In this document: one piece after another, positions 1 to 64,000 of the stretch
Layout of the letters: every line of letters starts with the position of its first letter
Numbering within the stretch: the stretch's first letter is position 1
Source of the DNA: Colwellia sp. 20A7
GTDB taxonomy: Bacteria; Pseudomonadota; Gammaproteobacteria; Enterobacterales; Alteromonadaceae
Assembly (NCBI RefSeq): GCF_009832865.1
Contig: NZ_CP047130.1
Coordinates: forward strand, 2,418,001 to 2,482,000
Direction: 5' to 3'
Length of the DNA stretch: 64,000 nt
Translations under genes and position numbers: made by a program
The notes under the pieces: model-generated
Seen by the model: the letters and a program-made list of their open reading frames with translations, nothing else
Database searches by the model: none
What the model was told of the DNA's origin: nothing

Positions 1-1098
1 AAAGATAAAGCTCCTAATGGAAGTTACGATACCCCTGCATTAGATTTGTTATCGAAAGATTTCGACTTTAATCTTTCCAATAATGTAGTGCAAGGCACAA
101 GTGGCTCATTCATGGAACATATTTTTAAGCACAAAACGGGTTTTGCTGTCATAGGCACAGGTAAAAAAAGTGGTAATTATAATGGTCATACTGTTATCGC
201 TTTACGTGGTACCGCGAATAAACGCGATGTCGTGACCGACATGCATTGTGGTTTAAGTACCAGTGCAAACAACTTACCTGCCCATGCAGGCTTTAACAAA
301 ACCTTTAATTCTATTAAGCCAGCACTTGAAGGGTACTTTACAAAAAACAGTTCAGGTCCCGTGCATTGTGTTGGACATAGCTTAGGAGGTGCATTAGCCC
401 ACTTAACCGCTAATTGGTTGCACAGCAAACAAAATGGTCGACCAATTAGTTTGTATACTTTTGGCGCACCTCGTGTTGGTTATGCCGGCTTTGCCGACAA
501 AACGAGTAATAGCTTACATCGCGTTTTTCGCTGTACACATTCAGCAGACCCTATTCCTTTAGTTCCTTTTTGGCCTTTTGTTCATACCGAAGGAGAATAT
601 ACATTAAATGCAGCACCTAACATCAATGCACAAGCGCATAGAATGGCAGGTAATAGTCCCGGATATATCAACACCGCCAGTAGTTTTAAAAGCTTTGCAG
701 CTGTAAATAAACGAAGCGAACATTGGCATAAAGAGCAAGTACGCTTAGATTATGAAAAACGCCACCAAGCGAGTTTTACCTCAAAATGGGCACATCGATT
801 AGGCGCAGCATTAATTACTTTATTAAAAGATACGGGTTTATTGTATGAAGTCCAACACATGATAACGGGTAGTTTAACCTTTTACGATAAAGTGGCTTTG
901 TTGTTAACTAAGATAGCTCACATGCCAGGTAACTTTGCGGAGCAACAAAAAGGGATGTTAGGGCATATGTTAGTGTTTGCAGGTAAGCCAGGGGTTGTTA
1001 TCACAGATTTGTCATATAAATTCATTCGTTGGGTTTTATCAGTCACTCTTGATAAAGTTGCTCAAGTTGCTGGTAGTGCAATTAGTCTGCTTAAATAA
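1..1098 (+). CDS. Lipase class 3 family protein, 5' end outside window
   Basis: The reading frame is open from base 1, so the gene begins upstream; 365 residues are visible. The nucleophile elbow GHSLGG places Ser127 (visible numbering) as the catalytic serine. It is followed by Asp183 in HSADP and a candidate His213 in AQAHR, the Ser-Asp-His order of alpha/beta-hydrolase class 3 lipases, which cleave acylglycerol esters. About 150 residues after the catalytic core are not recognised and include hydrophobic stretches near the C-terminus. An attC-like palindrome starts about 35 bp after the stop, so the gene is probably the cargo of an integron cassette. The family call is firm; substrate and cellular location are unknown because the N-terminus is missing. 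Confidence 0.85.
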   Translation, partial: KDKAPNGSYDTPALDLLSKDFDFNLSNNVVQGTSGSFMEHIFKHKTGFAVIGTGKKSGNYNGHTVIALRGTANKRDVVTDMHCGLSTSANNLPAHAGFNKTFNSIKPALEGYFTKNSSGPVHCVGHSLGGALAHLTANWLHSKQNGRPISLYTFGAPRVGYAGFADKTSNSLHRVFRCTHSADPIPLVPFWPFVHTEGEYTLNAAPNINAQAHRMAGNSPGYINTASSFKSFAAVNKRSEHWHKEQVRLDYEKRHQASFTSKWAHRLGAALITLLKDTGLLYEVQHMITGSLTFYDKVALLLTKIAHMPGNFAEQQKGMLGHMLVFAGKPGVVITDLSYKFIRWVLSVTLDKVAQVAGSAISLLK

Positions 1099-1131
1099 AG
1101 ACACGCAAGGTATCTAAAATAATCAAAAGGC

Positions 1132-1226
1132 AACTAACAAGCAAATCAATAGGAATTTTACAGCTGGCTGTTTCGTTCCTCAACATTTTTATCCAGCTAG
1201 AAAATCCCATTATTTGGGCGTTGGTA
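1132..1226 (+). repeat. attC-like site 1, right core interrupted by IS
   Basis: Imperfect palindrome behind the lipase gene. The left arm at about 1148-1167 (AATAGGAATTTT then AGCTGG) pairs with the right arm at 1193-1214 (CCAGCT then AAAATCCC and ATTATT). The centre TTTCGTTCCTCAACATTTTT matches the centre of the site at 3174-3281. The right box GGGCGTTG at 1216-1223 resembles the attC R' core and is cut by the IS that starts at 1224. The attC identity is inferred from fold, boxes and repetition. Confidence 0.75.
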
Positions 1227-1239
1227 TGACTCCCCACGT

Positions 1240-1543
1240 CAAGTTAAATACACTGTTCCTTATTCACTAATTTAAGAATCCTTTATATTCACTTCTATGA
1301 TTAAGTGAGTTAACGCATAGAATGAAGCAAGTAATTTCGTCGGTTATCATGCTGATATTCGTGGATTATTAACCTATTGGTTAACAGCGCCTACCTTACT
1401 CATTTCGTCGTGACACCTGTCTTCAGTCTATGTTCGTGGTTCAATAGCCGTTAGGCTATTGCCATCCTAACGCCGTCGGTGGTTGTGCCACACCCGATGC
1501 TTGATCCCATGCGCTAACTCAAAACTCTTCTCTATTAAAATAT
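1240..1543 (-). ncRNA. Candidate bridge RNA / seekRNA of the IS1111-group element
   Basis: The non-coding stretch downstream of the transposase holds compact hairpins. AATAGCC-GTTA-GGCTATT lies at 1443-1460 and TTAACC-TATT-GGTTAA at 1369-1384. The minus strand at 1466-1474 reads GGCGTTAGG, like the attC right core GGCGTTA. IS1111-group elements are known to encode their guide RNA downstream of the transposase. Exact boundaries and transcription are not visible from sequence alone. Confidence 0.45.
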
Positions 1544-2698
1544 TCATGCAGGCATCCTTGCTAAACGTAACTTCACATCAATGACAGGCAAGACAACTTT
1601 TCGTGATATTGCCCAAATATAGGCTATCATTTCTCTGGCGATAGCCGTAACAACCACATTACGATGCTTACCTTTGTGCATTAACCGGTTATACCTGCGA
1701 CATAGCCTTAATAGCGCTTGCCATGCCATATCTATGACCTCTTTACTTAATCCTTCTTGTCTTAATTGCATTTCTTTAGAAATATTGGCGTTGTGTTTAT
1801 ACGAATGTGCACCTTCGACCAGTAGTCGTCTTGCACGGCTGTTACCACATTTGGTAATAGCACCTAAGTGACGTTTACCGCCACTTGAATGTTCACTCGG
1901 CACAAGGCCAAGGTAACTCATTAATTTTCTAGGGTGGTCGAAACGTGTTAAATCGCCTAGCTCGGCAATAACACCTGTAGCCACTAACAATCTCACTCCT
2001 CGCATCGCTTGTACCGCTTTTACTACGGGATAATAGCGCCAGTTTTTTACTTGATGTGTTAGCTCATTATCCAACCGTTTTAAGCGTTTAAGTCGCTCGG
2101 TAATAGTCGATACAGCTTCTTGTAAAACAATTTGCTGGCATGGATGAGGTAAAACTAATTCAGCGAGCCAACGTAGGTGTTGTAAAGACCAGTTATCATT
2201 CACTTTGCTGGTGATATTATTACGCAGTAGGAGTGCTTTTAGTTGATATTTAGCATCTTTTAAATCTTTCATCGCGGTTTCTCGTGAGCGAGATAGGTCT
2301 CTTACTGCTTCATCTTCTGGCTCAGGTACATAAATAGGTGTTAATTCTTCTGTTTTGAGTAGTTTTGCTAATTTCAATGCATCACGTTTATCAGTCTTAA
2401 TGCGCTCACCAGGTTTTTTGGGGATAAGCGAAGGGGCAATAACATAACAGCAGTGATGAAGACTGGTCAGTAAACGATAAATCCAATACCCACAAGGTCC
2501 TGCTTCATATACAAAATGCAGTGTTGCATCAGGATATTTAGACTGAAGTTGTCTAGCGAGTTTCTTAAACGCTGCTTTATTACTGAGAATTCTGCCTAGG
2601 TGGGCTGGTTTCGCCCCACGTTGGTCTTCTATATAAGCCACTTCGGTAAATGTTTTATGTGTATCTAAGCCAATGAAAAGTATGTTATGTTTTGACAT
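1544..2698 (-). CDS. IS110-family transposase (IS1111 group)
   Basis: A 384-residue RNA-guided DEDD recombinase. The N-terminal DEDD_Tnp_IS110 domain shows GLDTHK near residue 12, FVYEAGPCG and KTDKRDALKLAKLL, which supply the acidic residues. The C-terminal Transposase_20 domain shows GVIAELGDLTRF and SSGGKRHLGAITKCGN with the conserved serine. The length is normal and the frame intact, so the element may be active. The start is ATG at 2698. Such enzymes move the element as a circle using a guide RNA encoded in the element. Family assignment is secure; target choice (attC) comes from the insertion site. Confidence 0.93.
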   Translation of the reverse strand: MSKHNILFIGLDTHKTFTEVAYIEDQRGAKPAHLGRILSNKAAFKKLARQLQSKYPDATLHFVYEAGPCGYWIYRLLTSLHHCCYVIAPSLIPKKPGERIKTDKRDALKLAKLLKTEELTPIYVPEPEDEAVRDLSRSRETAMKDLKDAKYQLKALLLRNNITSKVNDNWSLQHLRWLAELVLPHPCQQIVLQEAVSTITERLKRLKRLDNELTHQVKNWRYYPVVKAVQAMRGVRLLVATGVIAELGDLTRFDHPRKLMSYLGLVPSEHSSGGKRHLGAITKCGNSRARRLLVEGAHSYKHNANISKEMQLRQEGLSKEVIDMAWQALLRLCRRYNRLMHKGKHRNVVVTAIAREMIAYIWAISRKVVLPVIDVKLRLARMPA

Positions 2699-2816
2699 GC
2701 TAGCCTCTGTTTTATATTGTTGACACAGTTAGTATGGCTCTGGTTTGTAAAACTAGCCCACGTTCAGAGGCTAGCACCTCGTGGGGAGTCATTGTGTCTA
2801 GTTGCAAAGGATACTC

Positions 2817-3167
2817 ATGCTCAAGCTGCTAGTTTTAAGTTCTCTTATAGTAATCTCAATTTTTTCCTTTGAGGCTAAAAGTGAATGTGATATTTCGGGT
2901 TTGTGGAATCACTCTGCCAAACCTGCAAAACTTTTTATCAACTTAAGTAAAGGCGAGATTTCTGTTCATTCTCATGACAACAATGCTAAAGCAATTGGAT
3001 TAGTTGTTTTAAAAAGTCTTGTTTTAGATTCAATCTTGACCTCTTGGAATGCAAAGATGTACAGTGCAGCTGAGGATTCGTTTGTTGATGTTAAAATAAC
3101 ATCAAAAAACTGTAATCAATTAAGTGTTAGCTTTAACAACGAAGAAGTTTTAGGGCTGTTAAGGTAA
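2817..3167 (+). CDS. Small exported protein, cassette cargo, unknown function
   Basis: A 116-residue protein starting at ATG 2817, chosen because AAAGGA at 2806-2811 sits five bases upstream. An in-frame TTG at 2802 is the alternative. The first 20 residues form a signal peptide (MLKLLVLSSLIVISIFSFEA). The mature part begins near SECDISGLWNHSAKPAKLF and has a second cysteine in SKNCNQ, compatible with a disulfide. The SGLW start resembles small lipocalin-like or DUF2147-like exported proteins, but this is only a resemblance. It lies between two attC-like sites, so it is the payload of one cassette. The IS1111-group element separates it from the upstream cassette. Confidence 0.6.
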   Translation: MLKLLVLSSLIVISIFSFEAKSECDISGLWNHSAKPAKLFINLSKGEISVHSHDNNAKAIGLVVLKSLVLDSILTSWNAKMYSAAEDSFVDVKITSKNCNQLSVSFNNEEVLGLLR

Positions 3168-3173
3168 GTTTTC

Positions 3174-3281
3174 ATATAACAAGCTGTTAAATCGGGGGAA
3201 GATCACAAAATACAGTTGGCTGTGTTTCGTCCCTCAACATTTTAGCCAACAATATTTTGCCCATTAACGAGGGCGTTATGC
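3174..3281 (+). repeat. attC-like site 2, intact
   Basis: The clearest attC in the window. The left box is ATATAAC (3174-3180) and the right box GTTATGC (3275-3281) inside GGGCGTTATGC. Arms CAAAATACAGTTGGCT (3206-3221) and AGCCAACAATATTTTG (3244-3259) pair over 14 of 16 bases, leaving a central two-base mismatch. Outer segments GTTAAATCGGG and CCCATTAAC also pair. The loop holds TTTCGTCCCTCAACATTTT, shared with site 1. It follows the 116-residue cassette gene by 6 bp. Confidence 0.85.
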
Positions 3282-3615
3282 TTACAAGGATAGTCTCGTG
3301 AAGCTCGAACAAAAAATACCACCATTAATCCTTGTTGTTATCTTTGCTACATGCATGTTTTTTACTGCTAAGGCTTGTATTGATTTCACCTTATTGTATT
3401 CATTTAACTTGGTTGCATTATTAATCTTTTTATTCATAGGGTTGCTGTTTATTTTATCCGGAGTGATAGCATTTAAAAAAAATAAAACAACGGTGAACCC
3501 TGTTAATACTGATAATGTATCAACTCTTGTTAACTCTGGAATATATAAATATACAAGAAACCCTATGTATGTTGGCATGTTATCAGTCTTAATCGGTTAC
3601 GTTATTTATTTAGCT

Positions 3616-3623
3616 AACCCTTT
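3616..3623 (+). repeat. IS66 target-site duplication, left copy
   Basis: AACCCTTT directly before the left IS66 terminus, identical to 6195-6202. Eight-base duplications are typical of the IS66 family. Confidence 0.92.
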
Positions 3624-3702
3624 GTGAGCTTACGGCAGCCTAGCTCAACTTCCCCTTTTTGATCTGTTTTAATGATCGCAACCAAATTACTAGGATGCAA
3701 TC

Positions 3703-4074
3703 ATGCCAAACCAAGATCAATTAACAACGGTCGTTACTGCTTTTGAGCACTGGCGTAGCAACAGAAGTGGTCGTCAAGTCACAACGCCCATCGCATTGCG
3801 TGAGCAAGCCGTAGCATTACTCAATCACTATTCTTCTAGCAAAATAACATCAGCATTAAGGATCAGTGGCGGCCAGCTCAAGCAATGGCGAAATACGCTT
3901 GAACCTGCTGAAAAAGCACCGCTATTTGTGCACCTTCCTATTTCACCACCGCCATTACTCACACAACCGCCCTTTACTGTTGAACTACGCTTTGCCCAAG
4001 GTAATGAAATGTCTTTATCTGGTGTTATTGATACTAACATCATCATTTCGCTCATTGGGGCAATGAAATCATGA
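3703..4074 (+). CDS. tnpA: IS66-family accessory protein TnpA
   Basis: A 123-residue protein with an N-terminal helix-turn-helix region (IALREQAVALLNHYSSSKIT, then ALRISGGQLKQWRN) typical of IS66 orf1, followed by a proline-rich linker. It starts at ATG 3703 about 80 bp inside the left terminus. It overlaps tnpB by four bases (ATGA at 4071-4074), indicating translational coupling. In the IS66 family this small DNA-binding protein is needed for full transposition along with TnpB and TnpC. Confidence 0.88.
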   Translation: MPNQDQLTTVVTAFEHWRSNRSGRQVTTPIALREQAVALLNHYSSSKITSALRISGGQLKQWRNTLEPAEKAPLFVHLPISPPPLLTQPPFTVELRFAQGNEMSLSGVIDTNIIISLIGAMKS

Positions 4075-4409
4075 TCCATTTAACCGCTGACACCCACATA
4101 TTAATCGCGATTGAACCCGCTGATTTTCGCCAGGGCATTGATGGTTTAGCCGCAACATGCCGTTATAAATTATCGGTCAACCCACGTTCGGGTACTGTGT
4201 TTGTCTTTATTAATCGCAATAAAACCATGGTGCGCGCATTATCGTATGATGGTACTGGCTTTTGGCTCATGACCAAGCGTTTATCTAAAGGAAAGTTTCA
4301 AAATTGGCCGTCATCAAACAAAAGTATTGAACAGATCATCGCGAAAAAACTGCGAAAACTATTGTGTGACAACGATCCATTATGGGAAAAAACGGATCCT
4401 CTTTACTGA
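4071..4409 (+). CDS. tnpB: IS66 Orf2-family protein TnpB
   Basis: A 112-residue protein with the characteristic IS66 Orf2 core: EPADFRQGIDGLAATC near residues 15-30 and SGTVFVFINRNKTMVRAL, followed by DGTGFWLMTKRLSKGKF. Length and motifs are normal for the family. It is translationally coupled to tnpA. Its biochemical role is not established, but it is part of the standard three-gene set of IS66 elements. It has nothing to do with the TnpB nuclease of IS200/IS605 elements, which shares only the name. Confidence 0.93.
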   Translation: MIHLTADTHILIAIEPADFRQGIDGLAATCRYKLSVNPRSGTVFVFINRNKTMVRALSYDGTGFWLMTKRLSKGKFQNWPSSNKSIEQIIAKKLRKLLCDNDPLWEKTDPLY

Positions 4410-4505
4410 GTAAAATCATTGAGATAAACACTTGATTTTTACTTTTATCGGATCATAATGCCTGCAAAATAAACCTGTACCAAACACTAAAACTCTGGAC
4501 GTACC

Positions 4506-6103
4506 GTGAGCAAACCTTTTACCGACATTGATGGCAAAGCCCTTGAAGCGCTGATAGAGCGCGTGAACGAGGCCAAAGAAAACAATCTGGCCTTAAGCCC
4601 AGAGGATTATCAGTTATTACTTGATGCGTTATTGACCTTAGCCACCACGCAAACCCGCTTAGCGAATCATGATGTTACCGTGCATAAACTGCGAAAATTG
4701 TTAGGTATTGAAAAATCATCTGAAAAACTAGGCTCGGTGCTTAAGCAAACTAAAGCGTCATCGGGCAAGAAAAATAAAAAGCGTAGCAACGATAATGGTG
4801 AAGGTTTCACCCCGGTTAAACCCACGATTATCGTTCATGGACTAGTTGACGTAAATAAAGGCGATACCTGTGTTGAGTGCTTAACCGGTAAGGTTTATAA
4901 AACCGAGCCAGGTAGCTTGCTACGTATCACCGGACAAAGTCCTTTCAAACCTGAGCAGCATGTCATGGAGCGTCTTCGTTGTAATACCTGCGGTGCTTAT
5001 TTTACCGCACCACTGCCGGACGATGTCTTAACCGATGGCTTAAGTACTCAAAAATATGGTTATTCAGCACGTTCTTTAATGGCGATTTATAAATACTTTG
5101 CTGGACTGCCTTTTTATCGTCAAAGCAGTATTCAAAAATTACTGGGGTAAAAATCACCGCGTCAACGGTTTTTGACCAAGTAGAGCTTGTTTGTAATGCT
5201 ATTTATCCCGTGTACCAATTGCTCTTCAATTTAGCGGCTGATGGTAAACACTACTATTTAGATGACACAACTAACCGTATTCTTGATGCGAAATCGGTGA
5301 TAAAGAAAGCACGCAACAGTGAGAAAGTCATCACACGTACGGGCGTTTATACCTCAGGTGTTATCGCAACGCTGGCTGATAACCGTCATATTGTTTTATT
5401 TGAGACTAACATCGGGCACGCGGGAGAATTCATTGACAGTATTTTGCACAAGCGCAGTCAATCATGCACCAAACCACTCATCATGAGTGATGCGCTAGCG
5501 AGCAATCGGCCGACGGTACGTGAGGCGATAACGTCACTGTGTAATAGCCACGCAAGACGACAATTTGTAGATGTTATCAATCACTTTCCAATTGAGGTCG
5601 AGCATGTCCTCAAACGTTATGGCGAAATATGGGTCAATGATGACCATACGAAAGAAGAAAAGTTAACCCCGACTGCAAGGCTTGCTTACCATCAGCAACA
5701 TTCGCTGCCCATTATGGAAGCCATAAAATTGTGGGGAGAAACGCATTTAGCCAATGAAACCGTTGAAGAAAACAGTGGCCTAGGCAAAGCTATTCGCTAC
5801 TTTATCAAACATTATGTCGGACTGAGTTACTTTTGCAGCACTGAAGGAGTAAAAATCGACAATAATCGTATTGAAGCGATGCTCAAAATTGTGGTGAGAG
5901 ACAGAAAAAACGCGATGTTCCACAAAACCTTACTGGGGGCAACGATTGGGGATGTCATTACCTCGGTCATCGCGACGGCAAGTGAGGCGGGTATTAATGT
6001 CTTTGACTACTTCACCACCTTACAACGAGAAAAAGAGCAGGTAAAAAAGACCCCTGAAGATTATTTACCCTGGAATTATCTCGCTAAAAATTCAATCACC
6101 TAA
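4506..6103 (+). pseudogene. tnpC: IS66 transposase TnpC, frameshifted
   Basis: The main DDE transposase of the element, in two frames. The first part (4506-5150, GTG start) holds the coiled N-terminus and zinc-binding region (CVECLTGKVYK, then RCNTCGAYF) and stops at GQ-free LLG near 5147. The second frame carries the catalytic part: ADGKHYYLDDTTNRILD, SHARRQF and the DNNRIEAMLK motif with the family glutamate, ending in ...EDYLPWNY. The frames join if one extra G is assumed in the GGGG run at about 5145-5148, giving LLGVKITASTVFDQ. IS66 TnpC is normally one ORF of about 520-530 residues, so this is a -1 shift by mutation, sequencing error or, less likely, programmed slippage. Confidence 0.87.
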
Positions 6104-6194
6104 AAAAACCAAACACGATGATTTAGGCTTTACCGCCTAGGTCAAGCTGTACCTGAAAAAATCGTGATGTCACGCTACGCTGCCGTAAGCTCAC

Positions 6195-6202
6195 AACCCT
6201 TT
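6195..6202 (+). repeat. IS66 target-site duplication, right copy
   Basis: AACCCTTT directly after the right IS66 terminus, identical to 3616-3623. The methyltransferase-like reading frame resumes here. Confidence 0.92.
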
Positions 6203-6335
6203 AAACGTTAATTTTATCGCTTTATTTATTTTGTACATGAATAAATATCAAATATCTCCTGAAGAAGAGTTTCTTTCAAAGTTATTTGGGAGCTCGTATA
6301 TATCATATAGTCGAAAAGTTAGGCGGTGGTTGTAA

Positions 6336-6380
6336 GCATACAAGCAATTCAAGCAGGACAAGTGACAGTTGGCTATTAAA
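6336..6380 (+). repeat. attC-like fragment 3, left half only
   Basis: Directly after the split methyltransferase gene, a stretch ending GACAGTTGGCT resembles the left half of site 2 (ATACAGTTGGCT). The expected TTTCGTCC centre, right arm and GCGTTA box are absent; the second IS110-family element starts within 25 bp. It is probably an attC truncated by insertion or deletion. Confidence 0.4.
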
Positions 6381-6407
6381 TTAACTAGGACATATATGGA
6401 CGCTTCC

Positions 6408-6806
6408 TTGATGTCAAGCCGAGCTTAAGTGAAACAGAAGAAAATCTCTTATGTTTTACATGGCTGATCAGAGCTATTTTCAATCTACTGTTTATGATGA
6501 CAGGCTCTGTGCTTGCTTAAAGCAAACTGTACTGACATATATTCGAGCTATGGTTTGTTCTCCATGCTCCAGATGAGTTGCGAACTAGAAATACCTTTAA
6601 ACATTGATCACTCAAACGCGCTTTATGCACTTGTCCTATCGCAGGCTTTGTTCTAGTTGGCTAGTGCCTTTTAATTTCATCTTGTAAACAACAGTATTGA
6701 AAAGTTAAACCTTAAAAATTAGGTACTATCTAGCTGCCTAAGCACCCACACAGGCTCAAAGCCTTTGTCCTAGACAGGCTAGCTAGATAGTAAAACTGGT
6801 AATAAT
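6408..6806 (-). ncRNA. Candidate guide RNA region of the second IS1111-group element
   Basis: The non-coding stretch downstream of the transposase includes a strong long-range stem. TACTATCTAGCT at 6724-6735 pairs perfectly with AGCTAGATAGTA at 6781-6792, and a nested GGCTCAAAGCC hairpin lies between. Placement matches the guide RNA of IS1111-group elements. Boundaries and expression are unproven. Confidence 0.35.
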
Positions 6807-7832
6807 TCATGCAACACCCCTAACCACTTGAGGTGTGTAATGGCATTGCTTTTGTAATAATGTCCACATGATACGTGCTAATTTGTGAGCTGTTGCTACA
6901 GCGGTGCAATTGAACGTTTTTATTGCTCTTAATTGGGTGATCCATAAGCTTAATGCATCTTGCTTTTTCCCTGCATGACTAATGATAGCGCGAGCCCCAT
7001 GTATTAATTGTTTACGTAGGTATTGATCGCCTCGTTTACTTATCCCTCCCATCACGCTTTTGTTACCTGAGGCAAATTGTTTTGGTGTTATGCCAAGCCA
7101 CACTGCAAAATCTTTAGCGCTGGCGAAAGCTTGGCCACTGCCTATAGAAGCGACAAAGGCTGAAGCATTGAGGTATCCAATTCCAGGTATACTTAATAAT
7201 ATTTGCCCTAATGGATTTGCTTCAATATCAGTTTTTAATTGCTTTTCAATGGCTTTGATACGTACTGATAATGTTTTGTATTCTGTGTAAACATCTTTAA
7301 CGAGCCAGTTTAACGTTACAGAGAGTGATTCATCTACAGACAAGGTTTGAATTTTTTCATTAAAGGCGACCTTCCCAAGTGGAAAAATAATACCAAAATC
7401 AGCTAATAAGCCTCGTAGTTGGTTACTTGCTGCGGTACGTGCACTGAGTAATCTTTCGCGCAAGCGGTGTAAGATTAAGATTTCTTGTTGTGCCTGAGTT
7501 TTTATCGGAACAAAGCGAATAAAAGCGCGAGAGCTTGCTTCAAAAATGGCGAGGGTATCATTACTGTCGTTTTTGTTACCACGAACAAAAGGGGTAACAT
7601 GCTGAGCAGGAATTAAATCAACAGTATGCCCCATTGATTCAAACGTTCTTCCCCAATAATGAGAAGAGTAACAGGCCTCCATAACGACACGACATGAAAG
7701 TTGCATTTGCATAAAGTGACTAAGTTGAGCTCGATTTAAGCGCTTATTAAATACAACTTTACCTGTGGACGTAAAGCCCATGACCTGAAAAACGTTTTTT
7801 GCTAAATCGATTGATATTGTGGTAACTTTCAT
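6807..7832 (-). CDS. IS110-family transposase (IS1111 group), second element
   Basis: A 341-residue DEDD recombinase. The N-terminal domain shows SIDLAKNVFQVMG at residues 7-19, VVMEACYSSHYWGR and NKNDSNDTLAIFEA. The C-terminal Transposase_20 domain shows ILLSIPGIGYLNASAFVASI and the serine-containing FASGNKSVMGGISKRGDQYL. The length is normal and the frame intact. Its sequence is clearly different from the 384-residue enzyme at 1544-2698. The start is ATG at 7832. Function is movement of its own element, guided by an element-encoded RNA in this group. Confidence 0.93.
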   Translation of the reverse strand: MKVTTISIDLAKNVFQVMGFTSTGKVVFNKRLNRAQLSHFMQMQLSCRVVMEACYSSHYWGRTFESMGHTVDLIPAQHVTPFVRGNKNDSNDTLAIFEASSRAFIRFVPIKTQAQQEILILHRLRERLLSARTAASNQLRGLLADFGIIFPLGKVAFNEKIQTLSVDESLSVTLNWLVKDVYTEYKTLSVRIKAIEKQLKTDIEANPLGQILLSIPGIGYLNASAFVASIGSGQAFASAKDFAVWLGITPKQFASGNKSVMGGISKRGDQYLRKQLIHGARAIISHAGKKQDALSLWITQLRAIKTFNCTAVATAHKLARIMWTLLQKQCHYTPQVVRGVA

Positions 7833-7906
7833 GATGGACGTTCCTTAAATTAACTGAGTTCTCAAAACCAGTTTGGCGCATTGACGCCGTAATTGGGAGC
7901 GTCCAT

Positions 7907-8091
7907 CTCATCATCCATCCTCAATTAAATTTTAAAATAGTGTATTTGATTTTTCAATCTTAAATAAGAATGGGTGTCCGAATATATTTTAATAAAAAAT
8001 GTGAATAATAAACCAAAAGATAAATTAAAATATTCTCAAAGGTAGTGGATTAAATTTCGCGCTAATCATTTATAAGCCAGTTTACCTTTGC
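7907..8091. other. AT-rich stretch without recognised gene
   Basis: Lies between the second IS110-family element and the luciferase-like gene. No ORF, RNA or complete attC was recognised. ATCCTCAATTAAATTTTA weakly resembles the attC centre TCCTCAACATTTTTA, too weakly to call. Confidence 0.4.
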
Positions 8092-8124
8092 AATTTAACG
8101 CGGTTTATTAAACCGCGTTAAATT
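8092..8124 (-). terminator. Perfect inverted repeat downstream of luciferase-like gene
   Basis: AATTTAACGCGGTTTA pairs with its exact complement over 16 bases with almost no loop, ten bases before the end of the minus-strand gene. It lacks a clear T-run, so it is either a terminator or a protein site. Confidence 0.55.
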
Positions 8125-8133
8125 AACCATGTT

Positions 8134-9123
8134 TTATTTTTTTATTGCCATTAATATTTCAAGTGCGTGGTGGCGTTTATCACTGTCGTATAAGTCATTG
8201 GTGAATATAAATTCATCCACTTTAAGCTCTTCAACAATAGCTTCTAATTTACTTTTTATCGTCTCAGGGCTGCCAATAACACTTAATGCTAAAAAGTTAT
8301 CAACTTGCGCTTTTTCTTGTAGGCTCCATTTCCCATCCATATTTTCAACGGGTGCTTGTAGCCACAACTCTTGACCTCGCATAAGGGCAAGTACACGTTG
8401 CTTTGATGTGCTTGACAGGTATTGAGCCTCTTCATCTGTATCGGCTGCAACCACCGGTAATGCCAACATAAAGTATGGTTTTTTTAGTGTGGCTGACGGT
8501 GTAAATTCTCTTCTATATAATGCAACCGCTTCTTGTAAGAAGTGTGGCGCAAAGTGTCCTGCAAATACATAAGGTAAGCCTTTTTTAGCCGCCAGTTGCG
8601 CACTAAATAAACTAGATCCTAATAACCAAATAGGTACATTGGTATTTTCACCGGGAATTGCGCGTACCGGATGCGTACCATCGTAAGGACCTAATAGCTT
8701 TTGTAGCTCTTGTACTTCTTCTGGAAATCTTTCAGCACGGCGCATATCACTGTTTAATGCATGGCTAGTAACCTGGTCGCTACCGGGCGCTCGGCCAAGG
8801 CCTAAATCTATTCGGTTTGGGTATAAGCTTTCCAGTGTGCCAAACTGTTCAGCGACGACTAAGGTGGAGTGATTTGGTAGCATAATCCCACCTGAACCTA
8901 CACGTATACGTTTGGTTTTTCCTGCAATATGGCCAACTAATATAGATGTGGCCGCGCAGATTATACCGGGCATATTATGGTGCTCAGCTAACCAAAAACG
9001 ATTGAAGCCAAGTTCATCCGCCTTTTGTGCATATTGGGTACTTTTGTTTATGGTTTCAGATACGGTCGACCCTTTTTGCATGGGGGCAAGTTCTAATAAT
9101 GAAAAAGGAATGTTTGATAACAA
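8134..9123 (-). CDS. LLM-class flavin-dependent oxidoreductase (luciferase-like)
   Basis: A 329-residue protein of the bacterial luciferase-like monooxygenase superfamily, YhbW/alkanal-monooxygenase-like subgroup. The N-terminal FSLLELAP, GFNRFWLAEHHNMPG near residues 39-53, IRVGSGGIMLPNHS and RIDLGLGRAPGSD are family hallmarks of the FMN-binding TIM barrel. These enzymes use reduced flavin and oxygen on small substrates; this one's substrate is unknown. The start is TTG at 9123, supported by AAGAGG seven to eight bases upstream. It is the only chromosomal-type gene in the cassette zone on the minus strand and has its own palindromic upstream region. It may be a non-cassette gene or an inverted cassette. 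Confidence 0.88.
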   Translation of the reverse strand: MLSNIPFSLLELAPMQKGSTVSETINKSTQYAQKADELGFNRFWLAEHHNMPGIICAATSILVGHIAGKTKRIRVGSGGIMLPNHSTLVVAEQFGTLESLYPNRIDLGLGRAPGSDQVTSHALNSDMRRAERFPEEVQELQKLLGPYDGTHPVRAIPGENTNVPIWLLGSSLFSAQLAAKKGLPYVFAGHFAPHFLQEAVALYRREFTPSATLKKPYFMLALPVVAADTDEEAQYLSSTSKQRVLALMRGQELWLQAPVENMDGKWSLQEKAQVDNFLALSVIGSPETIKSKLEAIVEELKVDEFIFTNDLYDSDKRHHALEILMAIKK

Positions 9124-9163
9124 AATAGCACCTCTTAACTAATACAAATGAGTATAAATACAT

Positions 9164-9179
9164 TTATGCATATGCATAA
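9164..9179. promoter_or_regulatory. 16-bp perfect palindrome upstream of the luciferase-like gene
   Basis: TTATGCATATGCATAA lies about 40 bp upstream of the minus-strand start at 9123. Perfect dyad symmetry in a promoter position suggests an operator for a dimeric repressor. No regulator gene is adjacent and no known consensus is recognised. Confidence 0.4.
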
Positions 9180-9346
9180 CTAGATATGCTTATATATGGC
9201 TCTGCTTAGTAGATAATTCAAGGTGTTTTAAGTACAAAGTTGTGAGCAATGAACTTAGTAAGCTGAGATGTTTTTTCAATTATTTTATCGTTAGGTTATT
9301 AGGGTTAACGTTTGTGATATCTGACTTATTAGTAATCAAAGCTTGG

Positions 9347-10103
9347 GTGTCCGATAATTTTTTGATAATTTTTCTTTTCACTACAATATTATTCATTTCG
9401 GTTAGTGTAAATGCAGTTCCTGCGAAAAAAAGTACTGATTATTGCATCAAACATGATTGATATGGGTGATGCTGAAAAGCATGATGCGCGAAATAACTTA
9501 TGGGAAGTAGCGCCGCCTTACCATATTTTTGTGAGTCATGGTTTCGAGGTTGACTTTGTTTCACCTAATGGAGGAAAAGTTGAATTCATGATGGATCCTC
9601 TAGGTATCAGTAGTTACACCATTAAATATGAAGGTTTCATGGACAAAGCAAACAACACTTTTACCCCAAGGACAATTGAACCGAGTAATTATTGGGGAGT
9701 TTATATTGGTGGTGATTACGGCCCTTTATTTGATGTTGCTAATAATAAAGAATTACAGTCAATTATTGCAAAAATATATGAATCAGGTGGTATTCTTGGT
9801 GGCGGCGGACATGGCGCTGGTGCTTTTGCTAATGTTGTTTTATCTACGGGGGAGTTTCTTGTCAAGGGTAAGAAAATTGCTGGTTTTCCAAACTCAACAG
9901 AAAAATCTAAATCATGGGCAAAACAAGGATCTCTATTACCATTTCTTGTTGAAAGTCAGTTAAATAAAAATGGTGCAATTGCACAAAACAAACATACTTT
10001 AAAAGACAAACACGAAGTTGTTATCGATCAGCGAATTGTTTCAACAATGTTTTTACCTTCGGCAGCTATTGTTGCAAAAGAAATGATAATATTAAACAAG
10101 TAG
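9347..10103 (+). pseudogene. DJ-1/PfpI-family protein, frameshifted in an A7 run
   Basis: The frame from 9411 to 10103 encodes the DJ-1/PfpI core (KVLIIASNMIDMGD, HGFEVDFVSPNGG, YWGVYIGGDYGP). Its ATG lacks a ribosome site and the core starts at once. The other frame upstream (GTG at 9347) encodes a signal-peptide-like stretch, LIIFLFTTILFISVSVNA, that runs into VPAKK. Losing one A from the AAAAAAA run at 9425-9431 joins them as NAVPAKKVLIIASN. The nucleophile elbow usually reads CHG but here reads GGGGHGAG, so the catalytic cysteine is replaced by glycine. It is an exported DJ-1-like protein now out of frame, unless slippage rescues it or the read has an error. Confidence 0.7.
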
Positions 10104-10144
10104 CAATGGCACTTAACAATATTTTTTCAGGTTGGAGTATCCAA

Positions 10145-10525
10145 ATGGCCCAAGGCAACAATAAGAAATTACTAACCAAAAGAGTTCGTAAAGGAGATAA
10201 GGGCTATCCCATAGCAACGATAGCTTTTTATGGACCAAACAATGATCTTGCAACAAAAGCAGTATGCGCAATCATAATACAAGAAGGTGCGGAAACAGAT
10301 CTGATGAAAAAATGGTTTTCTTCATCAGACTTGAGAAAGTCAGAACTGGTTATGAGTGAAATTTTGAACTTTATTCATGAAAACGGAGCAAAATCCGTGA
10401 GTATGATCCAAGAAGTAATAGGTTGCCCTCACGAAGAAGGGATCGATTATCCAGAAGGTAACTATTGTCCTGAATGCAACTATTGGAAAGGCCGTGATAG
10501 ATTTAGTGGCGAGATGGTACATTAA
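10145..10525 (+). CDS. Conserved hypothetical protein with C-terminal CPxC motif
   Basis: A 126-residue protein starting at ATG 10145, preferred because GGAG at 10134-10137 lies seven bases upstream. ATG 10106 in the same frame would add 13 residues. The first part reads MAQGNNKKLLTKRVRKGDKG, then YPIATIAFYGPNNDLATKAV. The end has CPHEEGIDYPEGNYCPECNYW, with three cysteines and a histidine that could bind zinc. I do not recognise the family and claim no function. It follows the DJ-1-like gene by 41 bp with no attC between, and precedes the membrane protein at 10557 by 31 bp. Confidence 0.6.
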   Translation: MAQGNNKKLLTKRVRKGDKGYPIATIAFYGPNNDLATKAVCAIIIQEGAETDLMKKWFSSSDLRKSELVMSEILNFIHENGAKSVSMIQEVIGCPHEEGIDYPEGNYCPECNYWKGRDRFSGEMVH

Positions 10526-10556
10526 AAGTTTAGTACGAAATTAAACAAGGACAAAA

Positions 10557-11012
10557 ATGGAGCTCCCATTGAAGTTTAGTTTTAAATCAAAGTTATTAAT
10601 TAGTGCCGGTTTTATTGCCGCTACTTCTGCGATATGGCACCTACTCTGTATCTGGGGTGGTCCTAGTTGGTTTACTTTCGCGCGAGCACCTCAACAAATT
10701 ATTGATTCCTCACAGCAAGGAACTTTACTTGCCCCAATTGGTACAGTCGTAGTCGCTGGATTAATGCTTTCATGCACTGTTTTTGCTTTTTCCGCAGTTG
10801 GCTTAATTCGCAAAATACCTTTAGTTACACCAGCGTTAATGACTATTGCTTTTCTTTGCACATTACGTGGTTTAATCGCTATACCTACATTTACTAATCC
10901 TACAGGCTTAGATCTTTGGCAAGTTATTGCTAGTACAGTTTGGTTTTATGTTGGTATTTGTTTTATCGCCGGTAGTATAGAACAATATAGGCTTGGTAAA
11001 TCAGCAACATAA
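10557..11012 (+). CDS. Small integral membrane protein, four predicted TM segments
   Basis: A 151-residue hydrophobic protein with likely membrane spans around residues 12-32 (LLISAGFIAATSAIWHLLCI), 58-80, 90-108 and 120-142. A short conserved-looking motif, WGGPSWFTFARAPQ, follows the first span. An AAGGA ribosome site sits at about 10549. I recognise the general type, a conserved bacterial membrane protein of unknown function, but no specific family. It is in a plus-strand run with the preceding hypothetical gene and the broken VanZ-like gene, without attC sites between them. Confidence 0.6.
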   Translation: MELPLKFSFKSKLLISAGFIAATSAIWHLLCIWGGPSWFTFARAPQQIIDSSQQGTLLAPIGTVVVAGLMLSCTVFAFSAVGLIRKIPLVTPALMTIAFLCTLRGLIAIPTFTNPTGLDLWQVIASTVWFYVGICFIAGSIEQYRLGKSAT

Positions 11013-11039
11013 CAATAATTTTACAATTAAGAAAAATTT

Positions 11040-11420
11040 ATGCATAAGTTAATCTCTATTATATCAGTCGTTTTTTTAATGTTTATCACGTGGATAATAT
11101 ATTTAGCTAATACCGCACAAAACAGCATTTTTTTTTAGCTGGTTGCTCGTATTCCTTATGGCGACAAATTAGGACATTTCTGCTTATTTGGCTTACTAAC
11201 ATTAGGGGTTAACTTTGTTTTTAAACTTAAGTCATATACATTAATTTCATTGAACATTTATGTTGGTTCAACCGTGGTTTTCTTCTTCGTGTTACTTGAA
11301 GAATTAAGTCAGTACTTTATACCTAGCAGGACACTAGACATTACGGATTTACTGGCTGGTATTCTAGGTATTATTACTTTTAGCCTTGTAACAAAGTTTA
11401 TTAGTAAACACCTCGAATAG
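11040..11420 (+). pseudogene. VanZ-like membrane protein with in-frame amber codon
   Basis: Starts at ATG 11040 (MHKLISIISVVFLMF) and continues in one frame to TAG at 11418-11420, but TAG at 11136-11138 interrupts it. After the stop the frame shows the VanZ hallmark IPYGDKLGHFCLFGLLTLG, then EELSQYFIPSRTLDITDLLAG, the conserved acidic C-terminal motif. Both parts are in the same frame, so this is a nonsense change, for example CAG to TAG, beside a nine-T run. Intact length would be 126 residues with about four membrane segments. VanZ-like proteins are linked to glycopeptide tolerance in one case; most have no known role. It may be expressed only by readthrough. Confidence 0.72.
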
Positions 11421-11422
11421 AA

Positions 11423-11510
11423 AATTAACCGTAAAAAATTATAGTTGGCTTTTATTTGATTTTTCAAACATTATAGTTAACAGTAATGTTCGCTTATATA
11501 AGCGTTATAT
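11423..11510 (+). repeat. attC-like site 4, degenerate
   Basis: Between the VanZ-like remnant and the lipoprotein gene. Left box AATTAAC (11423-11429) and right box AGCGTTATAT (11501-11510). The inner AGTTGGCT and CAAACATTATAGTTAAC segments line up with AGTTGGCT and CAACATTTTAGCCAAC of site 2. Pairing is weaker than in sites 1 and 2. Confidence 0.55.
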
Positions 11511-11529
11511 ATACAAGGAGTATCAAGCA

Positions 11530-11811
11530 TTGTTTAATAAATTAATTCCTATTTCGCTGATCGTTTTATTATCAGCTTGTGGTGCAACTCAACCACCACC
11601 TTATCAAAAAGATAGAGCGCCTGAAGATAGAGATCAATATAGTGGTGCGCAAGGTATGTCACAATATCAAAAAGATCAAAGCTACCTAGTTAAAAAAGAG
11701 TTATCTGATAAATGTACTACAGCTAAAATTGACTTAGCAATTGCAAAATCAGATAAAAATACCAGCGACATTGAAAAACAAAATGCACTAATTAGCAGCT
11801 CGTGTATATAA
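11530..11811 (+). CDS. Small lipoprotein, cassette cargo
   Basis: A 93-residue protein starting at TTG 11530 with AAGGAG at 11514-11519. The signal sequence ends in the lipobox LLSAC, so Cys17 would be lipidated and the protein anchored to a membrane. The mature part begins GATQPPPYQKDRAPEDRDQY, is hydrophilic, contains the repeat QYQKDQ and PYQKDR, and has two late cysteines (DKCTTA and SSSCI). Function is unknown. The stop codon lies inside the following attC-like site, the tight packing typical of integron cassettes. Confidence 0.7.
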   Translation: MFNKLIPISLIVLLSACGATQPPPYQKDRAPEDRDQYSGAQGMSQYQKDQSYLVKKELSDKCTTAKIDLAIAKSDKNTSDIEKQNALISSSCI

Positions 11812-11847
11812 CCAGTAATATATTGTTTGTTAGGTATGCGTTATATA
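11805..11847 (+). repeat. attC-like site 5, short
   Basis: A compact site bounded by exact inverted boxes TATATAAC (11805-11812) and GTTATATA (11840-11847), the right one inside GCGTTATATA. It overlaps the stop codon of the lipoprotein gene. It is short for an attC and lacks the TTTCGTCC centre. Confidence 0.5.
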
Positions 11848-11870
11848 GAAATCACAAATAAGGATAGATG

Positions 11871-12083
11871 ATGAGTCGAACTAAAGTTTTCAAAACTTTA
11901 AGTTTTGTTATCGGGTTAGCAATGTTACTAGCAAGTATCATGGTGTTTTTGGGCTTCTCCCCTTTTTCGGATACAAGTAATATTGGAATAACGGGATCTT
12001 CTTTAGTTGGTGCATATTTTATATTTTATGCACTAACAGGAAAAACAGATGTATTAAATTACTTTAAAGCAAATCAAGTTTAG
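11871..12083 (+). CDS. Small membrane protein, cassette cargo
   Basis: A 70-residue protein starting at ATG 11871, preferred because AGGA at 11861-11864 is six bases upstream. ATG 11868 would add one Met. Two predicted membrane spans: LSFVIGLAMLLASIMVFLGF near residues 10-29 and GSSLVGAYFIFYALTG near 40-56. No family is recognised. It lies between attC-like sites 5 and 6, so it is a single-gene cassette. Confidence 0.6.
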   Translation: MSRTKVFKTLSFVIGLAMLLASIMVFLGFSPFSDTSNIGITGSSLVGAYFIFYALTGKTDVLNYFKANQV

Positions 12084-12120
12084 TCATTACCTATTAAAAA
12101 TAAAAATAGTTAAAACAAGA

Positions 12121-12198
12121 CTAACAACTGCTGGATTTTGATCCGGTGTTGTTTATTTCAGCAAACTATCTTTCGTCCTTTAATCTGTAGTTAGTTAC
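12121..12198 (+). repeat. attC-like site 6
   Basis: Left box CTAACAACT (12121-12129) and right box AGTTAGTTAC (12189-12198). TGCTG at 12129-12133 and CAGCA at 12159-12163 form the inner stem. The segment TTTCGTCCTTTAATCTG carries the TTTCGTCC centre found in site 2. Confidence 0.55.
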
Positions 12199-12210
12199 AG
12201 TGAGTGTAAA

Positions 12211-12558
12211 ATGTCATTTCAAAATAAATTAGAAGCTGCACAAAAAGAGCTTAATGAAGCCAATATATGGAAATCTAATCATACCCCTCCGATTGTTGTA
12301 TTGTTAAGGAAACTTGGCTTTAATATTCGTCCCTTCCATTATTGTTCATTCAAAAGTAATTTTATTACAGCCTCGTTATGGTTTGGTATTATTTGGGGGA
12401 TTATTATGTGGTTTACCTCTTGGAAAAATGACCACATGCCTATTCAAATTGCTATATTTACAAGTTTACTTGCAGGTGTAGTCTTTGGGTTATTCATGTC
12501 GCTATATTACAAACGTAGTGCAAAGAAAAACAACTTGAGTGATTGGCATGCATTGTAG
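12211..12558 (+). CDS. DUF6404-like small membrane protein, cassette cargo
   Basis: A 115-residue protein. A charged N-terminal helix (KLEAAQKELNEANIWKSN) is followed by PPIVVLLRKLGFNIRPFHY, then two membrane spans (ASLWFGIIWGIIMWF and QIAIFTSLLAGVVFGLFMSL) and a short basic tail. The N-terminal helix, PP-LLRKLGF and WGIIMWF resemble the DUF6404 family as I recall it, a group seen in marine integron cassettes; this assignment is moderate. The ATG at 12211 has a weak ribosome site. The gene ends at the start of another attC-like remnant and is the last cassette before the tRNA-Ser locus. Confidence 0.62.
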   Translation: MSFQNKLEAAQKELNEANIWKSNHTPPIVVLLRKLGFNIRPFHYCSFKSNFITASLWFGIIWGIIMWFTSWKNDHMPIQIAIFTSLLAGVVFGLFMSLYYKRSAKKNNLSDWHAL

Positions 12559-12592
12559 CTAACAACCCGAAAAACGAAAAAAACGTTATAAA
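12557..12592 (+). repeat. attC-like remnant 7 at the array end
   Basis: GCTAACAAC immediately after the DUF6404-like stop and ACGTTATAAAC 20 bases later resemble attC left and right boxes, but the central palindrome is missing. This marks the probable right end of the cassette array. Confidence 0.35.
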
Positions 12593-12614
12593 CCCTAATA
12601 CCACTTTAATGAGT

Positions 12615-12660
12615 ATTACAAAGCAAAAACCCGCTAACCTTTCGATTAGCGCCTTCTCTA
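12615..12660. terminator. Degenerate tRNA-type terminator
   Basis: AAAACCCGCTAACCTTTCGATTAGCG is a decayed copy of the stem at 12871-12906 behind the intact tRNA-Ser (13-base AAACCCGTTAATC-type arms). It supports duplication of the tRNA 3' end together with its terminator. Confidence 0.45.
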
Positions 12661-12664
12661 AATG

Positions 12665-12719
12665 TGGCGGTGAGATAGAAATTTGAACTCTACTCGAAGG
12701 TGCAGCGCTACAAACCACG
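12665..12719 (-). pseudogene. tRNA-Ser 3' fragment, copy A
   Basis: On the minus strand it encodes TCTCACCGCCA (acceptor 3' side with CCA), a T arm with TTCAAAT and a variable-arm-like segment, matching the intact tRNA-Ser at 12912-13002. It stops before the anticodon arm. One T-arm base differs. Confidence 0.75.
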
Positions 12720-12739
12720 GGGTTGTATTTAACAAACTT

Positions 12740-12782
12740 TAGATGAAAAAAAACCGCGACTAGTTAAAGTTGCGGTTTCTTA
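12740..12782 (-). terminator. Terminator hairpin between tRNA-Ser fragments
   Basis: AAAAAAAACCGCGACTAG pairs with AGTTGCGGTTTCTT across a short loop, with A-rich and T-rich flanks. It lies downstream of fragment B on the minus strand. Confidence 0.5.
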
Positions 12783-12787
12783 GAATG

Positions 12788-12842
12788 TGGCGGTGAAATA
12801 GAGATTTGAACTCTACTCGAAGGTCTAACGCTACAAACCCCA
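12788..12842 (-). pseudogene. tRNA-Ser 3' fragment, copy B
   Basis: The second partial copy, offset 123 bp from copy A and 124 bp from the intact gene. It has the acceptor 3' side with CCA (one change, TTTCACC), the T arm and the same non-native variable arm as copy A (ACTCGAAGGT). There is no anticodon arm. Confidence 0.75.
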
Positions 12843-12870
12843 ATACCGATTTAACAAGACCTAGAAAGCA

Positions 12871-12906
12871 AAAAACCCGTTAATCTTTCGATTAACGGGT
12901 TTTTCT
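12871..12906 (-). terminator. Rho-independent terminator of tRNA-Ser
   Basis: AAAAAACCCGTTAATC and GATTAACGGGTTTTT form a near-perfect stem with a T-run on the minus strand, directly downstream of the tRNA-Ser 3' end. Confidence 0.85.
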
Positions 12907-12911
12907 AAATG

Positions 12912-13002
12912 TGGCGGTGAGATAGAGATTTGAACTCTAGAAGGGCTACAAACCCTTGCCGGTTTTCAAGACCGGTGCTTTCGACCACTCAGCCATCTCA
13001 CC
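12912..13002 (-). tRNA. tRNA-Ser(UGA)
   Basis: On the minus strand the gene starts GGTGAGATGGCTGAGTGG and ends TCTCACCGCCA. The 7-bp acceptor stem pairs and CCA is encoded. The anticodon loop CTTGAAA between CCGGT and ACCGG gives anticodon TGA. The long variable arm AAGGGTTTGTAGCCCTT is the class II serine feature, and the T arm carries GTTCAAATC. It reads UCA/UCG-type serine codons. Two 3'-end fragments of the same gene lie immediately downstream, next to the end of the cassette array. Confidence 0.97.
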
Positions 13003-13100
13003 AATAGTTTTAACAATCAATATTGCTAAAAAGTCGAGACGTATTCTAAGCGCTATCCATATCATTGTAAAGGATTAATTAGCATTTTATTAAAAATAAA

Positions 13101-13481
13101 TTACTTTATAAAATCTAAATGCTCTTGATAGAAGTCTCCTAAGATTGGAACTCTTATCGTATGGCCTTGCACAACATGATAAACAGCATATATCCAAACA
13201 AGTAAAACAACTACATTTAGCAACCAACCAATAAGTGGGATTAACGCGAGTAATGCCCCTGTAATGATAAGCCCTAAGGACTGGCGTAAATGAAAACTAA
13301 TGAAGTTTGACTTGTGGCTGCCATGTAAAACAATAGCGGCTAACCAACCTAATAAGGTGATATAACTCAATATTGCAAAAGCCTTTGCCATTGTAGGAAC
13401 ATCGTCATTGGAAGATGCATAATAATTATTGGTATTAGAGGTAACCTGTTGCTTAGATTTTTCCATTGATTGATACTGCAT
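13101..13481 (-). CDS. DUF4870 (Tic20-like) membrane protein
   Basis: A 126-residue protein. ATG 13481 is preferred because GGAG sits about eight bases upstream; a GTG 33 bases earlier is in frame. After a polar N-terminus (MQYQSMEKSKQQ and a run of Asn/Tyr) come three membrane spans: FAILSYITLLGWLAAIVL, LGLIITGALLALIPLIGWLL and VVVLLVWIYAVYHVV. The HLRQSLGL motif after the first span is characteristic of DUF4870/Tic20-like proteins. The function of the bacterial family is unknown. It is a single gene between the tRNA-Ser locus and aroG. Confidence 0.82.
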   Translation of the reverse strand: MQYQSMEKSKQQVTSNTNNYYASSNDDVPTMAKAFAILSYITLLGWLAAIVLHGSHKSNFISFHLRQSLGLIITGALLALIPLIGWLLNVVVLLVWIYAVYHVVQGHTIRVPILGDFYQEHLDFIK

Positions 13482-13906
13482 AAATTGACACTCCGTCTTT
13501 ATTATCGTAATCACTATCTATTAACTTATTACATACTCTCTTACTCAATATAGAGATCTCTCCCCTACTTAACAATCATTTAATTAGAACAATATTGCAT
13601 ATTGACTCTAATCGATTAAAAATCAAACGAAATTATTTTTCATCTTTATTATCGTTGTTTAAAAACAAGATTATCACATTGATTTTTCATCATTTATGCT
13701 ACGCCGCTATTATCTACAGCCTTATATTTTTAATGCATAAATTTATAAAAGCATAGTAAATTCAATAAATTACTATGCTGTTTAAGGCATAAAAAAAGTC
13801 TACTTAAATAATTAATTTAAGTAGACTTTGTAGCATATTAAAATACTTTTTTAATAGCTTAGCTTTTTATAATAGCGGGTTCGATCAAAAGTTAAATTGA
13901 CATTAA
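13482..13906. other. Intergenic region with two hairpins
   Basis: No gene is seen. Besides the strong terminator at 13795-13829, a 9-bp stem GCATAGTAA/TTACTATGC lies at 13751-13778. The remaining AT-rich sequence presumably contains the promoter of the DUF4870 gene. Confidence 0.5.
13795..13829 (-). terminator. Rho-independent terminator of aroG
   Basis: A 15-bp perfect stem, AAAGTCTACTTAAAT and its complement, with a 5-base loop, followed on the minus strand by a T-run. It is about 80 bp after the aroG stop. Confidence 0.88.
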
Positions 13907-14959
13907 CTACACAGATCTTCTGGTAATAACTGCGTCACTTAACTGCGCTAATAACGTTTCAGTATCATCCCAGCCAATACATGCGTCAGTAATACTTTGT
14001 CCGTAAACCTCAGCTTTACCATTTACAAGCTTTTGGTTACCTTCAACTAAGTGACTTTCAACCATAACACCAAAAACATTTTGATTACCTTGGCTAATTT
14101 GCTCACTTACATCGGTTGAAACTAACATTTGATTTTCAAATTTCTTATTTGAATTCGCATGGCTAAAATCAATCATTATTTTAGTGTTCAAACCAGAACT
14201 ATCTAACTCTTCAGTGACTTCTTTCACACTTTGCGCATCGTAGTTGGTACTTTTGCCACCACGTAAAATAATATGACAATCACTATTACCTGTTGTTTCA
14301 ACAATTGCCGCATTGCCAAACTTAGTAACAGATAAAAAGTGATGTGAAGCTGCCGCTGAGCCAATTGCATCAATAGCAATTCGGATTGTACCGTCAGTAC
14401 CATTTTTAAAACCTACGGGACATGAAAGGCCAGAAGCGAGTTCGCGATGCACTTGTGATTCAGTAGTACGAGCACCAATAGCGCCCCAACACATTAAATC
14501 AGCCATATATTGTGGCGTAATCATATCTAAAAACTCACCTGCTGTTGGTAAGCCTAGTTCATTGATATCCAGTAGTAATTTTCTGCCTAAACGAAGGCCG
14601 TCATTTAATTTGAAACTGTTATCCATGTATGGGTCATTGATTAAACCTTTCCAACCAACGGTTGTTCTTGGCTTTTCAAAATAAACTCTCATTACAATTT
14701 CTAGACTATCTTGATACTTTTCACGTAGTTTCACTAATCGTTGAGCATACTCTAATGCCGCTTTAGGGTCATGAATAGAGCAAGGTCCAATAACAACAAG
14801 TAAGCGATCGTCTTTGTCATTAAAAATGTTGTGAATTGCAGCACGGCCAGAAACAACCGACTTAATTGCTTTATCTGACGCTGGAAATCGTTCTAGTAAT
14901 GCGATAGGAGGTAATAAGTCTTTGATTTTATTGATGCGCACATCGTCAGTTTGATACAT
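13907..14959 (-). CDS. aroG: 3-deoxy-7-phosphoheptulonate synthase (DAHP synthase), AroG-type
   Basis: A 350-residue class I DAHP synthase, full length. It condenses phosphoenolpyruvate and erythrose 4-phosphate in the cytosol, the first step of the shikimate pathway. Landmarks include DDRLLVVIGPCSIHDP near residues 51-66 (metal-binding cysteine), MRVYFEKPRTTVGWKGLIND, GAIGARTTESQVHRELASG, VGFKNGTDGT, MIDFSHANS and VMVESHLVEGNQ. The N-terminus (MYQTDDVRINKIKDLLPP) aligns best with the phenylalanine-sensitive AroG form of E. coli, but the regulated isozyme cannot be proved from sequence reading. It is monocistronic with a strong terminator. No clear TyrR box was seen upstream. Confidence 0.95.
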   Translation of the reverse strand: MYQTDDVRINKIKDLLPPIALLERFPASDKAIKSVVSGRAAIHNIFNDKDDRLLVVIGPCSIHDPKAALEYAQRLVKLREKYQDSLEIVMRVYFEKPRTTVGWKGLINDPYMDNSFKLNDGLRLGRKLLLDINELGLPTAGEFLDMITPQYMADLMCWGAIGARTTESQVHRELASGLSCPVGFKNGTDGTIRIAIDAIGSAAASHHFLSVTKFGNAAIVETTGNSDCHIILRGGKSTNYDAQSVKEVTEELDSSGLNTKIMIDFSHANSNKKFENQMLVSTDVSEQISQGNQNVFGVMVESHLVEGNQKLVNGKAEVYGQSITDACIGWDDTETLLAQLSDAVITRRSV

Positions 14960-15153
14960 AATATTTTCTCTTGGCTCTCTGCTAATTTAATTAGCAACTT
15001 AATTCGTTTTTATTTACGTCTAGACATCCAAATGAATAAACTAAAATATAATTTAACAGTGTTATGAGCGTAATACCAGTATATTCCCATGAAGAAAGCG
15101 ATAAAATTCGCTATAATCTTAGTTTGAAATTCTAATTTAGAGGTAGATATATA

Positions 15154-16146
15154 ATGATAAATAAGACTTTACCGTTACTTGACCTTCACAGGCATTTAGA
15201 CGGTAACATTCGCCCTGCTACCATTTGGCAATTAGCAACCAAAAACAACATTGTTTTACCTGCAACGCAACTGAGTGATTTTATTCCTCATGTGCAAATA
15301 CAAGGTAGCGAATCTGATCTGTTGGCTTTTTTAAAAAAATTAGACTGGGGAGTCGCAGTACTAAAAGATCTTGATGATGTGAAACGTATTGCCTTTGAAA
15401 ATGTAGAAGATGCTTTTAATGCCGGGTTACATTACGCTGAATTACGTTTTTCACCTTACTATATGTCGATGAATCATAATTTACCCATTGCCGACGTGGT
15501 TGCTGCAGTGGTTGATGGCGTTAATACCGGTATGAAAACTTTTAATATTAATATTAACTTAATTGGTATTTTAAGCCGTACATTTGGTGTTAAACAATGC
15601 CAACTTGAATTAGATGCTTTGCTGACACATAAACATGATCTTGTTGCCATTGATTTAGCGGGAGATGAGTATAACTTTCCTGGCGATTTATTTGTTGAGC
15701 ATTTTAAGCAAGTCCGTGATGCGGGCCTAAATGTTAGTGTTCATGCGGGGGAAGCCGGTGGTGCTAAAAGCGTATGGCAGGCAATTAATGAGTTAGGTGC
15801 TACTCGAATTGGTCATGGCGTTGCTACCATAGAAGATGAAAAATTAATGTCTTATATGGTCAATAATAATATCGCAATAGAATCTTGTTTAACGTCAAAT
15901 TATCAAACAGGAACGGTTAAGGATTTATCTACTCATCCATTAAAAGCATTTCTTAAACATGGCATAAAAGCTTGTTTGAATACTGATGATCCAGCTGTTC
16001 AAGGTATAGAAATAAAGCATGAATATACCGTGGCTCAAGAAGTATTAAAGCTAAGTGATGAAGATGTTACTCAATTACAAAAAAATGCGATTGATGTTTG
16101 CTTTTTATCTGACAGTGATAAAAAACAATTAGTAAAAGGAATGTAG
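15154..16146 (+). CDS. add: Adenosine deaminase
   Basis: A 330-residue cytosolic zinc enzyme that converts adenosine and deoxyadenosine to inosine forms. Metal and active-site motifs are in place: DLHRHLDGN near residues 10-18, [16 protein letters not shown] and the C-terminal [10 protein letters not shown]. Length matches the bacterial family. The ATG at 15154 follows AGAGG. It opens a nucleoside-salvage neighbourhood: its product feeds DeoD, encoded 230 bp downstream on the same strand. It diverges from aroG across about 190 bp. Confidence 0.95.
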
Positions 16147-16376
16147 AAAGAGGTTTGATTTTTATTTTCAAATTGATAAAATTATATCTGTAAACGACAA
16201 GATCAGTAAAACACCCTTGATAGCTGTTTTTTAAATATTTAACCTTGTTAAGGGTTTAAAAATTTCAGGCTAAAAACTTACTGTTTATTTAACTTACTTC
16301 TTTAACTGCCTATTTTAGGGACTAGTTTAAAGAATGAATTTAGTAATTAACTTAAAGAATTAACAAGGGACTTCTC

Positions 16377-17081
16377 ATGAGTACTCCACATATTGCAGCA
16401 AACCTAGGCGACTTCGCCGAAACCGTATTAATGCCAGGCGACCCGCTTAGAGCTAAATTTATCGCTGAAAACTTTTTAGACGATGCAAAATGCGTAACAA
16501 GCGTACGTAACATGTTAGGTTACACGGGTACCTATAAAGGTAAACGTATTTCTGTCATGGGTTCAGGTATGGGCATACCTTCTATTTCAATCTATGCAAC
16601 TGAACTATATAAAGACTTTGGTGTTGAAAACATTATCCGTATTGGTTCATGTGGCGCAGTTCGCGATGATATTAAAATTCGTGACGTAATTATTGGTATG
16701 GGTGCAAGTACTGATTCAAATGTTAACCGTATACGCTTTAATCAATGTGACTTTGCTGCACTTGCTGATTTTTCATTGTTACACAAAGTAGTAAATACTG
16801 CTGCTCGTCTTGATAAAAAAGTACATGTAGGCAACGTTTTCACTGCCGATTTATTTTATACTCCTCAACCTGAAATGTTTGCATTGATGGAAAAACACGG
16901 TGTGTTAGCAGTAGAAATGGAAGCTGCTGGCTTATATGGTGTTGCTGCTGAATTAGGTAAAAAAGCATTAGCTGTATTCACAGTATCTGACCATATTAAA
17001 ACAGGTGAACAAACAACGGCTGATGAACGTGAAAATACGTTTAAAGATATGATGGAATTAACGTTAGAAAGTATTCTATAA
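16377..17081 (+). CDS. deoD: Purine-nucleoside phosphorylase, DeoD type
   Basis: A 234-residue hexameric-type phosphorylase that splits purine (deoxy)nucleosides with phosphate to base and (deoxy)ribose 1-phosphate. Motifs: [16 protein letters not shown] near residues 21-36, [24 protein letters not shown] and [11 protein letters not shown] near 180, then TVSDHI. Length is normal. The ATG at 16377 follows AAGGGA. A hairpin terminator at 17113-17145 ends the transcript. It works with deoB and deoC nearby: ribose 1-phosphate goes to ribose 5-phosphate, deoxyribose 5-phosphate to glyceraldehyde 3-phosphate. Confidence 0.96.
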
Positions 17082-17112
17082 CGTTAATTTTCTGTGATAT
17101 TGAAAACCGTAC

Positions 17113-17145
17113 AATCGCTTACGTTACATGCTTTCGTAAGCGATT
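17113..17145. terminator. Bidirectional terminator between deoD and argP
   Basis: An 11-bp perfect stem, AATCGCTTACG with CGTAAGCGATT, followed by TTTTAATTT. It abuts the stop codon of the convergent argP gene. Confidence 0.8.
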
Positions 17146-18030
17146 TTAATTTAAAAGCGTTTTAGCGGTATGTATTATTTGTTGCGATATTTTCTTATTC
17201 ACGCCTTTTACTAGTACCCAACTATGCCAATAAAGTGTCATGATAAGTTCTTTATCTGGGCATAAATTAACTAATTCCCCAGCTTTTAATTCATTTTCAA
17301 TTTGTAAATACGGTACTAAACAATAAGCAACGCCCTGCTTTGCTAATTCTACAAATGCCTCTGCAGATCGAACGGTATGACAATAATACTCACTGGCTTC
17401 TAAACCAAAATTATCTGAAATATAGCGTATATGCATAGCATCTTTGTGATCATAGCTAATGGCTGGAGCCATTTTTAATGAAGATTGCGTAACACCTTGT
17501 TTAAAGTATTTTTCTTTAAATCCTTTAGATGAAACAAGACAATAATTCATTGTTCCTAGTTCAAATGAACGATACCCTTTCAATGGTTTTTTTATAATAC
17601 TTACCGCACCTATCGCTTCGCCTGAACGCAACTTATCTAAGGTTCTATCTTCAGGTTCAATCAACAAATTCAACTCAATTAAGTTTTCTTGTAATACAGG
17701 CGTTAATGCTTTTAAAAACCAAGTAGCGATACTGTCAGCATTTACCGCCAGTGATATTTTCATTGGTTTAACTGCGTTATCTGGCATTAATTCAGGCAAG
17801 AGTTCATTTTCTAATTGTTTCACTTTTTTAAAGTGACTTAACAATTGTTCACCTACCATGGTTAATTCTATCGGCTGGCTACGTATAAGTACTGGCTGAC
17901 CTATATTTTCTTCAAGTAATTTAATACGTTGAGAAATAGCAGATTGAGAAATAAATAGCTGTGCTGCGGCTAAGTCAAAGCTTTGTGTTTCTATAATAGC
18001 AGCGAGTGCTGCCAACAACTTATAATCCAT
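17146..18030 (-). CDS. argP: LysR-family regulator ArgP (IciA)
   Basis: A 294-residue LysR-type regulator. The N-terminal winged helix-turn-helix (LAAALAAIIETQSFDLAAAQ, then ISQSAISQRIKLLEE) is typical of ArgP, and the rest is the substrate-binding domain. Family knowledge: ArgP activates the arginine exporter gene argO in response to arginine, with lysine antagonistic. Here the divergent neighbour at 18138 is exactly an ArgO/LysE exporter, 107 bp away, which strongly supports the assignment. The start is ATG at 18030. Confidence 0.9.
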   Translation of the reverse strand: MDYKLLAALAAIIETQSFDLAAAQLFISQSAISQRIKLLEENIGQPVLIRSQPIELTMVGEQLLSHFKKVKQLENELLPELMPDNAVKPMKISLAVNADSIATWFLKALTPVLQENLIELNLLIEPEDRTLDKLRSGEAIGAVSIIKKPLKGYRSFELGTMNYCLVSSKGFKEKYFKQGVTQSSLKMAPAISYDHKDAMHIRYISDNFGLEASEYYCHTVRSAEAFVELAKQGVAYCLVPYLQIENELKAGELVNLCPDKELIMTLYWHSWVLVKGVNKKISQQIIHTAKTLLN

Positions 18031-18137
18031 ATTAGTTTTACTTATGTTAAATAAATTTTATTAATTATATTAATTTAACAAATAAGTTCAAACTCTTTTT
18101 TTCTAATCACATTAACCAAACAACTTAAGGAACCTAT
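18031..18137. promoter_or_regulatory. Divergent argP/argO promoter region
   Basis: 107 bp of very AT-rich sequence between divergent regulator and exporter genes, the standard location of LysR-type operator DNA. Individual boxes cannot be assigned with confidence. Confidence 0.5.
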
Positions 18138-18758
18138 ATGTTCATCTTGGCAGCAATCAAGGGATTTACACTTTCATTAAGCATGATAATTCCGATAGGA
18201 AGTCAAAATTCAATGTTGATTTCTCAAGGCATTAATAAAAACCACCATATAACAACTGCAGCGTTATTTATACTTTACGATGCACTGATGATAACGGTTG
18301 GTGTTTTGGGCGGCAGTTTGATTTTATCTACCAATGCACTGTTATTTACACTACTAACTTGGGGCGGGATTATATTCTTACTTGGTTATGGGGCGATGTC
18401 GTTTAAACAAGCATTTGATGGAATAAAGTCGAATAATGATAATGTCAGATTAAAAAAATCATTAAAAATTGTGATTTTAACAAGCTTAATTGTTACTTTT
18501 TTAAATCCACATGCTTACATTGATACTGTGATGGTAATTGGAAGTGTGGGTGGACAATATACCGGGCAAGAGAAAATTTATTTTCTTATTGGCGCTATAA
18601 TCGGCTCTATCGTTTGGTTTTCTACATTAGCATTAACAGCCTCAAAACTTTCGGTACAATTAAGTAAACCGAAAGTTAAGAGTGTCATTGATTGTTTAAT
18701 TGGTGCTGTAATGTGGTTTATTGCTTGGTCATTATTTATGACTTGGACTTTGAAGTAA
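18138..18758 (+). CDS. argO: LysE/ArgO family amino-acid exporter
   Basis: A 206-residue inner-membrane protein with about six spans. LysE-family hallmarks are the early SMIIPIGSQNSMLISQGINK near residues 15-34 and LNPHAYIDTVMVIGSVG in the centre. Export of arginine (and toxic analogues) is the family role when paired with ArgP. AAGGAA precedes the ATG. The 3' end overlaps the convergent deoB gene by 27 bp, so both transcripts share their ends. Confidence 0.92.
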   Translation: MFILAAIKGFTLSLSMIIPIGSQNSMLISQGINKNHHITTAALFILYDALMITVGVLGGSLILSTNALLFTLLTWGGIIFLLGYGAMSFKQAFDGIKSNNDNVRLKKSLKIVILTSLIVTFLNPHAYIDTVMVIGSVGGQYTGQEKIYFLIGAIIGSIVWFSTLALTASKLSVQLSKPKVKSVIDCLIGAVMWFIAWSLFMTWTLK

Positions 18759-20006
18759 CTCAGTCAAAAAGCTTGTACCGTAATCCATTGCTTCAACATC
18801 AAAAATTTCAGCTAATGTTTGTCCTAAATCAGCAAAACTTGTGCGTTTACCTAAGTCTATAGATGGCATTGACTTTTGATAGCAAAGTAAAGGCACAAAT
18901 TCACGGGTGTGATCACTGCCAGGCCAAGTTGGATCACAGCCATGGTCGGCAGTTAAAAATAAAATATCATCTTTACCCATATGCTTATAAATTTCAGGTA
19001 AACGCTTATCAAAGTTTTCTAATGCTTGGGCATAACCAACAGGATCACGACGATGACCAAAGTCTTGATCGAAATTCACTAAGTTAGTAAAGATCAGACT
19101 ATTATCTTTTGAAGATTTAATATGCTCTATTGTTGCATCTACTAAGGCATCAATGCCATTCGCTTTCGTTTTTTGCGTGATGCCTTGATGAGCAAAAATA
19201 TCAGCAATTTTACCAACACTTACAACTTCTCCACCCGCTTGCGCTATTTTTTCTAATACAGTGGTTGATGGCGGCAAGACTGAATAATCACGTCTATTAC
19301 CTGTACGAGCAAAGCTGTTACTTTCGCCAACGAATGGTCTAGCAATCACGCGGCCAATATTTAAATCACTGTTTGATAATATTTCACGAACTTGTTCGCA
19401 ATATTGATAGAGTTCATCTAAACCAAAATGTTCTTCATGAGCCGCTACTTGGAAAACACTGTCAGCCGAGGTATAACAAATCGGTAAACCAGTTTTAATA
19501 TGCATATCACCAAGTTTATTAATAATATCAGTGCCCGAAGCGTGACAATTACCTAATACACCACTGCAGCCCGTTTTATTATTAATTTCAGCAATTAAAT
19601 CTGTCGAAAAAGACGAATCTTTATCTGAAAAGTAAGTCCAGTCAAAAAGTACTGGTACCCCAGCCATTTCCCAATGACCGCTCGGTGTATCCTTACCCGT
19701 ACTTAATTCAGCCATATAACCGAAAGCGCCCTTGCTAGGCTTAATATAAAATTCATTAAAATCTATCGATGATTTTGCTAAATCATCTTTATATTCTTGC
19801 CAAATTTTATCGCTGCTGGCTTGCCTACTTAATTCATGTAAGCCTAATTCACCAAGGTTTGGCAATTGTATAACTTTATTTTTTGTTTTAAAGTAAGCTT
19901 TAGCTATGTTGATAAACGTATTAGCACTAACATCGCCAAAACTTTCAGCATCATCTGCGTAGCCGACCCCAAAACTATCAAGCACTAAAATTATTGCCTT
20001 TGCCAT
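18732..20006 (-). CDS. deoB: Phosphopentomutase
   Basis: A 424-residue alkaline-phosphatase-superfamily metalloenzyme interconverting (deoxy)ribose 1- and 5-phosphates. The N-terminal ILVLDSFGVGYADDAE supplies the first metal ligand; GKDTPSGHWEMAGVP carries the phosphothreonine region; the C-terminal LFLTADHGCDPT and GSDHTREFVPLL supply further ligands. Length is slightly above the usual 390-410. It is transcribed against the flanking salvage genes and overlaps the end of argO. It links DeoD output to DeoC. Confidence 0.95.
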   Translation of the reverse strand: MAKAIILVLDSFGVGYADDAESFGDVSANTFINIAKAYFKTKNKVIQLPNLGELGLHELSRQASSDKIWQEYKDDLAKSSIDFNEFYIKPSKGAFGYMAELSTGKDTPSGHWEMAGVPVLFDWTYFSDKDSSFSTDLIAEINNKTGCSGVLGNCHASGTDIINKLGDMHIKTGLPICYTSADSVFQVAAHEEHFGLDELYQYCEQVREILSNSDLNIGRVIARPFVGESNSFARTGNRRDYSVLPPSTTVLEKIAQAGGEVVSVGKIADIFAHQGITQKTKANGIDALVDATIEHIKSSKDNSLIFTNLVNFDQDFGHRRDPVGYAQALENFDKRLPEIYKHMGKDDILFLTADHGCDPTWPGSDHTREFVPLLCYQKSMPSIDLGKRTSFADLGQTLAEIFDVEAMDYGTSFLTELLQSPSHK

Positions 20007-20187
20007 TGAATTTACACCTTTTGTTAAAAAAACATGACCAATTAGTCAAGTTGTGTTAATTTAAAGCTTTTATTATAATTAGCCAAGTTTTTTCTAACCT
20101 TTATTTCTTATTGCCTTGTGATTTACTTAGATTGTTCTAAATTAAGTTTATAATAGCAATAACTTGACCTTTTCTACGGACTTATTA

Positions 20188-20838
20188 ATGATACAACCAA
20201 GTAAAACGACTGTAATCGCCATCGCAGGTGCTTCAGCATCAGGAAAGTCCCTTTTTGCTAAAACAATATATCAAGAGCTACTACCTGAATTAGGTCCTGA
20301 TGGGATTTCTATTCTAAAAGAAGATGCTTATTATCGGGATCAATCAGATTTAAGTATGGATGAAAGAGCGCAAACTAACTACGATCATCCTAGAGCCTTT
20401 GAACATGAGTTACTCAGTGAGCATTTAACGTCATTAATAGCGCAAGAAACAATAGACTGCCCTGTTTATTGTTATAAAACGCATACGCGTACAACGAATA
20501 CCCTATCGATACAACCAACTAAAATCATTTTAGTTGAAGGTATATTACTATTATCTAATCCTCAACTTCGTGACTGTTTTGATATAAAAGTTTACATGGA
20601 TACACCACTTGATATCTGTCTTATTCGCCGTATTAAAAGAGATACCGAAGAACGTGAACGTAGTTTAGAGTCTATTACTAACCAATATTTAACGACAGTA
20701 CGCCCTATGTACTACCAATTCATTGAACCATCTAAAGCTTGGGCTGACCTTGTTATTACCCGTGGTGGTAAAAATAGAATGGCGATAGAAGTATTAAAAG
20801 CTAAAATTCGACAGTTATCCTTAAAAAGTACTCAATAG
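20188..20838 (+). CDS. udk: Uridine kinase
   Basis: A 216-residue P-loop kinase that phosphorylates uridine and cytidine with ATP or GTP. The Walker A motif is GASASGKS at residues 14-21. LKEDAYYRDQSDLS, the NYDHPRAFEHELL substrate region and RRIKRDTEERERS (lid) follow. ATG 20188 is preferred over an upstream in-frame TTG because it gives the standard N-terminus. It is 53 bp upstream of the nucleoside transporter on the same strand, probably co-transcribed. A long C-terminal extension is absent. Confidence 0.93.
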   Translation: MIQPSKTTVIAIAGASASGKSLFAKTIYQELLPELGPDGISILKEDAYYRDQSDLSMDERAQTNYDHPRAFEHELLSEHLTSLIAQETIDCPVYCYKTHTRTTNTLSIQPTKIILVEGILLLSNPQLRDCFDIKVYMDTPLDICLIRRIKRDTEERERSLESITNQYLTTVRPMYYQFIEPSKAWADLVITRGGKNRMAIEVLKAKIRQLSLKSTQ

Positions 20839-20891
20839 AATTACTCATAGCATTTAAAAATAATAATTAACAAAAATAATTTGAGGTTACA

Positions 20892-22136
20892 ATGGATCTT
20901 ACGGTACTACGTAGTTTAATTGGTATTGGTGTTTTGCTCGCCATTGCTGTATTTATTTCTAAGCAAAGAAAATCAATAAATATTCGTACAGTTGCCTGGG
21001 CTTTTGCCCTGCAAGTTGGGTTAGGTGCATTTGTACTGTACCTCCCTTTTGGTAAAGACGTTTTAGCTTCAATTTCAGGTGGTGTTCAGCAAGTAATCAA
21101 TAGCGCCAATGTAGGTATTGCCTTTTTATTCGGTGGTTTAGGCACAGATGCTATGTTTTCTAATGGTGTTGGTTTTGTTTTTGCCATTCGTGTACTACCG
21201 GTCATTATCTTTTTCTCTTCATTAATCGCTGTTTTATATTACCTTGGCATAATGCAATGGGTTGTTAGAATTATTGGTGGTGGATTACAAAAGCTACTTA
21301 AAACCAGCAAACCTGAATCATTGTCAGCTACGGCAAATATTTTTGTTGGTCAAACTGAAGCACCATTAGTAATACGCCCTTATATAGCGAACATGACGCA
21401 ATCTGAGCTGTTTGCCATTATGGTTGGTGGTTTAGCTTCGGTTGCAGGCTCGGTTCTAGCTGGTTATGCAGGCTTAGGCGTTGACTTGAAATACTTGATT
21501 GCCGCTTCATTTATGGCGGCACCTGGCGGCCTATTAATGGCTAAAATTATTCTTCCAGAAACAGAACATGCAAAAATAGCCAATGAAAGTATTGTTATTG
21601 AAGATAGTGAAGACAAGCCTGTTAATGTTATTGATGCAGCAGCATCTGGAGCAGCATCTGGTTTGAAACTGGCCGTTAACGTTGGTGCAATGCTACTAGC
21701 CTTCATTGCGATTATTGCTTTACTCAATACAATTGTTGGCGGAACAGCGAGCTTATTTGGTTTTGAAGGCATCACGATAGAATGGTTATTAGGGTATTTA
21801 TTTGCGCCTATCGCTTTCATTATTGGTGTTCCTACGTCTGAAATGCTACAAGCAGGTAGTTTTATTGGGCAAAAAGTAGTGGTTAATGAATTTTTTGCTT
21901 ATGTAAACTTTATTGAGATAAAAGACACGTTAAGTGTACCAACTCAAGCTATTATTACTTTTGCATTATGTGGATTCGCTAACTTATCTTCTATCGCTAT
22001 CTTACTCGGTGGTATTGGCTCTATGGCGCCAAATAGACGACCTGACATTGCAAGACTAGGCATGAAAGCAATGCTTGCAGCCACACTCGCTAATTTAATG
22101 AGTGCAGCAATTGCGGGCTTATTTTTATCCCTTTAA
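20892..22136 (+). CDS. nupC: NupC/CNT family concentrative nucleoside transporter
   Basis: A 414-residue inner-membrane symporter with 8-10 spans. The CNT core motifs are [13 protein letters not shown] near residues 152-164, [33 protein letters not shown] and the C-terminal [19 protein letters not shown]. The family imports nucleosides with cations (H+ or Na+). It lies between udk and deoC, the natural partner of salvage enzymes. TTGAGGT precedes the ATG. A hairpin at 22169-22202 separates it from deoC. The nupC name is by family; another CNT paralogue name is possible. Confidence 0.92.
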
Positions 22137-22168
22137 GGGTAACAGCCATTATTGCTAATACATAAACT

Positions 22169-22202
22169 ATACCTAGCTAACCATAAACTGTTAGCTAGGT
22201 AT
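22169..22202 (+). terminator. Hairpin between nupC and deoC
   Basis: A 13-bp perfect stem, ATACCTAGCTAAC and GTTAGCTAGGTAT, with an 8-base loop. It lacks a T-run, so it may be an mRNA-stabilising or attenuating structure rather than a full terminator. Confidence 0.6.
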
Positions 22203-22236
22203 TGATCCATATAAACTTAATTATCAAATTTTACCT

Positions 22237-23052
22237 ATGACTACTCAAACAAATACCGACACACAAAAAGAAATTGCCAAACAAGCCATTAGTTTAATGG
22301 ATTTAACCAGTTTAACGGATCAGGAAACACCCGCTGATATTGAAAAATTATGCTTGCAGGCTAAATCTGCAGGCGGTAATACAGCTGCTATTTGTATTTT
22401 TCCACGCTTTATTCCTTTAGCTAAAAAATTATTAACTAATCAAGGTACACCTAATATAAAAATAGCAACGGTGACAAACTTTCCTCACGGTAATGATGAT
22501 GTAGCAATTGCTGTTGCAGAAACAAAAGCTGCAGTTGCCTATGGCGCTGATGAAGTTGATGTGGTTTTTCCTTACCAAGCATTAATTAATGGTGATACTG
22601 AGATAGGCTTAAAACTAGTGGCAGCATGTAAGCAAGTCTGTCCAAACGATGTATTGTTAAAAGTGATCATTGAAACAGGTGAATTAAAAACGCCTGAACT
22701 AATTAAATTAGCAAGTGAAATATCAATACGTGCAGGTGCTGACTTTATTAAAACCTCTACAGGTAAAGTTAACGTAAATGCGACACCACAAGCTGCTGAA
22801 ATAATGCTTAATGTTATTAACGCGACAAATGATGCTAATACAGATACTGGTTTTAAAGCGGCTGGTGGTGTTAGAGACGTTAACGATGCTCAGGTATATT
22901 TAGACATAGCAAGCAACATTTTAGGTGAGCATTGGGTTAGTACAGAGCATTTTAGATTTGGTGCCAGTAGTTTACTTAATAACTTACTTACAACGCTTGA
23001 GTTAAACAATCAAGAAGCTAATAGCAACACTAGCACTTCTGCAAGTTACTAA
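22237..23052 (+). CDS. deoC: Deoxyribose-phosphate aldolase
   Basis: A 271-residue class I aldolase cleaving 2-deoxyribose 5-phosphate to acetaldehyde and glyceraldehyde 3-phosphate. The Schiff-base lysine is Lys172 in DFIKTSTGK. Other landmarks are [30 protein letters not shown] and the late FKAAGGVRD, followed by [13 protein letters not shown]. Length is a little above 259 owing to a low-complexity tail rich in Asn/Ser/Thr. The ATG at 22237 has a poor ribosome site. It runs into tdk with a 16-bp gap, so the two are likely co-transcribed. Confidence 0.95.
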
Positions 23053-23068
23053 GCATAAGGGTTAGATA

Positions 23069-23650
23069 ATGGCACAACTCTACTTTTATTACTCATCGAT
23101 GAATGCTGGTAAATCAACACACTTATTGCAATCGTCATACAACTACAATGAACGAGGATTAAAAACCGTTCTTTTTACCGCGCAAATTGATGATAGGTAT
23201 GCAAAAGGAAAAGTCACTTCTCGATTAGGTATTAATTCAGATGCTCATTTATTTGCACAAGAAACTGACCTATTAACAGAAATTACTGCGATTAAAAACG
23301 AAACTAAAATCGCCTGCGTATTAATTGATGAAGCACAATTTTTAACCAAAGCTCAAGTTAAGCAATTAACTGACATTGTTGATAACTTAAATATTCCGGT
23401 ATTAGCTTATGGTATTCGTACAGATTTCTTAGGCCAAACGTTCACAGGTAGTGCTGCATTATTGGCTTGGGCAGACAAGTTAGTTGAGTTAAAAACTATC
23501 TGCCATTGTGGCCGTAAAGCAAACTTTGTCATTCGATTAAACAGTGATGGCAAAGCTGCTACAGGAGGCGAACAAGTGGAAGTTGGTGGTAATGAACGAT
23601 ATCAAGCGGTATGCCGTGAACACTTTAAAGAATATGTCCCACTAGCTTAA
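23069..23650 (+). CDS. tdk: Thymidine kinase
   Basis: A 193-residue type II thymidine kinase. Walker A is MNAGKST near residues 11-17; the DEAQFL segment supplies the catalytic Glu; the Zn-binding cysteines are in ICHCGRKA and CREHF; and the lasso region YQAVCR is present. It phosphorylates thymidine and deoxyuridine. AAGGGTTAG precedes the ATG. The 3' end overlaps the convergent sortase gene by 9 bp. It completes a salvage set, add-deoD-deoB-udk-nupC-deoC-tdk; a deoA thymidine phosphorylase is not in the window. Confidence 0.96.
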
Positions 23651-24316
23651 ATGAACGACATACCTCAATGATGTTTCATTATTTACGCTGCCAAAAGGGT
23701 AACACGTAACCAATATAAGTTCTTTTATATCAACAACTTCCTTGCTACTCTCATTTTTATAGTTACTTTTGTTCAACAGCACCAATTGCTCTGTAGCCAG
23801 ATCTAAAATAGCAATTTTATTCACCTTAAATACGCTAGAATTACCAGTTTTTAACGTTAAGGTTACGCTATCGTTTACGCTCAATTCCTCTAAAATACTA
23901 AAGTGAGTATCATTGTGCGCAGAGATCACCATAACATTTGATTGGCCTGGTTCAACGCCAGAATCTGCCCTTTGATTAAGGCCCGGACCAAATGCTAATG
24001 CCTGTCCTGAATCATTATTTAACACAATGTGCGACAAGTTAAAACGCTCAAAAGTAAGTTTAGCGACGGGATAAAAATCAGCCCATGGCCAGGGCTTATT
24101 TACCTCACCCATTTTATTTTTCGATTTAGTTTCTGAGTGATCATCATCAACACTTATCAACTGCTTTTGCCAAGTTGACGCTAATAAGGCTTGTGCAAGA
24201 TGCGCTTTTATCACCATGTAACCTGCCATTGCAAAACTAGTTGACGCTATTATCAAAAACAGTGCGACTAATGACGGTATAATTTTATCCCTCTTAAGCG
24301 TAAAATTTGGCATCAT
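23642..24316 (-). CDS. Class GN sortase
   Basis: A 224-residue Gram-negative sortase. One N-terminal membrane anchor lies near residues 13-36. The catalytic triad appears as His in [13 protein letters not shown], Cys in [10 protein letters not shown] and Arg in SLRYVVHL, the standard sortase order. The family cuts a C-terminal sorting motif on one dedicated substrate and is mostly found in marine proteobacteria. The substrate gene lies immediately upstream in the same direction with no gap (stop at 24317-24319), the usual two-gene arrangement. The 3' end overlaps tdk. Confidence 0.9.
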
Positions 24317-26674
24317 TTACTTAGCACTCAATTCGTTTGAATCACAAACATAACGCTTATGTGAAAGCTTCGATTTATTTATCAGTTGCATTAATATGGC
24401 GACCGTCATAAAGAATAAAGCAAAATATAAATAGCCCGCTATGCCTAAGCTAGTATTCGCCAATGGAATTATTTGTGTTGAGCCTTTTGGCATTAAGTTG
24501 TTTATCGCTTTGGATTTTAATGGTGCACCTTCTTTTCGTGTAATTTCCTCTTCAATAGCGATAAAGCTCGTATACGGTGAAAGTAAATGATGTTGTAACG
24601 CCAAATTGGTAATTTCAGACTTAACTATTTCTTTTTGCTCGATAGAACCTCGACGATGTAGGTCAATTAAATGGTCAATTTTTTCTTTAGCCCACCACTG
24701 TGCAACACCAATATTTACTTTATCAGCATCAAATGAACTTTCAGCTGAATTCGTGTTAATACTCTTATCTTTAACATTAGTGATATTTACTTTTTCTTGC
24801 CAAGTCATAGCCGCTAATTGACCCGATACGTTAATAGTTGACCCTACTTTTGAATTTCCTACCCTATCTTCTTTGTTTGATTGTTCGTTAGATTCATTTT
24901 TCAACCAGCGTGCACTGATCATCAAAGGCTGTCCTGAATATAAATCAGGAATATTTTTTGGAAAAGTTTCTACATCCGCCATTGGCCAACTTAACACAAC
25001 TTTTTGCATCAACGGTTTACTAATTTGATTAAATAATTCGGTCATTTCATGGCTTACTTCATTGATACTTCCAATATAACGATAGGTGCCGCGACCTATT
25101 TTCGCCGCTTGTGACATAAAATAACTATTAGGGGCTGAGCCGATACCAATAGTATGTAAACGTGAATTATCTAACTTACGTTCAATTAAATTAAATAATT
25201 CTGTTTCATTACCCACACTACCGTCAGTAATAAATACAACTTGTTTATATATATGATCATTATTTTCTGCTGTTAAGGCTTGTTCAATGGCCGGATACAT
25301 ATTAGTACCACCGCCCGCTTCTAGCTGTGATAGCCAATATTTAGCTTGTGCTATATTATCTACATTCGCAAGCTTACTTACCTTGAATAAACGCTGTGTG
25401 CTATCTTCAAAAGAAATGATGTTAAAGGTGTCGTTTGAGTTTAATAAATCCAGTGCCGTAATCAAAGATTGCTTTGCTTGTCTAATTGCCACGCCGCCCA
25501 TAGAGCCAGAAGTATCTATTATATAAATAACATCTTTATCAATTGCTTGTGCATAGTCATTACTAGGAGGCATTAGCATTAATAAACCATATTCATATTT
25601 ATTATTGCTAACATCTGTTTCTGATTGTATGAAGAAAGCGGCTTTCGGTACATTATCCTGTTCAAGCTGCCATTCTAAAACAAAGTCTTGATCAAGCTTG
25701 GTGTTTTTATCTGCAAGAGATATTAACAACTTGTCATTTAATGGCGTTTTCGATATTTGATGGTATAAACTAGTAACATTCGTTAGTGGTAAACCGCCAT
25801 TTAAATCAACAGATAAAGTGACAGTTTGGTTTTTGCTATTATTATCAGCCGTATCTTCTCTTGTTTGGATAGGCGTAATTTCACTGGCATCGTCAACTCT
25901 ATCGTTATTCATTGCCCAGCCATGTGAATTAATGCGGGTGGTGTTTATTACTTTCAATTCATCGTTGGTATTACTCGCATGTATTAGAGTTTTACGATTA
26001 ACTGCGTGCGCTGAAGGGATAAAACGAGGCGTTAAGGTTAGCGGGATCCTTAATGAAAAGGTCTCATTATTTAATTTTATTGATTGAAAATAGTGTAAAT
26101 TTATTTTTATCGATTCCCCTGGCGCTATATTGGCCACTTTTGTGGTAAATAAGTTTGGCCGCTGCTGTGACACTAACCCTACTCTTTTACCTGCTGTTTT
26201 CGCTTTTATATAAAGCTTTTGAGCTTGTTTTTTTTCTTTAATTTTCCCTACTATGCGTCTTTCACCTATTTCCATGATCATTGAAGAAACAGATGCATCA
26301 TCAACCAATGGAAAAACATAAACAGCTTCAACAAAATCATTACTTGAGTTTTTAAAGGTCTGAGTAAAGTTTACCTTTGCCAGTAAACCGTTAATAGTTA
26401 CCTGGTAATCACTTTTTTGAATTAATGCTGAGGCGTATTTTTCATTATTTTTAAAATATAAAGTACCTGAGCTAATCGATTGATAGGGAATATTATCCAT
26501 TGATAATTCATTCGCACTTACTTTTGTGAGCACTAGCAAATAACTAAAGCTCATTATGGTAAGCAGGATAGGAGAAAATACAATACTAAGTAGTGAAATA
26601 CGTAAGGTATAAGGTATTAAGGTGTTATGGGATGACGTTGAAATGGTCTTGTTAATAATCGTGCTTTTTTTCAT
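24317..26674 (-). CDS. Marine proteobacterial sortase target protein (VIT and vWA domains)
   Basis: A 785-residue exported protein. After an N-terminal membrane/signal segment near residues 26-50, a VIT domain follows (VNFTQTFKNSSNDFVEAVYV and later VGKIKEKKQAQKLY). The central vWA domain has the metal site DTSGSMGG with VVFITDGSVGNE. A C-terminal hydrophobic segment (GIAGYLYFALFFMTVAILMQ) and basic tail KSKLSHKR form the sorting anchor. No canonical LPxTG stands before the anchor; the region reads MPKGSTQIIPLANTSLG, so the sorting motif is degenerate or different. It is presumably displayed on the cell envelope by the adjacent sortase. Confidence 0.9.
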   Translation of the reverse strand: MKKSTIINKTISTSSHNTLIPYTLRISLLSIVFSPILLTIMSFSYLLVLTKVSANELSMDNIPYQSISSGTLYFKNNEKYASALIQKSDYQVTINGLLAKVNFTQTFKNSSNDFVEAVYVFPLVDDASVSSMIMEIGERRIVGKIKEKKQAQKLYIKAKTAGKRVGLVSQQRPNLFTTKVANIAPGESIKINLHYFQSIKLNNETFSLRIPLTLTPRFIPSAHAVNRKTLIHASNTNDELKVINTTRINSHGWAMNNDRVDDASEITPIQTREDTADNNSKNQTVTLSVDLNGGLPLTNVTSLYHQISKTPLNDKLLISLADKNTKLDQDFVLEWQLEQDNVPKAAFFIQSETDVSNNKYEYGLLMLMPPSNDYAQAIDKDVIYIIDTSGSMGGVAIRQAKQSLITALDLLNSNDTFNIISFEDSTQRLFKVSKLANVDNIAQAKYWLSQLEAGGGTNMYPAIEQALTAENNDHIYKQVVFITDGSVGNETELFNLIERKLDNSRLHTIGIGSAPNSYFMSQAAKIGRGTYRYIGSINEVSHEMTELFNQISKPLMQKVVLSWPMADVETFPKNIPDLYSGQPLMISARWLKNESNEQSNKEDRVGNSKVGSTINVSGQLAAMTWQEKVNITNVKDKSINTNSAESSFDADKVNIGVAQWWAKEKIDHLIDLHRRGSIEQKEIVKSEITNLALQHHLLSPYTSFIAIEEEITRKEGAPLKSKAINNLMPKGSTQIIPLANTSLGIAGYLYFALFFMTVAILMQLINKSKLSHKRYVCDSNELSAK

Positions 26675-26848
26675 AATAAAACTCTACAGAAAATAAAGTT
26701 TTATGATGACGTGACATTGTGTTTTTACTGGGTAGGAATTATGGCTAACTTATGGCAAATTATGATAAATTCGCCATAAAGTTTAATTTACCTGTACTTT
26801 GCTTGAAGCAAATTAGTAACAAGCCAATTTAGTACTAAGAGAATAATA

Positions 26849-27109
26849 TTAGCTTAGCAGAGAATGACCTTCAGGTAATTGCTTGGCAATCCATAATGCT
26901 AATTTATGCTTCATGTTAGGTTGATCTTCACTGTCAACTGCAAGTGGCTGAATTAAGTTATCATTTACTAATAAACGATATAAACTTTCTATTTTATCTT
27001 TAGATGAATTGGTCGCAGCAAAGCTTTTATATCCTCGATTAACTGCGTATTTTTCACCAATAACAAGTGCTTTTTTTAATAATTCAGCTTCATTCTTTAA
27101 TTTTTTCAT
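26849..27109 (-). CDS. DUF5062 family protein
   Basis: An 86-residue cytosolic protein. It begins MKKLKNEAELLKKALVIGEK, then YAVNRGYKSFAATNSSKDKIESLYRLLV in two parts, and ends KLALWIAKQLPEGHSLL. Length and all segments match the small DUF5062 family of Vibrio and relatives as I remember it; function is unknown. It has no close operon partner: a 111-bp gap separates it from the outer-membrane gene on the same strand. Confidence 0.82.
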   Translation of the reverse strand: MKKLKNEAELLKKALVIGEKYAVNRGYKSFAATNSSKDKIESLYRLLVNDNLIQPLAVDSEDQPNMKHKLALWIAKQLPEGHSLLS

Positions 27110-27220
27110 TTTACTCGATTCTTAAATAAAAACTTTGCTTAAAGATGCTTCAAATAAAGAAGTAAGTCAATTATCTATTACAATTTATAGCGTATTTAGC
27201 TACTATTTCGTTAAGGTCGG

Positions 27221-27943
27221 TTAAAACTCATACTCTACCGCGACCCGTAACACATGCCCTTTGCTTCTACTGTCCATTCCTGTGATAAAACCTACTTCCC
27301 ATTTTAGCTGCTTTTGTGCATTAAAACGTTGTAATCCCATAAAAGCAGGGCCAATTCCTAAATAATCTTCGCCTAAATAGACCTCGATTGCCGGTTGGAA
27401 TTGTTCAATATAACGATAACGGTACTTAAGGCGAAACTCAGTTTCAAGTTCACTTTTCAGCGTTTTTCCCCACTCGTAAATCATAAAAGCATTTAGCGTC
27501 AGACTTGTGCGACCAAACTCTTTTTCAACTAGGATACCCGAAGTAACTTCCCAGTTTTTTTGCTCCGTTTCTTTTTCAATCTCAAACAACAAGCCCCAAT
27601 CAGCCCAATATTCTCCTTGCTCAGTTAACATCCAACGCGCTTCAAGTTCATAAGACACTATATCAAAGTCGTTGTTACTATCTCGCTCGCCAACAAGGTA
27701 AAACTCTAGCATAAGATTTTCATTCACTGATTGACCGTAAGCTAGGCGCTGAGCCAATTTATTATTATTACTTTCTCTATGTGAGAATAAGCGCCACTCA
27801 ACTTCTCTCTCGTTCGGTAGCACATAAGGATGGTAAACTTTATCAACGACAACTCCGTCTGCATAAACGATAGAAGACATAACTAAAGAGATACTCAAGA
27901 ATATCGGAGTCCAATAGCGATTGATTAATGACATGCTTATCAT
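27221..27943 (-). CDS. Putative outer-membrane beta-barrel protein, last gene of metal/redox operon
   Basis: A 240-residue protein with an N-terminal signal peptide (IFLSISLVMSSIVYA) and alternating aromatic beta strands ending in the classical outer-membrane signature RVAVEYEF. No specific family is recognised. The start overlaps the FTR1-like gene by four bases (ATGA), so it is translationally coupled. Context suggests it works with the cupredoxin and FTR1-like proteins in an envelope metal system. It may sense or pass substrate at the outer membrane; that is inference. Confidence 0.65.
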   Translation of the reverse strand: MISMSLINRYWTPIFLSISLVMSSIVYADGVVVDKVYHPYVLPNEREVEWRLFSHRESNNNKLAQRLAYGQSVNENLMLEFYLVGERDSNNDFDIVSYELEARWMLTEQGEYWADWGLLFEIEKETEQKNWEVTSGILVEKEFGRTSLTLNAFMIYEWGKTLKSELETEFRLKYRYRYIEQFQPAIEVYLGEDYLGIGPAFMGLQRFNAQKQLKWEVGFITGMDSRSKGHVLRVAVEYEF

Positions 27944-28728
27944 GATTTTTTACCATAAAAAGATAATGAAATGTAAGGTAATTTGAGCAGCATTACCGGA
28001 AGAATTAAAGCCGCAGCATAAGAAACTAATTGTAATAGTGATGGTGTTGTTTCATAGCCAAATAAAACAGTTAATAACTGCCCTAGCCCCGAATCTTCAG
28101 CAATGATCTCGCCACTATCCCAAATAGATTGGCTACTTGAGAAGATATCAACTTGTTGCAAAAACATTATTGCCTGCATTAATTGCCCTAATCCAAAAAA
28201 CAATAAAAAATAACAAGAGCTTTGGTTATATATTCTTTTGTCCAGATACCTTAATAAGAAATAGAATAATATTGATATGCTTAAGCAAATCCCGCCACCT
28301 AGTGTTATTCCGATCAGCACCGTTTCGTCTTGTTGTGCTTGTGTCCAATAAGACACTAAATAAATAATAAAATGGGCGCCATTGAAAACGCTAATAATAA
28401 AAAATATCAATATCGCTAAGTATTTTTTAACACTAGTGTAGTCATTTTTATGACTTAAAATAAAGAGGCACACTGTAGATAAATAAACAATAATAGCACC
28501 GAATGATAAAAACAATTCAGTTCCTTTGCCATCAAGTATTAGCGATAAATTTTCTAAATGACTACTCAAAATAAAAGACGTTATTACGGTTACAATAACG
28601 CCGAACGAAAGCTGCTTAACTTTGACGATATCAAGATAATTTATCGCAAAATACCTTATTAATAATGAGGTAATAATGAACACAGGTAGCGCATTATTTA
28701 AAAACAAAAGTACGGTATTAATTAGCAT
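27940..28728 (-). CDS. FTR1-like integral membrane protein without REXXE motifs
   Basis: A 262-residue protein with seven predicted membrane spans. The C-terminal region IWDSGEIIAEDSGLGQLLTV, followed by LFGYETTPSLLQLVSYAAAL, matches the end of FTR1/EfeU iron permeases (WD-S...LG-LL...GY...P). The iron-binding REXXE motifs expected in helices 1 and 4 are missing: these positions read LLFLNNALPVF and FNGAHFIIYL. It may move another ion or electron-linked substrate, or be a regulator. It overlaps both neighbours (cupredoxin gene by 11 bp, outer-membrane gene by 4 bp), so it is part of one coupled unit. Confidence 0.7.
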   Translation of the reverse strand: MLINTVLLFLNNALPVFIITSLLIRYFAINYLDIVKVKQLSFGVIVTVITSFILSSHLENLSLILDGKGTELFLSFGAIIVYLSTVCLFILSHKNDYTSVKKYLAILIFFIISVFNGAHFIIYLVSYWTQAQQDETVLIGITLGGGICLSISILFYFLLRYLDKRIYNQSSCYFLLFFGLGQLMQAIMFLQQVDIFSSSQSIWDSGEIIAEDSGLGQLLTVLFGYETTPSLLQLVSYAAALILPVMLLKLPYISLSFYGKKS

Positions 28729-29110
28729 CTTGTTTTCCTTTTTCTAGCTCTTGCAGGCTACTTTCTACAACAATGACCTTTCCTCGGGCACTGTGAGGAT
28801 GATACTCACCAAAAAAGCTATATTCGCCAACAGGAAGCGGTCCAATAAAAATGCTTGCTTGTTTATTGGGAAAAATAACCTTTTCACGATTAAGATCGAA
28901 GCTGTCAAACTCTTCAATATTTTCGTCATGATTGTCTATAACCAGTTTAATTTTTTTATTCGCCGGAATAATTATAACTGCTGGATAAAACAAATGGTTT
29001 TTTATCCTGATATGATACTCAGTCTTTTGCGCTTGTACGTGTAAAGTAAGGAACAGTAAAAAGCTACTGCAAACAATACGTAAATAACGAATTAATTGAA
29101 TGTTATCCAT
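28718..29110 (-). CDS. Periplasmic cupredoxin-like protein
   Basis: A 130-residue exported protein: signal peptide (VCSSFLLFLTLHVQA), then a single cupredoxin-type beta domain. FYPAVIIIPANKKIKLVIDN and EEFDSFDLNREKVIFPN are typical of EfeO/cupredoxin_1 domains accompanying FTR1-type permeases. The final GEYSFFGEYHPHSARGKVIV holds His residues where a metal could bind, but no classical Cys ligand. It is likely a periplasmic metal-binding partner of the FTR1-like protein. It overlaps the histidine kinase gene by 8 bp and the FTR1-like gene by 11 bp. Confidence 0.78.
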   Translation of the reverse strand: MDNIQLIRYLRIVCSSFLLFLTLHVQAQKTEYHIRIKNHLFYPAVIIIPANKKIKLVIDNHDENIEEFDSFDLNREKVIFPNKQASIFIGPLPVGEYSFFGEYHPHSARGKVIVVESSLQELEKGKQDAN

Positions 29111-30542
29111 GAGTGTCTATTTCTTCGTTCACAGCCGCGGGAAATATTACTTCAACTTTGAGCCCGTTTAATAATGTAGAACGTGATAACTGTATTTTAG
29201 CGCCATGTAAATCAGCAATATGTTTAACGATTGCTAAACCCAAACCACAACCAAAAATGTCTGAATTATGTTGATCTCCGCCAACGCGATAAAAACGATC
29301 AAACACACGCTGATATTCTGTTTCATCGATTCCTTGGCCAGAATCTTCAACACAAACCGTTATCGTTTCGTTTCTACCTTGCTTTACGCTAATAAGAATT
29401 TCGCCTTCTATCGGCGTGTATTTATTCGCATTAGAAATTAAGTTAGTGGCAAGTAAATGAACTGAAAATTCATGAGCAGATAAGAATATATCATCACTTT
29501 CTAACGTGATTACTTGGTCTTTATTTAAAATATCGTTATACAGCTCTGCTATCACTTGTTTAAGTAGCACGTTAATATTAAAAGCACTGCTTACGTTACT
29601 TATTTGTGCCGGATTAGTTCGATTTAAGTTTAATATTTGATCTATAACATGCCCCATTCTATCCACACTATTATTTAACGCGTGTATGGAGCTAAAATTT
29701 TCAATATCAGTAGATGTTAAATTTTTATTGTCATTGTTTCTTGAACGTTCAACTAAATCTTGAATTAGGTTATAAGTATCTATTTTCAAAACACTTAACG
29801 GAGTTTTTAATTCATGTGCTGCATCTGAAGCAAAATGTCTTTCGCGTTGAAAAGCAGCATCAAGTCGAGCAAACAATTCATTTAATGTTGCTACAATATC
29901 CGCTAATTCATTATTATCTACTTGAATATTTAATGCGGTAAAATCATTACTTTTTCTTTTACTCAGTTCAAAACTTAGCTTATGTAATGGCTTTAACCCC
30001 TGAGTGATAATAATAAAAATCAATACTGACAGTACGGCTATAGCAACTATCATGGGTGTTACTGCGGCTAAAATTAATGTTTGGGTTAAAGAGAATTGTG
30101 CTTTAAGTGGCTGTGCAACAATAACAACCATTTCATCATTATGTATAGAAACTTGTTGCGATAACAAGACTGCACGCCATCGTTGATCTAAGAAATTAAC
30201 CTCAAAAAACTCAACGTTTTTTTGCGATCCTAACTGAATATTAGAAATTTGATGATCGGGTGCGTTATTACTTTTCAAGATTAATGCCTTGTTTTTCCAT
30301 ACCTGAAAAGCAAAAGCACTTTGCTGCACAACGTGTAATGTTTGGTTTATAGTAGCATCAGAAAGAGTTGCCCCTGACACACTATTAATTACCGCTAATG
30401 TTTGGGCGAGACTTAATAGTTGTTGATCAAATCCTCGCTCAGCTTGAGACATGCTCTGTTTGTAGCCTTGGATAGCAGCGATAAATGTTATTAATGTTAA
30501 GACTGAGAAAAGTGTTAAAACCAAATAACGACGAATGCTCAT
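29103..30542 (-). CDS. Two-component sensor histidine kinase
   Basis: A 479-residue membrane kinase. TM1 is near residues 6-26, then a periplasmic sensor of about 130 residues, TM2 near 156-180 and a HAMP-like linker. The H box is FASDAAHELKTPLS with phospho-His243. The ATPase domain shows NLISNANKYTP (N box), VEDSGQGID, FDRFYRV and GCGLGLAIVKHIADLHG. It resembles QseC/PmrB-type kinases. It sits two bases after the response regulator gene and overlaps the cupredoxin gene. The signal is unknown; a metal or redox cue is inferred from the operon. Confidence 0.92.
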   Translation of the reverse strand: MSIRRYLVLTLFSVLTLITFIAAIQGYKQSMSQAERGFDQQLLSLAQTLAVINSVSGATLSDATINQTLHVVQQSAFAFQVWKNKALILKSNNAPDHQISNIQLGSQKNVEFFEVNFLDQRWRAVLLSQQVSIHNDEMVVIVAQPLKAQFSLTQTLILAAVTPMIVAIAVLSVLIFIIITQGLKPLHKLSFELSKRKSNDFTALNIQVDNNELADIVATLNELFARLDAAFQRERHFASDAAHELKTPLSVLKIDTYNLIQDLVERSRNNDNKNLTSTDIENFSSIHALNNSVDRMGHVIDQILNLNRTNPAQISNVSSAFNINVLLKQVIAELYNDILNKDQVITLESDDIFLSAHEFSVHLLATNLISNANKYTPIEGEILISVKQGRNETITVCVEDSGQGIDETEYQRVFDRFYRVGGDQHNSDIFGCGLGLAIVKHIADLHGAKIQLSRSTLLNGLKVEVIFPAAVNEEIDTHG

Positions 30543-30544
30543 AA

Positions 30545-31225
30545 TTACCCTTTGGTATTTATTATGTAACCAACACCACGAACATTTTTAATAAATTTCT
30601 CTGGTAAGTATTTTCTTAGCTTATGAATATGTACCTCTACAGCATTGCTGAGTACTTCTTCTCCCCAATGATATAATTTGGATTCAATCTTTTCTCGAGA
30701 TAATATTCTTCCCGCATTTTCCATAAGCGCTTTTAGTACCATGTACTCTTTTTTAGAAAATGTTATCTCGTGCTCTTTACCTGTAACTTGGTCACAAACA
30801 AATACTTTATGGGCGTGGGTGTCTAGCTTAACGTTGTTTATACAAACAAAGGCTGAGTTAGCAGTGCCTAATCGTCGCTCTATTACCCGCAAACGTGCCA
30901 TTAATTCCTTGATTTCAAAAGGTTTAGATAAATAATCATCAGCGCCATAGTCTAAGCCTTTTACTTTACTTTCAATAGAGTCACGGGCAGTTAAAATAAT
31001 AACCGGTAATGCTGATTTTTTGTCACGTAAATTTTTTAATATTTCAAGACCATCAATATCAGGCAGTCCTAAATCTAAAATCATCATATCTTGATCGGCA
31101 GTGGTTAAGGCATTTAAGGCTAGCTTTCCTTGGTTCACATGATTAACGACAAAACCTTCTGTTTGTAGCGACTTTTGAAGTGCTGTGGCAAGCGGAATAT
31201 CATCTTCAACTAATAATATACGCAT
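30545..31225 (-). CDS. OmpR/PhoB-family response regulator
   Basis: A 226-residue regulator. The receiver domain has VEDD at residues 7-10, phospho-acceptor Asp51 in MILDLGLPDIDG, Thr79 in ILTARDS and Lys101 in LSKPFEIKELMAR. The C-terminal winged helix reads EITFSKKEYMVLKALMENAG and VEVHIHKLRKYLP. The QseB/PmrA subgroup is the closest by appearance. It is one base downstream of apbE and two bases upstream of the kinase gene, so it is in the operon it probably controls. No target repeats could be confirmed upstream of tlpA. Confidence 0.93.
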   Translation of the reverse strand: MRILLVEDDIPLATALQKSLQTEGFVVNHVNQGKLALNALTTADQDMMILDLGLPDIDGLEILKNLRDKKSALPVIILTARDSIESKVKGLDYGADDYLSKPFEIKELMARLRVIERRLGTANSAFVCINNVKLDTHAHKVFVCDQVTGKEHEITFSKKEYMVLKALMENAGRILSREKIESKLYHWGEEVLSNAVEVHIHKLRKYLPEKFIKNVRGVGYIINTKG

Positions 31226-31226
31226 A

Positions 31227-32195
31227 TTATCTCCTTGACCAAAATTTGATTTCTTGTTCTGTTAAAAAATGCTCAGCATTACTGCCTTGCAATAAAGCTA
31301 ACGTTGCTAATATTCCTGCTTGAATACATTGTGGAGCAACGACCGTAATTGAACGAGGAGCTTTATCAATTGGCCAACCTGTTTTAGCATTTAAAATATG
31401 ACCATAACGAATACCATCTTTTATTAAAAACCGTTTGGCATCACCACTGGTTGCAAGTGCACCAGATTTTAGGGCAACAATCATGTCTGCATTATTATTT
31501 ACGTCGGGATTTACATCGGAATTTAAGTCAGAATTTACGTCGGTATTCACTTGGCTATCAACGTCGGGATTTTCGATTGCAACTTGCCATGTTTGATTAT
31601 TGTGGCGAGGGCCTGAAACGGCAAGATCACCGCCTAAATTAACTAATACAGGCTGGTCTGTTAATTGTTTTGCTAAAATAATACTTCTGTCAACGGCATA
31701 TTCTTTTCCTATTCCGCCAAAATCAATTTCCATTCCGTTAAGAAGCGTAATTGTTTGCTGATCAAAGTGTATTTTATACCAGCCTACCTGTAATAAGCTT
31801 TTAGATACTTTAGCCGATGAAGGAAAGGTTGAGTGTTGGTTATTACTACCTTGAAAAGACCAAGCCTTTCTTAAAACCCCTGAGCTGATATCAAACAAAC
31901 CTTCACTTAATTGATAACAATGGTCAGCAAACGTTAATAGCTGGAATGTTTCTTCATCAATAGCTACAGCCTGCCCTGCATTATTATTAATTAAACTACA
32001 AAGACTATGTTGATTATAACGGCTAAATTTATCTTCGATGCGCCAGACTTCTTTGGTAATTATATTACCCAGCTTTAGCGCTAATGTTTTATCGTTTGTT
32101 TGGACAATAACTTCACAAGGACTAGCCATAGCATTGAATTGAACGCTATAGCTGTCTTTGTTTGTTATTAAGTTAATGGCTCTGTTGTTAGTCAA
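31227..32195 (-). CDS. apbE: FAD:protein FMN transferase (ApbE family)
   Basis: A 322-residue ApbE-like protein. These Mg-dependent enzymes transfer FMN from FAD to a Thr/Ser in target proteins. Motifs: MASPCEVIV at the start, EDKFSRYNQHSLCSLIN, EGLFDISSGVLRKAW, DFGGIGKEYAVDR, LVNLGGDLAVSG, then ATSGDAKRF and HILNAKTGWP. No signal peptide or lipobox is seen, so it is predicted cytosolic. An unusual Asp-Val-Asn-rich insertion (repeats of DVN/DLN, residues about 219-244) breaks the core after AIENPD. Its direct neighbour DUF3570 protein carries a TGAS motif. Confidence 0.9.
   Translation of the reverse strand: MTNNRAINLITNKDSYSVQFNAMASPCEVIVQTNDKTLALKLGNIITKEVWRIEDKFSRYNQHSLCSLINNNAGQAVAIDEETFQLLTFADHCYQLSEGLFDISSGVLRKAWSFQGSNNQHSTFPSSAKVSKSLLQVGWYKIHFDQQTITLLNGMEIDFGGIGKEYAVDRSIILAKQLTDQPVLVNLGGDLAVSGPRHNNQTWQVAIENPDVDSQVNTDVNSDLNSDVNPDVNNNADMIVALKSGALATSGDAKRFLIKDGIRYGHILNAKTGWPIDKAPRSITVVAPQCIQAGILATLALLQGSNAEHFLTEQEIKFWSRR
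31496..31572 (-). repeat. 12-bp-period tandem repeat inside apbE
   Basis: Recurring units such as TTTACGTCGGGA, TTTACATCGGAA and TTTAAGTCAGAA encode the DVN-rich insertion of the ApbE protein. The unit is a multiple of three, so changes in copy number keep the frame. Confidence 0.75.
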
Positions 32196-32235
32196 AAAAT
32201 TCTCTATTTAAAACACTTGATTTAGTACTCTTTAT

Positions 32236-33555
32236 TTAAAAAGAGTACGTTACCTGTGCAATAACAGCATCCACACTAGGGTAAAGATCAACACTTTTTA
32301 ACACGCCAATCTCTTCAACCCCTGCATCGGTAGGTTTTTGACTATAATACTCAATTCTAAAAGATAATTCATGCCCATTGTTGACCAACATGCCATATTT
32401 TAAACCAATGGTATAAGCGGTCATTTCACCTATTCGATAATCAGCACTGGCAAAAGCAGGCATGGCCTCATTGTCGACTAAAAATGGTTGGTAAAAATCA
32501 GCCGCACTTTGTTGATAGAATCTAAAATGTGGTTGTAAATAACTTTCCTTACCGAAGCTATCACCCAAGGGAATCCTAAAACGTGAATCAATAGTATGAG
32601 ATTTTATTTTCCAGTCATCCCACATGTATCGGTAAGACACATCTAAAACCGTTGTATCAAAATGATATAAAGATTGAGCAAACACACTTTGTTTGACACG
32701 AGAATCAGGACGCGATTCGTAAAGGTAATCTTGAGCTTCGCCATTATTATTGACAACAGACAACACTTTAAAAGGGTCAGTTAAATAGCCATCAACGGTT
32801 GAATAAGAATAATTAAATTGCATTAACATTCTGCGATTAATGACTTGAGTAAATCCAAGTAAAATATCGACCGTTGTTTTATCATCATCGCTACCAATGC
32901 GAGTAGTTTGAAAATCATCATCCCAATTAGACGCATCACTATCACCCACTAGCATAGAAGAAAAAGCTTTAGGAAGCCCGCCTTCTGGTGAAAATGTATC
33001 TTGAAAGTAGCTAAAACCTGCCGAAAAAGTTGAATTTTTACGATCAAAGTCGATAGCTATATTACCGTTAATACCTAATGATAAATAATCATATTCTTTA
33101 GAAAGATGTAATCCACCACTTACCGTATAATCAGGCGCTATAGGTTGCGTCCATTGTGCGTTTAATTGAACACGCGTATCTTTAAACGTATCATCAAGCG
33201 GGGTTTCTCCTGCCGTGATTTGATATTGTCCATTACCTGACGGTCGAGTAAATGTTTGCACTGTAGGTTGTGCTACAGCACCATTAGCAGAAGCACCCGT
33301 TAAGGTATCTATCGTTAATTTAAGATTTAATACTTCTTCTGTATCAAATGTTTTTTGTGCATTAAAAATCGCCTCTCCTGCGCTGACCCTATCGGTTTCA
33401 CTATAGAATAAAACGGCAGTATCAAACTTCCATTCGTCTGGCTCTGCCTCAAATGTATTTGATTCAGCATGGGCTAAACTATTTGTTCCCAGTAACGTTG
33501 CAGCAGCAATAGTTAACACAGCTTTAATGTTTGATTTTTCGGTTATTTTTTTCAT
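32236..33555 (-). CDS. DUF3570 family outer-membrane beta-barrel protein with ApbE-type TGAS motif
   Basis: A 439-residue protein. The signal peptide ends at LAHA (residue 30) and the rest has alternating beta strands with the terminal signature VIAQVTYSF of outer-membrane proteins. Near the start of the mature part, LTIDTLTGASANG (residues 81-92) contains D-x-x-T-G-A-S, matching the Dxx(S/T)GA(S/T) signature of ApbE-flavinylated proteins; Ser89 would be the modified residue. DUF3570 function is unknown. It lies 40 bp upstream of apbE and 97 bp downstream of the DUF4266 gene. Flavinylation is inference from motif and neighbourhood. Confidence 0.82.
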   Translation of the reverse strand: MKKITEKSNIKAVLTIAAATLLGTNSLAHAESNTFEAEPDEWKFDTAVLFYSETDRVSAGEAIFNAQKTFDTEEVLNLKLTIDTLTGASANGAVAQPTVQTFTRPSGNGQYQITAGETPLDDTFKDTRVQLNAQWTQPIAPDYTVSGGLHLSKEYDYLSLGINGNIAIDFDRKNSTFSAGFSYFQDTFSPEGGLPKAFSSMLVGDSDASNWDDDFQTTRIGSDDDKTTVDILLGFTQVINRRMLMQFNYSYSTVDGYLTDPFKVLSVVNNNGEAQDYLYESRPDSRVKQSVFAQSLYHFDTTVLDVSYRYMWDDWKIKSHTIDSRFRIPLGDSFGKESYLQPHFRFYQQSAADFYQPFLVDNEAMPAFASADYRIGEMTAYTIGLKYGMLVNNGHELSFRIEYYSQKPTDAGVEEIGVLKSVDLYPSVDAVIAQVTYSF

Positions 33556-33652
33556 AATTTTTCTTCAGATGCAACTACAGACTATTGATTTTATTAAACT
33601 CACATAAAATTCACGATTTTGTATACTAGTAAGACAAAATAATTATCTAAAA

Positions 33653-33886
33653 CTAGTTACAACCACACCCACCGCCACCAAAGCCTTTACCACCACTTGA
33701 TGCCTCTTTACTGAAATAGATATGATCATCAAGCGCAGAGTCAACAGGCGATGCATTTAATAACATTTCTTTCTTGGCTAATAAATCTCGTTCCCATGGT
33801 TCAACACCCAAACCTAAGCTAGAACAGCCTGATGTAACCGTCAGTATTGAAGCGATTAATACTATATTTTTTATTTTAGACATCAT
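33653..33886 (-). CDS. DUF4266 family small lipoprotein
   Basis: A 77-residue protein. The signal sequence ends in a lipobox (TVTSGCSS), so the cysteine near residue 21 would be lipidated. The core GLGVEPWERDLLAKKEM is the DUF4266 signature. The tail is a glycine run ending GGGGCGCN, with two cysteines that could bind metal or be oxidised and reduced by the neighbouring thioredoxin-like protein. Function is unknown. It overlaps the tlpA-like gene by one base and is regularly seen with DUF3570 and ApbE genes. Confidence 0.82.
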   Translation of the reverse strand: MMSKIKNIVLIASILTVTSGCSSLGLGVEPWERDLLAKKEMLLNASPVDSALDDHIYFSKEASSGGKGFGGGGCGCN

Positions 33887-34392
33887 TATTTAACCTCTTT
33901 CTCAGTTAAGAATTGTTCAATTTCTTGTTGATATTGTTTAATTTTATTAGTAAAAAATCCGGTGTGTCTTAACTTTATTTTTCCATCGCGGCCAATAAGC
34001 ATACTGCTTGGCATTCCTTGAATATCAAAATGTTTTGCTATTTTCCCCCTTGGGTCATAAATAACAGGAAAACTCGCAGGCATTTCTATTAGAAACTTTT
34101 CAGCTAATGCTTTATTCGCGTCTAGGTTGATACTAACGACCGTAAAGCCTTGTTGCTTATATTTGTCTTGTATTGCGTTCATCCAAGGAAAAGATTTACG
34201 ACAAGGAACACACCATGATGCCCAAAAATCGATATAAACAACCTTACCCTTATGTTCAAGCAACGCTTGTTCTAACATAGTTTGACTACTAACCGTTGGT
34301 TGTTCGATGTTTTGTGCATTGCTAACGCATGTCACGCTTACTAATACAATAAAGCCGATAAATAATTGAGTTTGTTTAATTAAATTTTTCAA
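33886..34392 (-). CDS. TlpA-family periplasmic thioredoxin-like protein
   Basis: A 168-residue exported protein: signal peptide to about residue 26, then a thioredoxin fold of the TlpA/ResA type. The active site is WASWCVPC (Cys61 and Cys64) after YIDF, and the cis-proline region reads QGMPSSMLIGRDGKI. These proteins reduce or shuffle disulfides in the periplasm. It is the first gene of the nine-gene minus-strand run. A likely client is the cysteine-bearing DUF4266 lipoprotein translated right after it. Reduction partner (for example DsbD) is not in the window. Confidence 0.9.
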   Translation of the reverse strand: MKNLIKQTQLFIGFIVLVSVTCVSNAQNIEQPTVSSQTMLEQALLEHKGKVVYIDFWASWCVPCRKSFPWMNAIQDKYKQQGFTVVSINLDANKALAEKFLIEMPASFPVIYDPRGKIAKHFDIQGMPSSMLIGRDGKIKLRHTGFFTNKIKQYQQEIEQFLTEKEVK

Positions 34393-34699
34393 GTATCACC
34401 TGATTGGAAGTTTCGATTGATAGTTCATTAAACCATAGCTTAAATACCTTTTCTTAACGAATACTTAAAACTAATTTAATGATGGTAATTTTATCTACAT
34501 TTATTATCTATATACCGATTAGATAGATAATATTGCCGCTATTATTTACGTTTTATCGTTTAATTTAGCTTTATTTCATTATTTTATACATTTAGGTTGC
34601 TTTTTACTGCTGAGCTGTCAAAGTGTCAGTTACTAATTAGTGTAACAACACTAATTACTCACAATTCGATTCAACAATAATTAAAGGAGTAGCGCTTCA
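34393..34699. promoter_or_regulatory. Divergent promoter region of the tlpA operon and asnB
   Basis: A 307-bp AT-rich region between divergent genes. It must hold both promoters. Apart from the hairpin at 34634-34657 no defined element can be assigned; the repeats TTATCTA and TAGATAA near 34490-34530 are a possible operator. Confidence 0.45.
34634..34657 (+). promoter_or_regulatory. Inverted repeat in the asnB leader
   Basis: TAATTAGTGT-AACA-ACACTAATTA, a 10-bp perfect stem with a 4-base loop, ends 42 bases before the asnB ATG. The position fits an operator or a leader hairpin. Confidence 0.5.
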
Positions 34700-36364
34700 A
34701 TGTGTTCGATCTTTGGTATATTAGATATAAAAACAGGTGCTGATGCACTTCGTCCTCAAGCTTTAGAATATTCTCGCCTATTACGTCACCGTGGACCAGA
34801 TTGGTCAGGCATTTACAGTAACGACCATGCAATATTAGTGCATGAACGTTTATCAATTGTTGATACTGAGCATGGCGCTCAACCATTATACAACAATGAT
34901 AAAACTAACGTTTTAGCAGTTAATGGTGAAATTTATAACCATAAAGCTTTAGCAAGCGAATTAAATGTTGATTACGAATTTCAAACAGCCTCTGACTGTG
35001 AAGTTATTTTACCTTTATATGAAGAATTCGGTGCTGACTTTGTAGATAAACTACAAGGCATGTTCGCGTTTTGTTTATATAACTCAAAAGACAATAGCTA
35101 CCTAATTGCACGTGACCATATTGGTATTATCCCTTTATATACGGGTTATGATGCTGAAGGTAACTTCTATGTTGCTTCAGAAATGAAAGCATTAATGCCA
35201 ATATGTAAAACAGTATCTGAATTTCCTCCAGGACATATCTTAGATAGCCGCGTTGGTGAATTACAGAAGTATTACAAACGTAACTGGCAAGATTATGCTG
35301 CGATTAAAGACAATACAACAAGTAAAACTAAAATCCGTGAAGCATTAGAAGAATCTGTTAAAAGTCATTTAATGACTGATGTTCCTTACGGTGTTTTATT
35401 GTCTGGTGGTTTAGATTCATCATTAATTTCTGCTATTACGCAAAAGTTTGCTGCTCGTAGAATAGAAGACAATGACTTAGCTGAAGCTTGGTGGCCCAAA
35501 GTTCACTCATTTGCTTGTGGCTTAGCTGGCTCTCCTGATTTAGTTGCTGCAAAAACTGTTGCAGACAGTATTGGTACTACGCATCACAGTGTTATTTTTA
35601 CTGAGCAAGAAGGTATTGATGCACTTAAAGAAGTTATCTATCATTTAGAGACTTACGATGTAACAACTATTCGTGCTTCTACACCAATGTACTTAATGGC
35701 ACGTAAAATTAAAGCCATGGGTATTAAAATGGTACTTTCTGGTGAAGGTGCAGATGAAATATTTGGTGGTTACTTATACTTCCATAAAGCGCCAAACGCT
35801 CAAGAATTCCATGAAGAGTTATTACGTAAACTTGACAGACTACATAAGTTTGACTGTTTACGTGCTAATAAATCAATGTCTGCTTGGGGTATTGAAGCCC
35901 GTGTACCATTCTTAGATAAGAACTTCATGGATGTTGCAATGCGCATCAACCCTGAGGATAAGATGTGTGGTAACGGTAAAATGGAAAAAGCTATTTTACG
36001 TGAATCTTTTGAAGGTTATTTACCAAAAGAAATTTTGTGGCGTCAAAAAGAGCAATTCTCTGATGGTGTTGGTTACTCGTGGATTGACGGCTTAAAAGCA
36101 CATGTTGAAACATTAGTTACTGATCAACAACTTGAAAATGCACATATCAGATTCCCAGTAAATACGCCTGATAACAAAGAAGGCTATTACTACCGCACTA
36201 TTTTTGAAGAAAAATATCCATTAGCAACCGCTGCTGATTGTGTTATTGGTGGTAAATCTGTTGCTTGTAGTACTGAAGAAGCGCTAGCTTGGGATGAAAG
36301 CTTTAGAAATAATGCCGATCCATCGGGTCGTGCTGTATTAAGTGTACATAACGAAAGTTATTAA
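34700..36364 (+). CDS. asnB: Asparagine synthase B (glutamine-hydrolysing)
   Basis: A 554-residue two-domain enzyme making asparagine from aspartate, ATP and glutamine. Met-Cys at the start leaves Cys2 as glutaminase nucleophile (MCSIFGILDI), with RHRGPDWSG and AVNGEIYNHKAL in the N-terminal domain. The synthetase domain has the pyrophosphate loop LLSGGLDSSLISAI and VLSGEGADEIFGGYLYFH. Length equals the E. coli enzyme. AAAGGAG lies upstream of the ATG. It is followed by a strong terminator at 36378-36423. Confidence 0.97.
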   Translation: MCSIFGILDIKTGADALRPQALEYSRLLRHRGPDWSGIYSNDHAILVHERLSIVDTEHGAQPLYNNDKTNVLAVNGEIYNHKALASELNVDYEFQTASDCEVILPLYEEFGADFVDKLQGMFAFCLYNSKDNSYLIARDHIGIIPLYTGYDAEGNFYVASEMKALMPICKTVSEFPPGHILDSRVGELQKYYKRNWQDYAAIKDNTTSKTKIREALEESVKSHLMTDVPYGVLLSGGLDSSLISAITQKFAARRIEDNDLAEAWWPKVHSFACGLAGSPDLVAAKTVADSIGTTHHSVIFTEQEGIDALKEVIYHLETYDVTTIRASTPMYLMARKIKAMGIKMVLSGEGADEIFGGYLYFHKAPNAQEFHEELLRKLDRLHKFDCLRANKSMSAWGIEARVPFLDKNFMDVAMRINPEDKMCGNGKMEKAILRESFEGYLPKEILWRQKEQFSDGVGYSWIDGLKAHVETLVTDQQLENAHIRFPVNTPDNKEGYYYRTIFEEKYPLATAADCVIGGKSVACSTEEALAWDESFRNNADPSGRAVLSVHNESY

Positions 36365-36377
36365 CAGTTAATTTTAT

Positions 36378-36430
36378 ACTTTTATCGACTTGGTTACTTT
36401 ATTAGCACTGAGTCGATAAAAGTGTTTTTT
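36378..36430 (+). terminator. Rho-independent terminator of asnB
   Basis: A 13-bp perfect stem, ACTTTTATCGACT and AGTCGATAAAAGT, with a 20-base loop, followed by GTTTTTT. Confidence 0.88.
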
Positions 36431-36554
36431 CTTTATTGTTTGTTTAATAAAGTAAAAATAAATAATACTTATTTCAAGAAAACCCCACTTACCTCTGAAA
36501 ATTCATTTTTTTGACTATAGAATCTAAAATTACGTAGCAATTCTTCATTTTATT

Positions 36555-38480
36555 CTAACCAATAACAACCTTATTTCGGCCATCCGCTTTTGCTTGATAA
36601 AGTAACTCATCCGCTTTTTTAATGTGAAAATCAAGGTTATTATTTGCCTTGCTAGTTATTGACGCTCCGACACTGAAAGTGATATCCCAATCGAGAGCAG
36701 GATGACCACTTTTAATATCTATACAATAATTAGCAAAATTTTCATTTAAACGTTTAAAAATATTATCTACCACTGATTTATTGGTTGTATGTAAAATAAA
36801 TAACCACTCTTCACCACCATAACGGCCAAATTTATCATTTTCCCTTAATGTTTTTCTTGCTGCATTTGCAAAAGCAATCAGCACTATATCCCCTATGTCA
36901 TGGCCTAAAGTATCGTTAACCTTTTTAAAGTAATCTAAATCAACAATAGCAATAGTTAACTCATTATCGCTTAAACTTGTTTCGGCTATTAACATAATAC
37001 CTCGTCTATTAGGAGAGTTAGTTAGGTAATCAGTATTGGCAATAGCATGATATTTTTTACGTTGGCTTACCTGTCTATTAATCAATAGTAATGAAAAAAG
37101 TATCAATATTACGGCAATAGCCGTACTTAAACGCCAAATTATTTTTTGTTGATACTCTTCCTTAGCTTTAAATTCAGTCATAGCATTAACTTGTGCTAAG
37201 CGAAATATTTCAGCCTCCTTTTCTTTTACTTCAAATGTAACTTGCAGCGTTTTAATATTATTTTCACTTGTAGCTTCTAGGTGCTTTTTCGTGAAGATAA
37301 GCTCTTGCTCTATGGCTTCAAAAGCTTCTTCATTTAAGCCGAGTTGTCGTTTTAATTTATAACGTTTACTTAAAAAATTAGACTTATAAATACTTCTACT
37401 AAACTTATCTAATAAAGCAAAAACATCATCATTTACCTTATTCGCTTTTTCTATAAAGTCTTGTTCAATATAAATATCACTCAATAAAATCATTGATGCT
37501 AAATGCATATCATGTACACCAGCCGCACTAGCAAGAGCTATATTGTCATGCACATTATTCAAAGCTTTATCATAATGTCCTTCAGAAAATTCAATTTTTG
37601 AAATGATATATTGAGAAAAAGCAATGCCTGTATGCATATTCACTGACTTAAAGTACAGTAATGCTTTTTTCAAATAGACTAATGCTTCTTCATTCTCACC
37701 CTTGTCTTTCAGTATAGTGCCCATACTCCAATAGGCTTTTGAGGTTAAATGTTCATCATTAGTTTTTTCATAAGCAACTATCGCTTGTTTAGAGAAGCTT
37801 AAGGCTTTCTCCTTTTCATCTGAGAAGTTATATGCATCACTAATTTTACGTAGAAAAAATCCTTGTGATGAAAAATCGTCATATGTTATTGCTAATTCTA
37901 ACCCTTCTACTGATACCTCGAGCGTTTTTTTAAGCTTATCTACAGACGTATAGTAATAAGACAGAGCACGAAAAATAATAATCTTTTCTTTATCACTACG
38001 CAGTAAACCCCCTTCCTCCAATTGCTTAGCTAATACTTTAGCTTCTGTTGGATCTTCCTGACGAGAAAGGTATTTCAATTTTGATTCGAGCAAGAGTAAA
38101 TACAAATCCCATTGTTTTTTAATCCCCTCTTTTTCTATGTAGGTATTAATATGGTGATTAAGGGCTTCATATTTTTCTTGTCTAAAAAGTAATTCGCTGT
38201 ATAAGGCAGCAGTTTCAAGATGCAGTGTTGCCCAATTATTACTTTTACTTATTTCAAATACTTTTTGGAGTTGTTTTTCATTCTTGAGATAATCGAGTTT
38301 ATTCACTCTAATATCGTTAATAAATTTATTAGCTGATTGATAATCTATTGACTGAAATGGTGATTCAGGTGGGCTAGTCTTAGCTAACAGTTTGTTATTA
38401 AGAAAAATGAAAAGAGTAAAAATAAGGCACTTTGCAAACACAATATAATAACTGTGTGATTTGTTAATTTTATTTAGCAT
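36555..38480 (-). CDS. TPR-containing diguanylate cyclase
   Basis: A 641-residue protein. An N-terminal signal/membrane segment (CLIFTLFIFLNNKLLA) is followed by about 370 residues of TPR-like helices (EKEKALSFSKQAIVAYEK, GENEEALVYLKKALLYFK), a coiled coil and a second membrane span (IAVILILFSLLLIN). The C-terminal GGDEF domain reads DYLTNSPNRRG, VDLDYFKKVNDTLGHDIGD and the active site YGGEEW. The inhibitory RxxD (REND) lies five residues before it, so c-di-GMP feedback is likely intact. The TPR part probably senses a periplasmic ligand. It is monocistronic and convergent with asnB. Confidence 0.92.
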   Translation of the reverse strand: MLNKINKSHSYYIVFAKCLIFTLFIFLNNKLLAKTSPPESPFQSIDYQSANKFINDIRVNKLDYLKNEKQLQKVFEISKSNNWATLHLETAALYSELLFRQEKYEALNHHINTYIEKEGIKKQWDLYLLLLESKLKYLSRQEDPTEAKVLAKQLEEGGLLRSDKEKIIIFRALSYYYTSVDKLKKTLEVSVEGLELAITYDDFSSQGFFLRKISDAYNFSDEKEKALSFSKQAIVAYEKTNDEHLTSKAYWSMGTILKDKGENEEALVYLKKALLYFKSVNMHTGIAFSQYIISKIEFSEGHYDKALNNVHDNIALASAAGVHDMHLASMILLSDIYIEQDFIEKANKVNDDVFALLDKFSRSIYKSNFLSKRYKLKRQLGLNEEAFEAIEQELIFTKKHLEATSENNIKTLQVTFEVKEKEAEIFRLAQVNAMTEFKAKEEYQQKIIWRLSTAIAVILILFSLLLINRQVSQRKKYHAIANTDYLTNSPNRRGIMLIAETSLSDNELTIAIVDLDYFKKVNDTLGHDIGDIVLIAFANAARKTLRENDKFGRYGGEEWLFILHTTNKSVVDNIFKRLNENFANYCIDIKSGHPALDWDITFSVGASITSKANNNLDFHIKKADELLYQAKADGRNKVVIG

Positions 38481-38663
38481 ATAATCCTTTATAAACTTTG
38501 GTTTTCTTTAGGTCGATGCACCTATTAGTAAAACGTTGTTGTATAAATATTATTGAATTCAATTACTTTGTATACCTCATTAATACTTGATCATAATGTA
38601 TCAGCTCTCTATTGGTTAGGCAATAATAGAGCGCTAATAATAAAAACCACCTGTTCAATAAAC

Positions 38664-39221
38664 TTAACGTTTTGTTTTACAGGCTAATTTATAATAGTGA
38701 TTATTATTAAATTCAAAATTATTAATAACAGTTAATGGTGATTTTTTCGTATGTGCTTCATATGAGCGTGTATTAATTTTATTAATAAAAGTAACCATTA
38801 CTGGATAACGCTTTGTCATTTCACTTAGCGAAAAATTAAAGATACTTTCAAAGACACCTTGCCCACGAACGGCTTTATCAACACAAACAGGACCATATTG
38901 ATAAGAGTTTTCTTTGGTAATTGTTTGCTCCAAACAAGTTGAGTCATGCAAATTTTCAATCATAAATTGAAACATTGGCCACTGTGACCAATAATCCCAT
39001 GAAGCTGCCATAGCATAAGCAACTACCTTATGATTGACACAGGCAATAAAAAGTCCCTTTTCATCTTGAATTAAACTAGTTAAATGCTCTTTAGTAAATG
39101 CTGTTGTTATAAAACCATCAGTTTTGTCTTCTTCACTAATTGAGTCAATTTGATATTTATAATGAAGAGTCAAAATTTCATTAATATTTTCTAGTGTCGC
39201 TACTTTTAATTCAATATTCAT
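38664..39221 (-). CDS. GNAT-family N-acetyltransferase
   Basis: A 185-residue protein with an acetyl-CoA-binding fold. The N-terminal IELKVATLENINEILTLHYKYQ, central GLFIACVNHKVVAYAMAASW and YGPVCVDKAVRGQGVFESIF (motif A, R/Q-x-x-G-x-G/A) support the assignment. The C-terminal part VMVTFINKINTRSYEAHTK is typical of GNAT motif B. The substrate is unknown. It is a single gene between the diguanylate cyclase and the DUF4105 gene, with AT-rich spacers on both sides. Confidence 0.85.
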   Translation of the reverse strand: MNIELKVATLENINEILTLHYKYQIDSISEEDKTDGFITTAFTKEHLTSLIQDEKGLFIACVNHKVVAYAMAASWDYWSQWPMFQFMIENLHDSTCLEQTITKENSYQYGPVCVDKAVRGQGVFESIFNFSLSEMTKRYPVMVTFINKINTRSYEAHTKKSPLTVINNFEFNNNHYYKLACKTKR

Positions 39222-39335
39222 ATTTTAAAAACCTAAGTTCACCAATGAGTGATTAATTATTATGTGTTTACTTAAACCTGTGATGATATATTTATTCCTA
39301 AAATACTATCAAGTTTGTTACTCGTACATTCAAAA

Positions 39336-41195
39336 CTAAAAATAATATCTATATTCAATTTTCAATTCATTATAATGTTTCGCATCATAAACTTTAGAAT
39401 CCACTTTATGAAAACCTGCTGATAAACGAAGACTACTTGTATCACCTATCTGAATGTTTTGTTGTAAACTAATTCGACTACGTTTAGTTTGATCAAATAA
39501 GAATTGATAGTGCTCTGCTTCCAATAATAAAGTTGTTTTCGGCCAATAGTAAATGAATCCAGCATGCAAACCTGGTGCAATATTTGTGTAAGAATCTAGT
39601 TTTCTATTAAACTCTAAACGTCCTGTTGCCATTAAAAATACATAACTATTTTCAAGTGGTCGATAGCTAACACCTCTTCCGGCAGTACCTTGTGTTACTA
39701 ACACTTCTTTTTCGCCTGTCCATTGCTGTTCGACACTAAGATTTGCTTGCCATGACCAGGGAGAAACAAACTCATTACGTTCGGATAGTGAAATAATATT
39801 CAGCAACTCTGCTTTATCGAGTTTAATATCGTCATTTTCATAAACACGAAAGCTAATGTTAACCATGTTTAATGACATTCCTGCATAATAACCATCTAGT
39901 GGATCGGTTAAATCGTGATAACTGCCTCGGTACTTAAACTCTGCGAAATTGTTCTTGTCATTTTGACCTACACTCACTGAAACCATTGTTGTTTTATGGC
40001 CTTGATCTGGGCTAGTTGGTGTTGCTATAGAGATATCTAGATTCGTTGGGTTTTTATTTAAATATCGTAATAACTCGAAACTTCGGCGGGTAATATCAAC
40101 ATCACGTCCATTAAAAGTATTTTTATAACGTAAATAACGATAAGTACTATCGACAACTAGCTGCTTCTTTTCGGTAGGTAAGTTTGTGAAACTACCATCT
40201 GATAAAACCTTAATATCTTCGCTTAACGCTAAAACAAGCTTTCGTTCTGTCGCTGATAATAATGTTAAATGTGCCTCAAGCTCTGTCAAAATAGAAGGTC
40301 TATAGTATTTGTCAGCTACTAAATTAGCATCGTCGACTACCCTTATCGTATCTAATGGCATTGCTGTCACAGGAAAATTATTAGTTAAATAAAGACCAGG
40401 TCTTGCAACATCAAGTAACTCTAACAATCGGAATGAACAATTTTCATCGAAAAAGTAGTATTCAAAGTTAATGCCCTGTAACTCCCATATATGAGAAAGC
40501 ATTTTATCAATTTCATCGTCAGTTAAATTAAGCTTATATTCCCATAAGTCCCTATTTTCTAAACGACTGTATTCTTTGATTTTTTCAAAATAAGGGTTAG
40601 CTGCAAAACTACCTGGGTAACCACCGGTAAGACCTTTTGCCGCATAAAGAAATCCATTTTCATTTTCAGGTACTGTCGCACCAAAATTTAATGCATAAGA
40701 TAAATAAGTCGAGTTATTATCAACTTCTTCCGTATCAAAACGTAAAAAAGTATGACCATACATTGAAGAAGGACTGTTCAGTTGCGCAGAAGCAAAAACA
40801 AGTACAACTGATTTAGTGTTTAAGCGATCTCTCCAATTGATGTATTCTGTACAATCATTTGAAAGAATTTCACTGGCTAACTCTGGTATGTTATTAAGTA
40901 AAAAAGCGGTTCTTGCTGGGTATCTACATTGAATAGCACTATCATTTTTTAAGGCTTTTAACGTTGCCAACAATTCGTTTTGCGGGTTTTTATAACCATC
41001 AGTGGCGATAAAAAATTTACTATCATCTACATAACTTTCTATTTGGCTGCTATTTTTTTCTGTACTTATGTGCAGTAATGCTCGCCACTCTGTAGTTTGC
41101 GATAACGAGAAAGTATCTACTGAATTATCGGCATAAACCTTTAATGATAGTAAGATGATAAAAGAAACGGTAAGAGAACGGAAAATAAGATTCAT
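39336..41195 (-). CDS. DUF4105 / Lnb-type N-terminal domain protein
   Basis: A 619-residue exported protein with a signal peptide (SFIILLSLKVYA). The DUF4105 domain, also named the Lnb N-terminal periplasmic domain, spans about residues 110-270: SPSSMYGHTFLRFDT, ALNFGATVPENENG, GGYPGSFAANPYFEK and the Cys-containing FFDENCSFRLLELLD. The C-terminal 250 residues have beta strands ending in KIEYRYYF, an outer-membrane-like end. Lnb transfers an acyl chain on lipoproteins in some bacteria; whether this larger form does so is unknown. A terminator separates it from the DUF3015 gene upstream. Confidence 0.82.
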   Translation of the reverse strand: MNLIFRSLTVSFIILLSLKVYADNSVDTFSLSQTTEWRALLHISTEKNSSQIESYVDDSKFFIATDGYKNPQNELLATLKALKNDSAIQCRYPARTAFLLNNIPELASEILSNDCTEYINWRDRLNTKSVVLVFASAQLNSPSSMYGHTFLRFDTEEVDNNSTYLSYALNFGATVPENENGFLYAAKGLTGGYPGSFAANPYFEKIKEYSRLENRDLWEYKLNLTDDEIDKMLSHIWELQGINFEYYFFDENCSFRLLELLDVARPGLYLTNNFPVTAMPLDTIRVVDDANLVADKYYRPSILTELEAHLTLLSATERKLVLALSEDIKVLSDGSFTNLPTEKKQLVVDSTYRYLRYKNTFNGRDVDITRRSFELLRYLNKNPTNLDISIATPTSPDQGHKTTMVSVSVGQNDKNNFAEFKYRGSYHDLTDPLDGYYAGMSLNMVNISFRVYENDDIKLDKAELLNIISLSERNEFVSPWSWQANLSVEQQWTGEKEVLVTQGTAGRGVSYRPLENSYVFLMATGRLEFNRKLDSYTNIAPGLHAGFIYYWPKTTLLLEAEHYQFLFDQTKRSRISLQQNIQIGDTSSLRLSAGFHKVDSKVYDAKHYNELKIEYRYYF

Positions 41196-41245
41196 ATAAT
41201 TTCAAAATAAAAACACTAAAATAAATAGGATAAGTAATGTAATAA

Positions 41246-41270
41246 AAAAGGCTACATTTAGTAGCCTTTT
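41246..41270 (-). terminator. Terminator downstream of the DUF3015 gene
   Basis: A 10-bp perfect stem, AAAAGGCTAC and GTAGCCTTTT, with a 5-base loop and a T-run on the minus strand. Confidence 0.85.
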
Positions 41271-41289
41271 ATAAGATATTTAATAAATA

Positions 41290-41769
41290 CTATGCAGTGT
41301 ATTTAGCTAATATCTCATCATTTTTCATTAATGAAAACATAGAACTAACAACATGTTCAGTAGTTGCATTTTCAGAAGGGAATAATGTATCGAAGTTATT
41401 ATGTAAAGTTGCTTCAAAGTGAGCACGCTCAGCTTCAGAAACACCTAAAGAAACAGCTACAGCTGTTAATGCTTCACCGTTACCACGTGCAACATCTTCA
41501 CTAAACTCGTCCATAATCATACTAACATCAATCATTTCCTTGCCGCCGTACGTTAACGTACCGTCAGTAGAACAACCATTAGTACCAAAAGTCATACCAA
41601 AAGTATTGTTACCTGTTGAGCCGTTAGTTGTCGCTGCAAGTACATGACTTGGCGTGCCACTTTGGCCAGCAAATAACATATTACCCCAACCACAAGTTTG
41701 GCTACCAGGTGCATCAGCTAAAGCAGATGTAGATACTAACATTGCAGATGCAATCAATAATTTTTTCAT
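41290..41769 (-). CDS. DUF3015 family exported protein
   Basis: A 159-residue protein with a clear signal peptide (KLLIASAMLVSTSALA). The mature start GSQTCGWGNMLFAGQSGTPS and the TTNGSTGNNTFGMTFGTNGC segment are the DUF3015 signature; two cysteines may form a disulfide. It is an abundant-type small envelope protein of unknown function, often beside DUF4105 genes as here. A strong ribosome site (AGGGATTAATT) precedes the ATG at 41769. Confidence 0.87.
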   Translation of the reverse strand: MKKLLIASAMLVSTSALADAPGSQTCGWGNMLFAGQSGTPSHVLAATTNGSTGNNTFGMTFGTNGCSTDGTLTYGGKEMIDVSMIMDEFSEDVARGNGEALTAVAVSLGVSEAERAHFEATLHNNFDTLFPSENATTEHVVSSMFSLMKNDEILAKYTA

Positions 41770-41937
41770 AATTAATCCCTATAATTTAGTTTGTTATCTA
41801 ATATCCAACTGATATTAGAGTGCGCATTCTAATGTAAGTGCTCAATAAATTCACCTTTATTCGTATAAAAAGTAAAATTTAGAATAAAAGATTATTCTAT
41901 AAGCACATGGGTTACCACCACTCATATAATACCGGCG

Positions 41938-42948
41938 TTATAAACCACTAACTATCTCTTTAATCAGCGGTGGACCCTGATAGATAAAGCCAGTATAAAC
42001 TTGTACTAAACTTGCCCCCGCGGCTATTTTTTCATTGGCATCATTGCTAGAAGCAATACCACCAACGCCTATAATAGGTAATTTACTATCTAACGCTTTT
42101 GCTAAAATGCGGATAACAGTTGTACTCTTATCTTTAACCGGTGTTCCACTTAAACCGCCCTGCTCAGTGCTATGTTCAAGTTGCTCAACGCCTTCTCGAG
42201 ATAAGGTAGTATTAGTTGCAATAACACCGTCAATACCGTTATCAATTAAAGATTTAGCAATCGATTTCACTTCATCTTCAGTTAAATCTGGGGCTATTTT
42301 AACGGCAAGTGGAATATATTTTCCATATTGATTAGCTAAGGTTGCTTGCTCTGCTTTTAATGCTGACAACAACTCGTTTAACGCATCACCATATTGTAAT
42401 GCTCTTAAGCCTGGGGTATTCGGTGATGATATATTTACTGTGATATATGTGGCGAAGTTATAAACTTTACGCATGCAATGAATGTAATCATCTTTCGCAT
42501 TTTCTTCTGGAGTATCTTTATTTTTCCCTATATTTATCCCTAACACTCCATTAAAGTTAGCTGCGCGTACTTGCGATACTAGATAATCAACGCCTTTATT
42601 ATTAAACCCCATACGATTAATAATGGCATTAGCTTCAGGTAGTCTAAATATTCGCGGTTTGTCATTACCAGGTTGTGGTCTAGGTGTTACCGTTCCAACT
42701 TCAATAAAACCAAAGCCCATTGCTGCGAAAGCATTGATACACTCGGCATTTTTATCTAATCCCGCAGCCAAGCCCAATGGATTAGGGAAATCAATTCCCA
42801 TCACGTTAACCGGTTTTTCGGCGACACGTTGCTTATAAAGTGCATTTAAAGGATTTGACCCCGTACTTTTTAACCCTTTAATTGTCAACTCATGAATAGT
42901 TTCAGCATCAAATTTAAATAGAACTTTACGAATAGCAGGATAGAACAT
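41938..42948 (-). CDS. pyrD: Dihydroorotate dehydrogenase (quinone), class 2
   Basis: A 336-residue membrane-associated flavoenzyme of pyrimidine synthesis, passing electrons from dihydroorotate to quinone. The N-terminal helix for membrane binding, [16 protein letters not shown] (residues 54-69), [34 protein letters not shown] (with the class 2 catalytic Ser nearby) and the C-terminal [19 protein letters not shown] are all in place. Length equals E. coli PyrD. It is read from its own promoter region downstream of the gdhB terminator. Confidence 0.97.
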
Positions 42949-42992
42949 AAAACCTAGAACCTCAAAGTAGTTATACGTAGGAGCAGAAATAA

Positions 42993-43039
42993 AAAATCCC
43001 CGCTGAACTTAAAACATTAATAAGTTAGGCGAGGATTTT
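42993..43039 (-). terminator. Terminator hairpin between gdhB and pyrD
   Basis: AAAATCCCCGC and AACTT pair with AAGTT and GCGAGGATTTT across a loop of about 13 bases, with one unpaired base in the stem and a T-run on the minus strand. It most likely ends gdhB; a pyrD leader role is possible. Confidence 0.7.
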
Positions 43040-43119
43040 ATCAGTTAACACGTTATTTATACATTGCTTTTAGCGGTAATAAATTAACTTTATAACCTAA
43101 ACTTTCATTTAATATAAAT

Positions 43120-46100
43120 TTAATCCGATTTTACTAACCTTTGACAGTTTAAGCTTAATAGCATTAATTCACGTAAAGCGACTGAGAACTTAGCAAATTC
43201 ATGAGTTTGACCTACTTTAAAGTCAGCTAAAATACTCTTCCATCTATTTAATGGTTGAGCATTAGTGTTAACCCATGCTTCCAGCATATTATCTAGATCT
43301 TTCGCTGTAGCACTGCAATCGCATCGTAATACAACAGCTGTTAATGAACGTTGCTGCCAATCTAGCTCTTCTCTAAATGATGCTCTAGCTAGTGCTTGCC
43401 AATGATTTCCCACAGGTTGGCGTGTAATCTGATCTAAGAACCAATGTAAATCTAATCGAACACCTAATTTAAAGTAAAGGCTAGCAACAAGCTCTACATC
43501 TCTTCCATCTTCATCAGCAATCTCTGCTATATCTAATGCTGAAAAAATAGTACTTAATTGAGAAATACGGATAGCAATTTCTTTAGGTACGTTAGCTGCA
43601 ACTAGATCATTTTCAACACGTTCTAATTGTTTTAGTTCACTTTCAATAATAAAGCTATTTAATTTCTTAGACATAATAGCAAATGTAGGTTTGTACAGCG
43701 CTATTGATTGCTCAATGGTTAATGCCTTATTACGATGACGTAAGAACCAACGAGTAGCTCGTCTTACCGTACGTCGATACTGGAATAACATTTCTGTTTG
43801 AATTGAAGTAGAAATTTTATTATTTAACACTTCAATTTTTTTCCAAAACTCTTCAAGTTCAAATATTGCACATGAAATAGTGTAGCTATTCGCTATTTCT
43901 GCAATCGTTGCACCTGTTTCTTCTTGCATGCGATTAACAAAATTAAAGCCCATATCGTTACCCATTTTATTTGCCAGTTTAGTAGCAATAATTTCAGCAC
44001 GAAGTGGATGTTGCTGCATTTGTTCTTGATACTTTTTATGTAACTGTTCTGGAAATGCATTAATTAATAATTGATCGTAATATGAGTTATCAGTTACATC
44101 TGGGTGAATAAGATCTTCTTTTAACACCATTTTACTGTATGCAAGTAATACTGATAATTCAGGACGAGTTAACCCTTTATCTTTGGAAACTCTGTCTGCT
44201 ATCTCTTCATCATCAGGAATAAACTCTAATGCTCTATTAAGTTTACCTGTACGCTCTAATTCATGAATAAAGCGCACTTGTTCTTTTAGTTGAGTAACGC
44301 CACGCATAGCGGTGATTGATAATGAGTGTGTTTGACGGTAACAATCTTCAATAACTAAATTACCAACGGCATCAGTCATGTCATAAAGTAACTTGTTGCG
44401 CTGTTTAATCGTTAAATCACCCGATTGAACAAGCGTATTTAATAGAATTTTAATATTAACTTCATTATCACTACAATCAACACCACCGGCATTATCAACT
44501 GCATCAGTATTAATACGACCACCATTAGATGCAAACTCAACTCGTCCAAGCTGGGTAAAACCAAGGTTTCCGCCCTCACCTACAATTTTAGCTTGTAAGT
44601 CACAGCCGTTAATTCGTAATGCGTCATTTGCTCGGTCACCTACTTCTAAATGAGTTTCTTTCGTGCTTTTCACATAAGTGCCGATACCGCCATTCCACAA
44701 TAAATCTACTTTCATTGTTAAAATAGCTTGAATTAAATCAGTAGGCGACATGCTTTGTTTTTGTGTGCCCAACATCTTTTTAATTTGTGGTGTTAACTTA
44801 ATTGACTTCACATGACGACTGAAAATACCGCCACCTTCTGAAATTAATTTTTCATTGTAATCTTCCCAGCTACAGCCTGGTAAATTAAATAAACGTTCTC
44901 GTTCAGGGTAAGAACTCGCAGCATCTGGATTAGGGTCAATAAAGATATGCATGTGGTTAAACGCAGCTTGTAAACGAATATGTTTAGACAACAACATGCC
45001 GTTACCAAACACATCACCCGCCATGTCTCCAATCGCAATACACGTAAAGTCAGTACTCTGACAATCAATATCTATTTCTCTAAAGTGACGTTTAACCGAT
45101 TCCCAAGCGCCTCGTGCAGTTATACCCATCGCTTTATGATCATAGCCAACACTACCACCTGAAGCGAATGCATCGCCAAGCCAGAAGTTGTATTCATCTG
45201 AAATACTATTAGCAATATCGGAAAAGGTTGCCGTGCCTTTATCGGCAGCAACAACTAAATATGCATCATCTTCATCAAGACGAACAACATCAACAGGAGG
45301 AACAATTTCGCCATCAACAATGTTGTCTGTTATATCTAGTAAAGCTCGAATGAAGGTTCTGTAACATTCTTTGCCTGCTTCAAATATTTCTTGGCGCGAG
45401 CCTGTTGGCAGCTGCTTACAAACAAAACCACCCTTTGCGCCAACGGGAACAATTACGCTATTTTTAACTTGTTGTGCTTTCACTAAGCCTAACACTTCAG
45501 TGCGGAAATCTTCACGTCTGTCAGACCAACGTAAACCACCACGAGCAACTTTACCACCACGTAGATGTACACCTTCAACTTGAGGAGAATAAACAAATAT
45601 CTCAAATTTAGGTACGGGTTGTGGCATCTCACTAATTTTATCTGGGGTTATTTTAAATGAGATATACGCCTTGTCACCCAATAAACTATCTTTTTGGAAG
45701 TAGTTAGTTCGGATAGTGGCAAGAATCATTTCTGAAAAACGTCTGATGATTCGATCATCATCTAAGTTAGCAACATTATCTAACGACGTTTCAATAGCAG
45801 CTAATAATTTTACTTGGGTCTTTTCTTTAGCACTTTCACTAGCATTATTTTTTGGATCAAAACGATGAATAAATAAGTTAATTAATAACTGTGCTATATC
45901 AGGATAACGCGCAAAGGCATCTTCAATGTAGCTTTGACTAAAACGTCCACCTATTTGGAATTCGTATTTAGCAAAAGCACGTAAAATAGAAACACTGCGT
46001 CCTTCTAAGCCTGCGCCTAAAATAAGACGGTTAAAACCATCATCTTCTAAATCGCCTCGCCATACTTTAGCAAAGGCATCTTGAAATAAAGCACTAACAG

Positions 46101-47988
46101 TATAAATATCAAATGAACTGTCACCATTGAGTAGCATAGAGAAATCTAATATCCAGAATGTTTCACCTTCAGATGTTTTAATCGCATAAGGGCTTTCACC
46201 AATAACGCGTAAACCGAAGTTTTCCAAAATAGGTAATACATCTGAAAGATGGATAGGATCACCTTTATGGAAAAGTTTCAGTTTTACAAAACGGCTATCC
46301 GCTTTTTCTTCTAATGGTTGATAAAACAACATTTCTAAATTATCAGAAAGGTTTACGCCTTCTAACTTTTCGATATCAACAATGGCAGAGCCCGGTAATA
46401 CTTCATCTTTATATGATTGTGGGAATTTAATGTATTTATTACATAATGCTTTAGCGGCTACTTCCCCTTTATTTTCAGCAAGAGCGGTGGCTAATTTATC
46501 ATCCCAGTTTCGTGCTGCTTCATTTAAATTCTTTTCAATTTCTTTCACGTTAACATCTGCTTTTGTTGATTTTACTTGAACAATGTAGTGCGTTCTTGCT
46601 TGCACTGATTCAGAAAAATAAGTAGTAAACTGTACTTCTTCATCACTGCCAAAGGCTTCTTGTAACAGTAATTGGGTTTCTATGCGTAATTTTGTGGTGT
46701 AACGTTCACGTGGTACATAAACCATACACGAGTAGAAACGATCAAAAGCATCGCGTCTAACAAATAAACCACAATAATCGCGTTCTTGCATTTGCAAGAT
46801 ACCTTTAACATTCTTCAGTAGTTCAGCAGTATTACTTTGTAATATTTCATCCCTTGGGAAGGTTTCTAAAATATTAATTAACGTTTTATATGCATGAGTA
46901 CCTTGAGCAAAACCTGATGAATCGCACACTTGTTGTACTTTGGTTTTAATCAGCGGTAAGTCTAATGCACTATTGGTATAATAAGACGAACCAAATAAAC
47001 CAATAAAACGATCTTCACCAATAACATTACCTTTGGCATCAAAGCGTTTTACTCCAATGTAGTCTAATTGTACGGGTCTATGTACTCTAGAGCGGGAATT
47101 TGTTTTTGTTAAAATAAGGTGATTACTACCTAATGCCACTTCACGGCCTGATTCACTTAAGGTAGAAATTAATCTATTTTTGGTAACACTCGAGTTTCTC
47201 ATTAAACCGAGACTAGACTCAAAGTCGCCTTCAAGTTTTATATCTCCTTTTACCGCTGATACTTCATAAGAGCGATACCCCATCAAGGTGAAATTATTAC
47301 TTGCTACCCAAGTTAAAAACTCAACGGTATCATCTTTGGCTTGTTTTCCACCCGGTAATTTACCTTTAGATACTTCAGTAATAGTACCTTTTAACTTTTT
47401 AAGCATTGGCTCCCAATCATCAACCGTTAGAGTGATGTCTTCTACAACGCTAAGCAATTCATTTTTAATATTATCAAGTGCCTGTTGATCAGGCTGGCGA
47501 TCAATTTCAATAAAGAATGCTGTTTCTTGTACAGCCGCTTTCTTAGTTGTATCAGCACTAGATGCAACTTCGATGATATTTTTCTTTTTATCTCTAACAA
47601 CTTTTAACGGTGAGTTAAGCATTAAATGTGGAGATAAACCTAAGCGGTTAAGTGCTATTCGAATAGAGTCAACCAGGAAAGGCATATCCTTAATGATTAC
47701 TTCTATTATTGTGTGGCTTGATTTCCAGCCATTTTTACTTACCGACGGATTAAAAACATGTATTACCGGTTTTTTATTTGTGTGTTCATTAAGTGAGCTC
47801 CATAAACTTAATGTTGCACCATACATATCACTATCATTACGTTCAGATAAATCAAATGAAGAGATATTGCTATAAAGTAAGGTTGCAAATTGATCGACTA
47901 ATTCTGCTGATTCTGTAGGAACTTTTTTCTTTATTAATTGTGCTACATTTTTCAGTATAACTGATGGTGAACCATTCACTAACGCCAT
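43120..47988 (-). CDS. gdhB: NAD-specific glutamate dehydrogenase, large (180 kDa) type
   Basis: A 1622-residue cytosolic enzyme converting glutamate to 2-oxoglutarate with NAD. N-terminal ACT-like regulatory segments (residues 1-500) precede the catalytic region near residues 790-1170: GGKVARGGLRWSDRREDFRTE (the active-site KxGG neighbourhood follows), VPVGAKGGFVCKQLP, GDMAGDVFGNGMLLS and WNGGIGTYVKS with the NAD-binding fold. Length is the family norm (about 1600). It is intact and monocistronic. The gdhB name follows usage in Pseudomonas and relatives. Confidence 0.95.
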   Translation of the reverse strand: MALVNGSPSVILKNVAQLIKKKVPTESAELVDQFATLLYSNISSFDLSERNDSDMYGATLSLWSSLNEHTNKKPVIHVFNPSVSKNGWKSSHTIIEVIIKDMPFLVDSIRIALNRLGLSPHLMLNSPLKVVRDKKKNIIEVASSADTTKKAAVQETAFFIEIDRQPDQQALDNIKNELLSVVEDITLTVDDWEPMLKKLKGTITEVSKGKLPGGKQAKDDTVEFLTWVASNNFTLMGYRSYEVSAVKGDIKLEGDFESSLGLMRNSSVTKNRLISTLSESGREVALGSNHLILTKTNSRSRVHRPVQLDYIGVKRFDAKGNVIGEDRFIGLFGSSYYTNSALDLPLIKTKVQQVCDSSGFAQGTHAYKTLINILETFPRDEILQSNTAELLKNVKGILQMQERDYCGLFVRRDAFDRFYSCMVYVPRERYTTKLRIETQLLLQEAFGSDEEVQFTTYFSESVQARTHYIVQVKSTKADVNVKEIEKNLNEAARNWDDKLATALAENKGEVAAKALCNKYIKFPQSYKDEVLPGSAIVDIEKLEGVNLSDNLEMLFYQPLEEKADSRFVKLKLFHKGDPIHLSDVLPILENFGLRVIGESPYAIKTSEGETFWILDFSMLLNGDSSFDIYTVSALFQDAFAKVWRGDLEDDGFNRLILGAGLEGRSVSILRAFAKYEFQIGGRFSQSYIEDAFARYPDIAQLLINLFIHRFDPKNNASESAKEKTQVKLLAAIETSLDNVANLDDDRIIRRFSEMILATIRTNYFQKDSLLGDKAYISFKITPDKISEMPQPVPKFEIFVYSPQVEGVHLRGGKVARGGLRWSDRREDFRTEVLGLVKAQQVKNSVIVPVGAKGGFVCKQLPTGSRQEIFEAGKECYRTFIRALLDITDNIVDGEIVPPVDVVRLDEDDAYLVVAADKGTATFSDIANSISDEYNFWLGDAFASGGSVGYDHKAMGITARGAWESVKRHFREIDIDCQSTDFTCIAIGDMAGDVFGNGMLLSKHIRLQAAFNHMHIFIDPNPDAASSYPERERLFNLPGCSWEDYNEKLISEGGGIFSRHVKSIKLTPQIKKMLGTQKQSMSPTDLIQAILTMKVDLLWNGGIGTYVKSTKETHLEVGDRANDALRINGCDLQAKIVGEGGNLGFTQLGRVEFASNGGRINTDAVDNAGGVDCSDNEVNIKILLNTLVQSGDLTIKQRNKLLYDMTDAVGNLVIEDCYRQTHSLSITAMRGVTQLKEQVRFIHELERTGKLNRALEFIPDDEEIADRVSKDKGLTRPELSVLLAYSKMVLKEDLIHPDVTDNSYYDQLLINAFPEQLHKKYQEQMQQHPLRAEIIATKLANKMGNDMGFNFVNRMQEETGATIAEIANSYTISCAIFELEEFWKKIEVLNNKISTSIQTEMLFQYRRTVRRATRWFLRHRNKALTIEQSIALYKPTFAIMSKKLNSFIIESELKQLERVENDLVAANVPKEIAIRISQLSTIFSALDIAEIADEDGRDVELVASLYFKLGVRLDLHWFLDQITRQPVGNHWQALARASFREELDWQQRSLTAVVLRCDCSATAKDLDNMLEAWVNTNAQPLNRWKSILADFKVGQTHEFAKFSVALRELMLLSLNCQRLVKSD

Positions 47989-48558
47989 GCTATTTTCCTT
48001 TTCCTATTTTTATACAGAAGTTAAAAAGAAAGCTTGTAATAATTTATATACTTTTATCATATTGCTACTTGCAATATAAGTTAGATATCTTTATCAAAAA
48101 TAAGTATTCCTTAAAAGAATAAGAAAATATTATTTAAGTATAGTACAGATTTTATGGCTTAATTTACGGTAATGCGAGGATTATTTTTGTTTTAATTTAA
48201 AACATTTTCTTTTTAAATCAAACGTTTTCTATAAGTGTGTTTCTTTATGCAAGTATAATAAATAAAAAGCACTAAAAACGGATGTTTCCTGTTTAAATAT
48301 TCAATTATTTAATAAATAATTACTGGTTAATTATTTATTAAATAATTACTGGTTAATTATTATAAATTTAATTAATAGCTTATGGTTTACATCAGTTATT
48401 CGCAAAGGTTAGTAAGTTTTATTACTCATTAAAATAATAATTACCAATTTTGTTTCATTATTTACTAAAAAGTATTGTATGTCAGTTGCTAAATTATAAT
48501 GACAAACCTACGCTTATCTTTCTATTGTTAAACCAATGAAACACTTAAAAACAAATAA
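47989..48558. other. AT-rich intergenic region upstream of gdhB
   Basis: About 570 bp with no ORF or RNA recognised. It contains a 26-bp-period direct duplication (see 48315-48362) and should include the gdhB promoter. Composition is far richer in A+T than nearby genes. Confidence 0.5.
48315..48362. repeat. Two-copy 26-bp direct repeat
   Basis: AAATAATTACTGGTTAATTA occurs twice with a 26-bp period (TACTGG at 48321 and 48347), in the non-coding region. It could be a duplicated operator or a replication slip. Confidence 0.7.
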
Positions 48559-48594
48559 AAAAAACCTTTATCTCTGATGAGCTAAAGGTTTTTT
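48559..48594 (-). terminator. Terminator of the RND transporter operon
   Basis: AAAAAACCTTTA and TAAAGGTTTTTT form a 12-bp stem with a 12-base loop, just after the RND gene stop on the minus strand. Confidence 0.85.
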
Positions 48595-48615
48595 ATTTTG
48601 AACTTTATGAAAATA

Positions 48616-50946
48616 TTAGTCTTTCTTGTTTGGCCATAAAAGTGCAGCTAAAGCTGGTAAAACAATAACAGCAGCTAGCATATTAACTAAAAACATAAAG
48701 GTTAAGAGTATTCCCATATCAACTTGGAATTTTAAATCCGAGAAGAACCAAGTAGAAACACCAATTGCCAAGGTAATGCCGGTAATTAATACTGCACTAC
48801 CTCGCTCCTTCAATGCCGCCAGATAAGCGTCATGTACATTAGCGCCATTTTTCAATTCATTATTCATGGTAGATAAAATATAAATACCATAATCAACGCC
48901 AATGCCAACACCTAAAGCAATAACCGGTAAGGTTGAAACTGTTAAACCAATATCTAATACCGTCATTAACCACTGAGCAAGTGTTGATACAATATATAAC
49001 GGTAGTACAACAACAATCGTTGCTCTGATGCTTCTAAAACTTAATAAGCACAATATAATTACCGCACCATAAACATAAATCATCATAGGTAATTGAGCTT
49101 CAGCAACAGCTTCATTTGTAGCAGCCATCACACCAATTGGACCTGACGCTAATTTAAACTGTAACTGGTCATTACCTAGCTCTTGTGCTGCTAACTTAAC
49201 TTCATCAACAACACGTTCTATTGTGTCAGCTTTGTGATCTTGTAAAAACAAAATTACCGGCATTACGCTACAGTCATTATTCAACAAGCCACTTGACGAT
49301 GGAACACGTGCAATAGATTGTACTAATGTTTGTTGGTTACGCGGAATAACACGCCAATTAGGATTACCTTCGTTATAACCTGCATTAACAATCTTAGAAA
49401 TTGAAGCTAAACTCACTGCAGATTGCACGCCAGGAACATTCTCCATTCGCCATTGAAATCTATCGATTATATTCATTGTTTCGTAATACGTACAAGCATC
49501 AGGCGTTGTTTCAATAATAACTGACATATAATCTACACTAATAGCATAGCGGTCCGTAATTAAGAAGGTGTCCTGGTTGTAGCGTGACGACTCATGTAAC
49601 GCCGGGGCTCCTGCGTGTAATTCACCTATTTTCAAATTCTGTGAATTAAATAATCCTGCTGCGTAAAGCACTACTGTCAACCCTAATATTACAATAGCAG
49701 TTTTCCTGGTTGCAAAAGTAGCCATAAAGCGCCAAATAGGACTTTCTTCGCCAATGTTTCCAGCGTGATTATTTCTATCTTTTGGTGTGATTTTCAAATA
49801 AGAAACCAATAACGGCAACAATATTAAGTTGGTAAGAATAATCATCGCAACACCTAATGATGCAGTGATAGCTAATTCCCTAATGACACCAATATCAATC
49901 GAAAGTAAGGTCATAAAACCAATAGTGTCGGATAACAATGCGATTCCGCCAGGAATTAGTAAAGCTCTAAAACTTATTTGTGCAGCTGCTTGGCTAGAGA
50001 ATCCTAGACTCACTTGTCGAACAACAGAGTTAATCATTTGAACGCCATGACTAACACCAATAGCAAAGACTAAGAATGGCACTAAAATAGACATTGGATC
50101 TAAACCAAAACCTAAAGTAGACAACATACCTAACTGCCAAATAACAGCCACTAAAGAACATAAAATCGGTAATAGAGTTAAACTGATTGAGTGACAGAAA
50201 AAGTAGACCATGATCGCTGTAATCGCAATGGCGATAAGGAAGAAAACAACAACGCCTTTTGCACCATCGGCTACATCCCCAACCACTTTAGCAAAACCGA
50301 TAATGTGAACGGTGATATTATCCTTTTCAAATGATTGGCGAACGTCTTCTTCAAGTTGAGCCGCTATCGTTAAGATATCAAGTTTTTCACCTGTATCAGG
50401 ATTAAAATCAAGTAAGGAAGCTTTCACCATCGCACAGCTGTAATCATCGGCAACAATGCTACCCACTATGCCTGCTTTTTCAATGTTACCTTTAACTATT
50501 GCTAGGCCACGTTCATCAGGCTGAAAATCTGCAGGGATAACTGGACCACCCGCAAAACCATCTTCTACTACTTCGACAAAACGAGTACTAGGAGAATATA
50601 ATGATTTAACTTGAATACGGTCAACACCCGGAATAAAAAACAATTTGTCATGAACGCCTTTCAGCGCTTCAAAAAATTCTGGGTTAAAAATATCGCCGTC
50701 ACTATTACAAACAGATATTAAGATGTTATTAGCACCACCAAAATTTTCCCTATGTTTTAAATAGGTTTTCATATAACTATGGTTAAGCGGAATATTTTTA
50801 GTAAATGAAGCGCCTAATTGAATTTGAGTCGCTTGAAATAACAAAAAGCCACTAACAAGGACAAACATCATTAATACTAAGATTTTATGACGAAATAGAC
50901 CAATTTCTAAACGGTTTGCGAGAGAAGTTTTCATAATATTTTGCAA
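48616..50946 (-). CDS. RND-superfamily (MMPL/HpnN-like) transporter
   Basis: A 776-residue inner-membrane protein with two repeats of one span, a large periplasmic loop and five spans (12 spans). FLVFAIGVSHGVQMINSV near residues 290-307 and VIALGVGIGVDYGIYILSTM near 665-684 hold the RND charged/gly-rich helices. The family moves hydrophobic molecules; no adaptor or TolC partner is encoded nearby. It is the last gene of a run DUF1302-DUF1329-YCF48-RND, all minus strand. This set is conserved in marine gammaproteobacteria and may act on lipids or hydrophobic compounds; the substrate is unknown. Confidence 0.88.
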   Translation of the reverse strand: MQNIMKTSLANRLEIGLFRHKILVLMMFVLVSGFLLFQATQIQLGASFTKNIPLNHSYMKTYLKHRENFGGANNILISVCNSDGDIFNPEFFEALKGVHDKLFFIPGVDRIQVKSLYSPSTRFVEVVEDGFAGGPVIPADFQPDERGLAIVKGNIEKAGIVGSIVADDYSCAMVKASLLDFNPDTGEKLDILTIAAQLEEDVRQSFEKDNITVHIIGFAKVVGDVADGAKGVVVFFLIAIAITAIMVYFFCHSISLTLLPILCSLVAVIWQLGMLSTLGFGLDPMSILVPFLVFAIGVSHGVQMINSVVRQVSLGFSSQAAAQISFRALLIPGGIALLSDTIGFMTLLSIDIGVIRELAITASLGVAMIILTNLILLPLLVSYLKITPKDRNNHAGNIGEESPIWRFMATFATRKTAIVILGLTVVLYAAGLFNSQNLKIGELHAGAPALHESSRYNQDTFLITDRYAISVDYMSVIIETTPDACTYYETMNIIDRFQWRMENVPGVQSAVSLASISKIVNAGYNEGNPNWRVIPRNQQTLVQSIARVPSSSGLLNNDCSVMPVILFLQDHKADTIERVVDEVKLAAQELGNDQLQFKLASGPIGVMAATNEAVAEAQLPMMIYVYGAVIILCLLSFRSIRATIVVVLPLYIVSTLAQWLMTVLDIGLTVSTLPVIALGVGIGVDYGIYILSTMNNELKNGANVHDAYLAALKERGSAVLITGITLAIGVSTWFFSDLKFQVDMGILLTFMFLVNMLAAVIVLPALAALLWPNKKD

Positions 50947-50979
50947 TCCAATATTTTTAACTATTATTATGGTTTAAGT

Positions 50980-52050
50980 TTATAAAGATATTTGCTTTAC
51001 GCCGACATCTGAAACAACAATTAATTTTCCGTTAAACCACACGCCTGCGATTAACGACTTACCATCTTTTTGTGTTCTTAGCTGATAACTTTTACCTTTG
51101 TCATTACTTTCTAATAAGGTGCCATTATTTGCTAATAAAAAAATACGACCATCTTCACTTAATACAATATCATTAATAAGTGACGTGGTATTAGTTTGAA
51201 TTGCTTGCCAGGTCATTCCATTATCTGCACTTTTAAAGACATGACCACGCAGACCAACGACTAAAAAACCGCCTTGTGCTGTTTTAGATATATCAAAAAA
51301 AGAGCCTTGGTAAATATCATCAAAGGGTACCCAATCAACGCCAAAGTTATCACTTTGAGCAACCAAGCCAATTTCACCGACCATATAGAGAGTTTGGTTA
51401 TCAAGAATCAAGCGATTAAAATGAGGTAGAATAGATGAAGCTTCATCTAAGTAGGCTTCTTCATCTTCTGCTTTTATTTCAGCTAAATATTCAGCATCTT
51501 CTGGTAAGAGGAATTCTGTATGAAATTCGTTATGCCAACTAGCACCACCATCTTGCGTTCTAAACACAAGTCCATAGGCACCAATAGCAATACCTTCACT
51601 TGGCGTTTTAAAAACAATATCGAATAAAGGTTTTTCTAGCTCGGGCTTATATTGTTGTATTTGCCATGTTGAACCACCATCAACAGTATTTAAAATAGTA
51701 GCATCATGACCAACAGCCCAACCAAGATCACTATTAATAAAAAATACACTTGTTAGTGTTGTTTGTAATGGCACTTTAGCTTGTTGCCAATTAACGGCAT
51801 CAGAAGAAAGTAAAATATGTCCATGCTCGCCGACAACAACTAATTTATTAGAATTCACTTTAGTTATATCGAGTAATAATGACTTACTGGCTAAGCGAGC
51901 CTCAACGGAAGGGATAGTTATGATTGAATTATCTTTTTTTGCAGATAGTTCATCAGCATAGCTCGAATGAGATAAAGAGCATAAAAGCAAAAATATGGTT
52001 AACGGGGGAAAAATAAAAGGCATCGTTGAAATTCTCGACATTAAGTACAA
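50980..52050 (-). CDS. YCF48-like beta-propeller protein
   Basis: A 356-residue exported protein with a signal peptide (IFPPLTIFLLLCSLSHSSYA). About six BNR/YCF48 blades with recurring VG-x-x-G-x-x-x-x-S-D-G-G-x-x-W patterns: VGEHGHILLSSDAVNWQ, VGHDATILNTVDGGSTW, IGAYGLVFRTQDGGASW, VGEIGLVAQSDNFGVDW, VGLRGHVFKSADNGMTW and LANNGTLLESNDKGKSY. In plants and cyanobacteria Ycf48 helps photosystem II assembly; proteobacterial homologues next to DUF1302/DUF1329/RND genes have no known role. The gap to the RND gene is 33 bp. Confidence 0.88.
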   Translation of the reverse strand: MYLMSRISTMPFIFPPLTIFLLLCSLSHSSYADELSAKKDNSIITIPSVEARLASKSLLLDITKVNSNKLVVVGEHGHILLSSDAVNWQQAKVPLQTTLTSVFFINSDLGWAVGHDATILNTVDGGSTWQIQQYKPELEKPLFDIVFKTPSEGIAIGAYGLVFRTQDGGASWHNEFHTEFLLPEDAEYLAEIKAEDEEAYLDEASSILPHFNRLILDNQTLYMVGEIGLVAQSDNFGVDWVPFDDIYQGSFFDISKTAQGGFLVVGLRGHVFKSADNGMTWQAIQTNTTSLINDIVLSEDGRIFLLANNGTLLESNDKGKSYQLRTQKDGKSLIAGVWFNGKLIVVSDVGVKQISL

Positions 52051-52106
52051 AATAGTAGAAAAAAATTACAAAAAATATAAAAGATAACAAAAGTAAACGT
52101 TAGAAC

Positions 52107-52137
52107 AAAAACGGCTGACACCTGCCAGCCGTTTTTT
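52107..52137 (-). terminator. Terminator hairpin after the DUF1329 gene
   Basis: AAAAACGGCTG and CAGCCGTTTTTT form an 11-bp stem with an 8-base loop and a T-run in both directions. It divides the DUF1302-DUF1329 pair from the YCF48-RND pair. Confidence 0.85.
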
Positions 52138-52151
52138 AGATTAAAGTAGAA

Positions 52152-53558
52152 TTATCTTCTACCTTCTCGTCTTAGCGCTGCAGGTGTGAAGTCTTTATCT
52201 TCAGCATCTGAAGAGAAGTCATACATTTTAGCTTCATTATCTAAGCCCATCGCAATGTAACGTCTAGACTGAAAGTCATGATAAACTTCAAGAGTAGACC
52301 ATTGTGTTGGAACTTCATAATAATTTAAACCATGAGCGACAGCCACTCGGTATAATTCGTCACGATTATCATAAATATCTGAAACCGCAACTTGCCAACT
52401 ATCTTCATCAATATAGAACACTCGTTTTTTATAAGTATGGCGAGTATTTTCTTTCAAGTCAGCTTCAACAACCCAAACACGGTGCTTTTCATAACGAACT
52501 AAATCAGGATTAATATGACCGGGTCTTATAATGTCATCATATTTAACTTTATCACTATGTAAACGATAATCGTTATAAGGAATAAGTAATTCTTGCTTAC
52601 CTTTTAACGTCCAGTTATATCGATTAGGTGCGCCATTATACATGTCGAAATCATCGGTTAATCTTAAACCATCTGATGCGCTACCTGGTGCATCATAGGC
52701 TACATTAGGTGCACGTCTTACACGACGTTGACCTGTATTATAAGTCCATGCTTGACGAGGTGTTTTTATTTGGTCCATGGTTTCATGAACTAATAACGCT
52801 GTACCGGCTAAACGTGCAGGTTCAGTCACCTTTTGCTTAAACTTAAATAAGATATTAGTTTCTTCTAACTTCGCAGGTGTAACACCTTGAACATTGTATG
52901 GTAATAATAATGTTTCTTCAAAACCAATAAAAGTATAATCACCAGAAGCCGTTGGTGCTGCTTGCCCGCCTTCACGTGCTAAACTCTCACCACGATAACG
53001 AACAATATGATTCCAAATAGCTTCTAATCCATTTTCAGGAATTGGAAATGGAATGCCCACTGCTGTATTCTTAATACCATTACCACCTTCAACAAGTTCA
53101 GCTCTTGTAGAGTTTATTTTCACTGCCTTGTAAACATGATCAGGAAATGAAGCACTTCTTCTTGTTTGGTAAATATTCATTTTGTACGTTTCAGGATAAG
53201 TTTCAAATAACTTAACTTGTCCTGGAGTCAACAAATCTTTGTAATCAGCTACGTTGCTTGCGGTAATTGTAAATTTAACTTTATCATTTGGGTACGGATC
53301 TAAATGATGGTCACCAACCTTATATCCTTCAGGTGCTTTAGTAATACCACCTGTCCATTCAGGAATTGAACCGTCTTTGTTTGCCGCTTTCACAGCCCCC
53401 ATCGGCGTTAATTCATTTCCTAGTTTTTCTGCATCTTCAGCTGATATTTTAGCTATTGCGCTACCTGAAGTAAATGCAACGGTTAATGCGAGTATAATTG
53501 CACTTTTCTTTAAAGTACGTTTATTTAAGGTATGAGTCTTAAAGTTCTGGTTGTTCAT
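52152..53558 (-). CDS. DUF1329 family periplasmic/outer-membrane lipoprotein-fold protein
   Basis: A 468-residue exported protein: signal peptide (KKSAIILALTVAFTSGSAIA), then a LolB/LppX-like beta fold. Landmarks: EDAEKLGNELTPMGAVKAAN, GSIPEWTGGI, GQRRVRRAPNVAYDAPG, DFDMYNGAPNRYNWTL and HRVWVVEADLKENTRHTYKK. DUF1329 members are thought to bind hydrophobic ligands because of that fold; function is not established. It starts 14 bp after the DUF1302 gene, so they are co-transcribed. Confidence 0.92.
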   Translation of the reverse strand: MNNQNFKTHTLNKRTLKKSAIILALTVAFTSGSAIAKISAEDAEKLGNELTPMGAVKAANKDGSIPEWTGGITKAPEGYKVGDHHLDPYPNDKVKFTITASNVADYKDLLTPGQVKLFETYPETYKMNIYQTRRSASFPDHVYKAVKINSTRAELVEGGNGIKNTAVGIPFPIPENGLEAIWNHIVRYRGESLAREGGQAAPTASGDYTFIGFEETLLLPYNVQGVTPAKLEETNILFKFKQKVTEPARLAGTALLVHETMDQIKTPRQAWTYNTGQRRVRRAPNVAYDAPGSASDGLRLTDDFDMYNGAPNRYNWTLKGKQELLIPYNDYRLHSDKVKYDDIIRPGHINPDLVRYEKHRVWVVEADLKENTRHTYKKRVFYIDEDSWQVAVSDIYDNRDELYRVAVAHGLNYYEVPTQWSTLEVYHDFQSRRYIAMGLDNEAKMYDFSSDAEDKDFTPAALRREGRR

Positions 53559-53572
53559 AATTGTGACTTCTC

Positions 53573-55648
53573 CTAAATTGAATAACTAATGCTAAGCGAT
53601 ACGTAATCACGATCTTCCATTTGGTTAGTCGTGCCAACACCATCGAAGAAGCTGTTATAGTTTATATCTGCTTTCCAGGTGCTTTGATAATCAAAAGTAA
53701 AACCAAGCGCTACAGATTTTCTATCTTCAATAAATAAAAATAATGGATCAGGCGTTATGCCCTTCACATCATGTGAAAAAACGATGCGAGGACTTACATT
53801 AACACCAGCAAAAACGTTGGTGTAATCAAGCTTACCTACCATTTTATAACCCCAAGCAAATGCAGTTGGAAATGGGTTTGTCTCTATACCATTTTGTAAA
53901 CCTAACTCTAAGCCTGGTGCTGCAGCAACACCGCCGTTTCTCGACGTACCCGGACCATTCAAACGTAATACATCTTCATCAGGCATATCACTGATATTGA
54001 TACCACCAATCTCAATTAAACCAACAAATTGGCTTGCACCTAACATTGGGCCAAATAAATGGGTGATAGTCATTTGAGCTTGAACAGTATCCGCTAAAAT
54101 AAAGCCATCTGCCGTTACACCTGATGCATAAGGTAGACCCGTTGTAGTATCATTAAGTTGAGATACATTGTTTAAATCATCTCTTAAGCCAGCATTAAAC
54201 AATTGTTGTGGCATTGCAGCAAAAAGTAATTCAACATCATCAATTTGTAGCGGTTCATCTTCACGATAACTAATTTCACCGGCAACCGCGGTATTTCCTA
54301 ATGTAGTATTAAAACTCATTGCATACATTTTAATATCTTCAGGATAAGCAAGTTTTACGTGTGAAAAAGTACTAAGATCATAAAGGTTTTCTGTGGTGAT
54401 TTGACTTGTGGCTATTTGTGCAAGATCAGCACCTATAGAGCCCGCACCAAAGTCAGCTGTTTGTCCTGAAAATAATGGACGACGACTATGGTAGTTTACA
54501 TAATACAAACTTAATTCTGTTTCATTTAACTCAGGTAAATACCAAGATAAACGTAAACCATATTGACCACCATTTTCTGGTTGCCATTCAGCTGTTTTAC
54601 CTGGCGAACGAAGCGTTACTTTAGTTGGGTAAGCTAAGTAAGCCTGAGCAGCAGATGCACTGTCTATTGAACCTGATCTTAATAAATCACCAAGTTGATT
54701 TAAACCAGCCATTAACGTATTAACATCAATATCAGGGTTTCCAGAGAACCCTAATTGTACATTGTTATTATCGCCGCCATCACCAGCAAAATCATTTGTA
54801 GAAAAATAACTGCCCGGTGGTGGTAAAATAGTTTTTTCCCAAGAGTATTGATAAAAGGCTTCAATATTAAAGTTTTCTGTAATACCTATAGATCCCCACA
54901 CTGCACCAAATGGAATAAAAGCTTCTTTTAACTCAGCTCCTGGTGCTCTTAAGCGCGAAATATCTACCGGGTTAATTTCACTAATACCATGACCAATAAG
55001 GGTACTTTCACCCCAACTAATCACTTGTTGTCCAACACGAACAGAAAATGGCATATCGCCTATGTCAAAGTTACCGTAAACATAAGCATCAAGTATACGT
55101 ACATCAGCACACACTTGTTTTTTAGCTTCGCTGTCATTACACGGATCATTAGCTTGACCACTAATTTGGTTGGTCCAATCTCTGTCGCTATCCATCATGG
55201 CAAAATCGTAATAATACATACCACGTACGAATACGCCCATACCATCATAATGAATATCTAACTCGTGTGTCCCTTTAAGGATTTGTGAAAATGATTCTCC
55301 AGCATCGTAATTTAAATTACCATTATCACCATTCGCAGAATAACCACCCTGACCTTGCCAGATGGTTTCTTTAGTTGGATTGGCATTAAATACCGCATTG
55401 TATTGACTGAAATCAAGACCGTTATTAGGATTGTTCGCGATCGCGACGTTATCATTCCAATTTCGGTTCTCAGTTCTCCAGCTGCTACCAGCACTGAAAG
55501 TAGAATCAAAATTAACTTCTACATCACCAAATTCCCATCTGGCCGCCTGTGCACTATTTAGACTTGTACCTAAAAGTGTCATTGAAAGTGCTGCAGCAAT
55601 ACCAACTGCTATTGGTTTTTTAGAAAACCTGCGAGGGTTATTTTTCAT
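53573..55648 (-). CDS. DUF1302 family outer-membrane beta-barrel protein
   Basis: A 691-residue protein with a signal peptide (VGIAAALSMTLLGTSLNSAQA). It begins RWEFGDVEVNFDSTFSAGSSWRT and continues GQQVISWGESTLIGHGISEI with NPVDISRLRAPGAELKEA, the DUF1302 hallmarks. The C-terminus YVSLSISYSI is an outer-membrane barrel end. It is probably a channel for hydrophobic substrates; DUF1302 and DUF1329 are nearly always neighbours. It heads the run and has a 418-bp upstream region for its promoter. Confidence 0.92.
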   Translation of the reverse strand: MKNNPRRFSKKPIAVGIAAALSMTLLGTSLNSAQAARWEFGDVEVNFDSTFSAGSSWRTENRNWNDNVAIANNPNNGLDFSQYNAVFNANPTKETIWQGQGGYSANGDNGNLNYDAGESFSQILKGTHELDIHYDGMGVFVRGMYYYDFAMMDSDRDWTNQISGQANDPCNDSEAKKQVCADVRILDAYVYGNFDIGDMPFSVRVGQQVISWGESTLIGHGISEINPVDISRLRAPGAELKEAFIPFGAVWGSIGITENFNIEAFYQYSWEKTILPPPGSYFSTNDFAGDGGDNNNVQLGFSGNPDIDVNTLMAGLNQLGDLLRSGSIDSASAAQAYLAYPTKVTLRSPGKTAEWQPENGGQYGLRLSWYLPELNETELSLYYVNYHSRRPLFSGQTADFGAGSIGADLAQIATSQITTENLYDLSTFSHVKLAYPEDIKMYAMSFNTTLGNTAVAGEISYREDEPLQIDDVELLFAAMPQQLFNAGLRDDLNNVSQLNDTTTGLPYASGVTADGFILADTVQAQMTITHLFGPMLGASQFVGLIEIGGINISDMPDEDVLRLNGPGTSRNGGVAAAPGLELGLQNGIETNPFPTAFAWGYKMVGKLDYTNVFAGVNVSPRIVFSHDVKGITPDPLFLFIEDRKSVALGFTFDYQSTWKADINYNSFFDGVGTTNQMEDRDYVSLSISYSI

Positions 55649-56066
55649 ATTCTGTTTCTCCCCTGAAGCGAATCAAATAATTTAAAATCTTACTTTTCTA
55701 GCTAATACTTAAAAAGTAGATATTTACCAAAACTTAAAATCGTTATTTATTTTTATTTATTAACTACAAATGTGAAGATTAATACACAATTTGATAGTTA
55801 GCCAATAATTGCATCATTTTCATTAGGTAGCAAGTGTAAAAACAATAGTTAAATGGCTGTAATATAATGATTTGCAGATAGTTATATCACATAAACTATC
55901 AGACGTTTAAAACATTCGTTTGAAAAATAAAAATACCCATGGAATATATTATAACTAAGTTAATGAAATAACGGTTGTTTCTATACAAATATCAGATCAA
56001 ACAAGTCGCCCAATGGTCTGACCTCTGTTTAAAGCTATTGCTCTATTGGGTTGAAAATAATTATTT
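55649..56066. other. Intergenic region upstream of the DUF1302 operon
   Basis: 418 bp of AT-rich sequence with no ORF, RNA gene or clear repeat recognised. It presumably holds the DUF1302-DUF1329 promoter and the 3' flank of the DUF2835 gene. Confidence 0.4.
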
Positions 56067-56282
56067 TTATGATAATTTTTTTAAAGATAAAAATTTATTA
56101 TTTTGCGTTTCTAAGCAAAATTGGCCATAAACTCCATTACTTGTTAAATGATTCCGCAAATGCATCGCTGGAAATTTAACCTTTGTCCCTAAATTAGTAG
56201 TCACGACTATTGACAAAATTTCTCCACGGTAATAAGGAAAAAATTCTTCTGTAGATATGTTTAATGAAAAGTAGTACTTCAT
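56067..56282 (-). CDS. DUF2835 family protein
   Basis: A 71-residue protein. ATG 56282 is chosen because MKYYFSLNISTEEFFPYYRG is the standard DUF2835 start; an upstream TTG-type start at 56333 would add 17 unrelated residues. The remaining core reads VKFPAMHLRNHLTSNGVYGQ and FCLETQNNKFLSLKKL. Small cytosolic family of unknown function restricted to gammaproteobacteria. It lies 67 bp downstream of pepN on the same strand. Confidence 0.87.
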   Translation of the reverse strand: MKYYFSLNISTEEFFPYYRGEILSIVVTTNLGTKVKFPAMHLRNHLTSNGVYGQFCLETQNNKFLSLKKLS

Positions 56283-56349
56283 GCTATGTTCATTCTTTAA
56301 AAATATAGACTGATGCACGCATAAATACCACACCAGTCTATGATTGAGC

Positions 56350-58935
56350 TTACATTGTTAGTGATGCATCTAATTTTTCTTTTAAGTCATTAGACAGATG
56401 AGGCAGCGCCTGTAATTTAATTAATTGAGCCTTCATTAGTTCTTTATGTGGCTGGGCAAAACTATTAAATTGAATAAGCGGTGTTATTAACCTAGATGCT
56501 ACCTGTGGGTTAATGGCATTAAGTGCAGCAATTTTATCTGCAAGAAATTTATATCCCTTACCTGAGGTACAATGAAAATATTTTGGATTATTCATCGCAA
56601 AAGCACCAATTAATGATCTCGCTCTATTGGGGTTTTTCAATGTAAAAAGTTTATGTTCTGTTAAATTGGTCAACTGAGTAAAAATATCTTCACTAGCAAG
56701 ACTAACAGATAATGAGAACCATTTATCCATAACTAAAGATGTATCTTGCCACTTATCTTCAAAAGCTTTCATTTGCGCCGAAAAGCCTGCTAAATTGTAT
56801 TTTGCACTACAGCTTAATGCAGCAAGTGAATCGGTCATATTATCTGATTCATTAAATTGTTCATCAACTAAAGCAGCGTGTTGTTCTAAAGAGGCTAAGT
56901 AATGTAAACAAATATTTTTTAATGCTTTATTCGCAGTAACTTCTGCTTCAGATAAACCTGCTTTCTGTAACAGTGCCTGACAATCACGTAACTTTTGCAA
57001 TAAAGGTTTTTCTATTCCTTTTGCAATAAATAAAGAAAGTTTTTGTAATGCACTAACTAAACTAACAGGGTCAACCTGGTCAATTATATCGGCGGCCTCA
57101 TCAAAGCTAGGTAGCATCAACTGTTCAGCAATAAAAGCTGCATCATCGTTCGAGTTCAATAGTTCGGTAAAACAGGTTAAAAGCTGGGTGGGAATAACAA
57201 ATTCAGGTATTAACGTTAGCGATTTAATGTAAGACATTAATAACTTTTGCCCTGCATCCCAACGACAAAAACTATTATTTGCGTTAGAAATAATGGTAAA
57301 TAAATCATTATCATCTTGAGCGAAATTAACTTTAACGGGTGCACTAAAATCAGCTAATAATGCAATAGTTGGTTTAGTTTTAAAGCCTTTAAACTGCCAA
57401 GTTTGATCATCACCTGTTAATTCAACCATATGTTCTTGAACCGTTATTTTGCCATTATCATTAACAATTAGTTCCATTTTTATAGGAATATGTAGTGCTT
57501 GAGGTGCAACTTGCTTAGTGGTAATAGGTGATTGCTGTGCTAATGTTAAACTGTAAACGCCCGTGTCATCAAAGTGTTCACTTACTCTAATAGAAGGCGT
57601 GCCTGATTGGCTATACCAAAGCTTAAATTGTGACAGATCTTTATTTGAGGCATCACTCATGGCATTGATGAAGTCGTCACAAGTAACCGCCATTCCATCA
57701 AAACGTTTAAAGTAGAGATCCATACCCAATCTAAAGTTGTCCTTACCTAATAAGGTATGGAGCATACGAATAACTTCAGCACCTTTTTCGTACACAGTTA
57801 AGGTGTAAAAATTATTCATCTCCAATACTTTTTCTGGACGAATAGGATGTGCCATTGGTCCAGCATCTTCAGAAAACTGTTGTGATCGTAATACTCGTAC
57901 ATTTTGAATACGTGTTACTGCACTTGAATGCATATCAGCACTAAATTGTTGATCACGAAAAACCGTTAAGCCTTCTTTTAAACTAAGTTGAAACCAATCT
58001 CGACAAGTAACTCGGTTCCCGGTCCAGTTATGAAAATATTCATGTGCTATAACCGCTTCAATATTGAAATAATCGCTGTCAGTCGCGCAATCTTTATCAG
58101 CCAAAACATATTTACTATTAAAAACATTTAAACCTTTATTTTCCATGGCGCCCATATTGAAGAAATCAACGGCAACAATCATGTAAATATCAAGATCATA
58201 TTCTAATCCAAATGTTTGTTCGTCCCATTCCATAGATTTTTTTAACGAGGCCATTGCATGTTCAGATTTATGCAAATTACCTTTATCTACGAATATCTCT
58301 AAAGAAACATTGCGGCCTGAACAAGTCGTAAAATTATCAGATAGCAAATCAAAATCTCCCGCTACCAATGCAAACAAGTAGCAAGGTTTTGGGAAGGGAT
58401 CATGCCAAGTAACAAAGTGTTTATTGTTGTCTAAGTTACCCTGTTCAATTTTATTACCATTAGACAATAGGTAAGGATATAGTGATTTATCCGCAATAAC
58501 TTTTGTCGTAAAAATAGCCATCACATCGGGTCTGTCTAAATAATAACTAATACGACGAAAACCTTCAGCCTCACATTGGGTGCAGAACGCATCACCTGAT
58601 TTAAATAAACCTTCTAAAGAAGTATTTTCAACAGGGTTGATACGAGTAACAACAGTCAGTTTAAAGTTATTTTCTAAGGTAGTTAAAGATAAACTATTAT
58701 CTACTAACTGATAATGCTCTGTAGATAGCTGTTCATCGTTAATATAAAGAGCTATTAACGTAAGTTGTTCGCCGTTTAATACAAGTGCTTCTTGGTGATC
58801 TCCTTGACGAGAAACAGCCATTTCATTAATAACTCTGGTACTTGTATCGTCAAGTTCAACGGTTAAATTAACCGTTTCTATTTTGAATGGAGATGGGCGG
58901 TAATCCGCTAAGAAATGTGCAGTAGTTTGAGACAT
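56350..58935 (-). CDS. pepN: Aminopeptidase N
   Basis: An 861-residue M1 zinc metalloprotease that removes N-terminal residues from peptides in the cytosol. GAMENKGLNVFNSKY (substrate-binding GAMEN) is near residues 263-277; the zinc motif HEYFHNWTGNRVTCRDWFQL is near 297-316 with the second Glu in LKEGLTVFRDQ. The C-terminal DUF3458-type Ig and helical domains are present. Length is close to E. coli PepN (870). No signal peptide. It lies between DUF2835 and nhaC on the same strand. Confidence 0.96.
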   Translation of the reverse strand: MSQTTAHFLADYRPSPFKIETVNLTVELDDTSTRVINEMAVSRQGDHQEALVLNGEQLTLIALYINDEQLSTEHYQLVDNSLSLTTLENNFKLTVVTRINPVENTSLEGLFKSGDAFCTQCEAEGFRRISYYLDRPDVMAIFTTKVIADKSLYPYLLSNGNKIEQGNLDNNKHFVTWHDPFPKPCYLFALVAGDFDLLSDNFTTCSGRNVSLEIFVDKGNLHKSEHAMASLKKSMEWDEQTFGLEYDLDIYMIVAVDFFNMGAMENKGLNVFNSKYVLADKDCATDSDYFNIEAVIAHEYFHNWTGNRVTCRDWFQLSLKEGLTVFRDQQFSADMHSSAVTRIQNVRVLRSQQFSEDAGPMAHPIRPEKVLEMNNFYTLTVYEKGAEVIRMLHTLLGKDNFRLGMDLYFKRFDGMAVTCDDFINAMSDASNKDLSQFKLWYSQSGTPSIRVSEHFDDTGVYSLTLAQQSPITTKQVAPQALHIPIKMELIVNDNGKITVQEHMVELTGDDQTWQFKGFKTKPTIALLADFSAPVKVNFAQDDNDLFTIISNANNSFCRWDAGQKLLMSYIKSLTLIPEFVIPTQLLTCFTELLNSNDDAAFIAEQLMLPSFDEAADIIDQVDPVSLVSALQKLSLFIAKGIEKPLLQKLRDCQALLQKAGLSEAEVTANKALKNICLHYLASLEQHAALVDEQFNESDNMTDSLAALSCSAKYNLAGFSAQMKAFEDKWQDTSLVMDKWFSLSVSLASEDIFTQLTNLTEHKLFTLKNPNRARSLIGAFAMNNPKYFHCTSGKGYKFLADKIAALNAINPQVASRLITPLIQFNSFAQPHKELMKAQLIKLQALPHLSNDLKEKLDASLTM

Positions 58936-58962
58936 AAATGATCCAAATATCTGATAAAAACA

Positions 58963-58986
58963 AACCTACCTTATCAAAGGTAGGTT
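58963..58986 (-). terminator. Terminator of nhaC
   Basis: AACCTACCTT and AAGGTAGGTT pair in a 10-bp stem with a short loop; a T-rich stretch follows on the minus strand. It separates nhaC from pepN. Confidence 0.8.
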
Positions 58987-58995
58987 GAAAAATAG

Positions 58996-60477
58996 TTATA
59001 CACTTTCATCTAACTTTTTAATTTTAAACCCTGTATAAGCATATATAACAGCAATAACTGGATTTATTAGGTTAAAAAAACAATAAAATATGTAGTCATA
59101 AGAAGTGAGAGCAAGTGCGCCAAACATAAATGCGCCACAAGTATTCCAAGGAATTAAAGGAGAAGTAATGGTACCTGAATCTTCCAGTGTTCTACTGAGT
59201 ACCGTAGGATGAAGTCCACGACGATGATATTCTTCTTTAAACATTCTACCAGGCATCACAATAGCCATGTATTGATCGGCTGTGATTAAGTTAGTACCAA
59301 TACACGTTGCCATTGTACTCGTAATTAAACTACCAACTGATTTAGCCGTTTTTAAAATCGTTTCAACAAATTTAGCTAACATACCAAGGCGCTCTAACAC
59401 TGCACCAAAACTTAAAGCACACATAACTAACCAAATAGTATTTAACATACTAGACATGCCGCCACGGCTTAGTAATTTATCAATTTCGCCATTGCCAGTG
59501 TTAACTACTATTCCATCAAAAAAAGCAGTCCAAATAATGGTTATATAGGCAGTAGAATTTGAAATACCTTTTTCTGCCATCGACAGAATTAACTCTTGTT
59601 GAAAAATTCCTGACCAAATAGCACCAATAATGGCACCTATTGCAACGGCTGGAAATGCTGGCATTTTTTTGAAAGCTAACACTAACAAAATAAGTAAAGG
59701 GATTAAATTATATACAGAGATATTATAGGTTTGGTCTAAGGTAGAGGTTAATTTTTGAATAGCATCTGTACTCTCTACATTTCCTGAAGAATGATTAAAA
59801 CCAATAATTAAAAACAAAATTAAAGCAATTACAATGGAAGGAATTGTCGTCCACAACATATAACGTATATGATCAAATAACTCACTACCGGCTACTGCGG
59901 GAGCTAAGTTAGTTGTTTCTGACAGTGGTGATAATTTATCGCCAAAATAAGCACCCGAGATAACAGCACCTGCGGTAACCGCAGTAGACATTTCAAAGCC
60001 ATTTGAAATGCCAATAAAAGCGACACCGACTGTGGCAGCCGTCGTCCAAGAGCTACCTATACTCATTGCAACAATACCACAAACAAGACAACAAGCAGCA
60101 TAAAACCAGCTTGGATCGATAATTTGTAATCCATAATAAATCATTGTTGGTACAGTGCCTGAAAGTAACCAGGTTCCGATAAGTGCGCCAACGGTTAAGA
60201 GAATTAAGATTGCTCCTAATGAAATAGAAATACCTTTAACTATCGCTTCTTCAATTTCACCCCACTGATGCCCATTTTTTAGGCCAATAAGAATAGCAAT
60301 CCCCATAGATAGCAATAGTGCTATTTGATTTGGGCCAAAGGAGGAGTTATCTGCAAAATAAGATACTGAAGCGGTAAGCATAATCACCAAAGCGATTAAA
60401 GGAATAACAGAGTCCAACATAGTGGGTTCTTTGCTATCTATTGGCGATTGATTTTCTTGTGGTACTTGATTTGACAT
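58996..60477 (-). CDS. nhaC: NhaC-family Na+/H+ antiporter
   Basis: A 493-residue inner-membrane protein with 11-12 spans. NhaC signatures: GSSWTTAATVGVAFIGIS near residues 155-172, SGAYFGDKLSPLSETTNLAP near 183-202, WTAFFDGIVVNTGNGEIDKL and TNLITADQYMAIVMPGRMF. The antiporter exports Na+ in exchange for H+, fitting a marine host. The start ATG at 60477 is followed by a polar N-terminus. It is a single gene flanked by terminators on each side. Confidence 0.93.
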   Translation of the reverse strand: MSNQVPQENQSPIDSKEPTMLDSVIPLIALVIMLTASVSYFADNSSFGPNQIALLLSMGIAILIGLKNGHQWGEIEEAIVKGISISLGAILILLTVGALIGTWLLSGTVPTMIYYGLQIIDPSWFYAACCLVCGIVAMSIGSSWTTAATVGVAFIGISNGFEMSTAVTAGAVISGAYFGDKLSPLSETTNLAPAVAGSELFDHIRYMLWTTIPSIVIALILFLIIGFNHSSGNVESTDAIQKLTSTLDQTYNISVYNLIPLLILLVLAFKKMPAFPAVAIGAIIGAIWSGIFQQELILSMAEKGISNSTAYITIIWTAFFDGIVVNTGNGEIDKLLSRGGMSSMLNTIWLVMCALSFGAVLERLGMLAKFVETILKTAKSVGSLITSTMATCIGTNLITADQYMAIVMPGRMFKEEYHRRGLHPTVLSRTLEDSGTITSPLIPWNTCGAFMFGALALTSYDYIFYCFFNLINPVIAVIYAYTGFKIKKLDESV

Positions 60478-60582
60478 ATTATGAAATAACCTTTTATGTT
60501 CGTTTTTATTATTTTTTATGTATGCTCTATATTTTGATTATTTATTCACTTTAAATAAATATAAATACCTTATCCCTAAGGC

Positions 60583-60611
60583 AAGAAAGCCGCCCTTAGG
60601 GCGGCTTTCTT
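60583..60611 (-). terminator. Terminator of prc
   Basis: A 13-bp perfect stem, AAGAAAGCCGCCC and GGGCGGCTTTCTT, with a 3-base loop, 14 bp after the prc stop. Confidence 0.85.
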
Positions 60612-60624
60612 AATTCTATCTTTT

Positions 60625-62802
60625 CTATTTTTTAGCTATTTTACTTAAATTGACAAAGTCAAAGGTAATACGCGCCGTTTCATCAAGAAATGGGTCTAGC
60701 TCATCTAAGTCATCAGGTAAATCATCTAAGTCTTTAACTGGCTCTTTACCCATCCTAACTAGTCGTTCATTATTCCTAATAAGTCGATCATTTTTACGCT
60801 CTTCACGTTTATTTTTACGTTTTTCTAAATTCAATGAAATAGTTTTATCATCTTTTTCAGCTTTATACGTTTCAATATCTTCCAGCAAATAGTTAAATTC
60901 ACTATTATCCTTAATTCTATTTTGGTATGACGAGGTTAAATAAGTAACATCTTTCGTCACATCATGTAGTTTAGAATATTGAGCTTTATCAATCTGATCC
61001 CATGGTAGCGCGTTTTCTTCTTTACTTTCGCCCCACTCTTCAGGATTTACCGCAGTTGGAAAAGCGATATCAGGTAGAACGCCCCGGTGCTGTGTGCTGC
61101 CACCATTAATTCTATAAAATTTTGCGATAGTGTATTGGATACTACCTAATGGATTTTCGTATAAGTCATATACACGACCTAAACCACGGTGCTGCTGTAC
61201 AGTACCTTTTCCAAAGGTATGCTCGCCTACAATCACTCCACGGCCATAATCTTGTATAGCAGCCGCAAAAATTTCAGAAGCAGATGCGCTATATCTATCA
61301 ACCATTACAGTGAGTGGCCCGTCATAATAACTAATTCCATCTTTATCACGATGGACATCAACACGATTAGCACCATTTCTTATTTGAACAACAGGACCTT
61401 TATCAATAAACAAGCCCGTTAATAATGTTGCTTCTGGTAAAGAGCCGCCACCATTACCACGTAAATCAATAATGATACCTTGCACGTCTTGTTCTTTTAA
61501 CTTCTCAATTTCTTTTTTTACATCGCTTGATAAGTTGTTATAAAAACTAGGAATTGTAATTACTCCTAATTTCTCACCCTCTTTAACATGTTCAATTTTA
61601 GGGATAACTTTCGCTTTAACTTTCTCTGCTTCAGCGTTGTCAACATCTTCATTATCAACTTCAGCTTTTTCAATACCGCTGCCTTTGAAATAAATTTCAG
61701 ATTTAGCCGCTTTGTTTTCTAATTTAATTTTATCTCTAACGATAGTGACTTCTTTTACTTCAGATATATCATCTGACTCACCAGATAAAACCTGAAGTCT
61801 AACAGTAGTCCCTTTAGGTCCTTTAATTTTCTCAACTACATCATCTAAACGCCAACCGATAACATCTTCAAAATCTTTATCGGCTTGTGCTACGCCAACA
61901 ATACGATCTTTTGGTTTTAAGGCTTTAGATGAGTCAGCAGGACCGCCACTTACTACACTTTGAATAACAGTATAATCTTCTTCTGCACGTAAAACTGCAC
62001 CAATACCTTCAAGTGATAAATTCATTTCCATTTGAAAACGTTCAGCATTACGAGGAGATAAATATGAAGTATGTGGCTCTACAACACGAGCAAAGCTATT
62101 CATAAGAAGTTGAAAAACATCCTCACTTTCACTTTGTTTAATGCGTTTTATTGCATATTTGTAACGTTTGGTAAGTACTTTTTGTGTATCTGGCCACTCT
62201 TTACCTGCTAGTAACAAGTTCAATACGTCTGACTTAACCTTGATTCGCCATAGTTCATCTAGTTCAGCGGTAGAAGTTGGCCAAGCAGCTTCTTCACGAT
62301 CATAAGCGTAAACATCATCTTTATTAAAATCAAAAGGTGATTTTTGAGCTTTCTCATCGTCCGAATCAACAGCAACTCCTTCAGAGTTAATTAAATCAAG
62401 GGCATATTGATAACGCTCTAAACGACGTTGCATATTTAAATTATAAATATCATAAGCAGCGGATAACTGTCCACGAGCAAATACATCATCGAAATCTAAA
62501 CTCTGTTTTTGAAGTTCTGTAATATCAGATGCTAAAAAAACATTCCTAGAGTAATCAAGTTGTTTAATAAAACGATCGAAAACATCTTGAGAAAGAGCTT
62601 CATCAATTTTTACTTTCTTGTAATGGCCTCGCGTAAACCTTGCCGTAATACGTTTTGTTGCGGTAACATGCTGAGATTCAGGTGCAAGTACCGGCAGTGT
62701 TAATTCTTTAGCTGTATCTTCAAATGCAAAAGCACTATAGCTACCTATTGAAAAACTTACCGATAAAGATACGGCAAGTGCTATACGACAAAATTTTTGC
62801 AT
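60625..62802 (-). CDS. prc: Carboxy-terminal processing protease (Tsp/Prc)
   Basis: A 725-residue periplasmic S41 protease that degrades tagged or misfolded envelope proteins. ATG 62802 is preferred: GGAG lies eight bases upstream, against two for the ATG at 62808. The signal peptide ends near YSAFA. A PDZ domain (SLEGIGAVLRAEEDYTVIQS, VSGGPADSSKALKPKDRIVG) precedes the S41 core: LRGNGGGSLPEA, catalytic Ser in DRYSASASEIFAAAIQDYG and Lys in GKGTVQQHRG. An insertion rich in acidic residues follows the PDZ. It is 67 bp downstream of proQ, the usual pairing. Confidence 0.95.
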   Translation of the reverse strand: MQKFCRIALAVSLSVSFSIGSYSAFAFEDTAKELTLPVLAPESQHVTATKRITARFTRGHYKKVKIDEALSQDVFDRFIKQLDYSRNVFLASDITELQKQSLDFDDVFARGQLSAAYDIYNLNMQRRLERYQYALDLINSEGVAVDSDDEKAQKSPFDFNKDDVYAYDREEAAWPTSTAELDELWRIKVKSDVLNLLLAGKEWPDTQKVLTKRYKYAIKRIKQSESEDVFQLLMNSFARVVEPHTSYLSPRNAERFQMEMNLSLEGIGAVLRAEEDYTVIQSVVSGGPADSSKALKPKDRIVGVAQADKDFEDVIGWRLDDVVEKIKGPKGTTVRLQVLSGESDDISEVKEVTIVRDKIKLENKAAKSEIYFKGSGIEKAEVDNEDVDNAEAEKVKAKVIPKIEHVKEGEKLGVITIPSFYNNLSSDVKKEIEKLKEQDVQGIIIDLRGNGGGSLPEATLLTGLFIDKGPVVQIRNGANRVDVHRDKDGISYYDGPLTVMVDRYSASASEIFAAAIQDYGRGVIVGEHTFGKGTVQQHRGLGRVYDLYENPLGSIQYTIAKFYRINGGSTQHRGVLPDIAFPTAVNPEEWGESKEENALPWDQIDKAQYSKLHDVTKDVTYLTSSYQNRIKDNSEFNYLLEDIETYKAEKDDKTISLNLEKRKNKREERKNDRLIRNNERLVRMGKEPVKDLDDLPDDLDELDPFLDETARITFDFVNLSKIAKK

Positions 62803-62869
62803 GCACATTACTCCAAACTATAATTAACCAAACTATGACTAATATTCAAACTAAATAACCAAGATTTGA

Positions 62870-63550
62870 TTACGAATATATATTTTGCATTTGTGTTTTA
62901 ATGGTCATGCCTGAGTCAAGTTGAACACTAATATCTTTCCCTGCAATTTCAGTAATAGTTGCATTCATAGGCGAATTACCTAGTTGAACTTTTACTTTGT
63001 TACCTACCTTTATTGTAGCTGAATCTACTTTTTTCAATGGTGGTAATTCTTTTTTTACTTCTTTGCGTTTAGCTGATTTAACTGACTTAAATTTAGCTGA
63101 ATCACGCTTTGTATCATCAGAAGCTTTATCATTACTTTTAAATGAGCTAGCTTTTGCTGAATTAGTTTTAGGAGCTCTTTTATCACCTTGATCTTTTTTA
63201 TTAGATGTAGGTGTTTTACCAAACTTTTCTTGGCTTTCTTTTAATGTTTTGCTCGCATAATTTGCTTGCTCTTCATCAATTTCAGCAACGTCCTTTCCAT
63301 CAATATCAACACGGAAAGCACCGGTTTTTATCGCTTTAAGATAACGCCAACTACTCGTGTAATGTCTTAATGCTTGACGTAAACGAGTTTTGCTAACCGT
63401 TTCATCATCACTTAGCTTTTCAGCTAAATCTTGGAATATCCCCACTTTTAATGGTTTTACTGGACCTTTAATAGAAAAACATTCTGGAAATTTTTCTGTT
63501 AAATAGGTAATGATATCTTTAGTGCTTATACGTTTAATTTCAGTTTCCAT
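62870..63550 (-). CDS. proQ: RNA chaperone ProQ
   Basis: A 226-residue RNA-binding protein. The N-terminal FinO/ProQ domain holds YLTEKFPECFSIKGPVKPLK, VGIFQDLAEKLSDDE and LRQALRHYTSSWRYLKAI (residues about 11-76). A lysine-rich unstructured linker (residues 110-170) follows, then a C-terminal SH3-like domain (VGNKVKVQLGNSPMNATITE). ProQ binds structured sRNAs and mRNA 3' ends. It sits upstream of prc on the same strand. Confidence 0.95.
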   Translation of the reverse strand: METEIKRISTKDIITYLTEKFPECFSIKGPVKPLKVGIFQDLAEKLSDDETVSKTRLRQALRHYTSSWRYLKAIKTGAFRVDIDGKDVAEIDEEQANYASKTLKESQEKFGKTPTSNKKDQGDKRAPKTNSAKASSFKSNDKASDDTKRDSAKFKSVKSAKRKEVKKELPPLKKVDSATIKVGNKVKVQLGNSPMNATITEIAGKDISVQLDSGMTIKTQMQNIYS

Positions 63551-63589
63551 AAATACAACTTTTATACAGTTTCAGTTAAATAGTTTAAA

Positions 63590-63880
63590 TTAATAATCTT
63601 GTGTTTGTAGGTGCTGGTCTCGATTCTCTAAGATATTACGACACCAATCATAAATATCATCAGATTCTACATCAGGTAATTCATCTTGCCCAATCCAGTA
63701 ATCCCATATTAAAGCCAATAGCTGCTCTAATACTTCAGTCTCTATATCTTCTTCTGCTAAGTCATAGAATGTATGGTAAATTTCATTGATTTTCTCAACA
63801 GCCATCTCTTCTTGACCATCCCAGTCACCGACAATTTCCTCAGTGACTAGATAGTCATGTATAACTACAAATTCTTTCAT
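63590..63880 (-). CDS. Small acidic conserved hypothetical protein
   Basis: A 96-residue very acidic protein (many D/E; for example YDLAEEDIETEVLEQLLALI). No family was recognised and no signal peptide or membrane span is seen. Its ATG overlaps the stop of the upstream GAF-domain gene (ATGA at 63877-63880), and proQ follows after 39 bp. The GAF-hypothetical-proQ-prc order suggests one operon. Confidence 0.7.
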   Translation of the reverse strand: MKEFVVIHDYLVTEEIVGDWDGQEEMAVEKINEIYHTFYDLAEEDIETEVLEQLLALIWDYWIGQDELPDVESDDIYDWCRNILENRDQHLQTQDY

Positions 63881-64000
63881 CGTGTTACTTTTTCATCACA
63901 GGCTAATAAAGATTGCTCAAATACTTTTACTATCGCTTCTAAACCATTTTGGTCTTCTTGGTCAAAACGATCAAAGCCAGTACTGTCTATGTCCAAAACC
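63877..64000 (-). CDS. GAF-domain protein, probable free methionine-(R)-sulfoxide reductase, C-terminal part only
   Basis: The frame runs off the right window edge. The visible 40 residues read VLDIDSTGFDRFDQEDQNGL, followed by EAIVKVFEQSLLACDEK, matching the end of fRMsr (YebR-type) GAF domains, where LDIDS...F...D is standard. fRMsr reduces free methionine-R-sulfoxide. The catalytic cysteines lie outside the window. It overlaps the next gene by four bases. Confidence 0.78.
   Translation of the reverse strand, partial: VLDIDSTGFDRFDQEDQNGLEAIVKVFEQSLLACDEKVTR

Follow-up and report, generated by a model that had tools for sequence, protein, structure and literature searches.

The usual integron is pictured as one integrase adjoining one attI, and integrase-less attC arrays are mostly seen as debris. 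The available text of one source proposes that such arrays (CALINs) are degraded integrons and states that IntegronFinder 2.0 detects attI sites of class 1 only (PMC9024848); that of another describes CALINs of Xanthomonas that occupy conserved loci distant from intI, and states that CALINs can undergo mobilisation in trans (PMC12444791). In Delta-attI-type cassettes, as presented in the accessible part of the source, pieces of attI replace the attC at the cassette end in class 1 and class 2 integrons, these pieces being mostly 14-18 nt long, with one of 244 nt and one complete attI1 (PMC12901181). The attG site is described in the available text of two sources as a consensus site and not as a copy of attI (PMC12444791, PMC12901181). 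Among the literature matches listed, none describes attI platforms that lack intI, and because IntegronFinder 2.0 has no attI detection outside class 1, such platforms would be classed as plain CALINs.

The window analyzed in the present work is a stretch of 64,000 nucleotides of Colwellia sp. 20A7 (NZ_CP047130.1, positions 2,418,001 to 2,482,000), and it contains a true chromosomal cassette array, not just a loose grouping of attC sites. The sequence-only reading had proposed such an array on the strength of seven attC-like sites, and the proposal is supported by matches to a covariance model (R1) trained on 14 attCs from a different array of this genome (26 base pairs, 12 with compensatory changes), which was searched with filters off against window positions 1-13100. 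A typed pattern for one attC type had been too strict, giving no match in the whole genome, and the covariance model was used instead. Site 1 (1134..1225, + strand), the attC of a lipase cassette, scores 72.0 bits (E 5.5e-18) and site 2 (3176..3280, +) scores 66.0 bits (E 2.6e-16), neither being in the training set; the common centre and GGGCGTT box ascribed to the two can be read in their letters, and the letters of site 1 recur, as far as its GTT end, in the main array of the genome (L017:3541). Sites 4 (11414..11509, +; eroded) and 6 (12100..12195, +; degenerate) are also significant (30.6 bits, E 1.9e-6, and 22.3 bits, E 4e-4), while the remaining three of the seven fail the model: sites 3 (6336) and 7 (12557) have no R1 match within window positions 1-13100, and the match of site 5 at 11759-11845 is not significant (11.7 bits, E 0.37). 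On direct reading, site 3 (6332..6381, +) corresponds to an attC truncated by an IS110-type element, with its left half retained; the core matches the 5' junction of the cassette to which it belongs, assuming one missing base. Sites 5 (11803..11846, +) and 7 (12555..12592, +; the right end of the array) look like attC remnants, the core of each agreeing with its own 5' junction at 8/9 bases, a level reached by 0.8% of random GTT/AAC pairs; the same junction test failed at site 6, where 4/9 bases agree. Folded as a single strand, the bottom strand does only modestly better than shuffled sequence (z -1.6, -2.9, -1.2 and -1.1 for sites 1, 2, 4 and 6). A reading of the sites as chance palindromes or unrelated repeats, with no integron, can point to the failure of sites 3, 5 and 7, but it retains next to no probability and was rejected, given E values below 1e-15 for sites 1 and 2 from a model not trained on them and an array that begins at an attI with a 9/9 cassette junction.

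The lipase cassette carries a class 3 lipase gene (46..1098, +; PF01764, E 1.5e-24) and a 168-aa open reading frame (L013:19402-19908), and a related cassette is present in the main array. The other cassette genes are a small one without a Pfam match (2802..3167, +), one for a membrane methyltransferase (PEMT/ICMT-like; 3298..3627, +; PF04191, E 1.1e-9), a lipoprotein-like one without a Pfam match (11530..11811, +) and a DUF6404 gene (12211..12558, +; PF19942, E 1.3e-42), and a tRNA-Ser(TGA) gene (12912..13002, -) forms the right border. Much of the sequence from 1.2 to 7.9 kb, as had gone unmentioned before, consists of inserted elements which we take to be, in order, of IS110, IS66 and IS110 type. 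The first (1223..2795, ends approximate, -; 384-aa ORF at 1544-2698) lies at the 3' end of the site 1 attC, where the junction reads GCGTT followed by GGTATGACTCCCC, and the same left junction is found in L013 and L015. The second (3625..6196, ends approximate, +; ORFs 3703-4074, 4071-4409, 4506-5150 and 5210-6103) interrupts the methyltransferase gene and is flanked there on both sides by AACCCTTT, and the third is marked by a transposase ORF (6807..7832, -).

The start of the array, which is missing from the sequence-only reading, is beyond the left edge of the window, where an orphan attI platform (genome 2412403-2412610 = L013:14403-14610, +), 5.4-5.6 kb from window base 1, consists of a LexA box CTGTATATAAACACAG, attI and the crossover GTTA. 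Its attI segment adjoins a chromosomal gene and, over 208 bp, shows 96% identity with the main integron's intI-attI region. The expectation that the integrase and the Pc promoter would lie to the left of the window was half right: an attI with a LexA box is there, but no intI adjoins it. Upstream of the attI, L013 contains no match to IntI, and the nearest recombinase gene found on that side, ~7 kb further left, encodes a 412-aa tyrosine recombinase whose IntI family score is 22 bits against a cut-off of 265; an integrase just left of the window was rejected on this search. The only integrase above the cut-off (4132113-4133075) is 1.72 Mb from this attI and has its own attI and array. As candidates for a Pc directed toward the cassettes, three + strand sigma-70-like matches recur at equivalent positions of the attI segment in two copies, and counted on both strands these copies have 5 and 6 matches versus 2.0 (sd 1.6) and 2.3 (sd 1.4) in shuffles. 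The first cassette is inserted at G|TT, with a junction that agrees with the core of the first attC at 9/9 bases, and the array contains five attCs at 66-104 bits and two weaker ones, all in a single orientation, with + as the best strand.

With at least two attC sites and no neighbouring intI, the array falls within the definition of a CALIN, but Colwellia arrays begin at an attI segment with a LexA box. Sedentary chromosomal integrons share with them attI, attC cassettes, an IntI near Vibrio 2a3v and a LexA box before intI; Colwellia differs in having several attI platforms per genome and few intact intI genes, and in retaining the LexA box even where intI is absent. The presence of IntI-usable attI sequence away from intI recalls the Delta-attI-type cassettes, as far as the available text on them goes, but no attI piece replaces the attC at a cassette end in the window's array, and the Colwellia segments, of ~185-208 bp, each stand at the start of a separate array in the chromosome, two copies (L165 and L169) coming nearest to that kind. 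Insertion at attG likewise places cassettes away from the integron, but attG is neither attI nor attC.

The main IntI aligns over residues 1-319 of 321 with the solved Vibrio integrase 2a3v, its Arg, Lys, His and Tyr motifs are conserved as judged by eye, and a LexA box precedes its gene. Besides the main copy, the attI segment has matches in the same genome at 353163 (98%), 2412403 (96%) and 733647 (79%), which are followed by 7, 6 and 1 attC matches, respectively, so that 353163 and 733647 are two more intI-less attIs with attC cassettes; there is also a 49-bp piece at 1534053 and a weak match at 4529695. It is probable that this genome has a distributed chromosomal integron, in which one IntI serves several attI platforms in trans and of which the window holds most of one platform. 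The sequence evidence for this comprises orphan attIs, matched junctions, differing first cassettes, LexA half-sites, grouping by genome and intI stubs, and we infer trans action of IntI, selection for cassette capture and LexA control of a transcript through attI. The distant intact IntI would most likely insert cassettes in trans at 2412403 and at the other orphan attIs, by the usual attI x attC reaction. The platforms would have originated as integron copies that lost intI from the 3' end and retained the LexA box and attI; many would persist at fixed chromosomal places through speciation, still exchanging cassettes, and their attIs would diverge little from the others in the same genome. 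Only one non-IS cassette is common to the platforms of this genome, which counts against the trans model.

A genus survey, in which up to 20 candidates were scored per genome, gave at least 90 matches to the attI segment in 27 of 39 Colwellia genomes. The 57 copies used, from 19 genomes, could be aligned through the crossover; weak or contig-edge matches were left out, as were L192 and L199 (both adjoining intI) and the 49-bp piece (in L030), which were too short or did not extend through attI. Fifty of the 57 have no intact intI in the upstream DNA examined, and orphan attIs share orthologous loci among as many as nine species, as at locus A, where intI lies beside attI in 0/9. Locus groups were named after the first tree had been seen, and locus M comprises copies joined by intI or its remnant, L015 and L187 having been placed in this way and not by the flank beyond intI. 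A family-wide search, in which up to four candidates were scored per genome, gave matches in at least 20 of 196 genomes, and among the matches listed the strong ones outside Colwellia belong to one genus code only (four in G083, one in G120); because the probe was a Colwellia sequence, missing matches elsewhere say little.

Some attIs adjoin intI stubs, which cover residues 1-169, 1-51 and 10-33, or, for a second IntI type, 1-120, 1-62, 2-42 and 1-22. The stubs would also suit an ordinary CALIN, that is, the remains of an integron in which attI is a non-functional relic and the cassettes predate the loss of intI. This alternative, which is judged quite unlikely, draws in addition on the erosion of the attCs towards the right of the window's array, on LexA boxes with at least 3 mismatches at 4/5 orphans of G028, and on orphan attIs in genomes without an intact cognate IntI, most of them drafts: IntI has no match in G003, G012 and G038, is fragmentary in G009, G010, G020 and G029 and truncated in G018, and G028 has only a 44% relative. 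Against it, locus A lacks intI in nine species, yet in 27 of the 28 pairs examined the sequences are unlike over the 0.7 kb that follow attI. Over all orthologous pairs the 1.5 kb upstream is alike in 45/45 and the first 0.7 kb downstream in only 2/45, and at loci G and H the first cassettes are not the same in G000 and G028, which are closely related. In G028, the closest relative examined, partly other cassettes lie on the same tRNA-Ser side of the window's array; palindromes held at fixed positions with no cassette turnover, the pattern that the sequence-only reading had named as fatal to it, are thus not what is observed. The 2412403 platform itself has no ortholog among the Colwellia loci compared. 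The alignment with G028 stops no more than 20 bp short of the attI, and from there the G028 contig consists of other DNA up to its end.

Matched IntI junctions also tell against a dead relic. With the attC located by HMM search, the junction of the first cassette agrees with its own attC core at 8/9 bases or more in 26 of 32 testable orphan attIs (six failed, and 18 further orphans fall outside the 32), while shuffled pairings of all 37 testable sites gave a mean of 2.3 and a maximum of 9. The HMM replaced an earlier regular-expression test, in which the attC was often misplaced (24/44 runs of at least 6, against a shuffled mean of 6.9). The LexA half-sites point the same way, being retained despite divergence of the spacer and flanks: over 44 orthologous pairs, with loci C, D, E, H and L182 left out, identity is 0.91 in the half-sites, 0.57 in the spacer and 0.38-0.39 in the flanks. 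Half-sites with at most one mismatch are present at 37/50 orphans, versus 0/50 in each of two control windows, and they lie at a fixed offset in 31/50.

The attI sequences group mostly by genome and less by locus, which is not expected of relics. Eighteen of 21 attI quartets group by genome and three by locus; loci A, B and M are rejected as clades (p-AU 1.6e-4, 5.7e-3 and 1e-78), and a clade of the five G013 copies is not (p-AU 0.75). By best match, 12/35 copies are nearer to an orthologous place than to their own genome; 0/2000 label shuffles, which ignore relatedness, reach the observed value, and label changes on the tree number 21 for locus and 21 for genome over the same rows. Slightly less than an even chance is given to a multi-port integron, in which one SOS-controlled IntI would fill dispersed attIs that have their own LexA boxes and are kept matched to the enzyme by concerted evolution; because the platforms keep these boxes, transcription at all ports would shift together with IntI under DNA damage. 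The predicted link between the presence of IntI and the upkeep of attI is weak and not significant: the 23 orphans with IntI have 0.70 LexA mismatches and the 26 lacking it 1.42 (p 0.056, or 0.07 per genome), and the excess of within-genome identity is 0.091 versus 0.05 (p 0.20).

It is also conceivable, if unlikely, that the attI segment spreads independently, either as an attI-ended cassette or as a duplicated regulatory unit, with cassette capture as a by-product. In L165 and L169 the attI comes after an attC, and the shared sequence begins near the crossover of that attC; an upstream module with a terminator-like hairpin is common to loci A, B and F, the last of which also seems to contain the 3' end of the gene at locus A. 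Many orphan attIs, however, are at fixed places, and the upstream module has no match at the 353163 and 2412403 copies. Such spread is compatible with the distributed integron, being a way in which its platforms may have multiplied.

In Colwellia, attI outlives intI at the same chromosomal places across species, with cassettes still joined at the crossover, and the LexA box is retained where no gene should remain under its control. If the platforms are live, a genome could have several expressed first-cassette positions under one integrase. A simple test for other CALINs is whether the array begins with a copy of the intI-attI region of the resident integron, and if the multi-port reading is true, part of the CALINs elsewhere may be live platforms with unrecognised attIs.

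The array extends beyond the window's left edge; the window itself covers 2418001-2482000 of a complete assembly of one contig (4,580,615 bases). The array was evaluated with an attC covariance model whose training set was 14 sites from a different array of this genome. The model matches sites in segment L013, which extends left of the window (L013:15532, 104 bits; L013:15979, 77 bits; L013:19186, 85 bits), at window 1134 (72 bits) and 3176 (66 bits), and more weakly at window 11414 (31 bits) and 12100 (22 bits). These matches bear out in part the cassette array proposed in the sequence-only reading; its placing of the integrase to the left of the window fails, as the only intact IntI is 1.72 Mb away and the attI left of the window has no intI. 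Pfam matches among ten cargo ORFs were to a class 3 lipase, a PEMT/ICMT-like methyltransferase and DUF6404, the other seven having none.

The array is broken up by IS110-type and IS66-type elements. IS110-type copies at L013:16077, window 1223 and L015:16661 occupy the same point in the same orientation, at the attC 3' end (GCGTT, then GGTATGACTCCCC), and in this resemble the IS1111-attC group; another IS110-type element, with a 341-aa transposase and several identical copies in the arrays, lies within the loop region of an attC (L015:4942 and 6240 region). A lipase cassette occurs both here (window 1-1225 and L013:19402-19908) and in the main array (L017:1616-3632), with 86% identity over 2 kb; judged by eye it is a mosaic, the lipase ORFs being nearly identical and the preceding 168-aa ORFs different. 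At window 12582-12955 the sequence around tRNA-Ser(TGA) recurs in partial tandem copies, 75-79% alike, which may be left over from insertions at the end of the tRNA.

The attI that would be expected to mark an integrase stands alone left of the window. L013:14403-14610 repeats, with 96% identity, the 208 bp that separate intI from the main integron's first cassette; a LexA-type box opens the segment and the crossover GTTA closes it. Its left neighbour is a methionine-synthase-like gene (named by eye), and no intI was found in the upstream DNA. The 5' end of the cassette directly following agrees with its own attC core at 9/9 bases, which matches the expectation for a cassette joined by IntI.

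After the genome's sole intact IntI (4132113-4133075) come 18 strong attC matches, which reach to 4158.3 kb and include the 14 training sites. Further copies of the attI segment lie at 353163 (98% identity, then seven attC matches) and on the minus strand at 733840 (79%, then one attC), with a weak match at 4529695. A 49 bp piece of the right end of attI lies beside a tmRNA-like region (1534053; L030:10053-10101), together with a possible cassette, just after an apparent ssrA gene. At 1736922 (L016:10922-11227) a truncated IntI-type ORF, an N-terminal remnant covering 102 model positions, accompanies a LexA-like box and an attI-like end of a different kind, with two attC matches nearby. The attI probe found no match at a five-attC array at 2168.6-2177.4 kb (L183), which adjoins a large transposase-like ORF and a resolvase-like ORF.

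Across the genus Colwellia, the attI probe gave at least 90 matches in 27 of 39 genomes (at most 20 candidates per genome being scored), and IntI with an E-value of 1e-60 or better occurs in 33 of 39, in one or two copies each. Among 57 aligned attI copies from 19 genomes, 7 stand beside an intact intI; of the other 50, three retain an intI remnant. Comparison of flanks places these orphans at orthologous loci: A in nine genomes, B in five, C in three, and D to H in two each. The 353k and 733k platforms are loci G and H, both common to the closest relative compared, G028; the window's platform had no orthologous partner among the fetched copies. The parts are known, but attI platforms lacking intI were not found described in the portions of the literature covered by the search.

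Two routes of origin are visible in these sequences. Loss of intI in place is suggested by remnants of 169, 51 and 24 residues beside attIs; copies of the genus's second IntI type retain 120, 62, 41 and 22 residues before attI, all four with a LexA-type box and attCs. Spread of a unit lacking intI is suggested by a module, carrying a terminator-like hairpin, that loci A, B and F have in common upstream; it has no significant match at intI-bearing loci (best E 0.11). The second route also shows in two arrays (L165, L169) where attI directly follows an attC within the array and a common leader begins near the crossover of the preceding attC; this unit would be a cassette ending in attI.

The attI copies may evolve in concert: those of one genome resemble each other more than orthologous ones do, with identity 0.824 for same-genome pairs (74), 0.797 for orthologous pairs (90) and 0.753 for others (1432). 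Quartets group by genome in 18 of 21 cases, two of the three exceptions being the close-relative pairs G000/G028 and G022/G029, and an AU test (quick tree) rejected loci A, B and M (the last grouping copies by presence of intI or its remnant) as clades while not rejecting genome G013. Against grouping by genome, 12 of 35 copies best match their orthologous place; genomes that have IntI did not show significantly more same-genome likeness than the rest.

Of the 32 testable orphans, 26 have a first cassette whose junction agrees with its own attC core. Pairs of copies at orthologous places have similar upstream DNA in 45/45 cases, but cargo that is similar over its first 0.7 kb in only 2/45, one through a common insert with a tyrosine recombinase gene and the other through a 25-residue match, so cassettes were swapped either at attIs already lacking intI or while intI was still near. 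The latter is hard to hold at locus A, because intI is absent in 9/9 species there. A junction after the attI crossover, GTTGAACTAAACCG, is common to four genomes (L171, L154, L162, L178); at L171:3204-5290 it opens an insert with tyrosine recombinase and IS91-like transposase genes (named by eye).

LexA half-sites with at most one mismatch are present at 37/50 orphans and at 0/50 in each of two control windows; with the box at a fixed offset, the count is 31/50. Over 44 orthologous pairs, identity is 0.91 in the half-sites, 0.57 in the 8-nt spacer and below 0.40 in the flanks, with a slight bias toward the half-sites because the box was set by best match. Since the half-sites are kept while spacer and flanks diverge, their upkeep is taken as probable selection for a LexA site that stands without its usual gene.
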